Made by a program: the position numbers and the translations under genes. From positions 1 to 55,726 of the forward strand of contig NZ_JAGXGF010000163.1 in NCBI RefSeq assembly GCF_024636815.1: a stretch of 55,726 bases of DNA, in the 5' to 3' direction. The DNA is from Marivirga sp. Lineage in GTDB: Bacteria; Bacteroidota; Bacteroidia; Cytophagales; Cyclobacteriaceae. The notes under the pieces were generated by a model, which had not been told where the DNA came from, searched no databases, and saw only the letters and a list, made by a program, of their open reading frames with translations. This document shows, piece after piece, positions 1-55,726 of this stretch; within the stretch, counting starts at the first letter, position 1; each line of letters opens with the position of its first letter.

Positions 1-61
1 AGTTATTACTTGCTAAAGCAGCTACTGTAATTAAAACTACTATTGTAAATATTCTTTTCAT
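1..61 (-). CDS. 5' end of a secreted protein, truncated by the window edge
   Basis: Only the first 20 codons are visible, reading leftwards from an ATG at 61..59. They give Met-Lys-Arg followed by a hydrophobic run (IFTIVVLITVAALA) and then Ser-Asn-Asn. This is the layout of a Sec signal peptide: a short positive N-terminus and a hydrophobic core. The mature protein lies outside the window, so no function can be named. It lies downstream of the glycosyltransferase gene on the same strand, separated by 72 bases. Confidence 0.5.
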   Translation of the reverse strand, partial: MKRIFTIVVLITVAALASNN

Positions 62-133
62 ATTGATTGATTTTAGTGATACATATGTATAAAAGTATTG
101 AAATTTATTGAATATTTAAATATTTTGTATTGC

Positions 134-1204
134 TCACTCAAATAAACTTAAAAATGTATTTTTATTGGAGTGAACAGAATAATTGTCTTTTATATAAGCT
201 GCTCCATTATTTCCTAAATCTTTTCTAAGTTCATTATTAGTCAAAAGCTTAACTATTGATTTACTCCATTCTTTTTCTGTTTTAGCTGAAAACCCCGCCT
301 GGCTTTCATTTATTATTTTTTCATTAACTCCAACAGTAGAAGCAATAACGGGCTTTCTAATGGCCATATACTGCAATAATTTAAAACCGCATTTACCCTG
401 ACTCCAGATATCATCAGTTAATGGCATAACGCCAATGTTAATTTGGTTCAAATCTTCTATCTCGCTGGATTTATTCCAGTCTATAAAACGCATATAATTG
501 ACATCAAAATCAGGCTTTTGGTTGGAAATAACCAATAATTCAAAATCAAATTCAATGAAAAGCTTATCTAAAATAGGGATTAATGGCTTTAAATAGGGTA
601 GGGTAGAATGCGTTCCTGTCCATCCAATTGTAATTTTATTAGTATTTGGCACCTTTAATTCTTTGTGATAGTCAGTATCGATAGTAGTAGGGTTAAGTAC
701 TACTTGTTTGTTGAATTCTTTGGCAAATTGAGTTAAATATTCATTTCCACAACTTACTTTATAACTCCATTTGCAAATGCTTTTTACTTTTGACTTCCAT
801 TTTAATCTAGCTTTCAGGCTTCCTTTTTCATTTGGGTCTTCTAGCCAAATAGCATCATCAAAATCGTAGAGAATCTTTTTCCTCCAAATAAAACGGACTG
901 CCCACTCAAAAAAAGGAGGACCAACGGGAGTAGCTTCCCTATGGATAAATATAAATTCATAAGGATGCAGTTGAAATAATAAGAAAAGACGTTTAATGAA
1001 AGAAAGCTTAAGCCAGAGGAGTTTTTGAAAACTGTTACCAGATTTATATAGAATATTCCAGGCTTTTAAATTTAAAAATGGAGCTAATTGATAATAAAAT
1101 CCTTCTTTCTTGAGAATAGAGAGATATTGTTCAAACCTGAATCGTTGACTAGGGGCTTCATCAAAAGGGTAGGGACATACAAAGAGGATTTTCTTACGTT
1201 CCAT
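134..1204 (-). CDS. Glycosyltransferase, GT4-like (group 1)
   Basis: This 356-residue protein has the two-Rossmann (GT-B) layout of group 1 glycosyltransferases, which move a sugar from a nucleotide donor to a glycan or lipid acceptor on the cytoplasmic side of the membrane. The N-terminal half opens with KKILFVCPYPFDEAPSQR, a first beta strand and acceptor-side loop. The C-terminal half begins near residue 190 with IGWTGTHST and has the donor-side segment GKCGFKLLQYMAIRKPVIAS near residue 270. The usual EGF(G)xxxxE motif is replaced by this GKCGFKLLQYMA version. The start codon abuts the stop of the upstream PhzF-like gene with no gap, so the two are probably co-transcribed. Donor and acceptor cannot be read from sequence; surface polysaccharide synthesis is an inference. 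Confidence 0.8.
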   Translation of the reverse strand: MERKKILFVCPYPFDEAPSQRFRFEQYLSILKKEGFYYQLAPFLNLKAWNILYKSGNSFQKLLWLKLSFIKRLFLLFQLHPYEFIFIHREATPVGPPFFEWAVRFIWRKKILYDFDDAIWLEDPNEKGSLKARLKWKSKVKSICKWSYKVSCGNEYLTQFAKEFNKQVVLNPTTIDTDYHKELKVPNTNKITIGWTGTHSTLPYLKPLIPILDKLFIEFDFELLVISNQKPDFDVNYMRFIDWNKSSEIEDLNQINIGVMPLTDDIWSQGKCGFKLLQYMAIRKPVIASTVGVNEKIINESQAGFSAKTEKEWSKSIVKLLTNNELRKDLGNNGAAYIKDNYSVHSNKNTFLSLFE

Positions 1205-2110
1205 CTATTCTGGTATTCTGATTTCACCACCTCCAATATGAACGCATGAACCGCCTACCAATACTTTTGAGATTTTGCCTTCTTCTTGCTCTATTTTCAT
1301 CTTAATTTGGCTTGGCCTACTCATTTCGTATCCTTGCTCTCCTATAGATAGCCCGCTTAAATCGGCCATATTATAGTTATGTAAATAACAAGCCAAAGGA
1401 CCATGTGCACTGCCAGTAGCAGGATCTTCTGACACACCTATATGAGGGGCAAACATTCTGCTATGTGTTAAATGTTCCGGTTTTAAAGTTTCCATAGTGA
1501 AAGCCATCACTCCTGTAATAAATATTTCATCCAATATTTCGCTAAATAATTCATTATTTAACTTAAGCTTTTGAATAGAGCTTAAAGTTCTGACAGGAAT
1601 GATCAAAAAAGGATTTCCACAGTTTACTATTCTACATGGAAAATCTTCTTCAATTTCATCTTCTTCAATGGATATTAGGCTTGCAACTAGTTTTTTATCT
1701 TTGAAAGTTTGCTCAAATTTAGGCAACGGTTGCTCCATTAAGATTTTAGAGATTTCACTTTCATGCTTTTCATATTGCACTTTTAGATTCCCTATTTTTT
1801 GTTCTAAGAGTAATTCCCCCTCTTTTTTTGGATTAATGCCTTTTTCCTTCAAAAGATAATATGAAGTGCCAATAGTGGGGTGTCCGGCTGTGGGTAATTC
1901 CATACCTGGAGTGAAAATCCTCATTTTGACATCGGCTTCAGCGCTTGCTTTATTTAAAAATACTGATTCTGATAGGTTTAATTCTTTGGCGATTTTAAGC
2001 ATTTGTTCAGCCGATAAATGGTCAGCTTTATCAAAAATAGCCAATTGATTTCCTCCAAATGGTTCTGATGTAAATACATCTAATAGTTGAAATTTAATTG
2101 TGTTTGCCAT
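1205..2110 (-). CDS. PhzF-family isomerase/epimerase-like protein
   Basis: This 301-residue protein belongs to the PhzF/diaminopimelate-epimerase fold, two similar beta-barrel-and-helix halves with the active site between them. Recognisable segments are FTSEPFGGNQLAIF near the N-terminus, LNLSESVFL near residue 45 (with the Glu expected to act as general acid/base), PTAGHPTIGT near residue 75, and the second-half glycine-rich segment DPATGSAHGPLACYL near residue 230. Length fits the family. Most bacterial members have no assigned substrate, and no phenazine genes occur here, so a phenazine role should not be assumed. It reads directly into the glycosyltransferase gene and is separated from floA by a strong terminator. 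Confidence 0.87.
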   Translation of the reverse strand: MANTIKFQLLDVFTSEPFGGNQLAIFDKADHLSAEQMLKIAKELNLSESVFLNKASAEADVKMRIFTPGMELPTAGHPTIGTSYYLLKEKGINPKKEGELLLEQKIGNLKVQYEKHESEISKILMEQPLPKFEQTFKDKKLVASLISIEEDEIEEDFPCRIVNCGNPFLIIPVRTLSSIQKLKLNNELFSEILDEIFITGVMAFTMETLKPEHLTHSRMFAPHIGVSEDPATGSAHGPLACYLHNYNMADLSGLSIGEQGYEMSRPSQIKMKIEQEEGKISKVLVGGSCVHIGGGEIRIPE

Positions 2111-2178
2111 GCCCGAAAATAAGAAAAAAGATTGAGGAAATGTAAATGGAATGAAATTAGCAATTTGAGATGAATAAA

Positions 2179-2217
2179 AAAAAATGGCTCAACTTATTAA
2201 AAGAAGAGCCATTTTTT
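2179..2217 (-). terminator. Rho-independent terminator after floA
   Basis: A 12-bp perfect stem (AAAAAATGGCTC at 2179..2190 with its complement at 2206..2217) is followed on the minus strand by a long T run. It lies 20 bases past the floA stop and isolates the floA operon from the phzF-like gene. The A/T arms are symmetrical, so it could also work on the plus strand. Confidence 0.85.
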
Positions 2218-2236
2218 AAAATCTTATGATATTGAT

Positions 2237-3247
2237 TTATTTATCATCATTTTTCTTACCGCCACTTGGTTTTTTACCAGAGCTTGATCCTTTATCGCTT
2301 CCAGATATAGAATCTCTCATATCAGTATCGGCTTGAATGTTTTGCATTCTGTAATAATCCATAACTCCTAAATTACCACTTCTGAATGATTCTGCGATTG
2401 CTTGTGGTACTTGCGCTTCAGCTTCAATTACCTTAGCTCTTGCTTCCTGTGCTTTAGCTTTCATTTCTTGCTCTTCCGCAACGGCCATTGCTCTTCTTTC
2501 TTCTGCTTTAGCTTCTGCTACTTTTAAGTCGGCAGATGCTTGGTCAGTTTGTAATTTTGCACCAATATTGGCTCCAACGTCTACGTCTGCAATATCGATT
2601 GATAGAATTTCAAATGCAGTTCCGGCATCCAAACCTCTTTGCAACACCAGTTTTGATATGTTGTCAGGATTTTCTAACACATTTTTATGTGATGCAGCTG
2701 AACCAATTGAAGTTACAATACCTTCTCCAACTCTAGCTAGAATGGTGTCTTCTCCTGCACCACCCACTAATTGTTGAATGTTGGCTCTAACCGTAACTCT
2801 TGCAATTGCAATTAGCTGAATACCATCAGCAGCAACTGCAGCTACCTTCGGAGTAGTGATTACCTTTGGATTAACTGAAATTTGAACAGCTTCAAAAACA
2901 TCTCTACCTGCCAAATCAATAGCAGTAGCTTGTTTGAATCCTAAAGTGATATTGGCTTTATCTGCCGATATCAATGCTTTAATTACATTAGGAACATTAC
3001 CACCCGCCAAATAGTGGGTTTCCAGTTCATTGGTAGTGACTTCTAAGCCGGCTTTTGTGGCGGTAATCATTGATTCCACAATAATTCTTGGTGGAACCTT
3101 TCTGATTCGCATAAAAACCAGTTCGAACAAACCTACTTTTACACCTGAGAAAATTGCTGTAATCCACAGGTTTATAGGTACAAAATACAGGAATACGAAA
3201 AATAAGACTATTCCTGCTATTACAATAAAAATTAACGATGTATCCAT
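2237..3247 (-). CDS. floA: Flotillin-like protein FloA
   Basis: This 336-residue protein matches the bacterial FloA (YqfA) family, membrane-associated scaffolds that organise functional membrane microdomains and affect fluidity and secretion. The first 30 residues are a hydrophobic hairpin-like membrane segment. The SPFH-like core follows ([19 protein letters not shown] and nearby). Residues about 230-285 are an Ala/Glu/Lys-rich helix ([20 protein letters not shown]) expected to form the oligomerising coiled coil. The tail is a low-complexity Ser/Gly/Lys stretch. The start lies 1 base after the nfeD stop. FloA-NfeD pairing is a conserved arrangement, which supports both calls. Confidence 0.95.
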
Positions 3248-3248
3248 A

Positions 3249-3710
3249 TTATTTAGTTGGTTCTACAAATATTCTTTTAGAATCTATTCTGGTTATTTCA
3301 ACTTCTTGTCCAGCACCTATCCATTCCCCTTTGCTTCTGACTTCGTAAATCTTGCCAAAAATTTCGGCTTTTCCAATAGGTTTTAAGTCAGAAACTGTTT
3401 TTCCTTTTTCGCCAACTTGAAAAGTGAAAATATCTTCATCATTTACTTTGCTTTGGATACTCGATTTTAAAGAAAACCTGTCCCAGGAGTTTGATTTAAA
3501 GCTGTAAATAACACCTATAATAGTCACGGTTGCAGTTGCTGCAGTAGTCCAATAACCCGCTACATCTCCATATTCATCAAAGACCAAGAAGATACCCACT
3601 ATGGTGAGTAAAAGTCCGATTACGCCTACAAATGTAGTGCCGGGTACGAAAATTAACTCCGCAATTATCAGGATTAAACCTGCAAGAATAAGAAATGTGA
3701 TGCCTACCAT
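3249..3710 (-). CDS. NfeD-like membrane protein
   Basis: This 153-residue protein is a short NfeD. Two to three hydrophobic helices fill roughly residues 1-75 (including [20 protein letters not shown]), followed by a soluble C-terminal OB-fold region ([19 protein letters not shown], then [15 protein letters not shown]). NfeD proteins are encoded next to flotillins and are thought to assist them in the membrane; this one lacks the N-terminal ClpP-like protease domain of long NfeD proteins. It sits between proS (31 bases upstream) and floA (1 base downstream) on the same strand. Confidence 0.92.
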
Positions 3711-3741
3711 AAATTAAAATTAATAATAAAAATAGTTAAAA

Positions 3742-5217
3742 TCAGTAAGCTTTTGCAAAAAGCACTCTTTTATTTGAAGGCTTTCCTGAATAAATACATT
3801 TTCCGCTTTCTTCCTCTGCATCCAATGGAATACAACGGATGGTTGCCTTCGTTTCTTCTTTTATTTTTTCTTCTGTTTCTGTTGTACCATCCCAATGTGC
3901 ACTGATGAAACCCCCGGTTTTTTCTAGTTGGGATTTAAAATCTTCATAGGTATCCACTTCATAGGTATTATCAGTTCTGTAATCTTTAGCTTTTTTGTAA
4001 ATATTTTCCTGGATTAACTCTAGCGTGTTTTCTATTACACTTTCAATCCCTTCTATATTTACAGTTTGCTTTTCTTTGGTATCTCTTCTTGCCAATTCCA
4101 CCGTACCATTTTCCAGATCTCTTGGGCCAATAGCAATTCTCAACGGAACTCCTTTTAATTCCCATTCAGCAAATTTAAAACCTGGCTTGTGAGTGTCTCT
4201 ATCATCAAATTTGACTGTTATCCTTTTCTTTTTTAAAGATTTCTTAAGGTTCTCAGCTACCTCTGCAATTTTATCTTTGTCCTCATCAGTTTTATAAATA
4301 GGTACTATCACAACCTGAATAGGAGCTAATCTTGGAGGTAATACTAAACCTTCATCATCTGAATGAGCCATAACCAATGCACCCATTAATCTTGTACTTA
4401 CTCCCCAAGAGGTTCCCCAAACATATTCCTGCTTTCCTTCTTTTGTGGCAAATTTCACATCAAAAGCTTTGGCGAAATTTTGACCTAAAAAGTGGGATGT
4501 TCCCGCTTGTAGTGCTTTTCCATCTTGCATTAAGCCTTCTATGCAGTAAGTTTCCAGAGCACCTGCAAACCTTTCACTTTCAGATTTCAAGCCTTTTATT
4601 ACCGGTAAAGCCATGAATTCTTCAGCGAAATCTGCGTAAATATTAATCATTCTCTCAGTTTCCTCTATGGCTTCTTGTTTAGTGGTATGAGCTGTATGAC
4701 CTTCCTGCCATAAGAATTCTGCTGTTCTTAGAAATAAGCGAGTTCTCATTTCCCAACGCACCACATTGGCCCATTGATTGATCAATAATGGTAGATCGCG
4801 GTATGATTGCACCCAATTCCTATAAGTATTCCATATAATAGTTTCCGATGTAGGCCTTACGATAAGCTCTTCTTCCAATTTTGCTTCCGGATCTACTATT
4901 ATTCCTTTTCCATTTTCATCATTTTTCAATCGGTAGTGTGTTACTACAGCACATTCTTTAGCAAAACCTTCCACATGATCAGCTTCTTTACTTAAATATG
5001 ATTTAGGAATAAATAAAGGGAAATAAGCATTTTGATGCCCCGTTTCCTTAAACATATCATCTAGCTCTCTTTGCATTTTTTCCCAGATGGAAAATCCATA
5101 GGGTTTTATGATCATGCATCCTCTCACTGCAGAGTTCTCCGCTAAATCAGCTTTTTTAACTAATTCATTGTACCATAGTGAGTAATCTTCACTTCTTTTT
5201 GGTAATACTTTGGCCAT
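3742..5217 (-). CDS. proS: Proline--tRNA ligase, archaeal/eukaryotic-like type
   Basis: This class II aminoacyl-tRNA synthetase of 491 residues charges tRNA(Pro) with proline in the cytoplasm. Motif 2-like [20 protein letters not shown] is near residues 160-180, ahead of the TAHTTKQEA helix. Motif 3 is seen in the [22 protein letters not shown] region near residue 280. The anticodon-binding domain follows ([18 protein letters not shown]), and the protein ends in a C-terminal extension with a terminal Tyr, typical of the shorter ProRS form without the editing insertion. It is the first gene of an apparent proS-nfeD-floA transcription unit. Confidence 0.96.
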
Positions 5218-5342
5218 TTTATAAATTTTGGTATGAAGTTTGTATCAATGTTTATTGATTATTATCCCGATAGATTTTCATATATTGAAATCAATTTACA
5301 ATAATAATCGTTGTAAAATTAGAAACATTAAATTATGTAGCC

Positions 5343-6752
5343 ATGAAAACCTTAAGCTTTATATTATTAATCAGCATATTTTTTGCTCCGCAACTCGGAT
5401 TTGGGCAAACTGATCTTAAAGTTGAGAATGACGACTTGTATTTTACTTCCGAAGATAGAAAGGAATTAAATAAAAAAATAGCCATAGAAGAAAAGCGTAA
5501 AGCTGAAGAATTAAAAAAATCAGGCTACGCATATAATCAGTTTGAGTCTTCTGACAAAAATCTTAATGATTTTCAAAAAAATGAGAATCAACAAAATGCT
5601 GAATTAAATCAAGCACCACCTGCAGCAGAGCAATCTGAAGAGCAAGGATGGTACTATGATGAAAATGCAGCAAGAAGAGGTCTTAATCCACAAAATGGAC
5701 AAAGATTAGCACAAACTCAAGTATATAATTATTACGGAGGCATGAACCCGATGATGTATGGTTGGAACGATCCATGGATGTATGGAGGAGGGTTTTATGA
5801 TCCATTTATGATGCGTCCAGGGTTCAATATGGGGTTTGGATTTAATTCTTGGGGTGGTTCATATATGTCTATGGGCTATGGAAGAGAATTTTATGATCCA
5901 TTTTATGATCCTTTCTGGGGAAACCCTTATGCTTACAGAAATCCATGGAGAAGACCTTTCTGGGGTTCAAGTTATGCGTGGGGTTACAACAATGGATATA
6001 GACATGGATTCTATAATGGTTATAATGCCGGAGTTTACAATAATCACTATTTAGCTGATAATAATTTAAATCGAAGAACCAGAACTTATACAAGTAGTCC
6101 AAGAATTAGCAGATCTGCTACAAATGCTCGAGTAGCGAGTAGCAGAACTAGGAATTCAAATGCGGATTATAGTGTAAGCAGAAATGTAGGAACTGAAAGA
6201 AGTAGAAGTGCTCTGCAAATTAATGATAGATCTTCAGTAAGAACTGCAAATGTTTCGGATAGATCAACTGCAAGTAGAACAGCTAATGTGAAAAATGCCA
6301 ACAGTTCTATATATAGCAGAACTTCAAGAACTGCTCAGTATGCACGTTCAGCTTCAGATAATAATGTTAGAACTGCATCTTATTCTGGAAACAGAAGCAG
6401 AACCGTTTCGGATAACGCTTCAAGCGTAGGTAGAACAAATTCTACTGCAAATAATAGTTCCAGATACTATAATAGTGCAAGAACCAATAGATCTTCTTAC
6501 TCTTCTGGTAGAAGCTCAAGCAATAATAGAAGTGCTACTTTTGGAAATAGTTCTAGCAGAAACAGTTCATACGGTAGTTCTTCAAGCTCAAGTAGAGGTA
6601 ATTCTTCATATGGTAGATCCTCTTCAAGTTCTAGAAGTAGTAGCTCTGTAGGTAGATCCTCTTCTTCCAGTAGCAGATCTTCCGGAAGTAGCTCAAGAAG
6701 CAGCGGATCTTCAAGAAGCAGCTCTTCCTCTAGAGGTGGAAGAGGTGGATGA
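5343..6752 (+). CDS. Secreted low-complexity protein, aromatic/Gly-rich centre and Ser/Arg-rich tail
   Basis: I do not recognise this 469-residue protein. Residues 1-21 are a signal peptide ending at about GFGQ. Residues 22-110 are charged, Asn/Gln-rich and probably helical. Residues about 120-240 are rich in Met, Tyr, Trp, Gly and Pro, with repeated YDPF/YDPW-like turns (FYDPFMM, FYDPFYDPFWG) and YNNGYRHGFYNGYNAG. Residues 240-469 consist almost only of Ser, Arg, Asn, Gly and Thr and end in pure Ser/Arg/Gly blocks. No enzymatic motif is visible. The basic disordered tail could bind polyanions such as polysaccharide, DNA or lipopolysaccharide (inference). A terminator follows directly, so it is probably monocistronic. 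Confidence 0.8.
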   Translation: MKTLSFILLISIFFAPQLGFGQTDLKVENDDLYFTSEDRKELNKKIAIEEKRKAEELKKSGYAYNQFESSDKNLNDFQKNENQQNAELNQAPPAAEQSEEQGWYYDENAARRGLNPQNGQRLAQTQVYNYYGGMNPMMYGWNDPWMYGGGFYDPFMMRPGFNMGFGFNSWGGSYMSMGYGREFYDPFYDPFWGNPYAYRNPWRRPFWGSSYAWGYNNGYRHGFYNGYNAGVYNNHYLADNNLNRRTRTYTSSPRISRSATNARVASSRTRNSNADYSVSRNVGTERSRSALQINDRSSVRTANVSDRSTASRTANVKNANSSIYSRTSRTAQYARSASDNNVRTASYSGNRSRTVSDNASSVGRTNSTANNSSRYYNSARTNRSSYSSGRSSSNNRSATFGNSSSRNSSYGSSSSSSRGNSSYGRSSSSSRSSSSVGRSSSSSSRSSGSSSRSSGSSRSSSSSRGGRGG

Positions 6753-6760
6753 TAATATTT

Positions 6761-6790
6761 AAAAGCACCTATTCTTAGGTGCTTTTTTTA
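6761..6790 (+). terminator. Rho-independent terminator
   Basis: The 11-bp perfect stem AAAAGCACCTA / TAGGTGCTTTT with a TTCT loop (6772..6775) runs straight into a T tract. It lies 8 bases after the stop of the Ser/Arg-rich protein gene. Confidence 0.9.
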
Positions 6791-6821
6791 TCCCTTATTT
6801 TTAATTCTTTTTTTAAAGTTT

Positions 6822-6836
6822 ACAGAGAATCTCTGT
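6822..6836. promoter_or_regulatory. Short palindrome upstream of the outer-membrane protein gene
   Basis: ACAGAGA-A-TCTCTGT is a perfect 7-bp inverted repeat around one base, 33 bases before the ATG of the barrel gene. It could be an operator, but only this one copy is seen and chance is possible. Confidence 0.2.
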
Positions 6837-6869
6837 CTAATTATTTAAGTACTATTAACTTTTAAACCA

Positions 6870-8417
6870 ATGACAACGCTCAAATATTTTCTCATAATAT
6901 TTATAAGTATACTATGCTCTTCCAACTTATATGCTCAAGTACCATTATATACAGCCGATGCTGTAAGATTTAGTCAGACAGATGGAGGAGGAACAGCTAG
7001 GTTTGTAGGCTTGGGTGGAGCAAATGTTTCTTTAGGTGGAGATATTAGTAGCATTTCCGGTAATCCGGCTGGCTTAGGTTTCTATAATCGATCTACCTGG
7101 GCTATTTCTCCGGTTTTGAGAATTGGAGATTATAGTGCTCAATATGAAGGAGAAAGTTCACGAAATATGGGAGGAAATTTTCAAATCCCTAATATGGGAA
7201 TGGTTTTTCATAATAGATTTGAAGAATATGCTGGATCTAAATGGGTTTCAGGTACTTTTGGTGTGGCGATCAATCAAAAACAAAGTTTTTATAATAATAT
7301 TAATTATAACGGCACAGTTGAACAAAATGCTGATGGTTTAATTTATGATTTTACAGAAAGCGCTTTATTTCCTTTCCTAACTGAATCAGGCTTTAGAGTA
7401 TTTAACAACACAAATGAAATTAGGGATGTTGCTAATTCAGATACTTATTCATATTTGGCTTATCAAACTTATTTGCTTCAGACATTTACAACTAATGATG
7501 ATAACCTTATCGTAGACCGATATGATTATGATGGTAATACTGATGGTTATTTAACTCAATCTGTTAATCAAACTGAAAATATTAATAGCTATAGTGGACT
7601 AACAACTTTAGACTTGTCTTATGGAGCAAATTATAATGATGTTCTATATTTAGGAGCTTCTGTTAATATTAATTTTTTAAATTATAGACAAGTCAGAAAT
7701 TTTAGGGAAAATCCTGATAATAATTTCCTGAATTATATGGAATTGAATGAGGAGACAATTATTTCGGGAACGGGAGCCGCATTTACCATTGGAGGAATTT
7801 ATAAACCATTAAATATTCTGAATATAGGGTTTTCATATACTACACCTACTTTTATTTCATTATCAGAAACTCAGGATATTTCAATGGAAACATTCTTTAT
7901 ATTTAATCCTGAAACCAGTGAGGAAAATGTAAGCTATGAAGAAGAAATTTTAAATGAGGTTCCAGCTTATAGCTTAAAATTACCTCAAAAGATTTCTGTT
8001 GGCGCTACTGCTTTCTTGTCTAAATATGGGTTTGTAACTGCTGATCTCGAATATGTTGATTACACTTCTGCTCGTTATAGTAGCACGAATGGTGCTTTTG
8101 CTGGAGATGCGCCTGATGTAGGAAGTGATTTACAAGGAGCATTCAATCTAAAAGTAGGCGTAGAAGGTAGGTGGAATATTTTAAGAGGTAGGCTTGGATT
8201 TGCATATTTCGATAATCCATATCGTAATTTTGATCAAAATAGACAGGCTATTTCAGGTGGTATCGGTATAATGAGAAAAAATGGATTCTTTGCTGATGCA
8301 ACTTATACATTAAGCAGCTTTAATAATCCGGATATAACAGCTTATCCCGGTAGTGATATTATAAAGTCTCAATCAAATATTGCGAGTTTAAGGCTAACCT
8401 TAGGGAAAACTTTCTAA
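6870..8417 (+). CDS. Outer-membrane beta-barrel, OmpP1/FadL-like
   Basis: This 515-residue protein has a signal peptide (residues 1-22, ending SSNLYAQ). The segment TARFVGLGGANVSLGGDISS then ISGNPAGLGF is typical of the OmpP1/FadL/TodX superfamily in Bacteroidetes, where the N-terminal NPAG motif forms part of the plug. The rest alternates polar and aromatic residues as transmembrane beta strands do, and the protein ends in a strand with terminal Phe (LRLTLGKTF), the usual outer-membrane insertion signal. FadL relatives take up hydrophobic molecules; the substrate here is unknown. No partner genes are adjacent. It converges with aroK across a shared hairpin. Confidence 0.8.
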   Translation: MTTLKYFLIIFISILCSSNLYAQVPLYTADAVRFSQTDGGGTARFVGLGGANVSLGGDISSISGNPAGLGFYNRSTWAISPVLRIGDYSAQYEGESSRNMGGNFQIPNMGMVFHNRFEEYAGSKWVSGTFGVAINQKQSFYNNINYNGTVEQNADGLIYDFTESALFPFLTESGFRVFNNTNEIRDVANSDTYSYLAYQTYLLQTFTTNDDNLIVDRYDYDGNTDGYLTQSVNQTENINSYSGLTTLDLSYGANYNDVLYLGASVNINFLNYRQVRNFRENPDNNFLNYMELNEETIISGTGAAFTIGGIYKPLNILNIGFSYTTPTFISLSETQDISMETFFIFNPETSEENVSYEEEILNEVPAYSLKLPQKISVGATAFLSKYGFVTADLEYVDYTSARYSSTNGAFAGDAPDVGSDLQGAFNLKVGVEGRWNILRGRLGFAYFDNPYRNFDQNRQAISGGIGIMRKNGFFADATYTLSSFNNPDITAYPGSDIIKSQSNIASLRLTLGKTF

Positions 8418-8425
8418 ATTCATAA

Positions 8426-8463
8426 ATAAAGATGTTGTAATAGTGATATTGCAATGTCTTTAT
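8426..8463. terminator. Bidirectional hairpin between convergent genes
   Basis: Arms 8426..8442 and 8447..8463 pair over 17 positions, with three G-U wobbles in RNA and a GTGA loop. The right arm overlaps the aroK stop codon. Position between two convergent genes suggests shared termination, although the T tracts are interrupted. Confidence 0.6.
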
Positions 8464-8960
8464 TGCAGTTTTAAAATCGTATCAACTTCCCATTTTTCTA
8501 ATTCAAAATTAGCTTTTTGATAATAAGAAAGCCTTTTGTTTTTTAATTCATAAAGTAATTTCTGAACATCTTCAATAGAATGACAATCCGAAAACATAGG
8601 TCTTTTATTTCCACCAACGGGTTTCGATATTCTTTCAGCAATTTCTTCAATAGGAGGGTTTAAGAATATAGTTGTCCCTTTAGCATTCATCAGCTCCAAA
8701 TTTTCATTAAAGCAAGGTGTACCGCCTCCAGTCGATAGCATTAAAGGCTTATAATTATCAATTAATTTATTGAGATAGAAAGTCTCTAGATTTCGAAAGT
8801 ATTCTTCTCCTTCATTTTTGAAAATATCAGCTATGCTTTGCCCTTCATTATTTTCAATAACTTCATCTAAATCAAAATAAGGAAGCTTTGTACTTTCGGA
8901 CCATATTTTGCCCCAGTGACTTTTACCACTTCCAGGCAGGCCTAACAGGAAGTAACGCAT
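8460..8960 (-). CDS. aroK: Shikimate kinase
   Basis: This 166-residue protein phosphorylates the 3-hydroxyl of shikimate with ATP in the chorismate pathway. The P-loop GLPGSGKS is at residues 7-14. FDLDEVIE supplies the Mg/shikimate-binding acids near residue 31, GEEYFRNLE carries the shikimate-binding Arg near residue 57, and STGGGTPCF near residue 77 is the glycine-rich substrate loop. Length is normal for the family. The ATG overlaps the stop of the upstream BT_3928-family gene by one base, so translation is probably coupled. Confidence 0.95.
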   Translation of the reverse strand: MRYFLLGLPGSGKSHWGKIWSESTKLPYFDLDEVIENNEGQSIADIFKNEGEEYFRNLETFYLNKLIDNYKPLMLSTGGGTPCFNENLELMNAKGTTIFLNPPIEEIAERISKPVGGNKRPMFSDCHSIEDVQKLLYELKNKRLSYYQKANFELEKWEVDTILKLQ

Positions 8961-10054
8961 TAGTTTAATTTTTCTGTGATATCAATAGGATCAGGAACAT
9001 CATTGAAGTGCCATTTTGCTTTAATTGTTCCATCTTGTACTAATACAAGCCCTGGATTAGATCGAATAATGGTTTTCAAAACAGTAGCATCTGCATAATA
9101 GAAATCTGTTTTCATGCCTCTTAGAGCTCTTATTTTGATTATGTCTTCCGCTGAAGAAGAAGTTAAGATAATGGGTTTAATATCTGGGCTAAGCCTTGAA
9201 AGAAGATCATTAATATCAATTAATCCTTCTGTATTTGCATTCAAAATATCATAAGCTACTATCCATAATTTCTTACCACTTAGTACATCTTGAGTTTTAT
9301 CTCCTGATTCATTCCATGTAGCAAAATCAGTGATTTTTGGAGTTGAAGCTTCTGTATTTGTTATTTCATGCCCCGTTAATTTATATCCGTCTTCTTCAGA
9401 TTTATATTCATAAGTCTTAATTTTCTTTCCATCCTTTTCAAAAGTATATTGAAATTTTGGGCTTTCTTCAGCTTTCATAGCATCTGGAATATTAGTTCCT
9501 ACTTTATAAGCTCTGAAATCGATCGGAGGTAAATGTCTTACTGCATAAATACAAAGAAGGAAACTTATAGCTGTTACACATACCACTATGATGTTTTTTG
9601 CGGCAAATGTGCTTTCTTTAATTTTATTAATGTTGATATATAAGAATCCAATTAAGATAACTAAGATAATATCTTTAGTAAACGATTGCCATGGAGTTAA
9701 AGTGATCGCATCTCCAAAGCAGCCGCAATCAGTAACTTTATTAAAATAGGCTGTATAAAAAGTTAAAAAAGTAAAAAATACAATCATGATACTGAGCAGA
9801 TTCATGGTGTACCTTACTCTCCATCTGATAATTAAAGCAACACCAAGGGTCACTTCCAGTACATTTAGGATGATTCCAATCACTAATGCATAGGGCTCAA
9901 AAATGGAGAAAAACGAAGCGATATCCCCGGCAAAAACGGCAAAATATTCTTCTAATTTAATAGCGGTTCCAACTGGGTCAACTACTTTTACTAATCCGCT
10001 AAAAATGAATAATCCACCTACTATGTACCTTACGATATCGATTAATATCTTCAT
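8960..10054 (-). CDS. BT_3928-family protein: DoxX/MauE-like membrane domain plus thioredoxin-like domain
   Basis: Residues about 1-170 form a four-helix DoxX/MauE-like membrane domain (VGGLFIFSGLVKVVDPVGTA at the start and VTDCGCFGDA in a loop near residue 107). After a fifth hydrophobic segment, the C-terminal half looks like a thioredoxin-fold domain (KLWIVAYDIL, then PIILTSSSAEDI and NPGLVLVQDGTIKAKWHF), but without a CxxC redox pair. This architecture is widespread in Bacteroidetes with no proven function. The CGCFG loop could take part in thiol or quinone chemistry (inference). It lies 77 bases after the DUF1599 gene, across a perfect inverted repeat, and overlaps aroK by one base. Confidence 0.85.
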   Translation of the reverse strand: MKILIDIVRYIVGGLFIFSGLVKVVDPVGTAIKLEEYFAVFAGDIASFFSIFEPYALVIGIILNVLEVTLGVALIIRWRVRYTMNLLSIMIVFFTFLTFYTAYFNKVTDCGCFGDAITLTPWQSFTKDIILVILIGFLYININKIKESTFAAKNIIVVCVTAISFLLCIYAVRHLPPIDFRAYKVGTNIPDAMKAEESPKFQYTFEKDGKKIKTYEYKSEEDGYKLTGHEITNTEASTPKITDFATWNESGDKTQDVLSGKKLWIVAYDILNANTEGLIDINDLLSRLSPDIKPIILTSSSAEDIIKIRALRGMKTDFYYADATVLKTIIRSNPGLVLVQDGTIKAKWHFNDVPDPIDITEKLN

Positions 10055-10080
10055 AATTTTATTTTTTATTTGTGTTTAGA

Positions 10081-10112
10081 ATTCAAATGATATAAAAACT
10101 TATCATTTGAAT
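10081..10112. repeat. Perfect 12-bp inverted repeat inside the DUF1599-BT_3928 unit
   Basis: ATTCAAATGATA (10081..10092) and its exact complement (10101..10112) flank an 8-base spacer, 27 bases before the BT_3928-family start codon. No T tract follows on the minus strand, so it looks more like an operator or an mRNA stem than a terminator. Confidence 0.55.
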
Positions 10113-10131
10113 GTGATTATCAAGTAATTGT

Positions 10132-10677
10132 CTAATTGACTTCATTCAATTTAATCAAACAAAAAACGGCATAATTAATCATGTCCTGATAATTAGCCTT
10201 TACGGGTTCAGATATGAGGGTTTTACCTTGATTGTCTTCTATTTGTTTCACTCGATATAGTTTCATCAAAATAATATCGGTGATCGAACTTACTCTCATA
10301 TCCCTCCAAGCCTCACCATAATCATGATTTTTATCCAATAATAGTTGCAAAGTCTCATTTGCAACTTTCTCAAATTTTGGCATTAACTCTTCTACAGGAA
10401 TTTCCAGTGATGTATTCTCACCTAGCGATTCTTGTATTATTGCAATGATTGAATAATTGATGATTCCAATAAATTCATTTTTTATGTCTTCATCAACTTT
10501 TTGCATCCCTTTTTCTTGAATGGACCTAATTCGCTGAGCTTTAATAAATAATTGGTCTGTTATGGAGGGTAATCTTAATATTCTCCATGCTGTACCATAA
10601 TCTTTTGTTTTCTTTTCAAAAACATCTTTACACAGCGCAATAACTTGCTTATATTCGCTTTCGGTTTGCGTCATCAA
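10132..10677 (-). CDS. DUF1599 (nucleotide modification associated domain 1) protein
   Basis: This 181-residue protein contains two copies of the same unit. The first has DYGTAWRILRLPSITDQLFI then KAQRIRSIQEKG (about residues 22-55). The second has DYGEAWRDMRVSSITDIILM then KLYRVKQIEDNQG (about residues 117-150). The pattern matches DUF1599, a small helical family linked by comparative genomics to nucleotide modification, with no established biochemistry. In Bacteroidetes it is commonly found next to folP and BT_3928-family genes, as here, where it is divergent from folP with 35 bases between the starts. Confidence 0.88.
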   Translation of the reverse strand: MMTQTESEYKQVIALCKDVFEKKTKDYGTAWRILRLPSITDQLFIKAQRIRSIQEKGMQKVDEDIKNEFIGIINYSIIAIIQESLGENTSLEIPVEELMPKFEKVANETLQLLLDKNHDYGEAWRDMRVSSITDIILMKLYRVKQIEDNQGKTLISEPVKANYQDMINYAVFCLIKLNEVN

Positions 10678-10712
10678 CTACCGTTTTTTTAAAAATTCTA
10701 CTTTAATAATAT

Positions 10713-11570
10713 TTGGAAGCGAAAGATAAAGCATTTTCTCATAAAAAAACACTTCTCCTTAAAGGGAACTTGATTGATTTGTCATACCCTAAAGTAATGG
10801 GGATAGTTAATGCCACTCCTGATTCATTTTACGATGGAGGTCGGAATGTTGATGTAGAGAAAACGGTGGTAAGGATTGAAAAAATGCTGGAAGATGGTGC
10901 CGATATTATAGATATTGGAGGGTATTCAACCAAACCAAATGCTGTTGAGGTTTCTTTTAAGGAAGAAAGGGAAAGGGTGATACCATTAATAAAAAAATTA
11001 ATCCAAAAATTCCCTGAGATCGTAATTTCTATAGATACTTTTAGATCTGGAATTGCTAAAGAAGCTATTCAGGCCGGAGCTACCATAATTAATGATGTCT
11101 CAGGTGGGAATCTGGATGATAAAATGTTTGAGACTGTATCGCAACTTAAAGTGCCTTATATTTTGATGCACATGCGTGGAACTCCTGCTACCATGCAAAA
11201 TTTGACAGAATATAATCATTTGATAAAAGATGTGGTTTTCGAGTTAAGTCAGAAAATTGAGAAGTTACGTTCTTTACAAGTAAACGATATTATCATTGAT
11301 CCTGGCTTTGGATTTGCAAAAAGCCTTGAGCAGAATTATGAATTGCTCAATGATTTATCCTATTTTGAGGAATTAGATTGTCCATTGCTCATAGGTATTT
11401 CAAGAAAGTCCATGATTTACAAATTATTAGATGCTAAAGCTGTGGATGCGTTAAATGGTACAACCGCATTAAATATGGTAGCGTTGATGAATGGCGCTAA
11501 TATTTTGAGAGTACATGATGTAAAAGAAGCAGTAGAAACTGTAAAATTGTTTAACCAACTGAAAAATTGA
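10713..11570 (+). CDS. folP: Dihydropteroate synthase
   Basis: This 285-residue TIM-barrel enzyme joins p-aminobenzoate to the pterin pyrophosphate in folate synthesis. Signature segments are VMGIVNATPDSFYDGG (N-terminal pterin-site loop), DIIDIGGYSTKPN, ISIDTFRSGIAKEA, IINDVSGG, IIDPGFGFAKSLEQNYELL and the LIGISRKSMI loop with its conserved Ser-Arg-Lys. The start is TTG at 10713..10715: an in-frame stop lies just upstream at 10707, and the first in-frame ATG (10797) falls inside the conserved domain. The gene overlaps the downstream cdaA start. Confidence 0.95.
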   Translation: MEAKDKAFSHKKTLLLKGNLIDLSYPKVMGIVNATPDSFYDGGRNVDVEKTVVRIEKMLEDGADIIDIGGYSTKPNAVEVSFKEERERVIPLIKKLIQKFPEIVISIDTFRSGIAKEAIQAGATIINDVSGGNLDDKMFETVSQLKVPYILMHMRGTPATMQNLTEYNHLIKDVVFELSQKIEKLRSLQVNDIIIDPGFGFAKSLEQNYELLNDLSYFEELDCPLLIGISRKSMIYKLLDAKAVDALNGTTALNMVALMNGANILRVHDVKEAVETVKLFNQLKN

Positions 11571-12421
11571 TATTAGGTTTTAACATAGGGTTTTTAGAAG
11601 TTAGTATAGTAGATGTATTAGATATAGCGCTTGTTAGTTTTCTATTATTTCAAGTCTATAGTTTGATGCGAGGTAGCGTGGCTGTCCGGATTTTTGTAGG
11701 GTTTTTATCACTCTATTTAATCTACCTTGTAGTTAGAGCAGCAGAAATGGAATTACTTTCTGCTATTTTAGGTCAATTTATGGGCGTTGGAGTTATTGCC
11801 GCTATTATTTTATTCCAACAAGAGATTCGTAAATTCTTATTGCTTTTAGGGAAAACCACGTCTTTTAATTCTGAAAATGGTTTTTTATCTAATCTTCCTT
11901 GGAAGAAAAGAAAAGCAGGCGATGAATTTAATATTACACCATTAATAGAGGCTTCCAAATCCTTAGGTGGTACAAATACAGGGGCATTAATTGTGCTTTC
12001 AAAAGGATCTGAATTGAAGTTTTATTCAGAGTCTGGTGATTTAATTGATGCTATTGTTTCAAAAAGGTTGTTGATTTCAATATTCAATAAAACAAGTCCT
12101 TTACACGATGGAGCGGTTATTATTCATAAGGGCCGAATTAGAGCCGCAAGGTGTGTTTTGCCAGTTACAGAAAAAGATGTTCCTGCCCAATTTGGCTTGC
12201 GTCATAAGGCTGCAATAGGAATGTCAGAGGCTACTGATACGGTCATTTTAATTGTTTCTGAGGAGACAGGTCAATTATCAGTAGCAAGAAATGGTACTAT
12301 TTTCCATAACTTATCAAATCAGGAGATCAGATCCAAAATAAATGATTACTTGACTGAGGATAAAAAGAAAAAACCGAAAGAAAGTAAAAAAGAAACCACT
12401 GAACAGGAAACTGTTAAATAG
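11567..12421 (+). CDS. cdaA: Diadenylate cyclase CdaA
   Basis: This 284-residue protein makes the second messenger c-di-AMP from two ATP. Three hydrophobic helices occupy about residues 1-85 (including LYLIYLVVRAAEME and VIAAIILFQQEIRKFLLLLG). The DisA_N catalytic domain follows, with the DGA motif in SPLHDGAVIIHKGRIRAARC and the second motif as GLRHKAAIG, where many relatives have RHR. The C-terminus is a Lys/Glu-rich tail. The first codon is TTG (11567) and overlaps the folP TGA by three bases, giving translational coupling. The folP-cdaA pair is common in Bacteroidetes. Confidence 0.93.
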   Translation: MILGFNIGFLEVSIVDVLDIALVSFLLFQVYSLMRGSVAVRIFVGFLSLYLIYLVVRAAEMELLSAILGQFMGVGVIAAIILFQQEIRKFLLLLGKTTSFNSENGFLSNLPWKKRKAGDEFNITPLIEASKSLGGTNTGALIVLSKGSELKFYSESGDLIDAIVSKRLLISIFNKTSPLHDGAVIIHKGRIRAARCVLPVTEKDVPAQFGLRHKAAIGMSEATDTVILIVSEETGQLSVARNGTIFHNLSNQEIRSKINDYLTEDKKKKPKESKKETTEQETVK

Positions 12422-12691
12422 TTAAACTTTGATTTTCTATTCCTTCAATTTTCCAAAAATTTAAAATATTACAAATAATATCACCTTGTAAATATCTGTT
12501 TATGAGAGCTTTACTAATTATTTATTAATAAATTAAAATATTTTTAATAATAGGGGTTACTTTTTGGGGAGTTAAAGTATATACTATTACAAACACAAAT
12601 TTTATTCATACACCTGTTTAACACGAAAAGCCTTCTTTGAAAAAAGAAGGTTTTTCTTTTTTATACACCTCTGCTTTTTCATATTTACATT
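12422..12691 (+). other. AT-rich intergenic region ending in a terminator hairpin
   Basis: No ORF longer than a few codons is convincing in this 270-base stretch. The hairpin near 12631-12650 sits about 200 bases after the cdaA stop, so the transcript either has a long 3' untranslated region or a small RNA is encoded here. I found no exact TANNTTTG element to support an independent promoter. Confidence 0.3.
12626..12660 (+). terminator. Rho-independent terminator
   Basis: CCTTCTTT (12631..12638) pairs with AAAGAAGG (12643..12650) around a GAAA tetraloop. The stem is extended by flanking A/T pairs, and a T-rich run follows. It lies upstream of the enoyl-CoA hydratase gene and about 200 bases after cdaA. 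Confidence 0.85.
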
Positions 12692-13465
12692 ATGGAATTC
12701 ATAAAAGTAAACACACAATTTAAAAAGCATATAGCTCTCATCAATCTTAACAGGCCTAAGGAATTGAATGCCTTGAATTTACAGTTGATGACGGAATTAA
12801 AGGATACTTTAAAGACCTTAGATGAAGATGAGGATGTTAGAGTTATTATTTTAACAGGAAATGAAAAAGCTTTTGCAGCTGGAGCAGATATTAAACAAAT
12901 GGCAGGTAAAACGGCTATTGATATGCTCAATGTTGATCAATTCAGTACCTGGGATCAAATCAAGAAAACTAAAAAACCTTTAATTGCAGCAGTTTCTGGT
13001 TTTGCTTTGGGTGGTGGTTGTGAATTAGCCATGACTTGCGATATGATAGTAGCTTCAGAATCTGCTAAATTCGGTCAGCCTGAAATTAAAATAGGGGTGA
13101 TGCCTGGTGCAGGAGGAACTCAAAGATTAACGAGAGCTGTTGGGAAAGCTAAAGCAATGGAACTGGTTTTAACAGGTAATTTCATTAGTGCTGATGAAGC
13201 TTTGCATTATGGTTTGGTTAATAAAGTTGTACCTACCGAGATGTATTTGGAAGCAGCTGCTGAATTAGCAGAACAAATTGCTCAAATGTCACCGGTAGCA
13301 GCTAAATTGGCAAAAGAATCTGTTAATAGAGCTTTTGAAACGCATCTTGATGAAGGATTGCACTTCGAACGTAAAAACTTCTATTTAACCTTTGCTTCCG
13401 AGGACCAGACGGAAGGTATGAATGCTTTTGTTGATAAAAGAAAGCCCGAATTTAAGGGTAAATAA
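12692..13465 (+). CDS. Enoyl-CoA hydratase (crotonase family)
   Basis: This 257-residue protein is a full-length crotonase that should add water across the double bond of 2-enoyl-CoA thioesters. KAFAAGADIKQM near residue 60 supplies the oxyanion hole and CoA loop. GFALGGGCELAMTCD and FGQPEIKIGVMPGAGGTQRL contain the two catalytic glutamates (in CE and PE) that define true hydratases, both retained. The C-terminal trimerisation helix is present (FYLTFASEDQTEGMNAFVDKR). Chain-length preference is unknown. The next gene starts 5 bases downstream, so the two are probably one unit. Confidence 0.93.
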   Translation: MEFIKVNTQFKKHIALINLNRPKELNALNLQLMTELKDTLKTLDEDEDVRVIILTGNEKAFAAGADIKQMAGKTAIDMLNVDQFSTWDQIKKTKKPLIAAVSGFALGGGCELAMTCDMIVASESAKFGQPEIKIGVMPGAGGTQRLTRAVGKAKAMELVLTGNFISADEALHYGLVNKVVPTEMYLEAAAELAEQIAQMSPVAAKLAKESVNRAFETHLDEGLHFERKNFYLTFASEDQTEGMNAFVDKRKPEFKGK

Positions 13466-13470
13466 TTCAA

Positions 13471-14523
13471 ATGAACTATAATTTTTATCCAGGCCCATCT
13501 AAAATATATCCGCAAGTGGCGGGATATTTTCAGGAGGCCATGGATTTAGGGATCTTGGAAAGGAATCATAGATCGAATGCTTTCCAGGATTTATTTTCAT
13601 CTACTAAAATCCTGCTAAAGTCTAAATTAAATATTCCATTGAATTATGAGATTGTAGTGGTTTCCTCTGCTACTGAATGCTGGGAAATTATAGCGCAATC
13701 TTTTATTAGAAATAAGTCCTATCATTTCTTCAATGGAGCTTTTGGAGAAAAATGGGCGGACTATACCCAGAAAATTCATCCTGAGACTGTAAAAAAACCA
13801 TTTGAATTGAATGAAAATCCATTACCTCATTCATTAGATAAGAATACGGAGTTATTAGCTTTCACTCATAGTGAAACCTCAAACGGAACGGCAATCAGTG
13901 AAAGTTTTCAAAAGCAAGTTCGAGCTCAATTTCCAGATAGCTTAATTGCCTATGATGCTACATCCTCTATGGCGGGATATGAGTTCGATTGGGATTTGGG
14001 AGATATTTGGTATGCTTCAGTGCAAAAGTGTTTCGGACTTCCAGCAGGTATGGCTTTGATGGTGGTTAGTCCAAAAGCAATAGAGCGAGCTAAAGAAATT
14101 AATGAAAGTGAACACTATAATTCTTTCAATTTCATTTTAAAAAACGTACAGAATAACCAAACTCATCATACGCCCAACATAGCAAATGTCTATTTGCTTA
14201 ATCGTTTGATGCAAAATATTGAGAACATTTCCTCAATTCATCAAAACTTAAAGGAAAGAAAAGAGAAGTTTTATAATGAACTTCTAAAAATTGAAAAATT
14301 AAAACCCTTAATTCCTTCTTCTGAGCATCAATCAGACACCATTTTTTGCTTAAAGGGTGAAAAAGAATTCATTCAGGATTTAAAGCAAGAGGCTGAAAAA
14401 GAAGGGATTATATTGGGTAATGGATATGGTCAATGGAAAGAAATCACTCTGAGAATTGCCAATTTCCCTGCTATCCCGAATAAACACTATATAGACTTGA
14501 TTAATTTCTTATATCGTTTTTAA
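13471..14523 (+). CDS. Class V aminotransferase (SerC/AGT-like)
   Basis: This 350-residue PLP enzyme has the fold type I class V pattern: NFYPGPSKI at the N-terminus, VVSSATECWEIIAQSF binding cofactor phosphate near residues 68-83, AYDATSSMAGYEFDW with the Asp contacting the pyridine nitrogen, and WYASVQKCFGLPAGMAL carrying the Schiff-base Lys. It resembles phosphoserine aminotransferase and alanine-glyoxylate aminotransferase but lacks the clear HRGKEF segment of classical SerC, having ERNHRSNAFQ in its place. The substrate is therefore left open. It lies 5 bases after the enoyl-CoA hydratase gene, with no obvious metabolic link. Confidence 0.82.
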   Translation: MNYNFYPGPSKIYPQVAGYFQEAMDLGILERNHRSNAFQDLFSSTKILLKSKLNIPLNYEIVVVSSATECWEIIAQSFIRNKSYHFFNGAFGEKWADYTQKIHPETVKKPFELNENPLPHSLDKNTELLAFTHSETSNGTAISESFQKQVRAQFPDSLIAYDATSSMAGYEFDWDLGDIWYASVQKCFGLPAGMALMVVSPKAIERAKEINESEHYNSFNFILKNVQNNQTHHTPNIANVYLLNRLMQNIENISSIHQNLKERKEKFYNELLKIEKLKPLIPSSEHQSDTIFCLKGEKEFIQDLKQEAEKEGIILGNGYGQWKEITLRIANFPAIPNKHYIDLINFLYRF

Positions 14524-14530
14524 AAAATTG

Positions 14531-14561
14531 GTTGAAAGCTGATTTTCTTATCGTACTTTTG
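14531..14561 (+). promoter_or_regulatory. Bacteroidetes-type promoter for the MarC-family gene
   Basis: TACTTTTG at 14554..14561 fits the -7 consensus TANNTTTG, and GTTG at 14531..14534 is a 3-of-4 match to the -33 TTTG with a 19-base spacer. The start codon of the MarC-family gene lies 16 bases after the -7 element. Confidence 0.65.
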
Positions 14562-14577
14562 CGCAAATTTTAACGAT

Positions 14578-15141
14578 ATGCTCAGTTTTAAAGAAATTAT
14601 TTCTGTTTCCCTCATCCTTTTTTCGGTGATTGATATTTTAGGGTCTGTACCGATTGTGATTGACCTTCGAAAGAAATTTGGTCATGTACAATCTGGAAAG
14701 GCTACAGTAGTGGCTGGTGTAATTATGCTTGTTTTTCTTTTTTTAGGAGAATCTATTCTGAAGCTTTTTGGAATCGATGTGGCTTCTTATGCCATTGCAG
14801 GTGCCATTGTGATGTTTTTAATAGGTATGGAAATGGTTTTAGGAATAGTCTTATTTAAACATGAAGATGCTTCTGCTAGCAGTGCCTCTATTATGCCTAT
14901 AGCATTTCCACTCATTGCAGGAGCAGGGACCATGACCACCTTAATCTCATTAAAGGCAGAGTATCAAACATTAAATATTATCATAGGTGTGGTCATTAAT
15001 CTAATTTTGGTTTTTATAGTATTGAAAACCTGTGGCTGGTTAGAAAGGAAAATCGGACAGGCAGGATTTAGTATATTGCGAAAAGTATTTGGAATAATAT
15101 TGTTGGCGATTTCTATCAAATTATTTAAAAACTTCTTTTAA
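14578..15141 (+). CDS. MarC-family integral membrane protein
   Basis: This 187-residue protein is almost wholly hydrophobic, with about six transmembrane helices, as expected for the MarC (UPF0056) family. Typical features are FSVIDILGSVPIVIDL in the first helix, AIAGAIVMFLIGMEMVLGI, and MPIAFPLIAGAGTMTTLISL, with a proline and glycines in mid-membrane. Family members are inner-membrane proteins of unknown transport function; an early link to multiple antibiotic resistance was not supported. It has its own candidate promoter and appears monocistronic. Confidence 0.92.
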   Translation: MLSFKEIISVSLILFSVIDILGSVPIVIDLRKKFGHVQSGKATVVAGVIMLVFLFLGESILKLFGIDVASYAIAGAIVMFLIGMEMVLGIVLFKHEDASASSASIMPIAFPLIAGAGTMTTLISLKAEYQTLNIIIGVVINLILVFIVLKTCGWLERKIGQAGFSILRKVFGIILLAISIKLFKNFF

Positions 15142-15337
15142 TTGGGGTTTATATTTTTGAGTTAGAATTTTCTATTTGGTTAAACAACATCAATGCGTCA
15201 TCTTGGAAATTTTCTTTTTTCCTTTTTTTTAAAAAGAGAAAATTGTCCGTGATCGCATGATGCTTAGCAACTGGAGATATGTCCGCACAAACAGGACAGA
15301 TTAAATTTTTTTACTATTAAATTTTAGAATTCATAAA

Positions 15338-15787
15338 ATGATTACCATTTATACAGACGGCTCTGCTTTAGGTAATCCTGGTCCTGGTGGCTATGGAGTA
15401 GTAATGCGCTTTGGAGATAAAGTGAAAGAAATTTCAGAGGGATATCGAAATACCACAAACAATAGAATGGAGTTGTTGGGAATAATAGTAGCCTTAAAAA
15501 GTTTAAAAACTAAAAAACATCCAGTTCATATTTATAGTGATTCAAAATATGTAATTGATTCAATTACAAAAGGTTGGCTTTCTGGTTGGGTAAAAAAAGG
15601 CTTTAAAGGAAAGAAAAATATTGACCTGTGGAAGCAATATTTGGAAGTTTCTAAGGGTTATGATCTACACTTCCATTGGGTGAAAGGTCATGCAGGCAAT
15701 ACTGATAATGAGCGCTGTGATCGATTGGCAGTAGCGAAAGCAGAAAATGGTCCTCACCTGATTGATGAAGGGTTTGAAAACAGATAA
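15338..15787 (+). CDS. rnhA: Ribonuclease HI
   Basis: This 149-residue protein cleaves the RNA strand of RNA-DNA hybrids. The four catalytic acids are visible in their usual settings: Asp in IYTDGSALGNPGPGGYG near residue 6, Glu in NNRMELLGIIVAL near residue 45, Asp in IYSDSKYVIDSI near residue 70, and Asp in HAGNTDNERCDRLA near residue 132. The basic protrusion GWVKKGFKGKKNIDLW is also present. Length is that of a single-domain bacterial RNase HI. The 196 bases upstream contain an A/T-rich inverted repeat near 15208-15244 but no ORF. Confidence 0.96.
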   Translation: MITIYTDGSALGNPGPGGYGVVMRFGDKVKEISEGYRNTTNNRMELLGIIVALKSLKTKKHPVHIYSDSKYVIDSITKGWLSGWVKKGFKGKKNIDLWKQYLEVSKGYDLHFHWVKGHAGNTDNERCDRLAVAKAENGPHLIDEGFENR

Positions 15788-15839
15788 ACTGAACAATGTT
15801 TATTTCGTTGGTAAGGTTTGTTGAATAAAATTTAGGTTT

Positions 15840-16319
15840 ATGAAAAATTTGAAATTATTAATTATAGTATTTGTGTTAATTGGTTCTAATTCCATCCTTG
15901 CACAGGATTACAAAACAGCTATTGGTGTGAGAGGAGGTTTTCCAACAGCTATAACTGGAAAACATTTCATTAATAAGACTGATGCATTAGAAGGTCTTGT
16001 TTCTGGTTACAGAGGAGGTTTTGAGTTTACTGGATTATATGAAAAGCATGTCAATGCATTTGATGTACCCTATTTGAACTGGTATTATGGTGCTGGTGCT
16101 CATATAGGAGTTTTCGATGACAATATTGCACGTCCGAATTACTATTTTAATGGAAGAGGAACAGGGTTTACTGTTGGAGCAGATGGTATTTTAGGATTGG
16201 AATATATGTTGACAGAAATTCCATTCGTTATTGGTGTTGATTTTAAACCTACCTTAGATTTAGCTCCAGAACCAGGGTTATGGTTTGGTGGCGGTGTATC
16301 ATTTAGGTTTTATTTTTAG
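15840..16319 (+). CDS. Small secreted protein, probably an outer-membrane beta barrel
   Basis: This 159-residue protein has a signal peptide (residues 1-21, ending SNSILAQ). The mature part is rich in Gly and aromatic residues, alternates polar and hydrophobic positions, and ends with GGGVSFRFYF. A terminal Phe after an amphipathic strand is the usual signature of a small outer-membrane barrel of about eight strands. I cannot assign a family from sequence alone. It lies 52 bases after rnhA and 11 bases before the methyltransferase gene, which probably shares its transcript. Confidence 0.7.
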   Translation: MKNLKLLIIVFVLIGSNSILAQDYKTAIGVRGGFPTAITGKHFINKTDALEGLVSGYRGGFEFTGLYEKHVNAFDVPYLNWYYGAGAHIGVFDDNIARPNYYFNGRGTGFTVGADGILGLEYMLTEIPFVIGVDFKPTLDLAPEPGLWFGGGVSFRFYF

Positions 16320-16330
16320 ATAAATAAAAG

Positions 16331-17044
16331 TTGTCTGTTTTCAAATTCAAGGAATTTTCAGTGGAGCAGAAGCTAAGTCCGGCAAAAATCACTACAGATG
16401 CCACAGTCTTTGCTTCTGCTCTTCAACTTCAATTAAATGCTAAAAAGGTATTAGAGGTGGGAACGGGGACAGGCGTTCTTTCATTAATGTTGGCTCAAAG
16501 ATATCCTGAAATTGAAATAAAAGCTTTAGAAATAAATCCAAATGCTTATGATGAAGCAGATAGAAATTTCAAGAATTCACGATGGAATAATAGGTTAACT
16601 GCAGTTTTGAGCGATTTCAATCAATTTAAATCTGAGATTAAGTATGATGTGATTTTTTCAAATCCTCCTTTCTTTCAAAATAACTTGCAATCTGAAACTA
16701 ATCACGGTAAAAATACGGCCTACCATACTAATGATCTTTCTTTTAAAGCTTTAGCTAAAGGGATTGATCTAAATCTGGCTGAAATTGGTGAGGTTCATAT
16801 TATGCTCCCCTCTTTTGAAATGTCCTTATTTGAAAAGGAGATGAATGCAATAGGATTTCAATGCAAGAAAAGTGTTGAATTACGGCATCAAGCAGAAAGT
16901 AAAATAATCAGGCTTTTTAATGTTTTTGATAGGGAAGAAGGTAAACAAAATAAAGATAAGCAAAAGATAATAGTGAGGGACGAAAATCATGATTTCCATC
17001 CCTCATATATTAATTTAATGAAAAACTTCTTAACTATTTTTTAG
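16331..17044 (+). CDS. TrmN6-like tRNA1(Val) adenine-37 N6-methyltransferase
   Basis: This 237-residue SAM-dependent methyltransferase has motif I as VLEVGTGTGVLSLMLAQ near residue 38 and the exocyclic-amine catalytic motif IFSNPPFF near residue 110, which marks N6-adenine or N5-glutamine enzymes. The N-terminal FKFKEFSVEQKLSPAKITTD fits the TrmN6 (YfiC) group that modifies A37 of tRNA1(Val). The start is TTG at 16331; no in-frame ATG lies closer to the conserved region. The gene ends inside the 3' end of the convergent saccharopine dehydrogenase-like gene (4-base overlap). Specificity is inferred from similarity only. Confidence 0.8.
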   Translation: MSVFKFKEFSVEQKLSPAKITTDATVFASALQLQLNAKKVLEVGTGTGVLSLMLAQRYPEIEIKALEINPNAYDEADRNFKNSRWNNRLTAVLSDFNQFKSEIKYDVIFSNPPFFQNNLQSETNHGKNTAYHTNDLSFKALAKGIDLNLAEIGEVHIMLPSFEMSLFEKEMNAIGFQCKKSVELRHQAESKIIRLFNVFDREEGKQNKDKQKIIVRDENHDFHPSYINLMKNFLTIF

Positions 17045-18381
17045 TCTTTAATTTCTATTTCATTTTCATTAAACTGTATTCCCATGTTGTTTAATTCTTT
17101 AAGAATAGGATCATAGATTTCCTTTTTGATAGGGATTTGAACCCCTCTTAATTTAATATTATCGTTTAGAATATTTTTCACTGCAATCCCTAAAGGCCAG
17201 CCCACAGTTTTGGACATAGCGGTTTCTAATTGATCATCACCCTTTGATACAATTGAAGAATCTAATCTATATTTTTTATCGTTGAGCTCATATTCAAATT
17301 GATGTTGCATTACAATCATATCTTTATCGCCCGGATCCAGACTCATTTTTTCTTCCATTATGGCTTGCATAACCTGAGCTGGACTTCCATCTGAAATGGG
17401 TACTTTTGCATCTTCAAAAACACCTAACCATTCCAATTTTTTGAAAGTCTCAGAATCTCTTTTAATCCCTAAATTGAGACATAATTTTTCTTCAATGGGC
17501 TGAGTTTTATTATAGGGAAGAAATGCATTAATAAAATCTCTTTTACTCATATTCTCTAATCCTTCCATTTTATAAGTATCATCTGTTACACCTAACTGGA
17601 CAAAAATATTCCAGGCATCACAAAACCCTGCTTTTCTGAAAGTCCCTCTGATTAATGTAGGGATTTCTTCAATGCCGTAAATTGTTCTGTATTTTAATGA
17701 ATTTCGATTTGGATAGCCTTCAAAATCACCTAATCCATTTACTTCTATTGTCTCGTATCTGGAAAATAATTTATGATAGGGAATGTATTTATATCTTCCA
17801 TTTCGTATAAATTGAGCCACTCCTTGTCCTGCTAAAACCACATTTCTTGGATTCCAACTGAATTTATAATGCCATGGATTATTGTCGTTTTCAGGGGCCA
17901 CTAATCCCCCAGTGTATGATTTAAAAGAGGTTAATTTTCCGCCCTTTTCACTAATGTTATCCATAGCCTCCATTGCGGTCATATGATCAATTCCCGGGTC
18001 TAATCCGCATTCCATTAGTATTAAGATATTCTTGCTTTTCGCTATATCTGATAATTCCTCCACATCAGGACTATTGTAGGAGGCCGTGACCATGTGTTTG
18101 CCCAAGTCAACACAAGCAGAAGCTACTTTTGGGTGGAATCGCGCTGGCAACATAGAGATAACCAAGTCTGCTTTTGCAATTTCATCTTTTGTTTGGATTT
18201 CATTTAATATATCAAACTGAACAGCTGAAGTATTGGGATGATTCCCTCCTTTTTCTTCAGCTAATTTAATATCAAAGTCTCCGATTTTAACATGCCATTC
18301 TTCTTGTTCAGCATTTTTTTTAAGGTAGTTGATTAATGAGGTAGCAGACCTTCCTGCTCCTAATAATAAAATGTTTTGCAT
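17041..18381 (-). CDS. Saccharopine dehydrogenase-family protein
   Basis: This 446-residue protein starts with the Rossmann nucleotide-binding motif ILLLGAGRSATSLINYL. The segment ADLVISMLPARFHPKVASAC and the substrate-side region MECGLDPGIDHMTAMEAMD with FKSYTGGLVAPENDNNPW are characteristic of saccharopine reductase/dehydrogenase (LYS9-like) enzymes. These act between glutamate, aminoadipate semialdehyde and saccharopine in lysine metabolism, usually breakdown in bacteria. No lysine-ketoglutarate reductase partner gene is adjacent, so the physiological direction is unknown. A candidate -7 element lies 22 bases upstream of the start. Confidence 0.87.
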   Translation of the reverse strand: MQNILLLGAGRSATSLINYLKKNAEQEEWHVKIGDFDIKLAEEKGGNHPNTSAVQFDILNEIQTKDEIAKADLVISMLPARFHPKVASACVDLGKHMVTASYNSPDVEELSDIAKSKNILILMECGLDPGIDHMTAMEAMDNISEKGGKLTSFKSYTGGLVAPENDNNPWHYKFSWNPRNVVLAGQGVAQFIRNGRYKYIPYHKLFSRYETIEVNGLGDFEGYPNRNSLKYRTIYGIEEIPTLIRGTFRKAGFCDAWNIFVQLGVTDDTYKMEGLENMSKRDFINAFLPYNKTQPIEEKLCLNLGIKRDSETFKKLEWLGVFEDAKVPISDGSPAQVMQAIMEEKMSLDPGDKDMIVMQHQFEYELNDKKYRLDSSIVSKGDDQLETAMSKTVGWPLGIAVKNILNDNIKLRGVQIPIKKEIYDPILKELNNMGIQFNENEIEIKD

Positions 18382-18683
18382 AGTTTTTTTAGTTTCCAGT
18401 GGGCAAAGTTATTAATATGATTCCCACAAAAAACCGAGAGATGAAAAAATTAGTCGAAAAACATTAAATGTTTAACAAATTGTAAGAACAGCTCTTTATT
18501 ATTGCAGTTATAATTAATTAATCTTAATATTAAAGACATTTAATTAATCTTAGATCATCCTTTTACTAAGCGGAATGATTTAAGAAACTTTTACATAAAA
18601 CATAGATTTAACATGTTTTTTCAATTGATTTTTATTAATTGATAGAATATAATGATTTTAAGTAGAACTGATGCATAATCCAC
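18382..18683. other. Divergent intergenic region, about 300 bases
   Basis: It separates the minus-strand dehydrogenase gene from plus-strand cheR. It is very AT-rich, has no credible ORF, and contains one -7-like element for the minus strand. I find no clear TANNTTTG element for the cheR direction. Confidence 0.5.
18404..18430 (-). promoter_or_regulatory. Candidate promoter of the saccharopine dehydrogenase-like gene
   Basis: CAAAGTTA at 18404..18411 reads TAACTTTG on the minus strand, an exact TANNTTTG. A CAAA (TTTG on the minus strand) lies at 18427..18430, but the 15-base spacer is shorter than the usual 19. The start codon is 22 bases downstream of the -7 element. Confidence 0.45.
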
Positions 18684-19514
18684 ATGAATAGACAGGATAT
18701 AGAAATATCGGATTTGAGGCGCATTACGGAATTGGTAAAGGAGCAATACAAATATGATTTTACCAATTATGCTATGTCCTCTTTTCGAAGAAGGATACTT
18801 CGAATTATGGAGCTCTATAAATTCGGGTCTGCTGATTTATTAATCAAAAGATTAAAGGACGATAAATCTTTCTTTGATGAATTTATTGCAGAAATTACAG
18901 TGAATGTAACAGAGATGTTTCGAGATCCTCCTTTTTGGAGAGAATTGAGAGATAATGTGATTCCTAATATTTTATTAAATCACAATACTATTAGCATTTG
19001 GCATGCCGGCTGCTCCTCCGGTGAAGAGGTTTTTTCTATGGCTATTTTGCTTAAAGAAATGGGAATATTAGAAAAAGCAAAAATCATTGCCACAGATATT
19101 GACAAAGTCATTTTAGAAAAAGCTAAGAAGGGTCATTACTCCATGAAAAATATGGAGCTAAATGAAAAGAACTATATCCGTTTTGAAGGCAAAAGTAATT
19201 TTAAGGATTATTTTAAAGAAGAAAATGGTAAGGCAGTAATGGATAAATCTCTGATTCAGAATGTCTCTTTTAGAGAGCATGATTTAGTTCAGGGTGTGGT
19301 TTTTAACAAATTCGATTTAATCCTCTGTAGAAATGTGATGATATATTTCAATCAAAATCTGCAAAATGAAGTATTGAAAAAGCATCACGAAAGTTTATTC
19401 AAATATGGCTATTTGGTTATAGGCTCCAAGGAATCTTTAATCTGGTGCGAAATAGCTAATAAATTCATTGTAGTAAATAATGAAGAGAAAATTTATAAAA
19501 AAATCAAAGACTGA
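18684..19514 (+). CDS. CheR-type protein-glutamate O-methyltransferase
   Basis: This 276-residue protein has the N-terminal helical CheR domain (residues about 1-75, with YDFTNYAMSSFRRRILRIME) and the SAM-binding domain with motif I as IWHAGCSSGEEVFSMAILL near residue 110, IIATDIDKVILEKAKKG, and FDLILCRNVMIYFNQNLQ near residue 213. CheR enzymes methylate glutamates on chemoreceptors. No receptor, CheA or CheW gene is present in the window, and the neighbours are CheB and SiaABC-like genes, so its substrate may be a non-chemotaxis protein (inference). CheB follows 22 bases downstream. Confidence 0.93.
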   Translation: MNRQDIEISDLRRITELVKEQYKYDFTNYAMSSFRRRILRIMELYKFGSADLLIKRLKDDKSFFDEFIAEITVNVTEMFRDPPFWRELRDNVIPNILLNHNTISIWHAGCSSGEEVFSMAILLKEMGILEKAKIIATDIDKVILEKAKKGHYSMKNMELNEKNYIRFEGKSNFKDYFKEENGKAVMDKSLIQNVSFREHDLVQGVVFNKFDLILCRNVMIYFNQNLQNEVLKKHHESLFKYGYLVIGSKESLIWCEIANKFIVVNNEEKIYKKIKD

Positions 19515-19536
19515 GGTCTGTACAAAATAGTACTCA

Positions 19537-20130
19537 ATGGCTCGATTTAATCTTGATAATAAATATAAAGCAATCGTAATTGGAGGATCTGCAGGTAGTT
19601 TTCAGGGAATAACCCAAATTCTTTCTGCAATTCCAGCCGATTTCAGCTTACCTATTATCCTGTGCTTGCATAGATTGAAACATGTACGCAATGGTTTTGT
19701 AGAGGCCTTGTCTATTAAAAGTATTAAGCCGGTAGTAGAGCCTTATGATAAAGAAAATATAAAAAAAGGAAAAGTATATTTAGCTCCCGCTAATTACCAT
19801 TTATCTATAGAGTTAGGGAATTCAATAGCCCTTTCAACCGAAGAAATGTTTAATAATTCAAGGCCTTCAATTGATATTACTTTAGAAACAGCAGCCTATA
19901 ATTATAGAGATAAATTAATTGGTATTTTACTATCAGGTGCCAATAAAGATGGTGCATTAGGGATGAAGAGGATTAAGGATAGAAAAGGGTTAACAATTAT
20001 TCAAGATCCTGAGGAATGTATGATAGATACTATGCCTACAGCGGCAAGAAATATTACTGAAATCGATTACACCTTAAAAGTTCAAGAGATTGTTGAATTC
20101 TTAAAGGAATTAGACAAATTGTATAAATGA
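19537..20130 (+). CDS. CheB-type methylesterase domain, without receiver domain
   Basis: This 197-residue protein consists only of the CheB catalytic domain. The expected triad is visible: Ser18 in VIGGSAGSF, His in ILCLHRLKHV near residue 46, and Asp in LSGANKDGALGM near residue 137. Classical CheB is about 350 residues with an N-terminal receiver that CheA phosphorylates; that part is absent, not frameshifted, because the ORF starts cleanly 22 bases after cheR. Its activity must therefore be controlled differently, or be constitutive. Besides demethylation, CheB can also deamidate glutamine. A terminator-like hairpin follows the gene. Confidence 0.92.
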   Translation: MARFNLDNKYKAIVIGGSAGSFQGITQILSAIPADFSLPIILCLHRLKHVRNGFVEALSIKSIKPVVEPYDKENIKKGKVYLAPANYHLSIELGNSIALSTEEMFNNSRPSIDITLETAAYNYRDKLIGILLSGANKDGALGMKRIKDRKGLTIIQDPEECMIDTMPTAARNITEIDYTLKVQEIVEFLKELDKLYK

Positions 20131-20497
20131 TTTTTAATTTTTTGCCTGAAAAGCAATACAATTATATATATTTGATGATGTTTGCACAGTTCAAACATAT
20201 CATTTTTTGGAAATAAAAAGTATTATGACGCCTTGACTGAAAGGTGAATTTAATTAAGTATAATAATATATTTTTAGAGTTTTAATGATTCTTAATTTAT
20301 AATATTTAATAAACAATTTAGTGTTTTTTATTCAGGGATGTATTCATTTGAAATGAGCATAAATTTTAGATATCTTAATATTTCAATTAACGATAGCTTA
20401 CCTGCCTTTGGTAGGAATAAATTTGTAGCTAGATCCTTTTGGGGCAACCAGTGAAATAGGGGACAAGTTATAGTAATAAAAAATTTGAAGTATATAC
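20131..20497. other. Non-coding gap between cheB and the GAF gene
   Basis: This 367-base stretch holds a terminator-like hairpin at 20173-20208. A second hairpin (ACCTGCC TTT GGTAGG, near 20400-20415) is followed at once by TAAATTTG (20418..20425), which fits the -7 consensus and lies 72 bases before the GAF-protein start. No -33 match is evident at the right distance. A short leader RNA with some structure is possible; I could not match it to a known riboswitch. Confidence 0.35.
20173..20208 (+). terminator. Terminator-like hairpin after cheB
   Basis: TGATGATGTTTG pairs with CAAACATATCA across a 7-base loop with one bulged base, and a T run follows. It lies 43 bases after the cheB stop and suggests that cheR-cheB and the downstream genes are at least partly separate transcripts. 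Confidence 0.65.
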
Positions 20498-21322
20498 ATG
20501 AAAGCATTATATAAAAATTTAGCACTTATTACCTCTTTGCTTTTTACTTTAAGTATTATAGGTTTAGCTTATTATCTTTTCATTTTTCCAGAGCGAATAG
20601 CAAATGAAACCCACCTTATAAGCTTAACGGAAGTACCGGAATTAAAACCCGTTCTTAATGAGCTATATATTTTTAGTGGTGTATCTGTGCTGTTAGGTTT
20701 CGTTTCAATTCTATTGCATCTTTTTAACAAGGGTAATGATGAGGAAAGTAATGTGGTTTACATTGAGAAATTTAAAGAGAAAAAAAATTCAAAAGACACG
20801 CAGAATGAGGAAAATGTAGAAGCAGATGTTGATGAAGAATTGAAAGAAATAAATGCTAAAATTAAAAAGGAACCAAACAATAAAATCAAGGCAGAGAAAT
20901 TATTATCTTATTTAGCGGGTCAATTAGAGGCTAGTCAAGGAGCAATATATGTAGCCGATAAAATGGATAATAAAAATGTCATAACATTATTTGCTGCCTA
21001 TGCTTTTGTTTTACCGGAAAGCCAAACAGTATCATATGAATTTGGAGAAGGTTTAGCAGGTCAAGTGGCAAAAGAGAAAAAAATGATCAATATTTCAGAC
21101 ATACCTGAAGGCTATATTAAAATATTATCAGGCTTGGGAGAATCAAATCCGGCACATTTAATATTATGCCCTATCATGAAGGATGAAAAGCTTTTAGGTG
21201 TAGCGGAAATTGCATCTTTCAAAGCATTTAAAAAATCTCATGAGGTATTAGTTGAAAAGTCATTGGCTTTGTTAGCAAATGATTTGGATAAAGGACAGAA
21301 AAAGGAAACAGAAAAACAATAA
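20498..21322 (+). CDS. Two-helix membrane protein with a cytoplasmic GAF domain
   Basis: This 274-residue protein has hydrophobic helices at about residues 7-29 and 54-74, separated by a short loop that should face the periplasm. A charged linker (about 80-130, Lys/Glu/Asp-rich) leads to a GAF domain at about 134-268, with GAIYVADKM, FGEGLAGQVAKEKK and LILCPIMKDEKLLGVAEI as landmarks. GAF domains bind small ligands or mediate dimer signalling; no output domain is attached. The GAF is clearly similar to the one in the next protein (FAEGLVGQSA and ILIVPLITDEKVYGVLEF), suggesting a regulatory partner or duplicate. It lies 28 bases before that gene. Confidence 0.85.
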   Translation: MKALYKNLALITSLLFTLSIIGLAYYLFIFPERIANETHLISLTEVPELKPVLNELYIFSGVSVLLGFVSILLHLFNKGNDEESNVVYIEKFKEKKNSKDTQNEENVEADVDEELKEINAKIKKEPNNKIKAEKLLSYLAGQLEASQGAIYVADKMDNKNVITLFAAYAFVLPESQTVSYEFGEGLAGQVAKEKKMINISDIPEGYIKILSGLGESNPAHLILCPIMKDEKLLGVAEIASFKAFKKSHEVLVEKSLALLANDLDKGQKKETEKQ

Positions 21323-21350
21323 TTCATTTTTTAGGATCAAAGAATTCAAT

Positions 21351-24300
21351 ATGTTTAAAAACATAAAAATCGGGACTAAAATCACTACAATTTTACTTTT
21401 TGTAGTATTGGTAAGCGTTATAACGGTTAGTTTTATTACTTATAACATGAACCGAGATTCAATTGAAAAATTGAATTTTGATAAATTAATGTCTTACAAT
21501 TCACAAAAAGCTGAGAAGATAGACAACTTATTTGAAGGGATTCAGAATAATGCGAATCATATTTCAGGTTTATTGTCCATTCAATCTGGGGTTAGAAAGT
21601 ATCAGGAGGAGGATACAACTATAAATGCAGATAGTTTGAAAGCGGCAGTTTTATTTGAAATAGAAGCTGATTTAAGAACTTTTGTTGAAAATTATTCAAT
21701 TGATGCAGTTTTATTGACTGATTTGAACGGTGAGATAATTTTCAATACTAATAATTCAGTTGAATTACTTTCAAAAGGTGAAAACTTGAAAAATCAGGAT
21801 GAAGATTTTTATAATTTAGCTATTAACTCAGCAACCTTCAATAAACCTCAGGAATATGGCGAAACAGAATTAGTATTATTCGGGATGCCATTAATTGATG
21901 ATTATAATAGTCCTGCCGGTTTATTAGTATTGGTGAAAAATATGGATCCAATTTATGAATTTGTTAAAGCCAATTCTACCGGGTTTAAGACTTATGAAAG
22001 TATTTTAACTGTTCAGAGTGGAAATCAAGCACTATTTCTTTCTCCCTTAAAACAAGTTGCAGATAGCTTAGCACCATCATCCGTCACTTTAAAAGAAGAA
22101 ACTTCAATTGGTGTACAGAAAGCAGCATTAGGTGAAAATGGATATGCTAAAGATGTGAATTATGATGGAGAAGAGGTTTTATCCGCATGGAGTAATATTC
22201 CATCGGTGGAGTGGGGAATTGCTTCACATGTTAAAGAGGCAGAAGTGCAAGAGCAGTTAAGAGGATTAATCAAGAAATTTGTTTATACAGGTGTTATAAT
22301 ATTATTTCTTTCTCTTATTATATCCATAATATTTTCAAGAGTTTTATTAAATCCAATTCTATCCTTAAAAGAAACCCTAAAATTATTAGGGAAAGGTATT
22401 TTACCTAATAATGTGCCAAAGAAATCAGATGATGAAATAGGTGAAATGGCATTAATTCTAGATGGTTATGTTTCATCATTAAAAAGCACAGCCAATTTTG
22501 CTAAGCAAATTGGGGAAGGAGATTTTCAAGCGGATTTTAAACCTATCTCTGAAGAAGATACATTAGGAAACTCATTAATTAATATGAGAAATTCCATTCA
22601 AGAAGCCGAAAAGAGAGATAAGGAAAGGAATTGGATTGTTACAGGTGTTGCTGAAATAGGAGAAATTCTTCGTAGTAATGATAGTTTAGAGCAATTAGGA
22701 GATGAGATATTAAAATATGTTACTGAGAAAATAGATGCCATTCAAGGTGCCTTTTATGTCTTAAATGATGATGATTCTGAGAATTATTTCCTGGAAATGA
22801 AATCAAGTTATGCCTATAACAAAAAGAAATATCTCAAGGCTCAATTCAAATTTGCAGAAGGATTAGTGGGGCAATCGGCTATTGAACAAGATACATTAAT
22901 AAGAACGGAGATACCGCATGATTATGTAAGCGTTACTTCTGGTCTATTGGGAGATCAACGACCTAGTTGTATATTAATAGTTCCTTTGATTACGGATGAA
23001 AAAGTCTATGGTGTATTAGAGTTTGCCGGGTTCCATAAGTTTGATTCCAGTCAGGTTAAGTTCGTAGAAGAAATTAGTTTGATTATTGCTAGAACGGTCT
23101 TCAATATTAAAGTAAATGAAAGAACCCGTAAGTTATTAGCAGAATCACAGACAATGAGTCAGGAGCTTCAGGAGCAACAGGAAGTATTGAGACAGAATGC
23201 GGAAGAAATGGAGGCTACTCAGGAAGAGCTGAAGCGTACGAACCAACGATTGGAAGATCAAATAGAAGAAGTGAACCGCACTCAGAAACGTATGCAGTTA
23301 TTGCTTGAAAATGCTTCTGAGGTTATTACTATTTATGAAAAAGATGGAACGGTTCGTTATATTTCGCCTTCAGTAGAAAAGATTCTAGGTTACAGACAAG
23401 AAGACATCATCGATACGACAGAGCTGGATAAAGTACATCCAGATTCAAGAGAGGAAGTTCACGAGCAGTTCTTGTACCTGATAGATAATCCTGATGATTC
23501 TATTAACATGCAACATCAATATTTAAATAGTGATGATGAGTATGTATGGGTAGAAGTAACAGGTTCCAATCAATTGGAAGATCCTGCCATTCAAGGAATT
23601 ATATTCAACACTAGAGATATTACAGAAAGAAGACGTGCGGAACAAGAAGAGCGCATGAGAAGTAAAATGCAAGCCTTATCTGAAAATTCTATTGATTTGA
23701 TTACTCGAATTGATAATGAAGGCAAGTTCTTCTATGTAAATCCAATGATTGAGCGATATACAGGCAAACGACCTGATGAAGTCATTCAGAAAGGATTACA
23801 TGAAGCCGATATTGAACCAAAAATAGTTGAAGCTTGGGCTCAGTTGTTAGAAAAAGTTAGAGAACAGAATGAGAAAGTCACAGAGGAGGTAGACTTCCCG
23901 TCTGAAATGGGGGACAGGGTGATGCAAGTGAATGCTATTCCTGAATATGATGAAGAGAAGGTGTTGGAATCTATTTTGGTTGTTTCTCATGATATTACCG
24001 ATAGAAAATTAATTGAATTAGAAATTGCCAGTAAGAACAAGAAAATTACTGAGTCTATTAATTATGCTAAGCGTATACAAGGAGCTATCCTTCCAAACAA
24101 TCAGGTTATTCAACAAAAATTACCAAACTCATTCATTCTCTATAAGGCGAAAGATGTAGTAAGTGGCGATTTCCCTTGGTATATTGAAGTAGATGACGTC
24201 ATTTATATTGCAGCTGTAGATTGTACTGGACATGGTGTGCCAGGTGCATTGATTTCATTAATAGGTTACTTCTTATTAAACGATATTGTAAGGTCACAGA

Positions 24301-24800
24301 AAATTAGCGATCCGGGAATAATTTTAGATAAGTTGGATGCTGGTGTTACTTCTACTTTACGTCAGGATAGGGATGATTCTACCACCAAGGACGGAATGGA
24401 TATTGCTTTCTGTAAGATTGATAAGAAAAAGAATCAAATAGAATACTCAGGTGCTCATCGTCCATTATATTATTTGCATGCTAATGGCGAATTAGACGAA
24501 ATTAAGGGTAATAAATTCCCAATTGGTGGAGGTATTTATAGAAATCAAACCAATTTTGATAATCACAAAATCAAATATAAAACTGGAGATGCAGTATTTT
24601 TCTGTTCAGATGGTTATCCAGATCAATTTGGTGGGCCACAAAACAGAAAATATGGACCTAAGCGCTTAAGACAGACAATAGTCGATAATCACAGTAAATC
24701 TATGGATGAACTACATATTATATTTGACGAAGCTTGGGAAAACTGGAAAGCAGACTATAAGCAAACAGACGATGTACTCTTAATAGGTATTAGATTTTAA
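21351..24800 (+). CDS. SiaA-like membrane sensor with PP2C/SpoIIE phosphatase output
   Basis: From the ATG at 21351 the protein has 1149 residues; a longer reading frame from 21279 would overlap the previous gene and lacks a signal-anchor start. Predicted order: helix about 9-30, periplasmic double-Cache-like sensor about 31-305, helix about 309-331, HAMP about 332-385, GAF about 430-590, coiled coil about 590-650, two PAS domains about 650-765 and 767-885, and a C-terminal SpoIIE/PP2C phosphatase about 913-1149. Metal-binding acids are kept in VVSGDFPWYIEVDD, AAVDCTGHGVPGAL, FFCSDGYPDQFGG and TDDVLLIGI. With SiaB- and SiaC-like genes next, the likely substrate is the SiaC-like phosphoprotein. 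It has more sensory domains than Pseudomonas SiaA, which has HAMP plus PP2C. Confidence 0.9.
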   Translation: MFKNIKIGTKITTILLFVVLVSVITVSFITYNMNRDSIEKLNFDKLMSYNSQKAEKIDNLFEGIQNNANHISGLLSIQSGVRKYQEEDTTINADSLKAAVLFEIEADLRTFVENYSIDAVLLTDLNGEIIFNTNNSVELLSKGENLKNQDEDFYNLAINSATFNKPQEYGETELVLFGMPLIDDYNSPAGLLVLVKNMDPIYEFVKANSTGFKTYESILTVQSGNQALFLSPLKQVADSLAPSSVTLKEETSIGVQKAALGENGYAKDVNYDGEEVLSAWSNIPSVEWGIASHVKEAEVQEQLRGLIKKFVYTGVIILFLSLIISIIFSRVLLNPILSLKETLKLLGKGILPNNVPKKSDDEIGEMALILDGYVSSLKSTANFAKQIGEGDFQADFKPISEEDTLGNSLINMRNSIQEAEKRDKERNWIVTGVAEIGEILRSNDSLEQLGDEILKYVTEKIDAIQGAFYVLNDDDSENYFLEMKSSYAYNKKKYLKAQFKFAEGLVGQSAIEQDTLIRTEIPHDYVSVTSGLLGDQRPSCILIVPLITDEKVYGVLEFAGFHKFDSSQVKFVEEISLIIARTVFNIKVNERTRKLLAESQTMSQELQEQQEVLRQNAEEMEATQEELKRTNQRLEDQIEEVNRTQKRMQLLLENASEVITIYEKDGTVRYISPSVEKILGYRQEDIIDTTELDKVHPDSREEVHEQFLYLIDNPDDSINMQHQYLNSDDEYVWVEVTGSNQLEDPAIQGIIFNTRDITERRRAEQEERMRSKMQALSENSIDLITRIDNEGKFFYVNPMIERYTGKRPDEVIQKGLHEADIEPKIVEAWAQLLEKVREQNEKVTEEVDFPSEMGDRVMQVNAIPEYDEEKVLESILVVSHDITDRKLIELEIASKNKKITESINYAKRIQGAILPNNQVIQQKLPNSFILYKAKDVVSGDFPWYIEVDDVIYIAAVDCTGHGVPGALISLIGYFLLNDIVRSQKISDPGIILDKLDAGVTSTLRQDRDDSTTKDGMDIAFCKIDKKKNQIEYSGAHRPLYYLHANGELDEIKGNKFPIGGGIYRNQTNFDNHKIKYKTGDAVFFCSDGYPDQFGGPQNRKYGPKRLRQTIVDNHSKSMDELHIIFDEAWENWKADYKQTDDVLLIGIRF

Positions 24801-24894
24801 CTGGGAAAAGTTTAATTATAAATAAAATTATTTAATTTAAGGCTTGAAAATGAATAGGGTTACAATTGAAAAGGCTTTTTAACCGAATAACAAC

Positions 24895-25437
24895 ATGAAG
24901 TATATATACGATCTACATAAAACCATGCTGTCAAGAAACCTAATCTTGGTTTACGAAGGGGAATTTACCCAAGAGATTACCAAATCAGTTTTAGCAATGG
25001 CAGAACGAAACATGGATTCTATGGGTGAGGAGTCAAGCATAAAACGTAAGGTGTTTAATGTAATGGTAGAATGCTTACAAAATATCGTAAAACATTCAGA
25101 TGATTTTAACCCGCTTTCTGCTAAAAGAAATGCTGCAATTTTTATTATTGGTAAAGAAGACGATAGATATGTAGTAACAAGTGGAAATCCAGTTGATACT
25201 GAAGCAAAAGAATCTCTTATAGAGAGAATAGATGAAATTAATCACTTAGATAAAGAAGGTTTAAAAGCCAAGTATAAAGAAATTATTAAATCAAATAGTC
25301 TGTCCAATAAAGGTGGTGCAGGCTTAGGATTTGTTGATATGGCTCGGAAGTCTGGTCAGAAGTTAGAATATGACTTTGAAGACATGGGAGAAGGATTTCA
25401 TTTCTTTTCTTTGACCACTACTATTTTGAGACTTTAA
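24895..25437 (+). CDS. SiaB-family protein kinase (GHKL fold)
   Basis: This 180-residue protein fits the SiaB family (formerly DUF6272), a GHKL-type ATPase that phosphorylates SiaC on threonine. The N-box-like NVMVECLQNIVKHSDDF near residue 58 holds Glu and Asn for catalysis and Mg binding, and the G-box-like NKGGAGLGFVDMARKSGQ near residue 140 closes over ATP. No dimerisation or histidine-phosphotransfer domain is present, which agrees with an anti-sigma-factor-like serine/threonine kinase. It lies 94 bases after the phosphatase and 47 bases before the SiaC-like gene. Kinase activity is inferred from family and context. Confidence 0.88.
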   Translation: MKYIYDLHKTMLSRNLILVYEGEFTQEITKSVLAMAERNMDSMGEESSIKRKVFNVMVECLQNIVKHSDDFNPLSAKRNAAIFIIGKEDDRYVVTSGNPVDTEAKESLIERIDEINHLDKEGLKAKYKEIIKSNSLSNKGGAGLGFVDMARKSGQKLEYDFEDMGEGFHFFSLTTTILRL

Positions 25438-25484
25438 AATCTAAATTTTAGTTTAACTTTTAAATTTAAAACATAAAATTAAAT

Positions 25485-25847
25485 ATGGAAATCATTAACC
25501 TTGAAGGAACAGAGGATACCCCCAAAATATTATTAGATAAAGGAAATGGTATATTCGAAATATCAGGTCGTTCATTACCTGAAGACTCAGCTGAATTTTA
25601 TCAGCCTATTTTAGATTGGATTACAGCTTATGGTGAAGATTCAAATCCTGAAACATTGTTTACTTTTAAATTAGAGTATTTCAATACTGCTTCATCAAAA
25701 TTAATATTAGATGTATTATCAGCTTTAGAAGATATTGATGGTGTCACCATTGACTGGTATTTTCATGAAGATGATGAGGATATGGAGGAAGCTGGAGAAG
25801 AATTTTCTGAATTGGTGGAAATCCCATTTGAATTCAAAACATATTAA
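25485..25847 (+). CDS. SiaC-like regulatory phosphoprotein (DUF1987)
   Basis: This 120-residue protein matches the DUF1987/SiaC family, STAS-like proteins that switch partner according to phosphorylation. The segment LEYFNTASSKLILDVLSAL contains Thr68, the same residue number and setting as the threonine phosphorylated by SiaB in Pseudomonas aeruginosa SiaC. The protein is acidic with a very acidic loop (YFHEDDEDMEEAGEE). In Pseudomonas, unphosphorylated SiaC binds and activates the diguanylate cyclase SiaD; no GGDEF gene occurs here, so its target is open. A hairpin separates it from the ABC transporter gene. Confidence 0.9.
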   Translation: MEIINLEGTEDTPKILLDKGNGIFEISGRSLPEDSAEFYQPILDWITAYGEDSNPETLFTFKLEYFNTASSKLILDVLSALEDIDGVTIDWYFHEDDEDMEEAGEEFSELVEIPFEFKTY

Positions 25848-25873
25848 TTATTACTTTTTAGTTTTAATTGTTG

Positions 25874-25904
25874 TAGGCCATGTATTTACAATGGCCTATT
25901 GTTT
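25874..25904 (+). terminator. Terminator-like hairpin between the SiaC-like gene and the ABC gene
   Basis: TAGGCCAT (25874..25881) and ATGGCCTA (25891..25898) form a perfect 8-bp stem around a 9-base loop, followed by TTGTTTT. It may end part of the upstream transcript or act as a processing site before the next gene, which starts 29 bases later. Confidence 0.6.
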
Positions 25905-25932
25905 TACCTTTAAGCCATAACCGTCTTATTTT

Positions 25933-28900
25933 ATGAGTGAAGAGATACTCAAAGCCTTAACTCAATTATTTGGAATAATCACCAAGCAGGATGGAGGAGC
26001 CACTGAAAAGGAAAGAAATTTCGTTATTGGTTTCTTCCAGCAAGAGCTTGATCAAGACTCTATTAAAGAGTATCTGGAGCTCTATGATAAATTGGTTGGT
26101 TGGGGAGAAGAACCTGAAGAGGAGGCTGAAGATGGAAAATCTAAAAAGAAAAAACTTACTTCTGTTAGGGATTCGGTAAGAACGCTAGCCATTTGTAAGA
26201 AAATCAATAAAACACTAACCCAAAAGCAAAAAGTAGTAGTACTTATTAAGCTTCTGGAAATGGTTTCCGCTGATAAAAACTTCACACCACAGCGAATGGA
26301 AATCATTGATACCGTTTCTAATGTCTTTAACATTGTCAAAGACGAATTTAAACTTATTGAAAGCTTTGTTATTAAAAGCCAATCAGATGATTTGGAGCAG
26401 TTTGAAGATATTCTTGCTGTAAATAATGATACTCCTGCTGAAGATGGCCTTCATGTTCATGCTGATATTGATGGAGAGATTCTTTTCATGAATGTGAAAA
26501 GTGTGGATATGTATTTCGTGAAATACACAGGTACAGAAGAAATCAATCTGAACGGGTTTATTATGAAGACAGATTCAGTCTATCTGTTTTCTCATGGAAG
26601 CACTATAAAAACTCCAAAAGGTGCCGCCTTATATTATTCTGAGCTCATCAGAAAATTCTTATCTGATGCAGAGCAGGTTAATTTATCATTTAATGCTGAG
26701 AATATAGTTTTGCAGTTCCCGAATGGTGAGCTTGGGCTTAGAAATGTAAACGTTTTTGAAGGGCCTGGTGAGCTAATAGGTATTATGGGAGCTTCAGGTG
26801 CTGGTAAAACAACCTTATTGAATGTTTTAGCGGGTATCCAAGAGCCTACCGAAGGACAAATCAAGATCAATGGCCTTGATTTAAATAAAGATTCAGATCA
26901 ACTCCAAGGTATTATTGGTTATGTTGCTCAAGATGATTTGCTAATTGAGGAATTAACAGTTTATCAAAACTTGTACTACAATGCAAAGCTTTGTTTTGCT
27001 AATTTGTCAGAGGAGGATATTCATAAAAGAGTGATGGATACTCTGGAGAATTTAGGATTAGAGCAAAGGAAAGATTTAAGAGTAGGAAGTGTTTTAGATA
27101 AAACTATTTCGGGTGGGCAGAGAAAGAGATTGAATATTGCGCTTGAACTTATCCGTGAACCAGCTGTAATGTTTGTAGATGAACCAACATCAGGTCTTTC
27201 TTCCAGAGATTCTGAAAATGTAATAGATTTATTAAAAGAATTAACCCTTAAAGGGAAATTAATATTTGTAGTAATTCATCAGCCGTCTTCTGACATTTAT
27301 AAAATGTTTGATAAGATGATCCTCATGGATACAGGTGGATATCAAATATTTTATGGTCATCCTATAGAAGCGGTGACTTATTTTAAAAAGACTACTAATC
27401 AGGTTGATGCCGATAGAGGAGTTTGCCCAACTTGTGGAAATGTAAATCCTGAGCAAATTTTTAATATTATTGAGGCAAAAGTAGTAGATGAATATGGGCA
27501 ATTAACGAATAAGCGTAAAATTAATCCTACCCAATGGAGAGATTTTTATCATGATCATTTTGATCACAAACCAGTCAAAGAAGAAACCCAAGCACCTCCG
27601 TCAACACTAGCTATACCTAATAAATTAAAGCAGACAGTGATTTTCACTATACGTGATACGCTCTCAAAAATAAGTAATAAGCAGTATTTGTTGATCAATT
27701 TATTAGAGGCTCCATTTCTTGCTTTATTGCTTGCGTTTATTATTAAATACAGAAGCGCACCTTCAGGGGATGATTATATTTTCAGATTTAATGATAACCT
27801 GCCCGCATTTCTTCTAATGAGTATTATTGTAGCACTTTTCATGGGATTAACCGTAAGTGCTGAAGAAATCATACGAGATAGGAAAATTTTAAAAAGAGAA
27901 TCCTTTCTTGATTTAAGTTGGAATAGTTATTTGCTTTCCAAAATCACCATTCTATTTACTTTATCAGCAATTCAAACATTAACTTATGTTATTATAGGAG
28001 TTTTAGTACTGGAAATAAGAGACGCAACATTTAGTATGTGGGCAATTTTATTCACGACCTCATGTTTTGCAAATGTCCTCGGACTAAATGTTAGTTCAGC
28101 CTTCACCTCAGCTGTTACGGTTTACATTTTAATTCCTCTTTTACTTATTCCTCAAATGATTTTAAGTGGGTTGTTATTTAGCTTCGATAAATTGAATGAC
28201 GTAATAAGTACAAAAGGGAAAGTTCCTGTTGTAGCCGATTTGATGACTTCTCGTTGGGCATATGAAGCGCTTGCTGTTGATATGTTTAAAAACAATAGCT
28301 ACCAAGAATACTTCTATGACATTGAATCAGATGAAAAAACAGCTGATTTTAAATCCTCATTTTTAACTAAGAAAATCAGGGAGAAATTGAGAGTTATTGA
28401 AAATAATTTAGGTAATCAAGAAGTGGAGGCATTGGAGGAGATTGAATACTCTACAACAATTATTTATAATGCTTTAGAGAAAGAACCTTTTAAAGGAAAT
28501 TTAGAAGGTGAAAATTTAGATAAACTACTTGATCCTGAATCTGTTAGTCAAGATGATCTTGATAAGATAAGCTTATATGTTGATCAGTTGAGAGATCATT
28601 ACATAAATGAATTTAATTTAGCTGTGAAAAAGAAAGAGACTTTACAGTTTCATTTGGAGAATGATTCTTCTTATCAGTTTAATTTAAATGAAGCTAAAGA
28701 TTTATATTTCAACGAAAGTCTAGCTGATTTAGTAAGGAATCTGACTGTAGAAGATAGAGTTATTGAGTATAAAGGGCAGTTAATACAACAAATCGATCCT
28801 GTTTTTAATAGACCAGCAAAACCGGATAATTTGTTAAATTACAGGACTCACTTTTTTGCTCCTGAAAAGTATTTTGCCGGTGTTTATATTGATACGTTTT

Positions 28901-29022
28901 ATTTTAATATACTTGTGATATGGTTCATGTCTTTAATTTTATATATTACTTTGTATTTTGAGCTTTTTGGAAAGGCTTTAGTATTCTTTAGTAATATTAA
29001 ATTGAAAAAGTCAGAATCATAA
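25933..29022 (+). CDS. Fused ABC transporter (ABCG-type half) with TerB-like N-terminal domain
   Basis: This 1029-residue protein begins with an acidic helical domain (about 1-150, EEILKALTQLFGIITKQDGG and similar) that resembles TerB-like modules. A beta-rich, possibly FHA-like region follows (about 170-255). The ABC domain has Walker A GASGAGKTT near residue 287, signature SGGQRKRLN near 392 and Walker B VMFVDEPTSGL near 412. CPTCGNVNPEQ near residue 498 could bind metal. The ABC2 membrane domain starts near residue 580. A soluble insertion of about 200 residues (about 780-980) precedes the final helix near 985-1012. This nucleotide-binding-first, White/ABCG-like order usually means export. 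Substrate and the link to SiaC are unknown. Confidence 0.85.
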   Translation: MSEEILKALTQLFGIITKQDGGATEKERNFVIGFFQQELDQDSIKEYLELYDKLVGWGEEPEEEAEDGKSKKKKLTSVRDSVRTLAICKKINKTLTQKQKVVVLIKLLEMVSADKNFTPQRMEIIDTVSNVFNIVKDEFKLIESFVIKSQSDDLEQFEDILAVNNDTPAEDGLHVHADIDGEILFMNVKSVDMYFVKYTGTEEINLNGFIMKTDSVYLFSHGSTIKTPKGAALYYSELIRKFLSDAEQVNLSFNAENIVLQFPNGELGLRNVNVFEGPGELIGIMGASGAGKTTLLNVLAGIQEPTEGQIKINGLDLNKDSDQLQGIIGYVAQDDLLIEELTVYQNLYYNAKLCFANLSEEDIHKRVMDTLENLGLEQRKDLRVGSVLDKTISGGQRKRLNIALELIREPAVMFVDEPTSGLSSRDSENVIDLLKELTLKGKLIFVVIHQPSSDIYKMFDKMILMDTGGYQIFYGHPIEAVTYFKKTTNQVDADRGVCPTCGNVNPEQIFNIIEAKVVDEYGQLTNKRKINPTQWRDFYHDHFDHKPVKEETQAPPSTLAIPNKLKQTVIFTIRDTLSKISNKQYLLINLLEAPFLALLLAFIIKYRSAPSGDDYIFRFNDNLPAFLLMSIIVALFMGLTVSAEEIIRDRKILKRESFLDLSWNSYLLSKITILFTLSAIQTLTYVIIGVLVLEIRDATFSMWAILFTTSCFANVLGLNVSSAFTSAVTVYILIPLLLIPQMILSGLLFSFDKLNDVISTKGKVPVVADLMTSRWAYEALAVDMFKNNSYQEYFYDIESDEKTADFKSSFLTKKIREKLRVIENNLGNQEVEALEEIEYSTTIIYNALEKEPFKGNLEGENLDKLLDPESVSQDDLDKISLYVDQLRDHYINEFNLAVKKKETLQFHLENDSSYQFNLNEAKDLYFNESLADLVRNLTVEDRVIEYKGQLIQQIDPVFNRPAKPDNLLNYRTHFFAPEKYFAGVYIDTFYFNILVIWFMSLILYITLYFELFGKALVFFSNIKLKKSES

Positions 29023-29102
29023 ATCAATGAGTTTATATTTTTTTTACTTGAAGAGTATTGAATTGTATCTAAAAAAAAAATACTGATTTTAAAAAAAGAG
29101 AA

Positions 29103-29133
29103 TTTGTATTAACTAAGGGAATTTCTATTTTTG
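29103..29133 (+). promoter_or_regulatory. Promoter for the lipoprotein gene
   Basis: TTTG at 29103..29106 and TATTTTTG at 29126..29133 match the Bacteroidetes -33 and -7 consensus with a 19-base spacer. Transcription would begin near 29139, past the first possible ATG (29136), which favours the ATG at 29154 as the start. Confidence 0.7.
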
Positions 29134-29153
29134 TTATGATAAAAAACATTTTT

Positions 29154-30056
29154 ATGAAAAATATACTTTTGGGGCTGTTAATAATAATTACAGCTCTAGC
29201 CTGCGACTCGAAGAAAAAACCTTCGGCAGATGAAATATCTAGTGTATTGGACTCTGTTAAAATAGAGGAACCCTCTATTTCTGAAGATGTCATATCTGAT
29301 ATTATCCAACAGATACCTTCTCCTTTAGAGATTTCTACTCTATTGAAAGAATCTGATACTAAATATGATAATAGTTATCTTAATGATCCTGAGAAGATAT
29401 CAGATTATAACAGTAATTATAAAAAAGCCTTAGCATTGGGGGTTTATGGTACTGATTTAGGATATACTAATATTTATGAACAAAATCAGGATGCCTTATT
29501 CTATCTTAATTCTATAAAATCTTTAGCAGATGATTTGAGTATAGGACAGTTCTTTGATATTGGAACTATTAAAAGATTAGCTACCAATAGTAAAAATTTA
29601 GATTCACTTCTTTTAATAACCACTAAAAATTTTAACAACATAAATAGCTACTTACAAGAGCAAAAGCGTTCTAATTTAAGTATTTTATTATTGTCAGGGG
29701 GTTGGCTTGAAGCGCTTTATATTGTTTCAAGGGTTTCAGAGAAAAATCCAAATAATGAACAACTAAAAGAAACAATAGCAGAACAAAAGATTATTATGGA
29801 TAATGTGGTCTTATTAATGTCTTTTTACAAAGATAATGATCCAAATATCAATCAGCTTTCCAATAAATTCACCAAGCTTCAAGAAGAATTTAATAAGATT
29901 GAAATTAAGACTGTATATCGTGAACCAACTTATGAAGTTGTAGATGGCATGCTTGTTGTTAAGGATAATAGTACAAGTGAAATCATCATGGATGATGAGA
30001 ATATTGAAGCAATAAGAAATCAGGTTTACGCAATTAGAGAGAACATTATTAACTAA
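29154..30056 (+). CDS. Predicted lipoprotein of unknown function
   Basis: I do not recognise this family. From ATG 29154 the protein has 300 residues: MKNILLGLLIIITALAC is a lipoprotein-type signal with Cys17 as the likely lipidated residue (the -3 to -1 residues ALA are acceptable). The ATG six codons upstream (29136) lies at or before the predicted transcription start. The mature part is mainly helical, with long amphipathic stretches (YNSNYKKALALGVYGTDLGY, FNNINSYLQEQKRSNLSI), no Cys and no catalytic motif. It has its own promoter after the ABC transporter gene and is followed 8 bases later by a secreted protein gene; the two probably form a unit. Confidence 0.75.
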   Translation: MKNILLGLLIIITALACDSKKKPSADEISSVLDSVKIEEPSISEDVISDIIQQIPSPLEISTLLKESDTKYDNSYLNDPEKISDYNSNYKKALALGVYGTDLGYTNIYEQNQDALFYLNSIKSLADDLSIGQFFDIGTIKRLATNSKNLDSLLLITTKNFNNINSYLQEQKRSNLSILLLSGGWLEALYIVSRVSEKNPNNEQLKETIAEQKIIMDNVVLLMSFYKDNDPNINQLSNKFTKLQEEFNKIEIKTVYREPTYEVVDGMLVVKDNSTSEIIMDDENIEAIRNQVYAIRENIIN

Positions 30057-30064
30057 GAAATTTT

Positions 30065-30493
30065 ATGAAAAAGCTAATCTTTGCATTAGGAATTATATTT
30101 ATATCAGCCTCTGTTCAGCAAACTTATGCTCAGTGTGATACTGAGAAGCATGTGGAAGCATGTATTCCTAAATTACAATCAGGCTTTACTTTTTTGAAAA
30201 GCTATAATATTGATGGTCAATCTGGGGCAAAAGATAAAGTAGAATACTCTTATGTATTTACCAAAGGAGCTACTTATCAAATAATGATTTGTAACGAAGG
30301 TTCAGGAACTGATGGGATAGTATTAACTTTATATGATTCAAACAGAAATAAAGTGGCATCAACAAAATATGAAGGCTCTACTTTATCAAGTATTGCATTT
30401 CCATGTCAGGTAACAGGTATTTACTACATAACTTATACATTTGAAGGCAGTTCAAACTATTGTGGTGGAAGTGTATTAGGGTTTAAACGATAA
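30065..30493 (+). CDS. Small secreted Cys-containing protein
   Basis: This 142-residue protein has a Sec signal peptide (residues 1-22, ending QQTYAQ). The mature part has five cysteines (QCDTEKHVEACIP, IMICNEG, AFPCQVTG, NYCGG), suggesting disulfides, and beta-rich segments such as GIVLTLYDSNRNKVASTKY and GIYYITYTFEG. These recall a small beta-sandwich like bacterial pre-peptidase C-terminal or adhesin domains, but I cannot assign a family. It follows the lipoprotein gene by 8 bases and is closed by a terminator, so the pair likely acts together in the envelope. Confidence 0.7.
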   Translation: MKKLIFALGIIFISASVQQTYAQCDTEKHVEACIPKLQSGFTFLKSYNIDGQSGAKDKVEYSYVFTKGATYQIMICNEGSGTDGIVLTLYDSNRNKVASTKYEGSTLSSIAFPCQVTGIYYITYTFEGSSNYCGGSVLGFKR

Positions 30494-30523
30494 GATTTCA
30501 CTTTTCATAATCTCAAAATTTTA

Positions 30524-30552
30524 AGAAGCAGGTTTTACCTGCTTTTTTTATT
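30524..30552 (+). terminator. Rho-independent terminator
   Basis: AAGCAGGT (30526..30533) pairs with ACCTGCTT (30537..30544) around a TTT loop and continues into a T run. It lies about 30 bases after the stop of the small secreted protein and closes the signalling and envelope cluster. Confidence 0.9.
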
Positions 30553-30583
30553 TATATTTTTTTCAAATTCTAGCTCAAAATAA

Positions 30584-31225
30584 ATGCGAAGAACTGTAAG
30601 TTTTCAACACCAAGCTGTTTATCACCAAAGCAATGCTGTTTCCTCTTCTACAAAAGAAATTTGGTTTGTTTTGCATGGATATGGGCAATTATCACAATAT
30701 TTTATCAGGAAATTTAAGGGTATATCTTCCGATACTAGAGTGATTGTTGCTCCAAGTGGCTTGTCTCGTTTTTATTTAGATGGCTTTTCAGGTAGAGTAG
30801 GAAGTACCTGGATGACCAAAGAAGAAAGATTATTGGATATTGATAATTATATCAACTACTTAAACTCAATAGCGGATGAAGTATTAAAAGATGCTTCAGA
30901 AAATGTCAACATCACTCTGTTAGGATTCTCTCAAGGATCAGCAACTGTATGCCGATGGGCTGAAAAATTATCCTTTCCATTTGAAAAATTAATATTACAT
31001 TCCGGTGCTTTTCCTGAAGATATTGATTTTTCAGGCTTGGGAAATAAGTTGAGGAATAAAGAAGTTTATATGTTAAGAGGGACTGAAGATGAATTCATCG
31101 ATGAAAAACGAAAACATGAACAGGAGTCTTTAATCGAAAAGCTGAATGTAAATGTCAATCAAATTGAATTTGAGGGAAAGCATGATATTCATATTGATTC
31201 CTTAAAAGAAATTATTAAGCAGTAG
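30584..31225 (+). CDS. Alpha/beta hydrolase, carboxylesterase/phospholipase-like
   Basis: This 213-residue cytoplasmic alpha/beta hydrolase has the nucleophile elbow LLGFSQGSATVCRWA (Ser near residue 113), a following acid in MLRGTEDEFIDEK near residue 166, and the histidine in EGKHDIHIDS near residue 203, a complete triad. WFVLHGYGQLSQYF is the oxyanion-hole strand. Size and order fit the small carboxylesterase/phospholipase family. No signal peptide is seen. The substrate is unknown. Its 3' end overlaps the convergent glycosyltransferase gene by 11 bases. Confidence 0.85.
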   Translation: MRRTVSFQHQAVYHQSNAVSSSTKEIWFVLHGYGQLSQYFIRKFKGISSDTRVIVAPSGLSRFYLDGFSGRVGSTWMTKEERLLDIDNYINYLNSIADEVLKDASENVNITLLGFSQGSATVCRWAEKLSFPFEKLILHSGAFPEDIDFSGLGNKLRNKEVYMLRGTEDEFIDEKRKHEQESLIEKLNVNVNQIEFEGKHDIHIDSLKEIIKQ

Positions 31226-31982
31226 CTTTTTGAGTCGAAACCTTAACATTCACCTGCTTATATTTTTTGAACCAGCTTTTTACTTTCATTTGGATAACCC
31301 CAAATATTGCTTCCTTAAATATCTTTTTTGACATTTTTGAAGTGCCTTTGCTTCGGTCTGTGAAAATTATAGGAACTTCTTCTATTCCAAATCCATGCTT
31401 CCATGCGGTAAATTTCATTTCTATTTGGAAAGCATATCCTATAAATTTAATCTTATCGAGTTCAATAGTTTCTAAAACTGAGCGGTGATAACAAATAAAA
31501 CCAGCTGTAGCATCATAAACTGGTAATCCAGTAATAAAACGCACATACTTACTTGCTAGATAGGACATTAATACCCTTCCCATTGGCCAGTTTACAACGT
31601 TTACACCTGTTTTGTATCTTGAACCGATAGTAAGCTGAACATTTTCTTTTTGACATGATTTGAGCAGCTCTAACAAATCCAATGGATTGTGAGAGAAATC
31701 TGCATCCATTTCAAATATGTATTGATAATTATTTTTTAAGGCATATTTAAATCCTTCTATGTAAGCTGTTCCTAAACCTAACTTTCCTGATCTTTCTATA
31801 ATATGTAATTGTCCATTAAATGTCCCCTGTAATGACTTTACTATATCCGCTGTGCCATCAGGTGAATTATCATCAATGATGAGAAGATCAAATCTTGTAG
31901 ACAATAGAAATATAGCACGAATTATATCTTCTATATTTTCGCACTCGTTGTAAGTAGGTATGATGACTAAATTATCTCTCAT
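31215..31982 (-). CDS. Family 2 glycosyltransferase, polyprenyl-phosphate mannose synthase-like
   Basis: This 255-residue protein is a GT-A enzyme close to dolichyl- or polyprenyl-phosphate mannosyltransferases. It begins LVIIPTYNECENIEDIIRAI, carries the nucleotide-binding acids in LLIIDDNSPDGTADIV, and has the metal-binding DxD in FEMDADFSHNP near residue 95. VEVPIIFTDR-like chemistry appears as IEEVPIIFTDRSKGTSKMS near residue 212. No C-terminal membrane helices are evident, so it is the soluble type, which moves a sugar from a nucleotide donor to a polyprenyl phosphate. A TANNTTTG-type element lies 16 bases upstream. Confidence 0.88.
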   Translation of the reverse strand: MRDNLVIIPTYNECENIEDIIRAIFLLSTRFDLLIIDDNSPDGTADIVKSLQGTFNGQLHIIERSGKLGLGTAYIEGFKYALKNNYQYIFEMDADFSHNPLDLLELLKSCQKENVQLTIGSRYKTGVNVVNWPMGRVLMSYLASKYVRFITGLPVYDATAGFICYHRSVLETIELDKIKFIGYAFQIEMKFTAWKHGFGIEEVPIIFTDRSKGTSKMSKKIFKEAIFGVIQMKVKSWFKKYKQVNVKVSTQKATA

Positions 31983-31998
31983 AAATCCAAATGAACTT

Positions 31999-32006
31999 CA
32001 AAACTA
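31999..32006 (-). promoter_or_regulatory. Candidate -7 element for the GT2 gene
   Basis: CAAAACTA reads TAGTTTTG on the minus strand, an exact TANNTTTG. The start codon is 16 bases downstream, the same spacing as at the marC-like and glpD genes. No convincing -33 match was found. Confidence 0.45.
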
Positions 32007-32050
32007 TAAAATCTTTTCAGATATTGCGGTCCAATTTATAAAAGAATTTG

Positions 32051-32566
32051 ATGCGATTACATAAATGTATTTTTTTGGACAGAGATGGAGTCTTAAATAA
32101 GGAAAGAGGGGATTATACATATAAAGTTAAAGATTTTGAAATCTTAGAGGGTGTTAAAGAAAGTCTGGAAATCTTAAAGCAATCAGGATATTTATTAATC
32201 GTAATTACAAACCAGGCAGGTATAGCGAAAGGATTATATGAAAGAGAAGATGTGAGTAATTGTCACGCCTTCTTTCAGGCTGAAACAGACCATTTAATTG
32301 ATGATATTTATTTTTGCCCTCATCATCCCGTAACTACTAATTCATTGCTTAGGAAGCCTGATAGCCTGATGCTAGAAAAGGCTGTTTCTAAATGGGAGGT
32401 TGATACTGGGAAATCTTTTATGATAGGCGATTCTATACGCGATATTCAAGCTGCTGAGAAAATTGGTGTTAGAGGGATTTTAGTTGGGGATAAAGAGTTG
32501 GAAAAGACGACTGCACCTAAAGCAAAAAGCTTATTGGATGCAGTCAATCAATTTGTTTTGGATTAA
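32051..32566 (+). CDS. HAD-family phosphatase, GmhB/HisB-N-like
   Basis: The ATG at 32051 is preferred to the TTG immediately before it, giving 171 residues. HAD motif I is FLDRDGVLN near residue 8, motif II is in LIVITNQAGIAKGLYERED, the Lys is in RKPDSLMLEK, and motif III is MIGDSIRDIQAAE. This is the group that removes the 7-phosphate of heptose 1,7-bisphosphate or the phosphate of histidinol phosphate. Relatives bind zinc with CPHHP plus a distal CxC before RKP. Here FCPHHP is kept, but the distal pair is replaced by TTNSLLRKP and the loop is short, so zinc binding may be lost. The gene is divergent from the GT2 gene. Confidence 0.82.
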   Translation: MRLHKCIFLDRDGVLNKERGDYTYKVKDFEILEGVKESLEILKQSGYLLIVITNQAGIAKGLYEREDVSNCHAFFQAETDHLIDDIYFCPHHPVTTNSLLRKPDSLMLEKAVSKWEVDTGKSFMIGDSIRDIQAAEKIGVRGILVGDKELEKTTAPKAKSLLDAVNQFVLD

Positions 32567-32665
32567 TCCTGAGGAATAGTATAATACTTTTATTAGTTCA
32601 AGCTGCTCCAGAATCCTTAAAATGACAAGAATTGGATGCAGATTTTAAAACCTCAAGAAGTAAAA

Positions 32666-34009
32666 TTAAATACCAGTATAATTAAAAGGCGTGATGTCCT
32701 TCAATTCATCTTTAATAGAATCTGAAACTTCTAGGCTATCAATAAACTCAGAAATAGTGTTCTGAGTAATTTTCTCATTCTTACGAGTCAAAGCTTTCAA
32801 TGCCTCATATGGCGCAGGATAAGCTTCTCTTCTTAATACAGTTTGAATGGCCTCAGCCACTATCGCCCAATTCTCAGTTAAATCATGTTCAATAGCTGCG
32901 GGATTTAATTCGAGCTTACCTAAGCCTTTTTTCAATGATTCAAAAGCAATTAAACCATGAGCAAGTGGTACTCCAATGTTTCTTAAAACTGTGGAATCGG
33001 TTAAATCTCTTTGTAATCTTGATATAGGAAGTTTAGCTGATAAATGTTCTAGAATAGCATTAGCAATGCCCAAATTACCCTCTGCATTTTCAAAATCAAT
33101 TGGATTCACCTTATGTGGCATAGCAGACGAACCTACTTCATCCTTAGCTATTTTTTGCTTAAAGTAATTCATACTGACATATTGCCAAACATCTTTACTT
33201 AAGTCCATCAAGATCGTATTTAATCGCTTGAACGAATCAAATCGGGCAGCTAAATGATCGTAATGCTCAATTTGCGTGGTTGGCTCTGAACGTTTAAGTC
33301 CTAAGTATTTTTCGCAGAAATTATTACCAAATGCTCTCCAGTCAATTTTCGGATAAGCAACATGATGGGCATTGAAATTACCGGTAGCGCCACCAAATTT
33401 GGCTGCAAATGGAATGTCTTTTTCTAGTTTAAGTTGTTCTGCCAAACGTACTTCAAATACAGCAATTTCTTTACCTAATCTAGTTGGGGAAGCAGGTTGA
33501 CCATGTGTTTTAGCCAACATAGGCACATCTTTCCAATCTTTGGCATAGCTACCTAGCATATCTTTAATTTCATTTAGAAATGGCAGATAAACTTTTTCAG
33601 TTGCATCTTTTAATAAAAGGGGAGTAGCAGTATTATTAATATCTTGAGAAGTCAATCCAAAATGAATAAACTCTTTTTGAGCACCAATACCTAAATCATC
33701 AAATTTTTGTTTAAGGAAATATTCTACAGCCTTTACATCATGATTGGTGGTTTTTTCAATCTTTTTAATCACCAAGGCATCTTCTTCATTGAAATTTGAA
33801 GCCAGTTCCCTCATTTTAGGGAAAAGAGCATGATCAAATTCTTTAAGCTGAGGAAGAGGTAATTCGCAAAGTGCTATGAAATATTCTACTTCTACGTGTA
33901 CCCTGTATTTAATTAATGCCCATTCTGAAAAATATGGAGCAAGAGGTTGGGTTTTATTTCTGTAGCGTCCGTCAATGGGGCCGATAGCACTTAAAGTAGT
34001 TAAATCCAT
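32666..34009 (-). CDS. purB: Adenylosuccinate lyase
   Basis: This 447-residue enzyme of the fumarase superfamily acts twice in purine synthesis, releasing fumarate from SAICAR and from adenylosuccinate. The superfamily signature SSAMPHKVNPIDFENAEGN, with the mobile catalytic serine loop, is near residue 295. KTHGQPASPTRLGKE, carrying the catalytic His, is near residue 167, and TSQDINNTAT near residue 125 contacts substrate phosphate. Length is normal. An exact -7 element lies upstream. Downstream, 99 bases separate it from the convergent HAD gene. Confidence 0.97.
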   Translation of the reverse strand: MDLTTLSAIGPIDGRYRNKTQPLAPYFSEWALIKYRVHVEVEYFIALCELPLPQLKEFDHALFPKMRELASNFNEEDALVIKKIEKTTNHDVKAVEYFLKQKFDDLGIGAQKEFIHFGLTSQDINNTATPLLLKDATEKVYLPFLNEIKDMLGSYAKDWKDVPMLAKTHGQPASPTRLGKEIAVFEVRLAEQLKLEKDIPFAAKFGGATGNFNAHHVAYPKIDWRAFGNNFCEKYLGLKRSEPTTQIEHYDHLAARFDSFKRLNTILMDLSKDVWQYVSMNYFKQKIAKDEVGSSAMPHKVNPIDFENAEGNLGIANAILEHLSAKLPISRLQRDLTDSTVLRNIGVPLAHGLIAFESLKKGLGKLELNPAAIEHDLTENWAIVAEAIQTVLRREAYPAPYEALKALTRKNEKITQNTISEFIDSLEVSDSIKDELKDITPFNYTGI

Positions 34010-34030
34010 GAGCTGTAAAATTTAAAGGTG

Positions 34031-34038
34031 CAAAGATA
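34031..34038 (-). promoter_or_regulatory. Candidate -7 element for purB
   Basis: CAAAGATA reads TATCTTTG followed by C on the minus strand, an exact TANNTTTG(C). It sits 21 bases before the purB ATG. The -33 box is weak. Confidence 0.5.
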
Positions 34039-34167
34039 AGGATTTTAAGCTTTAAGACGCAGTTATTAAAGAATAGTATTAGTTTTATCCGATTGAAATT
34101 CGACTCGAATTATTTTATTTGGTAGAAAATCAATTATTGCTCTGTGTGACTTCAAATTATAAGTTGG

Positions 34168-34452
34168 TCATTGAGTGTTCATTTTCCTGAACCATTTCCA
34201 ATCAGCATAAAATGTACCAAATGGAATTAAAGAAGCAGCCAGGGATAAAAGAGTAAGTTTCAGGGTCCAATTTCTTTTGATTGCAACATAAAGTACTAAG
34301 CTACAATAGCCAATAAATAAAACGCCATGAGCCATTCCTACAAAATAATTGGGTTGAGGCATTTCCATCATATACTTCAATGGCATAGTTACACCAAGTA
34401 GTAAATAGGAAATACCTTCTAATATGGCTAGTACTCTTAAATTTTTGATCAT
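34168..34452 (-). CDS. DUF3817 membrane protein
   Basis: This 94-residue protein has three hydrophobic helices: ILEGISYLLLGVTMPLKYM, FVGMAHGVLFIGYCSLVLYV and LTLLSLAASLIPFGTFYADW. It contains AHGxxF and PFGTFxxDW, the conserved features of DUF3817, an integral membrane family of unknown function. Conserved His and Asp residues in the membrane region could suggest redox or metal roles, but this is speculative. It is monocistronic, between purB and the divergent DUF3127 gene. Confidence 0.85.
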   Translation of the reverse strand: MIKNLRVLAILEGISYLLLGVTMPLKYMMEMPQPNYFVGMAHGVLFIGYCSLVLYVAIKRNWTLKLTLLSLAASLIPFGTFYADWKWFRKMNTQ

Positions 34453-34594
34453 GTTTTAAATTATCAATTTTGGAATGCAAAGAAAGTACGGACTGTTTTG
34501 TAAACCAATAATTTTAGGATTTAAAATCGGAATTTGATTAGGTGAGGGAATTATTATTTAACATTTTTGTGCCATAATTAATAAAATTACTTCA

Positions 34595-34981
34595 ATGGAA
34601 TTTAAAGGAAAAGTTATTGATATTTTACCTGAAGAAAAAGGTCAGGGTAAAAACGGTGAATGGAGAAAGCAGTCTTATATTTTTGAGACTCAAGAGCAAT
34701 ACCCTAAGAAAGTTTGCGCTGAAGTTTGGGGAGATAAGATTGATGGTTTTAATATCAAGCAGGGTGAAGAGCTAACAGCTAAAATCAATATTGATAGTAG
34801 GGAATACAACGGAAAATGGTACACCAATGTAAAAATTTGGGCTGTGGATAGAGCATCAGATGGGAATGTTGGGGGTGTGCCAAATGCCCAAAATGAAAAT
34901 ATGCCACCACAATATTCAGGAGGAACTAGCGGCCCTCAAGAAACGCCACCTCCAAGTGAGGATGATGAATTACCTTTTTAA
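34595..34981 (+). CDS. DUF3127 protein, OB-fold single-strand-binding-like
   Basis: This 128-residue protein has an OB-fold-like N-terminal region (MEFKGKVIDILPEEKGQG, VCAEVWGDKIDGF, YNGKWYTNVKIWAV) and a flexible acidic C-terminal tail ending in DDELPF. DUF3127 is common in Bacteroidetes. The tail recalls the acidic protein-recruiting tip of SSB, where the final residues are DDDIPF-like, so a nucleic-acid binding role is likely but not shown. The sequence between this gene and 35210 contains a strong hairpin and no gene. Confidence 0.85.
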   Translation: MEFKGKVIDILPEEKGQGKNGEWRKQSYIFETQEQYPKKVCAEVWGDKIDGFNIKQGEELTAKINIDSREYNGKWYTNVKIWAVDRASDGNVGGVPNAQNENMPPQYSGGTSGPQETPPPSEDDELPF

Positions 34982-35074
34982 TTCTGACTTTTTGAGTTTA
35001 AAAAAACTGTCAGGTTTTATGAGTTTAAAATTGTTGATTAACCAGCGAACTTAGGGCATCTGCAATCTCGATTC

Positions 35075-35108
35075 GTGTGTCATCCTTTTGAAGAAGAGGA
35101 TGACACAC
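35075..35108. repeat. 12-bp perfect hairpin, possible extragenic palindrome
   Basis: GTGTGTCATCCT (35075..35086) and AGGATGACACAC (35097..35108) are exact complements around a 10-base loop, in a 229-base gap between two genes. Outer flanks also share partial complementarity (TGCA near 35061 and 35122). There is no T tract, so it is not a classical terminator. Confidence 0.6.
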
Positions 35109-35210
35109 AGAATTTATGGAGCTGCAATATTTAACTGTTCTCATAAGTTGATGCACGCGAATCGCCTTTGCTTTCAATAACGTGATAGCTCTGATTATTT
35201 TATATAAAGA

Positions 35211-36143
35211 CTAGTATCCCTTCTCAGTATTTACCAATAATTTATGATCATCTCCGGATTTCACCGCTTCATATGCTAATTTAAAGCTTTGTTTAACGTC
35301 TTCTAATAAAGTAATACCAGAAATATGAGGAGTTACAATGCACTGAGGATGTTCCCATAAAGGAGAGTCGGCTGGTAGCGGTTCTTCTTTAAATACATCT
35401 AAAATTGCTTGCCTAATGTATTTTTGATCTAAAGCCTCAATTAAGTCTTCTTCCTTCACTGAGTTTCCTCTTCCTATATTGATAAACAACACATTTTCGA
35501 GTTTTGAGAAGAAATTTTTGTTGAATAGATTTTGTGTGCCTTTTGTAGATGGTAGTGTATTTATAATGATAGAATTAGCTTCTAGGCTTCCCATATCTAA
35601 GTTTTCAATAGATAAACAAACGTCAAAAAACTCTTTGTTTTTACCGCTAGTATTAACCCCCACTATATTTTTTACCATTGGTTGAAGAACCTGGGCAATG
35701 TCTGTGCTGATATTCCCCGTCCCAAAAAAGATGACACTTTGTTTTGATAAAGATTTAGGAACCACCTGATTCCATGTTTTTGAGGCTTGGTTAATTTTAT
35801 ATAATTCGGTTTTATTTAAGTCTTGTAAAATATAGGTCAAACAATATTCTGACATCCTTTGCCCCATTTTCCCCTTCGTTTTTGTTAATAAGCAATCTTC
35901 AGGGAGCTCTAACTTCATGAAGCTGTCAACTCCAGCTCCAAAAGAATGGATCCATTCCAAATGGCCTATATCCATTTTAGAAAGGAAATTGAAGCCTGCC
36001 ACATATTGAGCTTTAGGAAGTAATTGCTCTGCCTCTTGCTTATCATGAGCAAGCAAACAATTTAGTTCAGGATATTCCTTAGCAACAAAGGTTTGAAACC
36101 CTTCAGCTAAATGTCCATAAGTAAGAATATTTTTTTTGTGCAT
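35211..36143 (-). CDS. D-isomer-specific 2-hydroxyacid dehydrogenase
   Basis: This 310-residue NAD(P)-dependent enzyme should reduce a 2-oxoacid to the D-hydroxyacid or the reverse. The Rossmann core carries SVIFFGTGNISTDIAQVL, a variant of GxGxxG. The catalytic residues are visible: Arg in FINIGRGNSVKEEDL, Glu in LDVFKEEPLP, and His in TPHISGITLL. The substrate-binding domain (residues about 1-95) has IHSFGAGVDSF. It starts 9 bases after the upstream RluA-family gene, so the two are probably co-transcribed. The actual substrate is unknown. Confidence 0.88.
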   Translation of the reverse strand: MHKKNILTYGHLAEGFQTFVAKEYPELNCLLAHDKQEAEQLLPKAQYVAGFNFLSKMDIGHLEWIHSFGAGVDSFMKLELPEDCLLTKTKGKMGQRMSEYCLTYILQDLNKTELYKINQASKTWNQVVPKSLSKQSVIFFGTGNISTDIAQVLQPMVKNIVGVNTSGKNKEFFDVCLSIENLDMGSLEANSIIINTLPSTKGTQNLFNKNFFSKLENVLFINIGRGNSVKEEDLIEALDQKYIRQAILDVFKEEPLPADSPLWEHPQCIVTPHISGITLLEDVKQSFKLAYEAVKSGDDHKLLVNTEKGY

Positions 36144-36152
36144 GATTATAAT

Positions 36153-37055
36153 TTATCCTTTAGCAACTAAATTTCGGAAATTAGAAGGAGGAACCAACTC
36201 AAACTTTAAATGTTCACGGTTAATTGGGTGTTTAAGTTCAATTAAATTGGCATGTAATGCAACTCTCGCTAAGGGATTTTTCTTTGCGGTATATTTTTTA
36301 TCTCCTGTAACAGGAAAACCATAATGCGCCATTTGAACTCTAATTTGATTTTTGAAGCCGGTCTCAAGCTTAAATTCCAACATGGAATAAGCATTGCTCT
36401 GTTTTAATAATTTAAAATGAGTAATAGCTTCTGTTGCGTTATCAGGTGTATCTACAATAAATACCTGATTGTGTTTATTACTCCTTAAATAGTTCCTCAA
36501 AGTGTGGGAGGATTCTTTGATTTTTCCTTCCACTATGGCTACATATTTTCGGTCGATTATATAATCTTCCCAATGATTCTGTAGTTGTTCTTGTACTTCT
36601 TTGCTTTTGGCAAATAGCAATATCCCAGAAGCTTCTCTTTCTAATCTGTGGATTATATAAACCTTATTTCTAGGATCGATAGCTTCCATATGCTCCTTTA
36701 AAATCTGGACTGCATTTTTTGTTTTTTCCTTCAATGAAGCCACGGAAAGTAAACCTGCCTCTTTTTCAATGGCTATTAAATGCTGATCTTCATATATAAT
36801 ATTAAGCTTCTGAAGCTTTACTTTTTTTGAAGGCTTCGCCCAATTAATCTGAACTTCATTGCCTTTTTTGAGTGGATGATTAAATTGGGTAATAACGTCC
36901 CCATTAATTCTGATTTGACCGCCACCCATAACTTGCTTAAGCATAGGCTTTTTCTTGTTTGGGTAAGTGGAAATAAGGTGCTTTAATAATTCAGTATCCT
37001 CTTGAATTATATAGCTGTTTATTTCCTGATTGGCAGGGGTTGACTTTTTGTTCAT
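36153..37055 (-). CDS. RluA-family pseudouridine synthase-like protein with altered catalytic motif
   Basis: This 300-residue protein has an S4-like RNA-binding domain (about residues 20-70, with GGGQIRINGDVITQFNHPL) followed by the RluA/RluD catalytic fold. The hallmark motif, normally HRLD-x-x-(T/S)SG with a catalytic Asp, here reads HRLEREASG, with Glu139 (codon 36639..36641, GAA) where Asp is expected. The later motif, usually GRTHQIRVH, here reads GFKNQIRVQ. Motif III looks normal (ARVALHA). It may be inactive, an RNA-binding relic, or act with changed chemistry. It precedes the 2-hydroxyacid dehydrogenase gene by 9 bases. Confidence 0.85.
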   Translation of the reverse strand: MNKKSTPANQEINSYIIQEDTELLKHLISTYPNKKKPMLKQVMGGGQIRINGDVITQFNHPLKKGNEVQINWAKPSKKVKLQKLNIIYEDQHLIAIEKEAGLLSVASLKEKTKNAVQILKEHMEAIDPRNKVYIIHRLEREASGILLFAKSKEVQEQLQNHWEDYIIDRKYVAIVEGKIKESSHTLRNYLRSNKHNQVFIVDTPDNATEAITHFKLLKQSNAYSMLEFKLETGFKNQIRVQMAHYGFPVTGDKKYTAKKNPLARVALHANLIELKHPINREHLKFELVPPSNFRNLVAKG

Positions 37056-37110
37056 GGTGTAAAATTCTATATAAGAAATGACCTTTACAAGTGTGAGGGA
37101 GGATAATCAA

Positions 37111-37149
37111 TCAAAAACCCTCTTAAATCAATTTTAAGAGGGTTTTTGA
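37111..37149 (-). terminator. Rho-independent terminator after lepB
   Basis: A 17-bp perfect stem (37111..37127 with 37133..37149) surrounds a TCAAT loop and has A5/T5 at its ends, so it can terminate the minus-strand lepB transcript. It lies 51 bases after the lepB stop and separates lepB from the RluA-family gene. Confidence 0.9.
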
Positions 37150-37200
37150 GATAGATTAAATCGAATACTTGTTTTTAGTTAAAAGAGGTGAAAGTATTGA

Positions 37201-38322
37201 TTAATTAATACCAGAGAATAAACGCTCCCACCTGATTTTACTTAAGAATGATTCATTAGGGTTTATACTCATCCAAATGAATAATGCTTTCCCTACTACG
37301 TGATCTTTAGGTACAAAGCCCCAAAAACGGCTGTCCCATGAGTTATGACGATTATCTCCCATCATAAAGAAATAATCTTGAGAGAAAGTATATTCACTTA
37401 CTTTCTGCCCATCTATATAAAGCTTATCATTTTTAATCTGAATATCTTCCAAATGTTCGTAATAGCGTAAAACATCACCATACATGAGTAAATTATCATG
37501 ATTGATTTTTATGGTTTGTCCTTCTTTAGGAACTTCAATAGGGCCATAAAAATCTTTATTCCAGCTGGTCTCAGGCGTCTTAGGAAATGTAGCTGGGTCA
37601 ACATCGCTGCTGTCTGTACTTAATATTTGCCCATTTTTATAAGTAGGAGAGAAGATGATATCATCGACAAAAGGAAGAGATTTCATTTTTTCTATTTCTT
37701 CTGGTTCTGCATGAACTCTATATCCGTAGCCTGGTTCATACATTTTATCCCAAATATTATAATCTTCAAAAACCCTATCTCTTATAGTCTGTTTTGTTTT
37801 AATGAAATAACTGAATTGGATGTCTTCAGGGACAAAAGCTTTTTCGCCATTGATGTAAAGTTCAGCGTTTTTGACTTGTAATTTATCTCCAGGGAGGCCT
37901 ACACATCTTTTGATATAGTATTCTCTCAAATCTAAAGGGTATTGTAATTCCTCAGGATAATTGAAGACTACCGCATCATTTCTTTTCACTTCACTGAAAC
38001 CTGGTAATCTAACTTGAGGCAATTGAATCCAATCAAGATATGCAGGAACGTCCTCAGTTCTGTAAAACCTTCTATGAGTCAGCGGAAGTTGTAAAGGAGT
38101 TCTAGGGGTTCTGGGGCCATAATGTAATTTACTTACAAACAAATAGTCACCAACTAATAAGGTACCTTCCATAGAAGGTGTGGGGATAACAAACGCCTCT
38201 AAAGTTGCCCATCTTATTAAAGTTGCAGCAATTACGGCAAAAACCAAAGCATCGACCCATTCTCTAACTTTAGATTTAGGTTTGGCTGGTTTCTTCTTTT
38301 TATTGAAAAATGGAATTTTCAT
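37201..38322 (-). CDS. lepB: Signal peptidase I
   Basis: This 373-residue protease cleaves Sec and Tat signal peptides at the membrane. After a basic N-terminus, a single helix (EWVDALVFAVIAATLIRWA) anchors it. The catalytic Ser is in IPTPSMEGTLLVGDYLFVSK near residue 52 and the Lys is in YYIKRCVGLPGDKLQV near residue 137. The C-terminal signature is MMGDNRHNSWDSRFWGFVP. About 150 residues lie between the Lys motif and this signature, longer than in E. coli-type enzymes. It starts 3 bases after dapB ends and is followed by a terminator. Confidence 0.95.
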   Translation of the reverse strand: MKIPFFNKKKKPAKPKSKVREWVDALVFAVIAATLIRWATLEAFVIPTPSMEGTLLVGDYLFVSKLHYGPRTPRTPLQLPLTHRRFYRTEDVPAYLDWIQLPQVRLPGFSEVKRNDAVVFNYPEELQYPLDLREYYIKRCVGLPGDKLQVKNAELYINGEKAFVPEDIQFSYFIKTKQTIRDRVFEDYNIWDKMYEPGYGYRVHAEPEEIEKMKSLPFVDDIIFSPTYKNGQILSTDSSDVDPATFPKTPETSWNKDFYGPIEVPKEGQTIKINHDNLLMYGDVLRYYEHLEDIQIKNDKLYIDGQKVSEYTFSQDYFFMMGDNRHNSWDSRFWGFVPKDHVVGKALFIWMSINPNESFLSKIRWERLFSGIN

Positions 38323-38325
38323 TTT

Positions 38326-39036
38326 CTAAAGTTTTAAGAAGTCATCAATATTTACAATTCCTTTTTGTTCAGGAAGCCATTCGGCTACAAAAACAGCTCC
38401 TTGAACAAATCCATCTCTACTATAAGCTTCATGTTCAATGCTGATTTGGTCAACTTCCGATTTATAAGTGATTTTATGAGTACCCGGAATTTCACCTATT
38501 CGCTCTGAAGTGATTGGAATTTCTCCTTCTCCAGTTTTAGCTTCATTTTTCCAAGCGGTATATTTTTCATGCTCACTAATGATGCCTTCCGCTAAGGTGA
38601 TAGCTGTTCCACTTGGTGCATCCTTTTTGTGAGTATGATGAACTTCAATCATTGAAGGTTTATATTGGCTTTGCGGACTGATTAATTTGGCTAAAAATTT
38701 ATTTAATTTAAAGAATAGATTTACACCTATTGAAAAATTTGATGCATAAAGAAATGTGCCATTGTTCTTTTTACAGATTTCCTCAATTTCAGGCATTTTA
38801 TCCAACCAACCCGTAGTCCCTGATAAGATGGGTAAATTATTTTCGAGGCAGAATTTTATATTATCAAAAGCTGAGTTAGGATGGGTGAATTCTATTGCTA
38901 CATCAGCTTGTTCGGCTAAGGTAGGCATCAATGTGTCGTTTACATCAACTGTAGCTACTAAGCTATGTCCTCTTTGGATGGCAAATTCTTCAATGGCTTG
39001 ACCCATTTTTCCATGACCAATTAAAAGTATTTTCAT
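38326..39036 (-). CDS. dapB: 4-hydroxy-tetrahydrodipicolinate reductase
   Basis: This 236-residue enzyme reduces the DapA product in lysine and diaminopimelate synthesis. The Rossmann motif is LLIGHGKMGQAIEEFA. The substrate motif with catalytic His and Lys is HHTHKKDAPSGTAITLAEG near residues 132-150. It is shorter than E. coli DapB (about 270), as is normal in Bacteroidetes. It lies between DUF5683 and lepB in the parA-parB-DUF5683-dapB-lepB order. The 122 bases before it hold a palindromic repeat. Confidence 0.95.
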   Translation of the reverse strand: MKILLIGHGKMGQAIEEFAIQRGHSLVATVDVNDTLMPTLAEQADVAIEFTHPNSAFDNIKFCLENNLPILSGTTGWLDKMPEIEEICKKNNGTFLYASNFSIGVNLFFKLNKFLAKLISPQSQYKPSMIEVHHTHKKDAPSGTAITLAEGIISEHEKYTAWKNEAKTGEGEIPITSERIGEIPGTHKITYKSEVDQISIEHEAYSRDGFVQGAVFVAEWLPEQKGIVNIDDFLKL

Positions 39037-39064
39037 GTGTATTTTATATCTTATTTTATTGTCA

Positions 39065-39080
39065 CCCCGATTAGTCGGGG
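39065..39080. repeat. CCCCGA hairpin, possible dispersed intergenic repeat
   Basis: CCCCGA-TTAG-TCGGGG, followed by CAGGCTATGTAATCT, sits in the 122-base gap between dapB and the DUF5683 gene. It is much more GC-rich than its surroundings and has the look of a small extragenic repeat; copy number cannot be checked within this window. Confidence 0.45.
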
Positions 39081-39158
39081 CAGGCTATGTAATCTTTGAT
39101 TAAAAAATAATCTTCGGTAGATCTAATATTAGAAGCTTAATTTTTAATGTCGATTTCA

Positions 39159-39764
39159 TTATTTCAATCTAAAATTTAATGATAAGCCTGCGTGCATATT
39201 CCTATATGGACTACTTTGAATACTTGGTTTTATGTTTAAACTCAAATCTTCATTAATATTAAATTCTCTTAAATGAGCATCCACTGTTGCGTCCACTATG
39301 TTTAAAACATAAAATAAGCCAGAAAGGATTATCCAATAATCTCTATCTCTTTTATATCTTTGTAGCTGCCGATCAGTCCTATCCTCATTAAAACCTAAAT
39401 TTATAAAATCCTGTATTTTAGAATTATTAGCATCATTTCCATCTGCGAGATTTATAAATACATTTCTAAAGAGTAAATAATTTTGATGGTTTTGCTTGAT
39501 TTGTGATGCTGCTAAAACCCCCAAAGCATAAACAATCGGAATTTTCCAGTATTTTTCGTTGTAAAACTGGCCCATTCCCGGAACTATAGCAGAATATAAT
39601 GCGGCTAATCTTGGAGAATGTGATGTGTCTTCTGATTGGAATGTTTCAATCTCCTCATTGTCATTACCCAGTCTCAAAAAGGTGGAATCTGTTGGTTGGA
39701 TTTCCTGCCCATTTGAAACGAGGTTAAATGATATTAAAATGATAAGAGTTAAAAAAATGCGCAT
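39159..39764 (-). CDS. DUF5683 secreted or membrane-associated protein
   Basis: This protein has 201 residues from the ATG at 39764; a TTG four codons upstream would overlap parB, and the ATG sits one base after the parB stop. MRIFLTLIILISFNLVSNGQ is a signal peptide. RLAALYSAIVPGMGQFYN then EKYWKIPIVYALGVLAASQ is the conserved DUF5683 core, and YWIILSGLFYVLNIVDATVDAHL follows. The domain resembles small membrane-embedded proteins that appear with chromosome partition genes in Bacteroidetes. Its role is not known; the conserved position after parB is the main clue. Confidence 0.88.
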   Translation of the reverse strand: MRIFLTLIILISFNLVSNGQEIQPTDSTFLRLGNDNEEIETFQSEDTSHSPRLAALYSAIVPGMGQFYNEKYWKIPIVYALGVLAASQIKQNHQNYLLFRNVFINLADGNDANNSKIQDFINLGFNEDRTDRQLQRYKRDRDYWIILSGLFYVLNIVDATVDAHLREFNINEDLSLNIKPSIQSSPYRNMHAGLSLNFRLK

Positions 39765-39765
39765 T

Positions 39766-40683
39766 TTATAATTCAACTGAAAGGATATCTAAAATTCTAT
39801 TTAAATCGTCCTTCGATAAAAACGGAATCTTTATTTCTCCTTTATTATTTTTGTCTATTTTCATTCCAATTTTTGTGCCAAAATGTGAAGAAAGCTTACT
39901 TTGTACCTGCTTAGCCTCATATGGCATCTCGGTTTTAGTTGGTTTTTCCTTTTCATTAGAATCCCCACTAGTCAATTCTCTCACTAATGCTTCAACTTTC
40001 CTTACAGATAAGTCATCCTTTAGGATCCTTTTGAAAACGTCCAATTGCTTATCCACACTATCAATATTGATAATAGCACGCGCATGTCCCATGCTGATTC
40101 TTTTATCTCGAATAGCTAATTGAATATCGGGTGGAAGCTTTAATAATCTTAAGTAATTATTGACGGTGGTTCTGTTTTTACCTACTCGGTCACCTAATTG
40201 CTCTTGCTTTAAATCACATTCAGTCAATAATCTTTGATAACTAAGCGCAATTTCAATAGAGTTAAGATTTTCTCTTTGGATGTTCTCAATCAATGCCATT
40301 TCAAGCATTTGCTGGTCATCCGCCATCCTGATATAAGCTGGAATGGACTTAAGGCCGGCTAATTTTGAAGCCTGAGTCCTTCTTTCACCTGAGATAAGTT
40401 GATAACTATCTTTGCTGAGCTTTCGAACCGTGATAGGCTGAATTATACCTTGAACTTTAATCGAATCTGCTAATTCTTCTAAAGCTTGTTTATCAAAGTC
40501 AGTTCGAGGTTGAAATGGATTCACCTCTATTTGTTCTAATGGAATTTCGTTTATAGAAGCCCCAGTAGAAATGTCTGTGATATCTCTATTTTCTTTGCTA
40601 GAAGATGATTTTTGATCTGTATTAGAATCTTCTAAAAGAGCGCTTAAGCCTCTTCCTAATGCTTTTCTCGGTTTCTTCGCCAT
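39766..40683 (-). CDS. parB: Chromosome-partitioning protein ParB
   Basis: This 305-residue CTP-dependent clamp binds parS sites and spreads along the origin region. An N-terminal basic stretch (KPRKALGRGLSALLED) likely contacts ParA. The ParB/Srx CTPase region has VNPFQPRTDF and LISGERRTQASKLAG. The helix-turn-helix is in QEQLGDRVGKNRTTVNNYLRL. The C-terminal dimer domain follows. It starts 3 bases after parA stops. No canonical parS was noticed in the window. Confidence 0.95.
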   Translation of the reverse strand: MAKKPRKALGRGLSALLEDSNTDQKSSSSKENRDITDISTGASINEIPLEQIEVNPFQPRTDFDKQALEELADSIKVQGIIQPITVRKLSKDSYQLISGERRTQASKLAGLKSIPAYIRMADDQQMLEMALIENIQRENLNSIEIALSYQRLLTECDLKQEQLGDRVGKNRTTVNNYLRLLKLPPDIQLAIRDKRISMGHARAIINIDSVDKQLDVFKRILKDDLSVRKVEALVRELTSGDSNEKEKPTKTEMPYEAKQVQSKLSSHFGTKIGMKIDKNNKGEIKIPFLSKDDLNRILDILSVEL

Positions 40684-40686
40684 CCG

Positions 40687-41460
40687 CTATTTTCCTAATC
40701 CGTTATTGTTAATAATTTCTTTTGCTAAATTTAAATAGCTAATTGCTCCTTTGCTTTCAGCATCGTGGGCAATAGCCGGGAGTCCAAAACTTGGAGACTC
40801 ACTCAATTTAATATTTCTTGGAATCAAGGTTTCAAATACCATTTTACTAAAATGCTGTTTTACTTCATCTACAACCTGATTTGAAAGGTTTAATCGCACA
40901 TCGTACATGGTTAATAAAATCCCCTCAATTTCCAAATCTTTATTCAAACGAGTTTGGATAATCTTAATTGTATTAAGCAATTTCCCTAAACCTTCTAATG
41001 CAAAATACTCGCATTGCACTGGTATGATAACTGAATCAGCTGCAGTAAGCGCATTAATTGTAATTAAACCTAAAGAAGGTGAACAATCTATAATAATGAA
41101 ATCATATTTTTTACGCACTTTTTTAAGTGCATCACGCATTCTTTCTTCACGGTTTTTTATGTTCACCATTTCAACTTCAGCACCTACTAAATTGATATGG
41201 GAAGGTAAAATATGCAAGTAATCTAAGTCAGTTTCTACTATGATGTCCTGAGCATCAACCTCATCTACCATGCATTCATATATACTGCTTTCAATTTCTT
41301 TGGGATTGTAACCTATTCCTGATGTGGAATTGGCCTGTGGGTCGGCATCAACAATCAGTGTTTTATATTCTAAAGCAGCTAAACTTGCTGCAAGATTAAT
41401 AGCTGATGTGGTTTTACCTACTCCTCCTTTTTGATTAGCAATTGCAATTACTTTACCCAT
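40687..41460 (-). CDS. parA: Chromosome-partitioning ATPase ParA (Soj)
   Basis: This 257-residue deviant Walker-type ATPase has the [14 protein letters not shown] motif near residue 11 and the Walker B-like [14 protein letters not shown] near residue 123. [13 protein letters not shown] near residue 40 is the second conserved element. It uses ATP-driven DNA binding to position chromosome origins together with ParB. It is the first gene of the parA-parB-DUF5683-dapB-lepB row. The nearest exact -7 element is about 125 bases upstream. Confidence 0.96.
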
Positions 41461-41584
41461 ATTTATTTAAATTTTAGCTTTAAAAAGTTCTTCGATAAAC
41501 TGACTTTAAATTGCTTAGGATTGATTAATATTTTGAATAATCAATCAAGTATCTATTTCAGTTACCAAATATTTTAGCGAACCA

Positions 41585-41592
41585 CAAAGATA
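41585..41592 (-). promoter_or_regulatory. Candidate -7 element upstream of parA
   Basis: CAAAGATA reads TATCTTTG on the minus strand. It lies 124 bases before the parA ATG, giving a long leader if used; no good -33 match is present. Confidence 0.3.
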
Positions 41593-41641
41593 AAATTTTA
41601 AATGAGAAATAGAATGGATTTTTAATTTGCTTTCCTTCGAT

Positions 41642-42697
41642 TTAGATAAAATCCACATCTACATTAAGTGGGTACTTCATTAAATATTGTACTGCTTCTT
41701 CCATGGTAAGTCCTTCAAATAGCACTCTGTGCAATATTTCGGTTATGGGTGCTCGAACTTTAAAACTTTCAGCAATTTTTTTTGCAATCATTACGGTATT
41801 GACCCCTTCGGCAACTTCCTGCATATCGCCTAAAATACGCCCTAAACTTTCGCCTTCTGCTAATCTTCTTCCGACAGTAAAATTTCTACTTAAAGTAGAG
41901 TGGGAGGTAGCCATTAAATCACCTATTCCTGCCAATCCGATAAATGAGCGAACATCCCCACCTAAAGCTTTACCTAAGTAAATCATTTCTGCCATTCCAC
42001 GGCTAATCAAGAGTGAACGAGCATTCTCGCCCAAGCCTAATCCTGACAAAGCACCAGATGCTATGGCTATGATGTTTTTCAAAACTCCGCAAAGTTCAAT
42101 TCCTATTAAATCAGGATTTCCATAAACCTGAAATCGATCACTACGGAGTAATTGTTGGCCTATTTGGATTACTTCATTGAAGGGGCTGGCTACTACAGTA
42201 GCTGCAGGAAGTCCCTGAGCAATTTCTTTTGCTAAATTAGGCCCTGCAAGACAACCTACTCTTACCACAACGCTTTCGTCCATGATGACCTCACTCATAG
42301 TTTTGATATGGTGCCTTTCAAGAACTTCCATATTATCCAATGTTTTGCCAGCAGGTAGATTCAGATTTAAACCTTTAGTCCCATGAATTAGAATATGATA
42401 AGGATGAAGAAAAGGTGACAGGCTTTTCATCATATCTCTAAAATTGGCAGAGGGTACTACAGGAAAAATTATGTCACAAGTACTTGCTAATTGTTCTAAA
42501 TCATCAATAGCTTTTATGTTTTGATGAATAGGGTAGTTGTTCCATTCTCTTTTTTTATTGATGCTCTCTAATGCTTCTGGATTTCTGGCATAGAGTAAAA
42601 CTTCTGAATTTTCAGCCAAAAGATTAGCAACGGAAAGTCCGAAACTACCTGCACCAACAACACCTATAGGTTTATCAAATATGTTTTTCGAGGCCAT
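41642..42697 (-). CDS. gpsA: NAD(P)H-dependent glycerol-3-phosphate dehydrogenase
   Basis: This 351-residue enzyme makes sn-glycerol 3-phosphate from dihydroxyacetone phosphate for phospholipids. The Rossmann motif is IGVVGAGSFGLSVANLLAE. VRVGCLAGPNLAKEIAQG and IGIELCGVLKNIIAIASG (with the catalytic Lys) are family signatures, as is GLAGIGDLMATSHSTLSRN. The ATG lies 23 bases inside the 3' end of the upstream acyltransferase gene, so the two are translated from one mRNA. The acyltransferase would consume the product, an apt pairing. Confidence 0.95.
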   Translation of the reverse strand: MASKNIFDKPIGVVGAGSFGLSVANLLAENSEVLLYARNPEALESINKKREWNNYPIHQNIKAIDDLEQLASTCDIIFPVVPSANFRDMMKSLSPFLHPYHILIHGTKGLNLNLPAGKTLDNMEVLERHHIKTMSEVIMDESVVVRVGCLAGPNLAKEIAQGLPAATVVASPFNEVIQIGQQLLRSDRFQVYGNPDLIGIELCGVLKNIIAIASGALSGLGLGENARSLLISRGMAEMIYLGKALGGDVRSFIGLAGIGDLMATSHSTLSRNFTVGRRLAEGESLGRILGDMQEVAEGVNTVMIAKKIAESFKVRAPITEILHRVLFEGLTMEEAVQYLMKYPLNVDVDFI

Positions 42698-44360
42698 ATC
42701 CGTCTAATCTGTTTCTGTAAAAATATAATAGATTCATATCCATAGTAGTAATATCACCTTCTTCTGTTTTAATTAATGGTCTTTTGGAATGATACATTCC
42801 TAAATTTAACAAACCATGTTCAATGATATTATCTATATTATCATCCATGTGTTCGGCTTGAGACATTCTACCTTCTTTAATTCTATCCTCAATTTTATTT
42901 TTTATTCTCTGACAAGTAGTTTTAAATTCACTGTAGGGAATAACCAAGTCTTCCTCCGGTAATCTCAACAATGAAAATAAGTCAAGTTTCTTATTTTTCT
43001 TATTTATTATTTCAAAAGCAACAAATGCAATTAAATGGCTAGAAAATACACGAGCAATTATGCTATACTGCTTCACTATCTTTTTGGCAAGCATTCTAGT
43101 ATATTCCGCTTCTCTTTGTTTATTGACTGTAATTTTATCTTGGAAAACGAAATAATCCTTTGGTTGAATTTCCCTGCCTGTAGAATCAAAACTTTTCCCT
43201 TCCTCATCCACCTTATTACCTAAAATATCCATAGCATCACCTATGGAGACGGATATATCTGAGCCTTTAGTGAAGAATTTAAATAGGAAAGTGATGATTT
43301 TATAAGAGGATGAAAACTCATCGTTTTCTACATAATAACGCTCTTGCCCCCGCTTTTCAAGGTATTGGCGAATTAGACTAGGAGCTTCCAAAACAAAGTG
43401 GTAATTCAAACTTACGGGGACTATAAATATCTTTTCCGCATCATTTCCATGTTCTTGATAATTTGCTCTTTGAGCTTCTATTGCTGTCCCTAGAAGACCC
43501 AGTTTAAGTTCTTTTTCGACTCTACCATCTCTTGAACGAGTGCCCCCCGGAAAAAATAGACTTTGGCATCCTTTTTTTAAAGCTAAGGCAGAATAAGATT
43601 TCAGCGTTTCCAGATAAATCATATTCTTTTTTCGCCTGTCTACTTTATAAGCACCCAAACTATTCATAAAATAGGATATGATGCTAATATTGAAAAGATT
43701 AAGTCCTGCACCATAAATTACAGGAGGCAAACCAAGTGTATAAATTACCCAACCAATTAAGATAGAATCCAAATTACTGGAATGAGTGGGCACAATCACC
43801 ACGGTTCCTTTTTTAGCTAAGGTACGTAGCTTTTCAACCTCACCATTAATTTGAATTTTATCATTCATGGTGAGTTCACTACTCCAGAAACCACCTAGTT
43901 TTTTAATCCTTGCAGCATTTAATAATCTGTTAAAGCCAAAAGTGATCACCCCTCTTGCAAACCTGTAGTGGCTTGTATTGAAATTTCCGGCAATTTCCTC
44001 TGCGTAACGTTCAATTATACTGTGAAGAATTTTATTGGCTTTTTCTTCATCTTTAACTTTGTGTTGAGAAATTTCAAGTAGATCATTTTTTACTTTACTC
44101 CAAAATTCATGGTCATCATCAGGATCTACTTTCCAAGGGGTCTGTCTAATTCTGGCCTTTTCCTTATATAAAGTGGTTTCTAGCTCTTCTATTAGGGCTG
44201 TTTTATTTCTAGTATTGCTTTTGATGCGCCCGTAAGCTTCCTCTATTACTTCTTTTATAAATTCCTTTTTATTACGGCTCAATTGTACCACAGGCCACTC
44301 TCGAGGCCCTGGTAAAATTGGTTCATATTTTCGTTTGCTTCTGTAACGCTTTAGCTTCAT
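42675..44360 (-). CDS. Glycerol-3-phosphate/1-acylglycerol-3-phosphate acyltransferase (PlsB-like)
   Basis: This 561-residue protein has the PlsC/PlsB acyltransferase motifs: block I HSSNLD near residue 193, block III FFPGGTRSRDGRVEKELKLG near residue 267, and VPVSLNYHFVLEAPSLI as block IV. The Gly in PGGTRSR replaces the more common Glu. Flanking regions are long and helical, as in large PlsB-like acyltransferases that acylate glycerol 3-phosphate or its monoacyl product. Overlap with gpsA (23 bases) supports a glycerol-3-phosphate substrate. Specificity between PlsB and PlsC roles is not resolved. Confidence 0.85.
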   Translation of the reverse strand: MKLKRYRSKRKYEPILPGPREWPVVQLSRNKKEFIKEVIEEAYGRIKSNTRNKTALIEELETTLYKEKARIRQTPWKVDPDDDHEFWSKVKNDLLEISQHKVKDEEKANKILHSIIERYAEEIAGNFNTSHYRFARGVITFGFNRLLNAARIKKLGGFWSSELTMNDKIQINGEVEKLRTLAKKGTVVIVPTHSSNLDSILIGWVIYTLGLPPVIYGAGLNLFNISIISYFMNSLGAYKVDRRKKNMIYLETLKSYSALALKKGCQSLFFPGGTRSRDGRVEKELKLGLLGTAIEAQRANYQEHGNDAEKIFIVPVSLNYHFVLEAPSLIRQYLEKRGQERYYVENDEFSSSYKIITFLFKFFTKGSDISVSIGDAMDILGNKVDEEGKSFDSTGREIQPKDYFVFQDKITVNKQREAEYTRMLAKKIVKQYSIIARVFSSHLIAFVAFEIINKKNKKLDLFSLLRLPEEDLVIPYSEFKTTCQRIKNKIEDRIKEGRMSQAEHMDDNIDNIIEHGLLNLGMYHSKRPLIKTEEGDITTMDMNLLYFYRNRLDGYGLEKHI

Positions 44361-44366
44361 ATCAAC

Positions 44367-45524
44367 TTAGGATAATGCTTGCTTTAAATCTTGAATTAAA
44401 TCCTCAATATCTTCAACTCCTACACTTAATCGGATTAAAGAATCAGTGAGCCCCACTTTATCGCGGTCTGCTTTTGGCACACTGGAGTGAGTCATAGTTG
44501 CAGGGTGTCCACTTAAGGATTCAACTCCACCTAAAGATTCCGCTAAAATAAATAATTCAAATTTCTTTAAGATTTTTGTAGCAGCTTCTTGCGTATTTTC
44601 TTTTAAACTAAATGAAATCATCCCTCCAAAATCATGCATTTGCCTACTTGCTATTTCGTGGTTAGGATGTGATTTAAATCCTGGCCAAAAAACCTTTTCT
44701 ACTTTTGGATGTGATTTTAAGAAATTAGCTACTCCAGATGCGTTCTCACAATGTCTTTGCATTCTGAGGTGTAATGTTTTAATTCCTCGAAGAACTAGAA
44801 AACAATCTTGTGGACCTGGCACTGCTCCACTAGCTTTTTGAATAAATGCTATTTTTTCAGATAGTTTTCTATTGCTAGTAGCCAATGCTCCCATTACAAC
44901 ATCTGAATGTCCGGCTATATATTTTGTTATAGAATGCATCACCATGTCAGCACCTAAATCGAGTGGGTTTTGCAAATAGGGAGTAGAGAAAGTATTATCT
45001 ACACATAATAAGATATTGTGTTTTTTTGTGATTTTTGAAACTGCTTCAATATCAATGATATTCATCATCGGATTGGTAGGAGTTTCTACCCAAACTAACT
45101 TCGTTTTATTTGTAATATGCTTCTCGATATTGGAAGCTTCGGACATATTGATGAAATGGAAGTGTATCCCAAAATCTTGAAAGATTTCAGTAAACATTCT
45201 ATAAGTACCTCCATAAAGGTCATTTGTACTGATTACTTCATCACCTGGTTTTAATGTTTTAATAACCGCATCTATAGCGGCAAGGCCTGAAGCAAAGCAG
45301 TGGCTGTAATCTGCATTTTCTAAAGCTGCAATGCTTTTTTCCAACGCTTTACGAGTAGGGTTTTGAGAACGGCTGTATTCATAGCCTTTATGCTCACCTG
45401 GTGATGATTGAGCATAAGTTGATGTCTGATAGATAGGAGTCATAATAGCCCCTGTTGCTGAGTCGGGTTCAACTCCTGCGTGGATAGCTTTAGTACCAAA
45501 TCTATATTTATCAGACATACTCAT
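44367..45524 (-). CDS. Cystathionine gamma-synthase/lyase-family PLP enzyme
   Basis: This 385-residue trans-sulfuration enzyme belongs to the Cys/Met metabolism PLP family. YSRSQNPTRKALEKSIAALE carries the phosphate-binding Tyr/Arg region, LLCVDNTFSTPYLQNPLDLG binds the cofactor Asp, and HSITKYIAGHSDVVMGAL contains the Schiff-base Lys near residue 205. Sequence alone does not separate synthase (MetB) from gamma-lyase (MGL/CGL), and no met neighbours help. The next gene starts 6 bases downstream. The upstream MscS gene ends 31 bases before it, so a long transcript is possible. Confidence 0.88.
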   Translation of the reverse strand: MSMSDKYRFGTKAIHAGVEPDSATGAIMTPIYQTSTYAQSSPGEHKGYEYSRSQNPTRKALEKSIAALENADYSHCFASGLAAIDAVIKTLKPGDEVISTNDLYGGTYRMFTEIFQDFGIHFHFINMSEASNIEKHITNKTKLVWVETPTNPMMNIIDIEAVSKITKKHNILLCVDNTFSTPYLQNPLDLGADMVMHSITKYIAGHSDVVMGALATSNRKLSEKIAFIQKASGAVPGPQDCFLVLRGIKTLHLRMQRHCENASGVANFLKSHPKVEKVFWPGFKSHPNHEIASRQMHDFGGMISFSLKENTQEAATKILKKFELFILAESLGGVESLSGHPATMTHSSVPKADRDKVGLTDSLIRLSVGVEDIEDLIQDLKQALS

Positions 45525-45555
45525 AAGTTTCTTTTTTAAATTTTATATTTAAAAT

Positions 45556-47169
45556 TTATTTTGGATTTGAGGGTGGGAAAAAATTTTTCAATTTCTCTGA
45601 CACCTGGCTTTTTTCTTGGTATTCTGGAGATAACGAGGGCTGTCCGGGGAAGTTTTCCATATGCAGCGTTTGCGTAGGGAAAGCAAAATTGATTCCGAGT
45701 TGCTTGGCTAACTTCATTATACTTAACAATAATTCTTCTTTGTATTTTAATTCCTCTCCCCAGGTAGGTACATCCAGAAAAACATAAAACATGATGTCTA
45801 AAGAATAAGCAGACATATTATTAAAATAGATATGATAAAAATCTTTCCAGGTTTTCGGGTGTTCCTCTATAATCTTTTTTAAGCCATCGGTAAAGGCTTC
45901 TATTAAGTGTGTTGGAGTGTCGTAAGTAATGGTGATAGTAGTATAAAATCTCCTATATTTCCTTAAACCGTGATTGTCTACTGCCATATCAGCTAATTTT
46001 CCATTAGGAACTGTAATCAGGGAGTTTCTGAAAGTTCTCACCCTAGTAGAACGGAAACCAACTTCCTCAACAGTTCCATCGATATCGCCTGCAGTTACCC
46101 AATCTCCTATTTGGAAAGGCTTATCAAATAGAATCATCAGTGAGCCAAAGAAATTCTTAATGGTGTCTTGTGCTGCTAAAGCAAATGCTAAACCACCAAT
46201 TGAAATACCAGCAAGGAGGGCTGTAATATCGAATCTCAAATTGTTAAGGATGTAAAGAAAACCAATAATTATGACGAAGATTTTCAATACTCTTTTGAGA
46301 ATTGGGACAATCTGATCGTCCATTGTAGTTTCTGTTTGGGCTGCTTTTTTTAGCATATATTCACCCAGAATATCTACAATTTTATAAACCATTATAGTTC
46401 CAAAAAGCGGTAATAGAGCATTTAGGATAAGAATGAAATAATGATTGAATGAAATAGGTAATTGGAGTACAGGAACCAGAATAATTAAAATCCCTACAAT
46501 AATTAGTAGACTAAATGGTTTTGCCACGGGCAAAATGTAATCATGAGCAATATTGCCATAGCCTCTATTTTTTAGGAATTGATAAAAAACCCAATCAAAA
46601 AACCAGCTTAGTATTTTATGAATTAATACGCAGATTAAAATAAGGATTAATATGCTGATATATTGCCAGGCATGTAATCCTAAAATTTTTTGAGTGCCCA
46701 TTTTAGGCAGGATGTTCATTAATTTATGAGTACCGAAAGGATAAACTTGCCTATGTAGTTCGGTTGTTTTGTTGATCGTTTTTTTACTAAAATACCATTT
46801 ATCATTACTCTTTTCGAGATAGATTTGAGGAAATTCAATTTCTGATAAATAGTATCTTTTCAGGTTAGAGGAGTCGGTGTAGTTAGGATTTTCCGGAATC
46901 TCGTCAATATCAATTAAAACACCCGCTCCATCTAAAACTTGCTTAAGTTGAGTGATAATTAACTCTCCATCTTTACCTTTAATATATTCTGGATTAAGTG
47001 TTTTTGCAGCGATTTCAGGATGAAAATCGTCTTCCTGCAGGTTTTGTAGAAAGGTATTGACGGTCGCTTTTGGAGATGCTAAGCTATTGGGAGGTAATGT
47101 TTTAGTATCCTCATTTTGGCTAAATGCACTATTGGCAAAGAATATAAATAGTATTAAAAAGTATCTCAT
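45556..47169 (-). CDS. MscS-family mechanosensitive channel with periplasmic N-terminal domain
   Basis: This 537-residue protein has a signal peptide (MRYFLILFIFFANSAFSQ), a soluble domain of about 140 residues, and about five transmembrane helices (about 168-190, 213-232, 240-262, 290-310, 313-335). The last is the pore helix (AGISIGGLAFALAAQDTIKN). The beta domain follows (LFDKPFQIGDWVTAGDIDGT, VEEVGFRSTRVRTFRNSLIT). MscS channels release solutes under hypo-osmotic stress. The ATG lies 2 bases after the stop of the 913-residue protein gene, so the pair is co-transcribed. Confidence 0.92.
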   Translation of the reverse strand: MRYFLILFIFFANSAFSQNEDTKTLPPNSLASPKATVNTFLQNLQEDDFHPEIAAKTLNPEYIKGKDGELIITQLKQVLDGAGVLIDIDEIPENPNYTDSSNLKRYYLSEIEFPQIYLEKSNDKWYFSKKTINKTTELHRQVYPFGTHKLMNILPKMGTQKILGLHAWQYISILILILICVLIHKILSWFFDWVFYQFLKNRGYGNIAHDYILPVAKPFSLLIIVGILIILVPVLQLPISFNHYFILILNALLPLFGTIMVYKIVDILGEYMLKKAAQTETTMDDQIVPILKRVLKIFVIIIGFLYILNNLRFDITALLAGISIGGLAFALAAQDTIKNFFGSLMILFDKPFQIGDWVTAGDIDGTVEEVGFRSTRVRTFRNSLITVPNGKLADMAVDNHGLRKYRRFYTTITITYDTPTHLIEAFTDGLKKIIEEHPKTWKDFYHIYFNNMSAYSLDIMFYVFLDVPTWGEELKYKEELLLSIMKLAKQLGINFAFPTQTLHMENFPGQPSLSPEYQEKSQVSEKLKNFFPPSNPK

Positions 47170-47171
47170 TC

Positions 47172-49913
47172 TTAAATATTGAATTTTAGAATACTGAAGG
47201 TGTTTTCATGACATTTATAGACATGTACTTCATTGGTTTTATTGTAATAAATCATAGCGATCTGGCCTAAGCTTTCAATAGGTTGCTGATTTATCAATTT
47301 CCCTTCATTGGTGTAAAGATAAGTAAAGGCTTGCTTTTTATCAGTTATAGCAATGATTTCCTTATTAGGAGTCAGTTCATAATATTGAATTTCCATTTCA
47401 TCCTGGTTGATGTAATCTTTTTCAAACATCATTTCACCGCTTGGTTTTAATAAGCTGACTCTACTTAAGTCCTGTCTAGCAAGTATGTAGCCTCTTTCAG
47501 ATGCATTTTTAACAATTTTAAACAGAGTCTCTTTATTTGGCATATATAGCTGTTCTTTTTCCTTAATCTTGCCTGTGAAACTTATTTTAACCAATGCTCC
47601 ACCATTAGTAATGGTTACTAAGTAACTGGTTTCGAAGCTGTTTCCTATTTCAAAGAATAAGTTATTAGATAATCTATCATTAATGTTGATGGGGAAATTT
47701 GGCTTCATTTCCCCGTTTCTGCTCATGACTTTAACAGTTCCATTTTCTTGAAGTACCACCATGAAATCCTTACTTCTAATTCTAATATGCTCAGGCATGG
47801 CGGCAATTTTATCTCGCATTTTTAATGGGTCCCAATCTCCAAGAATATCACCATATTTACTAGTTAAGAATATGTCACCATTTTCTTTTGCGATTAACAA
47901 GCGATAGGTTTTGCTCTTATCATAATCGATTACATTAAAATATTGGTTTTCAATGTTTTGATCACCATAAGTTTTTGGGAAATACTCTAACGAAATACCA
48001 TTTCGATCTAAAAGGAATACTTTTTCAGTGGTGGCAAAAGCATATTGCAGTTTATTGTTTTGATAGTAATCTATTTGGAAAACATCACCTACTATTGGCG
48101 CTTCGAGTGGTTCTGTCCAAATCACATCACCATTGGTTGATATTAAATGAAGGTTATAAGCCGAATCCTGCACTAAAGTTTCAAATAAGCCTGTATTATG
48201 GTTTTTCACGACATAAGGCTTGCTTATAATAGGTGCTTCTATTTCAACTTGCATCACTTCATCGAAATATTTCATTTCGTTATTTACCTTATTGTCAGAA
48301 TGCAAGACTTCAATATTACTATAATAACGATCATCTTCATGGCTAAATTGAAATGCCAGCATATCGAAATTCTTAATAGGATATTCATTTTCCTTAAAGC
48401 TATTCCTCCATTTATCATTAAGGCTATTAAGGATTAATGACCAGGCTTGAGGTATGTTTATAAAAATATTAAGATTGGATTCTTGAAGTGTAGATTCTAA
48501 AAATTGGTTTTCTTTAATAGATTTCCCCCAGGTATTCTCAGTTTCTATATCAAGAATTAATTCTTTTAGTGACTGAATATCATTGCTAATTACCAATACA
48601 TCATCTAAGATAATGAAAAACGAATGTGAAAAGCCTTTAAAGTTTTTGCCTAGTAAATAATAAGGAAAGTCTTTAATCACCAATTCCCTAATTTCCTTCT
48701 CTGCATAAAACTCATAATATAATGTGTCTTGTTTAAGCTGTGCAGCTTCTTCAGCTAGTTTGTTGAATTTATTCAAGCCTTCATTTTTATCTGTCATTTT
48801 GATGAAAATGAGCTTTTTATTTTCCTCTGAACTTTGATTAGTATTTAGTACAGCTTGAGCATTTTCTCCAGCCATAAATTGGTAGAATTCCCTGAAATCA
48901 GTATCATACTGCTCTGCAATCCGATTTCTTTTTTGTCCGAATTCATTATCCAATTTATCCCAAAATTTAAATTTCTCATCCTGAAAAGCTTTAGCATTAT
49001 CAAATCTCTCGTGGAGGACAATGGCTGTTTTTGAAGGGAAATAATTTCCTAAGGTAACATCTCCCCCAATTTGCTTACTGTAAGTATTAAGGTAGCTGAT
49101 AGAATCATGTGGAAAAGTAAAGCCATTGAGGTATAAATCATCTCCATCTAAAAATAAATCAAGAAATGCTCCTTCAGAGAATTGAGAAAGAATGCTGAAA
49201 AGAGTAGATTGATTAGACTTGGTGAATGTTTTTACTATTTTATCTAGTCTATTGAAATTAATATAAAGGTTTCCTAGATCATCTTGAAAATTGGCGATTT
49301 TAAAGACTTCTTTTATGCTTTCCTTAAAATTATCTTCGTCTTTTTCCAGATTTCTGATAACATCCTCAACCAAAACCGGGGAAAAGCTCCCCACAAAATT
49401 TCCTCTTAAGAGTACGTAGCTAAATCTTTTTTCAGAATTTTTACTTTTTAATTCGTAGATGGTGTTATTGTTATAAACCCTTTCAGATTTTTCGAAATTA
49501 TCAAATTTGGATTCTATTTTCTTGATTATCTCTATCTGTTCAGTATTTTTTAATGTTTGATAGAATACAAAATCAAAATCATCATTAGCGATTACTGACA
49601 TTCCTATCAGTAGATGATTATTCCTAAAAACATCATCAAGCATCCCGCTATTTCCTGATAAGCTATCTAAAGCTTCAAAATTATCTTTTAATGAGGAGAA
49701 ATAATCAATATTTTGCAGGTCCTGCCAGATAGGGTTTTCTTGAATGCTGTTCCAGGAACTGACTAAGTTTTTGTTTTCATAAACCAAGAATGTGTTTTCT
49801 GGCACTAAGGACCATGCATCTAAGCTTTTTTGTTTATCCCAATAGTAATAGATTCCGTATCCGCTTGCTAAAATTAAGATGAACAGAAATAGTATAATGA
49901 AGATTCTTCTCAA
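47172..49913 (-). CDS. Membrane-anchored 913-residue protein with a C-terminal propeller-like region
   Basis: I do not recognise this family with certainty. A single N-terminal helix (residues 4-24, IFIILFLFILILASGYGIYYY) anchors a large periplasmic part. Residues about 30-560 have long-range repeats of alternating helix and strand with AWSLVPENTFLVYENKNLV at the start, reminiscent of DUF3352-like proteins. Residues about 590-913 show repeated short blades such as NHNTGLFETLVQDSAYNLHL, ISTNGDVIWTEPLEA, LLDRNGISLEYFPKTYGDQN and SLLKPSGEMMFEKDYINQDE, a beta-propeller style. No catalytic motif is seen. It is directly coupled to the MscS channel gene (2-base gap), which suggests an envelope role. 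Confidence 0.75.
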   Translation of the reverse strand: MRRIFIILFLFILILASGYGIYYYWDKQKSLDAWSLVPENTFLVYENKNLVSSWNSIQENPIWQDLQNIDYFSSLKDNFEALDSLSGNSGMLDDVFRNNHLLIGMSVIANDDFDFVFYQTLKNTEQIEIIKKIESKFDNFEKSERVYNNNTIYELKSKNSEKRFSYVLLRGNFVGSFSPVLVEDVIRNLEKDEDNFKESIKEVFKIANFQDDLGNLYINFNRLDKIVKTFTKSNQSTLFSILSQFSEGAFLDLFLDGDDLYLNGFTFPHDSISYLNTYSKQIGGDVTLGNYFPSKTAIVLHERFDNAKAFQDEKFKFWDKLDNEFGQKRNRIAEQYDTDFREFYQFMAGENAQAVLNTNQSSEENKKLIFIKMTDKNEGLNKFNKLAEEAAQLKQDTLYYEFYAEKEIRELVIKDFPYYLLGKNFKGFSHSFFIILDDVLVISNDIQSLKELILDIETENTWGKSIKENQFLESTLQESNLNIFINIPQAWSLILNSLNDKWRNSFKENEYPIKNFDMLAFQFSHEDDRYYSNIEVLHSDNKVNNEMKYFDEVMQVEIEAPIISKPYVVKNHNTGLFETLVQDSAYNLHLISTNGDVIWTEPLEAPIVGDVFQIDYYQNNKLQYAFATTEKVFLLDRNGISLEYFPKTYGDQNIENQYFNVIDYDKSKTYRLLIAKENGDIFLTSKYGDILGDWDPLKMRDKIAAMPEHIRIRSKDFMVVLQENGTVKVMSRNGEMKPNFPININDRLSNNLFFEIGNSFETSYLVTITNGGALVKISFTGKIKEKEQLYMPNKETLFKIVKNASERGYILARQDLSRVSLLKPSGEMMFEKDYINQDEMEIQYYELTPNKEIIAITDKKQAFTYLYTNEGKLINQQPIESLGQIAMIYYNKTNEVHVYKCHENTFSILKFNI

Positions 49914-49941
49914 AGGTATTTTGAATTTTTATGTTACTATG

Positions 49942-49949
49942 CAAATATA
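49942..49949 (-). promoter_or_regulatory. Candidate -7 element for the 913-residue protein operon
   Basis: CAAATATA reads TATATTTG followed by C on the minus strand, an exact TANNTTTGC. It is 28 bases before the start codon. The -33 position is not matched. Confidence 0.45.
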
Positions 49950-50013
49950 GGATTATTAATGACTCTGGATGAATTTTAAGCTTAAATAAATTGATACTAA
50001 TTAACTACCAATT

Positions 50014-50775
50014 TCACACCAAAATCACTTCAATTCCCTTAGCTTCTAAAGTGCTGATGAATTGCTTAGAAGCACTTTTATTGGTAATTATTTGATCTAC
50101 ATCTTCTAAGTCACATATTTTACCAAATCCTTTTTTGCCAAACTTACTGGCATCAGCCAAAACAATGGTTTTTTGTACTGATTCGATCATTTTAGCATTT
50201 AAATGTGCTTCCATCATATTAGATGTGGTAAATCCATGTTCCAGGCTTATGCCATCCACACTTAAATACAATTTACTGCAAGCAAAACTTTGCATCATTT
50301 CTTCTGCATAATGACCTACTACTGAAGAACTGCCTTTTCTCACTACGCCCCCAAGTTGTACTATTTCTATATCCTTGCAGTCTAATAATGCCATGGTTAC
50401 ATTCATCGCAGAGGTCAATACGGTTAGATGTGAATTCCGTGGAATAGCTTGTGCAAATGCTCCAACTGTGGTCCCTGAACCAATAATAATGGCTTCATGC
50501 ATTTTTAAAGATTCAATTGCGGCTTTCGCAATCGCTTGTTTCTCTTCAACATTTACTAACTCTTTTTCATCAACAGGCTTTTCGTTTACGTAAGGAGAAA
50601 CTAAAGTAGCACTTCCATGGGAGCGATAAAGTAAACCTTTATCCTCTAGTAATTTTAAATCTTTTCTTATTGTCACCTTAGTGACTTCAAGTGCGTTACT
50701 TAACTCACTAACACTTACAAAACCTTCTTGCTGAAGTTGGTCTAATATGAATTTATGTCTTTCTGCAATTGTCAT
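50014..50775 (-). CDS. DeoR/GlpR-family transcriptional regulator
   Basis: From the ATG at 50775 the protein has 253 residues; a TTG three codons upstream lies within a promoter-like element and is less likely. The winged HTH is at about residues 4-55 (RHKFILDQLQQEGFVSVSEL and NALEVTKVTIRKDLKLLEDK). The DeoRC sensor domain has AIIIGSGTTVGAFAQAIP, VQLGGVVRKGSSSVVGH and IVLADASKFGKKGF, which bind a sugar phosphate. Divergent orientation from glpD and closeness to glpK/glpF make glycerol 3-phosphate the probable effector and the glp genes the probable targets (inference). Confidence 0.88.
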   Translation of the reverse strand: MTIAERHKFILDQLQQEGFVSVSELSNALEVTKVTIRKDLKLLEDKGLLYRSHGSATLVSPYVNEKPVDEKELVNVEEKQAIAKAAIESLKMHEAIIIGSGTTVGAFAQAIPRNSHLTVLTSAMNVTMALLDCKDIEIVQLGGVVRKGSSSVVGHYAEEMMQSFACSKLYLSVDGISLEHGFTTSNMMEAHLNAKMIESVQKTIVLADASKFGKKGFGKICDLEDVDQIITNKSASKQFISTLEAKGIEVILV

Positions 50776-50781
50776 ACGATT

Positions 50782-50812
50782 CAAAAATATAATTAAAAGT
50801 CATAAAAAGAAA
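50782..50812 (-). promoter_or_regulatory. Candidate promoter for the DeoR-type regulator
   Basis: CAAAAATA (50782..50789) reads TATTTTTG on the minus strand and GAAA (50809..50812) reads TTTC, a 3-of-4 match to the -33 box with a 19-base spacer. The ATG at 50775 would be about 6 bases after the -7 element, implying an almost leaderless mRNA, so confidence is modest. Confidence 0.35.
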
Positions 50813-50905
50813 CTAAAGATAAATAAAAGAAAGATAAAACAATCAAAATACTTATTAATACTTTTGATGTGTTTCTTTTAGTGTTATATTTGAGCAAAAC
50901 GAAAC
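50805..50905. promoter_or_regulatory. Candidate operator repeats in the regulator-glpD intergenic region
   Basis: AAAAGAAAC (50805..50813), GTTTCTTTT (50871..50879) and AAAACGAAAC (50896..50905) share the core (A)AAA(C)GAAAC in both orientations. The last two form an inverted pair around the glpD -7 element (50885..50892), a good position for repression by a DeoR-family protein. It is a sequence pattern only. Confidence 0.4.
50863..50892 (+). promoter_or_regulatory. Promoter of glpD
   Basis: TTTG at 50863..50866 and TATATTTG at 50885..50892 match the Bacteroidetes -33 and -7 boxes with an 18-base spacer. The glpD ATG lies 16 bases after the -7 element. Confidence 0.75.
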
Positions 50906-50908
50906 AAA

Positions 50909-52474
50909 ATGTATAGAAAAGAAAACATAAAGCAAATCTCGGAATCTGATAAAGTTTGGGATATTGCGGTGATAGGAGGAGGGTCTTCTGGACTTGGTGT
51001 TGCTTTAGATGCTGTTTCAAGAGGATTAAGTGTGGCTTTGTTTGAAAAATCTGATTTTGCGAAGGGAACGAGTAGTAGAAGTACGAAACTAGTCCATGGA
51101 GGAGTTCGGTATTTAGCACAAGGAGATGTTTTCTTGGTTTTTGAAGCTTTAAAAGAAAGAGGAAGATTATTGCGAAATGCTCCTCATTTAGCACATAATC
51201 AATCTTTTGTAATTCCTATTTATACTTTTTTTGATAGAATAAAATATACTATTGGCTTAAAGATGTATGACTGGATGGCTGGAAAATTGAGTTTGGGGAA
51301 ATCTAGTTTTATTTCCAAATCAAAAACAATTGAACGCTTACCCACTATCAAGCAAGAAGGATTAAAAGGAGGGGTGATATATCACGATGGACAATTTGAT
51401 GATGCCCGACTGGCATTAAATATTGCACAAACCTGCGATGAGAAAGGAGTGGCCATTTTAAATTATTTTAAAGTAAATCAGCTCAATAAGGACGACAAGG
51501 GAAAGATTACCGGACTTTCTGTAAAAGACCAGTTTTCAAAAAACAATTACGATATCAGAGCAAAAATGGTAGTGAATGCTACAGGAGTTTTTGCAGATAA
51601 AATTTTACAATTGGACAATCCTGATGCAAAGAAAATGATTCGCCCAAGCCAGGGAATTCATTTGGTATTGGACCGCTCTTTTTTATCAGGAGAGGATGCG
51701 TTAATGATACCCGAAACCAGTGATGGAAGAGTTTTATTCGCTGTGCCTTGGCATGATAAAATCGTTGTGGGCACTACCGATACGATGCGAAAGAAACCAA
51801 AGTTGGAGCCAGCAGCATTAGAAAAAGAAATTGATTTTGTGTTAGCCACTGCCCAAGAATACCTGACCAAAAAACCCCAGAGAAGCGATGTACTTTCTGT
51901 TTATGCGGGTTTAAGACCATTGGCAGCTCCAACAGATGAAAGTGAAAAGACAAAAGAGATTTCCCGTAGCCATAAAGTCATTGTATCTGACAGCAATTTA
52001 ATAACACTTACAGGCGGGAAGTGGACTACTTTCCGTAAAATGGGAGAGGATACAGTGGAATATTTTACTAAAATAACGGGTGAAAAGCTAAATGATAGCA
52101 CTTCAGCTGATATTAAGATTCAGGCTTATTCTAATGATGAGCCAATCGATTACTTAGGAGTTTACGGATCCGATAGGAAAGCAATTAAAACATTACAAGA
52201 GGAAAATCCTGAGTGGAATGCGCCTTTACATCCTAAATATCCATATACTCAAGCGGAAGTAATTTTTGCTTGTAGAAATGAAATGGCCATGAAAGTGGAG
52301 GATGTATTGGCCAGAAGAATTAGAATACTCTTCCTGGATGCCCAAGCAAGTATAGATATGGCGCCTAAGGTTGCAGAGTTAATGGCGAAGGAATTCGGAA
52401 AAGAAGAAGCATGGATTGATAAGCAATTGAAAGATTTTAATAAATTGGCAATGCGTTATTTGATTTCTTCTTAA
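50909..52474 (+). CDS. glpD: Glycerol-3-phosphate dehydrogenase (FAD, respiratory type)
   Basis: This 521-residue flavoenzyme oxidises glycerol 3-phosphate to dihydroxyacetone phosphate and passes electrons to quinone at the inner membrane. The FAD motif is DIAVIGGGSSGLGVALDA near residue 20, followed by the family signature KGTSSRSTKLVHGGVRYL. YHDGQFDDARLALNIA and MIRPSQGIHLVLDRSF are further GlpD landmarks, and the C-terminal domain (HPKYPYTQAEVIFACRNEMA) is present. It is the first gene of the plus-strand glycerol block, with a good promoter. Confidence 0.96.
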   Translation: MYRKENIKQISESDKVWDIAVIGGGSSGLGVALDAVSRGLSVALFEKSDFAKGTSSRSTKLVHGGVRYLAQGDVFLVFEALKERGRLLRNAPHLAHNQSFVIPIYTFFDRIKYTIGLKMYDWMAGKLSLGKSSFISKSKTIERLPTIKQEGLKGGVIYHDGQFDDARLALNIAQTCDEKGVAILNYFKVNQLNKDDKGKITGLSVKDQFSKNNYDIRAKMVVNATGVFADKILQLDNPDAKKMIRPSQGIHLVLDRSFLSGEDALMIPETSDGRVLFAVPWHDKIVVGTTDTMRKKPKLEPAALEKEIDFVLATAQEYLTKKPQRSDVLSVYAGLRPLAAPTDESEKTKEISRSHKVIVSDSNLITLTGGKWTTFRKMGEDTVEYFTKITGEKLNDSTSADIKIQAYSNDEPIDYLGVYGSDRKAIKTLQEENPEWNAPLHPKYPYTQAEVIFACRNEMAMKVEDVLARRIRILFLDAQASIDMAPKVAELMAKEFGKEEAWIDKQLKDFNKLAMRYLISS

Positions 52475-54374
<1,900 letters not shown>

Positions 54375-54380
54375 AAACAG

Positions 54381-55121
54381 ATGAACTATTTTGTAGCAGA
54401 ATTTTTAGGCACTTTTTTATTAATATTGATGGGCTCCGGAGTGGTAGCCAATGTGGTTTTACCCAAAACTAAGGGAGCACAATCCGGTTGGATCGTAATA
54501 ACTACTGCTTGGGCTTTCGGGGTTTTTATAGCCGTAGTAGTCGCAGGTCCTCATAGCGGGGCTCATATCAACCCAGCGGTTAGTTTGGCCTTGGCCATTA
54601 CAGGTGATTTTGATTGGAACTTGTTATGGATTTATATTCCAGCACAAATATTAGGAGCAGCATTTGGTTCTTTTTGTGCATGGTTAATTTACCAAAGACA
54701 TTTTGAAGCTACGGATGATAAGGGATTGTTATTTGCACCTTTTGCGACAGCACCAGCCATTAGAGATGTGAAAACCAATTTCATTTCTGAGTTTATCGGA
54801 ACTTTCATCCTAATCATTGTTATTTTATTTTCAACTCCGCCTCAACTGATGGATGCAAATGGCACTCCCATTGGTTTGGGAGATTTAGGTGCTTTGCCGG
54901 TGGCTATTTTAGTCTGGGTAATCGGTTTGGCTTTGGGCGGAACAACGGGCTATGCTATAAACCCTGCTCGTGATTTAGGGCCAAGAATAATGCATCAAAT
55001 TCTACCGATTAAAGGAAAAGGAAGTAGTGATTGGGCTTATAGCTGGATTCCAATTGTTGGTCCATTAAGCGGAGCAGCCTTTGCAGCATTTATTTACATT
55101 ATTTTAAATAGAGCCTATTAG
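54381..55121 (+). CDS. glpF: Glycerol uptake facilitator (aquaglyceroporin)
   Basis: This 246-residue MIP-family channel has six transmembrane helices and two NPA half-helices: HINPAVSLALAI near residue 65 and AINPARDLGPRI near residue 195. The Asp after NPAR (NPARD-GPR) is the feature that marks glycerol facilitators as opposed to water-only aquaporins, which have Ser there. It sits 6 bases after glpK; the kinase traps glycerol entering through the channel. A plain glycerol permease is the simplest reading. Confidence 0.95.
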   Translation: MNYFVAEFLGTFLLILMGSGVVANVVLPKTKGAQSGWIVITTAWAFGVFIAVVVAGPHSGAHINPAVSLALAITGDFDWNLLWIYIPAQILGAAFGSFCAWLIYQRHFEATDDKGLLFAPFATAPAIRDVKTNFISEFIGTFILIIVILFSTPPQLMDANGTPIGLGDLGALPVAILVWVIGLALGGTTGYAINPARDLGPRIMHQILPIKGKGSSDWAYSWIPIVGPLSGAAFAAFIYIILNRAY

Positions 55122-55204
55122 GCTAATATTTGAGAAATTGTAGTGGATATTGGGAAATAAGTACCAAATGATAAATTTAAATATATTAAAACTCAATTCT
55201 TTAA

Positions 55205-55726
55205 ATGGATAAGAAAATCTCACATTTCAAAACTTCAGATAATTTATCATTAGAAGTTCAAGAATATATACAATCTGTTAATCCTGAGAAGATTGTTCTG
55301 ATAGTTCATGGTCATGGCGAGCATGCGGGAAGATTCCAAAAGGTAGCAGAATATTTTAATGAAAAAGGAATAGGTGTTTATGCTTTAACCTTAAGAGGTC
55401 ATGGAAACTCAGAAGGTAAAAAAGGACATGCACCTGACATGGAACAACTATTGACCGATATCGAATATTTTATTCGATTTGTCAGGGTAGATTATTTAAA
55501 TGCTGATTTATATCTCTATGGACATAGCATGGGAGGAAATATAGTCTTGAATTATTTAGCTAATGATCAGTCAAATGAAATTACTGCTGGAATAGCTACC
55601 TCTCCCTGGTTAAGATTGGCTTTTGAACCACCACAATGGAAAGTGAATTTAGGGAATTGGGTAGCAGATGTTATTCCAGGATTAATTCAATCTACAGGAT
55701 TAAAAGCGGAAGATATTTCCAGCATA
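55205..55726 (+). CDS. Alpha/beta hydrolase, monoacylglycerol-lipase-like (5' part)
   Basis: An ORF opens at the ATG at 55205 and runs off the window end after 174 codons with no stop. The segment IVLIVHGHGEHAGRFQKVAE gives the oxyanion-hole HG and the HxxR pattern of lysophospholipase/monoglyceride lipases, LTLRGHGNSEGKKGHAPD follows, and LYLYGHSMGGNIVLNYLAN is the GxSxG nucleophile elbow. No signal peptide is seen, so it is cytoplasmic. It follows glpF by 83 bases. Hydrolysis of monoacylglycerol would feed glycerol to GlpK, so it fits the locus (inference). The acid and histidine of the triad lie outside. Confidence 0.85.
   Translation, partial: MDKKISHFKTSDNLSLEVQEYIQSVNPEKIVLIVHGHGEHAGRFQKVAEYFNEKGIGVYALTLRGHGNSEGKKGHAPDMEQLLTDIEYFIRFVRVDYLNADLYLYGHSMGGNIVLNYLANDQSNEITAGIATSPWLRLAFEPPQWKVNLGNWVADVIPGLIQSTGLKAEDISSI

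Follow-up and report, generated by a model that had tools for sequence, protein, structure and literature searches.

A nine-gene cluster in Marivirga

Positions 18684 to 30493 of the window (the whole 55,726-nucleotide stretch of DNA that we analysed) from Marivirga sp., a member of the Cytophagales, hold a cluster of nine genes, all on the forward strand. A sequence-only reading had listed these genes, and all nine open reading frames were recovered where it had placed them. Pfam and NCBIfam matches confirmed its assignment of cheR, cheB, a membrane GAF protein, a 1149-residue sensor with PP2C output, a SiaB-like protein and a SiaC-like protein; its TerB/ABC fusion, lipoprotein and secreted protein also held up, with the transporter now refined to an ABCG-like half-transporter. 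From cheR to the gene for the secreted protein, the intergenic gaps measure 22, 367, 28, 94, 47, 85, 113 and 8 bp. Directly 3' of the last gene lies a terminator-like hairpin (30523..30547, forward strand) with an 11-bp stem followed by a T-rich tail; this is a consensus match only, and such hairpin-plus-T sites number 6 in the region against 5.0 in shuffled sequences, which is chance level.

The first three genes encode a stand-alone CheR methyltransferase (18684..19514; PF01739, 153.5 bits), a CheB methylesterase domain with no receiver domain (19537..20130; CheB_methylest PF01339, 161 bits) and a GAF membrane protein (20498..21322; GAF_2 PF13185, 37.3 bits), in which two N-terminal hydrophobic stretches are visible by eye. 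They are followed by a SiaA-type sensor phosphatase (21351..24800) with the layout dCache-HAMP-GAF-PAS-PAS-PP2C (SpoIIE; PF07228, 67.6 bits), whose start lies within a longer mechanical open reading frame from 21279. This protein scores 203.9 bits against the SiaA equivalog NF038263, below the cut-off of 700, and the match covers the C-terminal 260 residues, the sensor part being different. Its PP2C domain aligns to P. aeruginosa SiaA (6K4E) with E=1.7e-36, and the GDF, VDCxGHGVPGA, DG..DQ and DD motifs line up. The SiaB-family protein kinase (24895..25437; PF19788, 150.6 bits) exceeds the cut-off of 85 for SiaB_fam_kinase NF038262 with 189.5 bits and falls short of the narrower SiaB equivalog NF038264 (104.2 against 225). 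The SiaC phosphoprotein (25485..25847), described as STAS-like on the strength of the accessible parts of PMC8457831, likewise matches PF09345 (134.9 bits, cut-off 24.5) and scores below the cut-off of the SiaC equivalog NF038265 (83.4 against 150). The predicted phosphorylation site, Thr68, lies within YFNTASSK, which aligns to YLNTSS of P. aeruginosa SiaC (PDB 6KKO/7E6G), bearing out the earlier view that this threonine stands in the expected setting. Residues 66-71 read FNTASS in 117/117 distinct SiaC proteins classed as having adjacent SiaA and SiaB, and threonine occupies position 68 in all 128 distinct SiaC proteins with SiaB adjoining.

The next gene encodes the 1029-residue TerB-ABC protein (25933..29022; PF05099, PF00005, PF01061). 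According to its AlphaFold model (mean pLDDT 79.5) and the Pfam matches, an all-helical TerB domain (about 1-147) is followed by a beta domain (about 157-240), an ABC ATPase (about 253-480) and an ABC2/ABCG-like membrane domain with a large helical insertion (about 790-960). The TerB family PF05099 scores 30.6 bits on residues 8-142 and 24.7 on the whole protein, with a cut-off of 24.4, while the beta-rich residues 157-240 gave no Pfam match in six fragments and hence no Pfam backing for reading them as FHA. The ten best Foldseek hits were ABCG5, ABCG1 and ABCG2 chains (E 5.9e-23 to 2.5e-21, TMt 0.73-0.77). With ABC_tran (270-420) preceding ABC2_membrane (567-755) in one chain of modelled ABCG fold, the protein is predicted to be an ABCG-type half-transporter; against the curated subfamily TIGR00955 it scores 255.5, below 736. 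The lipoprotein (29136..30056) is mostly helical and conserved, with an invariant lipobox Cys23 and 47-93% identity in 56 orthologues; a search with its model (pLDDT 81.7) returned no PDB match at E<=0.001. In most related loci the lipoprotein gene is followed by that for the small secreted protein (30065..30493; signal peptide read by eye), and neither protein has a convincing Pfam or NCBIfam family match.

Linkage of SiaC to the transporter

The gene order on which the sequence-only reading relied is conserved, being kept in all nine other genomes of the genus, and the switch occurs in this marine genus as well as in related bacteria. The 148 genomes surveyed from the order contain 78 SiaC orthologues, of which 69 are located directly 5' of TerB-ABC and share its strand. 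This figure combines an automatic count of 58/78, an underestimate caused by contig ends and divergent N-termini, with a reading of the remaining 20 neighbourhoods. For SiaC genes hidden under antisense or shifted open reading frames (L178, L198, L114 and L136), tblastn was used. When 80 named loci were instead picked by similarity of the transporter, SiaC was found 5' of TerB-ABC in 76, and three of the four exceptions have only 1, 86 and 553 bp of upstream sequence. TerB-ABC is present in 76/76 genomes with a SiaC orthologue (co-occurrence p-values take no account of shared ancestry), and in each of the seven genomes whose sole SiaC orthologue is unlinked, it is kept elsewhere. The nine unlinked SiaC copies have downstream genes that differ between lineages, revealing no common alternative partner. 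In addition, a locus from another order (L264) has SiaB-SiaC adjoining a cassette of TerB-ABC, secreted protein and lipoprotein in convergent orientation, which supports the exporter as output.

Of nine discriminating sites in the transporter, six fell within the TerB domain. Residue 121 is R or K in 144/146 SiaC-linked copies and E in 13/14 paralogue-class transporters, as well as in a nested clade (L060, L062, L241 and L242; support 0.987) whose transporter gene has no adjoining SiaC and which, as one clade, amounts to about one event. Residue 121 is therefore only suggestive as a SiaC contact, since it is A in two linked copies (L248 and L249) and E in the L264 transporter, although SiaB-SiaC lies next door there; two other copies have Q.

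At eight related metagenome-derived loci, SiaC is kept 28-52 bp from TerB-ABC, and the SiaA, SiaB, CheR, CheB and GAF genes were not detected (one of these loci, L229, has only 996 bp upstream). Because SiaC stays with the transporter at these reduced loci, the transporter, and not CheR/CheB, is the constant partner. No SiaB match was found genome-wide in six of the eight genomes or in a ninth, contig-edge member, and in four of these seven genomes Thr68 is replaced by I, I, V or P, with T kept in three, whereas none of the 128 distinct SiaC proteins with SiaB adjoining shows a replacement; all nine kinase-less genomes are metagenome-assembled, so the lack of SiaB may partly reflect missing sequence. 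SiaC from the reduced loci shares 39-52% identity with the cluster SiaC and is fast-evolving overall, and the loss of Thr68 may belong to a general relaxation of this protein. The reduced-locus SiaC proteins branch within the transporter-linked class, not among paralogues, with a support of only 0.32 for the group as a clade.

Alternative outputs of the switch

In the sections of the literature available to us, SiaC is described from Pseudomonas aeruginosa, where it activates a diguanylate cyclase; elsewhere, then, the switch is known for turning on a signal for biofilm formation. Having seen no GGDEF gene in the cluster, the sequence-only reading had proposed a different output, and the wider survey supports this: GGDEF is absent from the cluster (Pfam/NCBIfam) and from 9/9 congeners, was not found in 75/76 SiaC genomes and is present in 2/148 genomes of the order. 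SiaD is thus not the output, and a distant GGDEF partner for SiaC appears very unlikely from gene content. The notion that SiaC activates, as it does in Pseudomonas, a diguanylate cyclase encoded at another genomic locus could draw on the one GGDEF match in the Marivirga sp. genome, but the 6.6-kb contig carrying it (C213) encodes a protein read by eye as REC-GGDEF-EAL, without a visible stalk motif; contradicted by the distribution of GGDEF, this notion would need c-di-GMP to be made by an enzyme lacking GGDEF, and we give it almost no credence. Whether C213 is a contaminant is not settled by its G+C content (36.0%, against 31.4-34.9% in five other stretches of the same genome: the window, L036, L037, L038 and L040), and the eight plasmid matches listed for it are distant (34-45% identity). 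SiaC might instead work in trans on some other partner and merely be co-transcribed with the transporter. The Marivirga sp. genome has four SiaC proteins, and one paralogue (G000 C88) adjoins a coiled-coil membrane protein of 177 aa that carries a SiaD-like docking motif, so that the stalk protein of this paralogue module, with its SiaD-like stalk and membrane tail, is a candidate. Consistent with a partner elsewhere, the cluster yielded no motif of this kind: in a scan of its nine proteins the best 32-residue stretch, in the SiaA coiled coil, scored 17.7, compared to 63-89 for the same 10 stalk segments from which the profile was built, and the SD form of the stalk pattern had 0 matches in the named cluster ORFs of the fetched loci, a search that the GD form would escape. 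A TerB segment, KLTSVKDSV, is stalk-like by eye; it is not retained in all SiaC-linked lineages and is not claimed as a motif. Since the transporter has no SiaD-type stalk motif, docking of SiaC would need another surface. Against a partner in trans, however, co-occurrence and retention without a detected kinase link SiaC of this class with the transporter, and in the one-contig genome G028 the single SiaC match adjoins TerB-ABC, making this explanation unlikely.

The sequence-only reading had named both the ABC transporter and CheR/CheB as possible outputs of SiaC; gene order and co-occurrence uphold the former, while the absence of CheR/CheB from several SiaC-TerB-ABC loci speaks against the latter. 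A signalling feedback loop in which SiaA, SiaB and SiaC act on the CheR/CheB/GAF layer, with the transporter as a passenger, would fit the position of cheR, cheB and gaf ahead of siaA in most loci, the E/Q-rich coil in 98/126 SiaA orthologues, and the 28 of 49 order loci with cheR and cheB beside SiaC that belong to genomes without an MCP signalling domain over the cut-off, where another substrate is needed. This loop has little chance of being the main output: no CheR, CheB or GAF gene was detected at the reduced loci, 17 of 66 mapped loci of the order lack cheR or cheB, and all of these still keep SiaC beside the transporter. Nor is the coil tied to cheR, since it occurs in 5/8 SiaA proteins without adjoining cheR, and action of CheR on it is thus unsupported. 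CheR and CheB are, as judged from gene content, accessory. The sign of control could also be reversed, with phosphorylated SiaC binding through, for example, TerB basic residues 79 and 83 (K/R in 132/146 and 144/146 linked transporters, respectively) and kinase-less lineages having a constitutive or lost switch. We regard this as similarly improbable, as I, V or P at SiaC residue 68 in four of the seven SiaB-less genomes fits an active unphosphorylated form and, in the available text of each paper, phosphorylation weakens SiaC-SiaD binding (PMC8457831) and the phosphomimetic T52E weakens the binding of MlaB to MlaF (PMC7367683).

A candidate exporter switch and known systems

Taken together, our results suggest that the switch may directly control an export pump. 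The cluster probably encodes a SiaABC-type partner switch with an ABCG-like half-transporter, in place of a diguanylate cyclase, as its output, in which SiaC would dock on the exporter and gate it. Whether Thr68 of SiaC is phosphorylated would be determined by SiaA, with its dCache/GAF/PAS sensor and PP2C output, and by the SiaB kinase. In its unphosphorylated state, presumably the binding form, SiaC would dock on the N-terminal, cytoplasmic portion of the transporter, with the TerB domain as the likeliest site, and there switch the exporter ATPase or dimer assembly; phosphorylation would take SiaC off. The lipoprotein and the secreted protein may form the periplasmic or outer-membrane side of a path along which a putative substrate is presumably exported, with CheR, CheB and the GAF membrane protein as a possible optional input layer. 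Counting against direct binding, operon gene order can mirror co-expression only. Since the switch occurs in genomes without detected GGDEF, another function is needed, and a single partner stands out from the sequence data. In broader terms, and with somewhat less assurance, we favour a signalling system spread across the order, in bacteria that lack GGDEF enzymes: a dedicated pair of kinase and phosphatase would reversibly phosphorylate a threonine of a STAS-like docking protein and thereby control an ABCG-like exporter. This would amount to the STAS-ABC control proposed for MlaB-MlaF with a kinase encoded alongside, and SiaC would be a general adaptor having exchangeable outputs (cyclase, stalk-membrane protein or exporter). 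Such a switch offers candidate control and a context for a large transport system of the Cytophagales that is conserved and still unnamed.

With SiaABCD of P. aeruginosa, as described in the accessible parts of PMC7647112 and PMC8457831, the cluster shares the PP2C sensor phosphatase, the SiaB kinase and the STAS-like SiaC in the same order, as well as Thr68, its YxNT setting and the PP2C catalytic motifs. Unlike that system, the cluster has a larger sensor (dCache-GAF-PAS-PAS) and no SiaD or SiaD-type stalk motif, the next gene encoding the TerB-ABC transporter. A homologous SiaB-SiaC core also occurs in a SiaABC system with stalk and GGDEF elsewhere in the phylum (L267) and in SiaBC systems with stalk and membrane tail in Cytophagales (L036, L256, L259, L260 and L262); in each case the neighbour carries a docking stalk, which the cluster lacks. 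Rv1747-PknF, as far as the material at hand describes it, likewise combines an ABC transporter bearing an N-terminal regulatory part with a modulating Ser/Thr kinase next door; FHA domains take the place there of TerB and the beta domain without a Pfam match, whereas the cluster has SiaC as go-between and a kinase of a different family.

By analogy, the nearest precedent for SiaC acting on the exporter is MlaB on MlaF. In the portion of PMC7367683 available to us, the STAS protein MlaB binds the ABC ATPase MlaF through an interface at which Thr52 lies, and phospho-control of MlaB on MlaF is stated as an open question; T52A bound yet was non-functional, which does not fit simple phospho-control. 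Both cases would involve a single STAS-like protein on an ABC transporter, with a threonine at a structurally equivalent place. MlaFB belongs to a phospholipid system in which, in that portion of the paper, phosphorylation of MlaB is not proven and a kinase for it goes unmentioned, whereas the cluster encodes a kinase/phosphatase pair and a transporter that combines a TerB domain with an ABCG-like fold. With kinase, phosphatase, STAS-like protein and transporter side by side, phospho-control of STAS-ABC pairs thus becomes directly testable.

The window cluster and the pairing of SiaC with the transporter

All nine genes that the sequence-only reading had described at positions 18684-30493 were confirmed in the window. 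The window corresponds to contig C11; the genome totals 4.0 Mb and is 88% complete. Pfam and NCBIfam assigned the products as CheR, a CheB methylesterase domain, a GAF protein, a SiaA-type dCache-HAMP-GAF-PAS-PAS-SpoIIE sensor phosphatase, a SiaB-family kinase, SiaC and a TerB-ABC-ABC2 transporter, and gave no family name for the lipoprotein and the secreted protein that follow. The PP2C motifs of SiaA align with the solved domain of Pseudomonas aeruginosa SiaA, and Thr68 of SiaC has the expected setting (YFNTASSK). Intergenic gaps are 8-113 bp, except for 367 bp 5' of the GAF gene, and a terminator-like hairpin lies after the last gene, matches to this consensus being present in the region at chance number. 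The predicted transporter model (mean pLDDT 79.5) has an all-helical TerB part, then a beta-rich part, an ATPase and a membrane part, the last with a large helical insertion, and its best PDB matches were ABCG5, ABCG1 and ABCG2. The closest named transporters, in a listing that may omit records very near the source genome, share 79-92% protein identity and come from Marivirga sericea, M. arenosa, M. atlantica and M. aurantiaca; on this basis the host is probably a Marivirga, of the order Cytophagales. The lipoprotein (29136-30056) has 43 invariant columns across 57 sequences, and its fold matched nothing recognisable in the PDB.

The gene order is kept: cheR-cheB-gaf-siaA-siaB-siaC-terB-abc-lipoprotein is identical in all nine other genomes of the genus, followed by the secreted-protein gene in eight, the ninth contig stopping before that point. 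Across 148 Cytophagales genomes we found 78 orthologues of the window SiaC (identity ≥62%) in 76 genomes. An automatic count placed a same-strand TerB-ABC gene downstream within 4 kb in 58 of the 78, within 730 bp in 57 of these pairs. Reading the remaining 20 neighbourhoods added ten linked loci that contig ends or a diverged N-terminus had hidden from the count (G153, G160, G085, G107, G135, G049, G112, G094, G065 and G026). With tblastn one more was recovered in G078, whose SiaC is followed near a contig end by residues 1-54 of TerB-ABC, so that 69 of 78 orthologues are linked; an intervening gene separates the two in G072 and G153. Of the nine unlinked copies, two (G127 and G166) come from genomes in which another copy is linked, and the other seven genomes carry TerB-ABC elsewhere. 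By eye, the genes 3' of unlinked SiaC vary by lineage and include an anhydro-muropeptide kinase, an aspartate carbamoyltransferase and a carbonic-anhydrase-like protein, among others.

Co-occurrence followed the same pattern. The automatic count gave 70 genomes with both genes, 6 with SiaC only, 3 with the transporter only and 69 with neither (Fisher odds ratio 268, shared ancestry ignored). Once read, all six SiaC-only genomes had TerB-ABC adjoining SiaC and two of the three transporter-only genomes had part of SiaC where a contig begins; the transporter of the remaining one (G109) is paralogue-like, with 37% identity. Among the named loci found through the transporter, the best 80 of 342 and hence biased to close relatives, SiaC lies upstream in 76; three of the others (L169, L214 and L241) have just 1, 86 and 553 bp upstream, and L242 is without SiaC. 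A search of 296 genomes from across the phylum detected the TerB part (E ≤ 1e-15) in five, namely the source genome, three others from the same family and G234 from a different order, in which a lipoprotein-secreted-TerB-ABC set (L264) is convergent with SiaB-SiaC. Separately, a 152-aa TerB-like protein (L227:9428-9886; Pfam match below cut-off) lies between SiaC and TerB-ABC at one locus.

Reduced loci and a candidate docking site

In eight related loci, all from metagenome-assembled Cyclobacteriaceae/Flammeovirgaceae (L206, L224, L228, L229, L234, L236, L238 and L240), tblastn found no SiaA, SiaB, CheR, CheB or GAF gene, upstream sequence being at least 7.9 kb in seven and 996 bp in L229. 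Here a cytidine-deaminase-like gene (named by eye) lies 5' of SiaC, which stands 28-52 bp from TerB-ABC-lipoprotein-secreted. Whole-genome searches for the SiaB family PF19788 gave 0 matches for L206, L224, L229, L234, L238 and L240, and none for the ninth member, L220, which lies at the edge of a contig; this absence may partly reflect missing sequence. The genomes of L228 and L236 have one SiaB each, in a second, complete cluster.

SiaC residues 66-71 are FNTASS in all 117 distinct sequences classed with SiaA and SiaB adjoining, and Thr68 is retained in 11/11 classed as SiaB without SiaA, a class that includes L094, which has a SiaA gene after all, and L052/L177, truncated at a contig end. 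Where SiaB gave no match (seven genomes), residue 68 is Ile (L224, L234), Val (L238), Pro (L220) or, in three, Thr; replacement in 4/7 thus compares with 0/128 distinct SiaC with an adjoining SiaB (p = 2.6e-6, no phylogenetic correction). In the transporter tree the nine reduced members form one group with low support (0.32), L234 and L238 being sisters, and L224 and L220 each placed separately from this pair and from one another. On these positions the replacements seem to number three or more, if Thr is ancestral. Their SiaC proteins branch inside the transporter-linked class and outside the paralogues, but their branches are long (they share 39-52% identity with SiaC of the window). Our reading is that constraint on SiaC, Thr68 included, would have relaxed after kinase loss, with the SiaC-transporter pairing kept.

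The TerB domain may be where SiaC docks. The transporter tree sets a paralogue class without SiaC apart from the SiaC-linked sequences, and within the linked class lies a clade (L060, L062, L241 and L242; support 0.987) with no SiaC found at the locus, the sequence upstream of L241 spanning 553 bp. A whole-genome search of G015 (L062) gave no SiaC match, and in G023, G181 and G182 a CheD/CheB/CheC-SiaA-SiaB cluster includes a SiaC of 53% identity, the search covering the whole genome for SiaC in G023 and SiaB only in G181 and G182. Nine transporter positions are >85% conserved in 146 linked sequences and <35% in 27 others, and six of them (10, 16, 35, 98, 121 and 143) fall in the TerB domain. 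Residue 121 is Arg in 142 linked sequences, Lys in 2 and Gln in 2; it is Glu in all four members of the clade without SiaC and in 13 of the 14 paralogue-class transporters (Gln in one), and Arg or Lys in the other nine unlinked or contig-edge transporters. Contrary cases are Ala in two later-found linked copies and Glu in L264, and we regard residue 121 as a lead to a SiaC contact, not proof. A second TerB-ABC class (L072-L075, L087-L093) has no adjoining Sia genes, and some of its loci adjoin a distant relative of the lipoprotein.

Diguanylate cyclases and CheR/CheB as possible alternative outputs

Among the 148 Cytophagales genomes, a search positive in 8/14 well-known control genomes found GGDEF in two, the source genome and G054, in which SiaC gave no match; 75 of the 76 SiaC genomes are therefore without GGDEF, in agreement with the proposal that SiaC here has no cyclase output. 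GGDEF was present in 1 of the 126 genomes at least 90% complete, in 2 of a first sample of 37 relatives (the source genome and a fragment in G015) and in 0/9 congeners. The sole GGDEF found in the source assembly is a REC-GGDEF-EAL protein on L039 (contig C213, 6575 bp), with no stalk motif on reading of its linker, and this contig is possibly foreign or mis-binned DNA; it also encodes a histidine-kinase-like protein. Elsewhere in the phylum, SiaA-SiaB-SiaC at L267 is followed by a stalk+GGDEF protein, and true SiaD-like neighbours are thus detected where they exist.

Other arrangements were also observed. In L036:8887-10370 (contig C88 of the source genome), L256, L262, L259 and L260, a SiaB-SiaC pair precedes a coiled-coil protein of 169-199 aa that has a hydrophobic tail and carries a docking stalk resembling that of SiaD (ITKVSDRLQNKL / LTSVSDRLHSKL); the two tested gave no GGDEF match, and this protein is a second cyclase-free SiaC neighbour, one that keeps the SiaD stalk. 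A natural 321-aa fusion of SiaB kinase (PF19788) and SiaC (PF09345), identified by Pfam in L252:1774-2739 (minus strand), is followed by a stalk protein of the L036 type and has a 322-aa counterpart in L251:1935-2903 (minus strand), the Pfam evidence for fusion coming from L252. L250:1480-2562 encodes leucine-rich repeats followed by a fused SiaC domain, flanked by two more SiaC-like genes, and SiaC is expanded in G035 (19 matches) and G026 (14).

The sequence-only reading had offered the transporter or CheR/CheB as the output. Both cheR and cheB are present in 49 of the 66 linked Cytophagales loci mapped to genomes, and they are not an obligate partner of SiaC. As 28 of these 49 loci lie in genomes without an MCP signalling domain over the cut-off, CheR/CheB there would modify something other than a standard MCP; an MCP search of the source genome (88% complete) gave no match. 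The GAF/SiaA sensor is perhaps a substrate in MCP-less genomes. A different SiaA-SiaB-SiaC set stands behind CheD-, CheB-, receiver- and CheC-like genes in L244, L246 and L247 (CheC confirmed by Pfam in L246), another association between SiaABC and Che proteins.

Taken together, the observation and main inference of that reading stand: judged from gene content and order, the transporter rather than CheR/CheB is the likely SiaC output, with binding of SiaC to the transporter predicted.

Relation to known systems

The DUF1987/SiaC (PF09345) and DUF6272/SiaB (PF19788) families were near-absent from the literature searched, and a TerB domain with an ABC transporter in Bacteroidetes was absent from it, most subscription papers and bioRxiv lying outside that literature. 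The main text of a review of STAS-only proteins (PMC8256260), in the part available, makes no mention of SiaC, MlaB, ABC transporter or diguanylate. The proposed action of SiaC on the transporter would resemble that of MlaB on MlaF. In the accessible part of PMC7367683, MlaB Thr52 lies at the MlaF interface and T52E weakens binding; T52A bound yet was non-functional, and MlaB phosphorylation in cells is unproven. Excerpts of PMC7647112 describe SiaA and SiaB acting on T68 of SiaC, and those of PMC8457831 report the T68 contacts of SiaC with SiaD and the effect of phosphorylation. The window locus fits the suggestion, in the same excerpts, that DUF1987 proteins commonly modulate adjacent proteins. 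The window core is predicted to act like SiaABC, but it lacks SiaD, and its SiaA, SiaB and SiaC score below the equivalog cut-offs; we place the cluster among variants of the SiaABC switch and outside SiaABCD.
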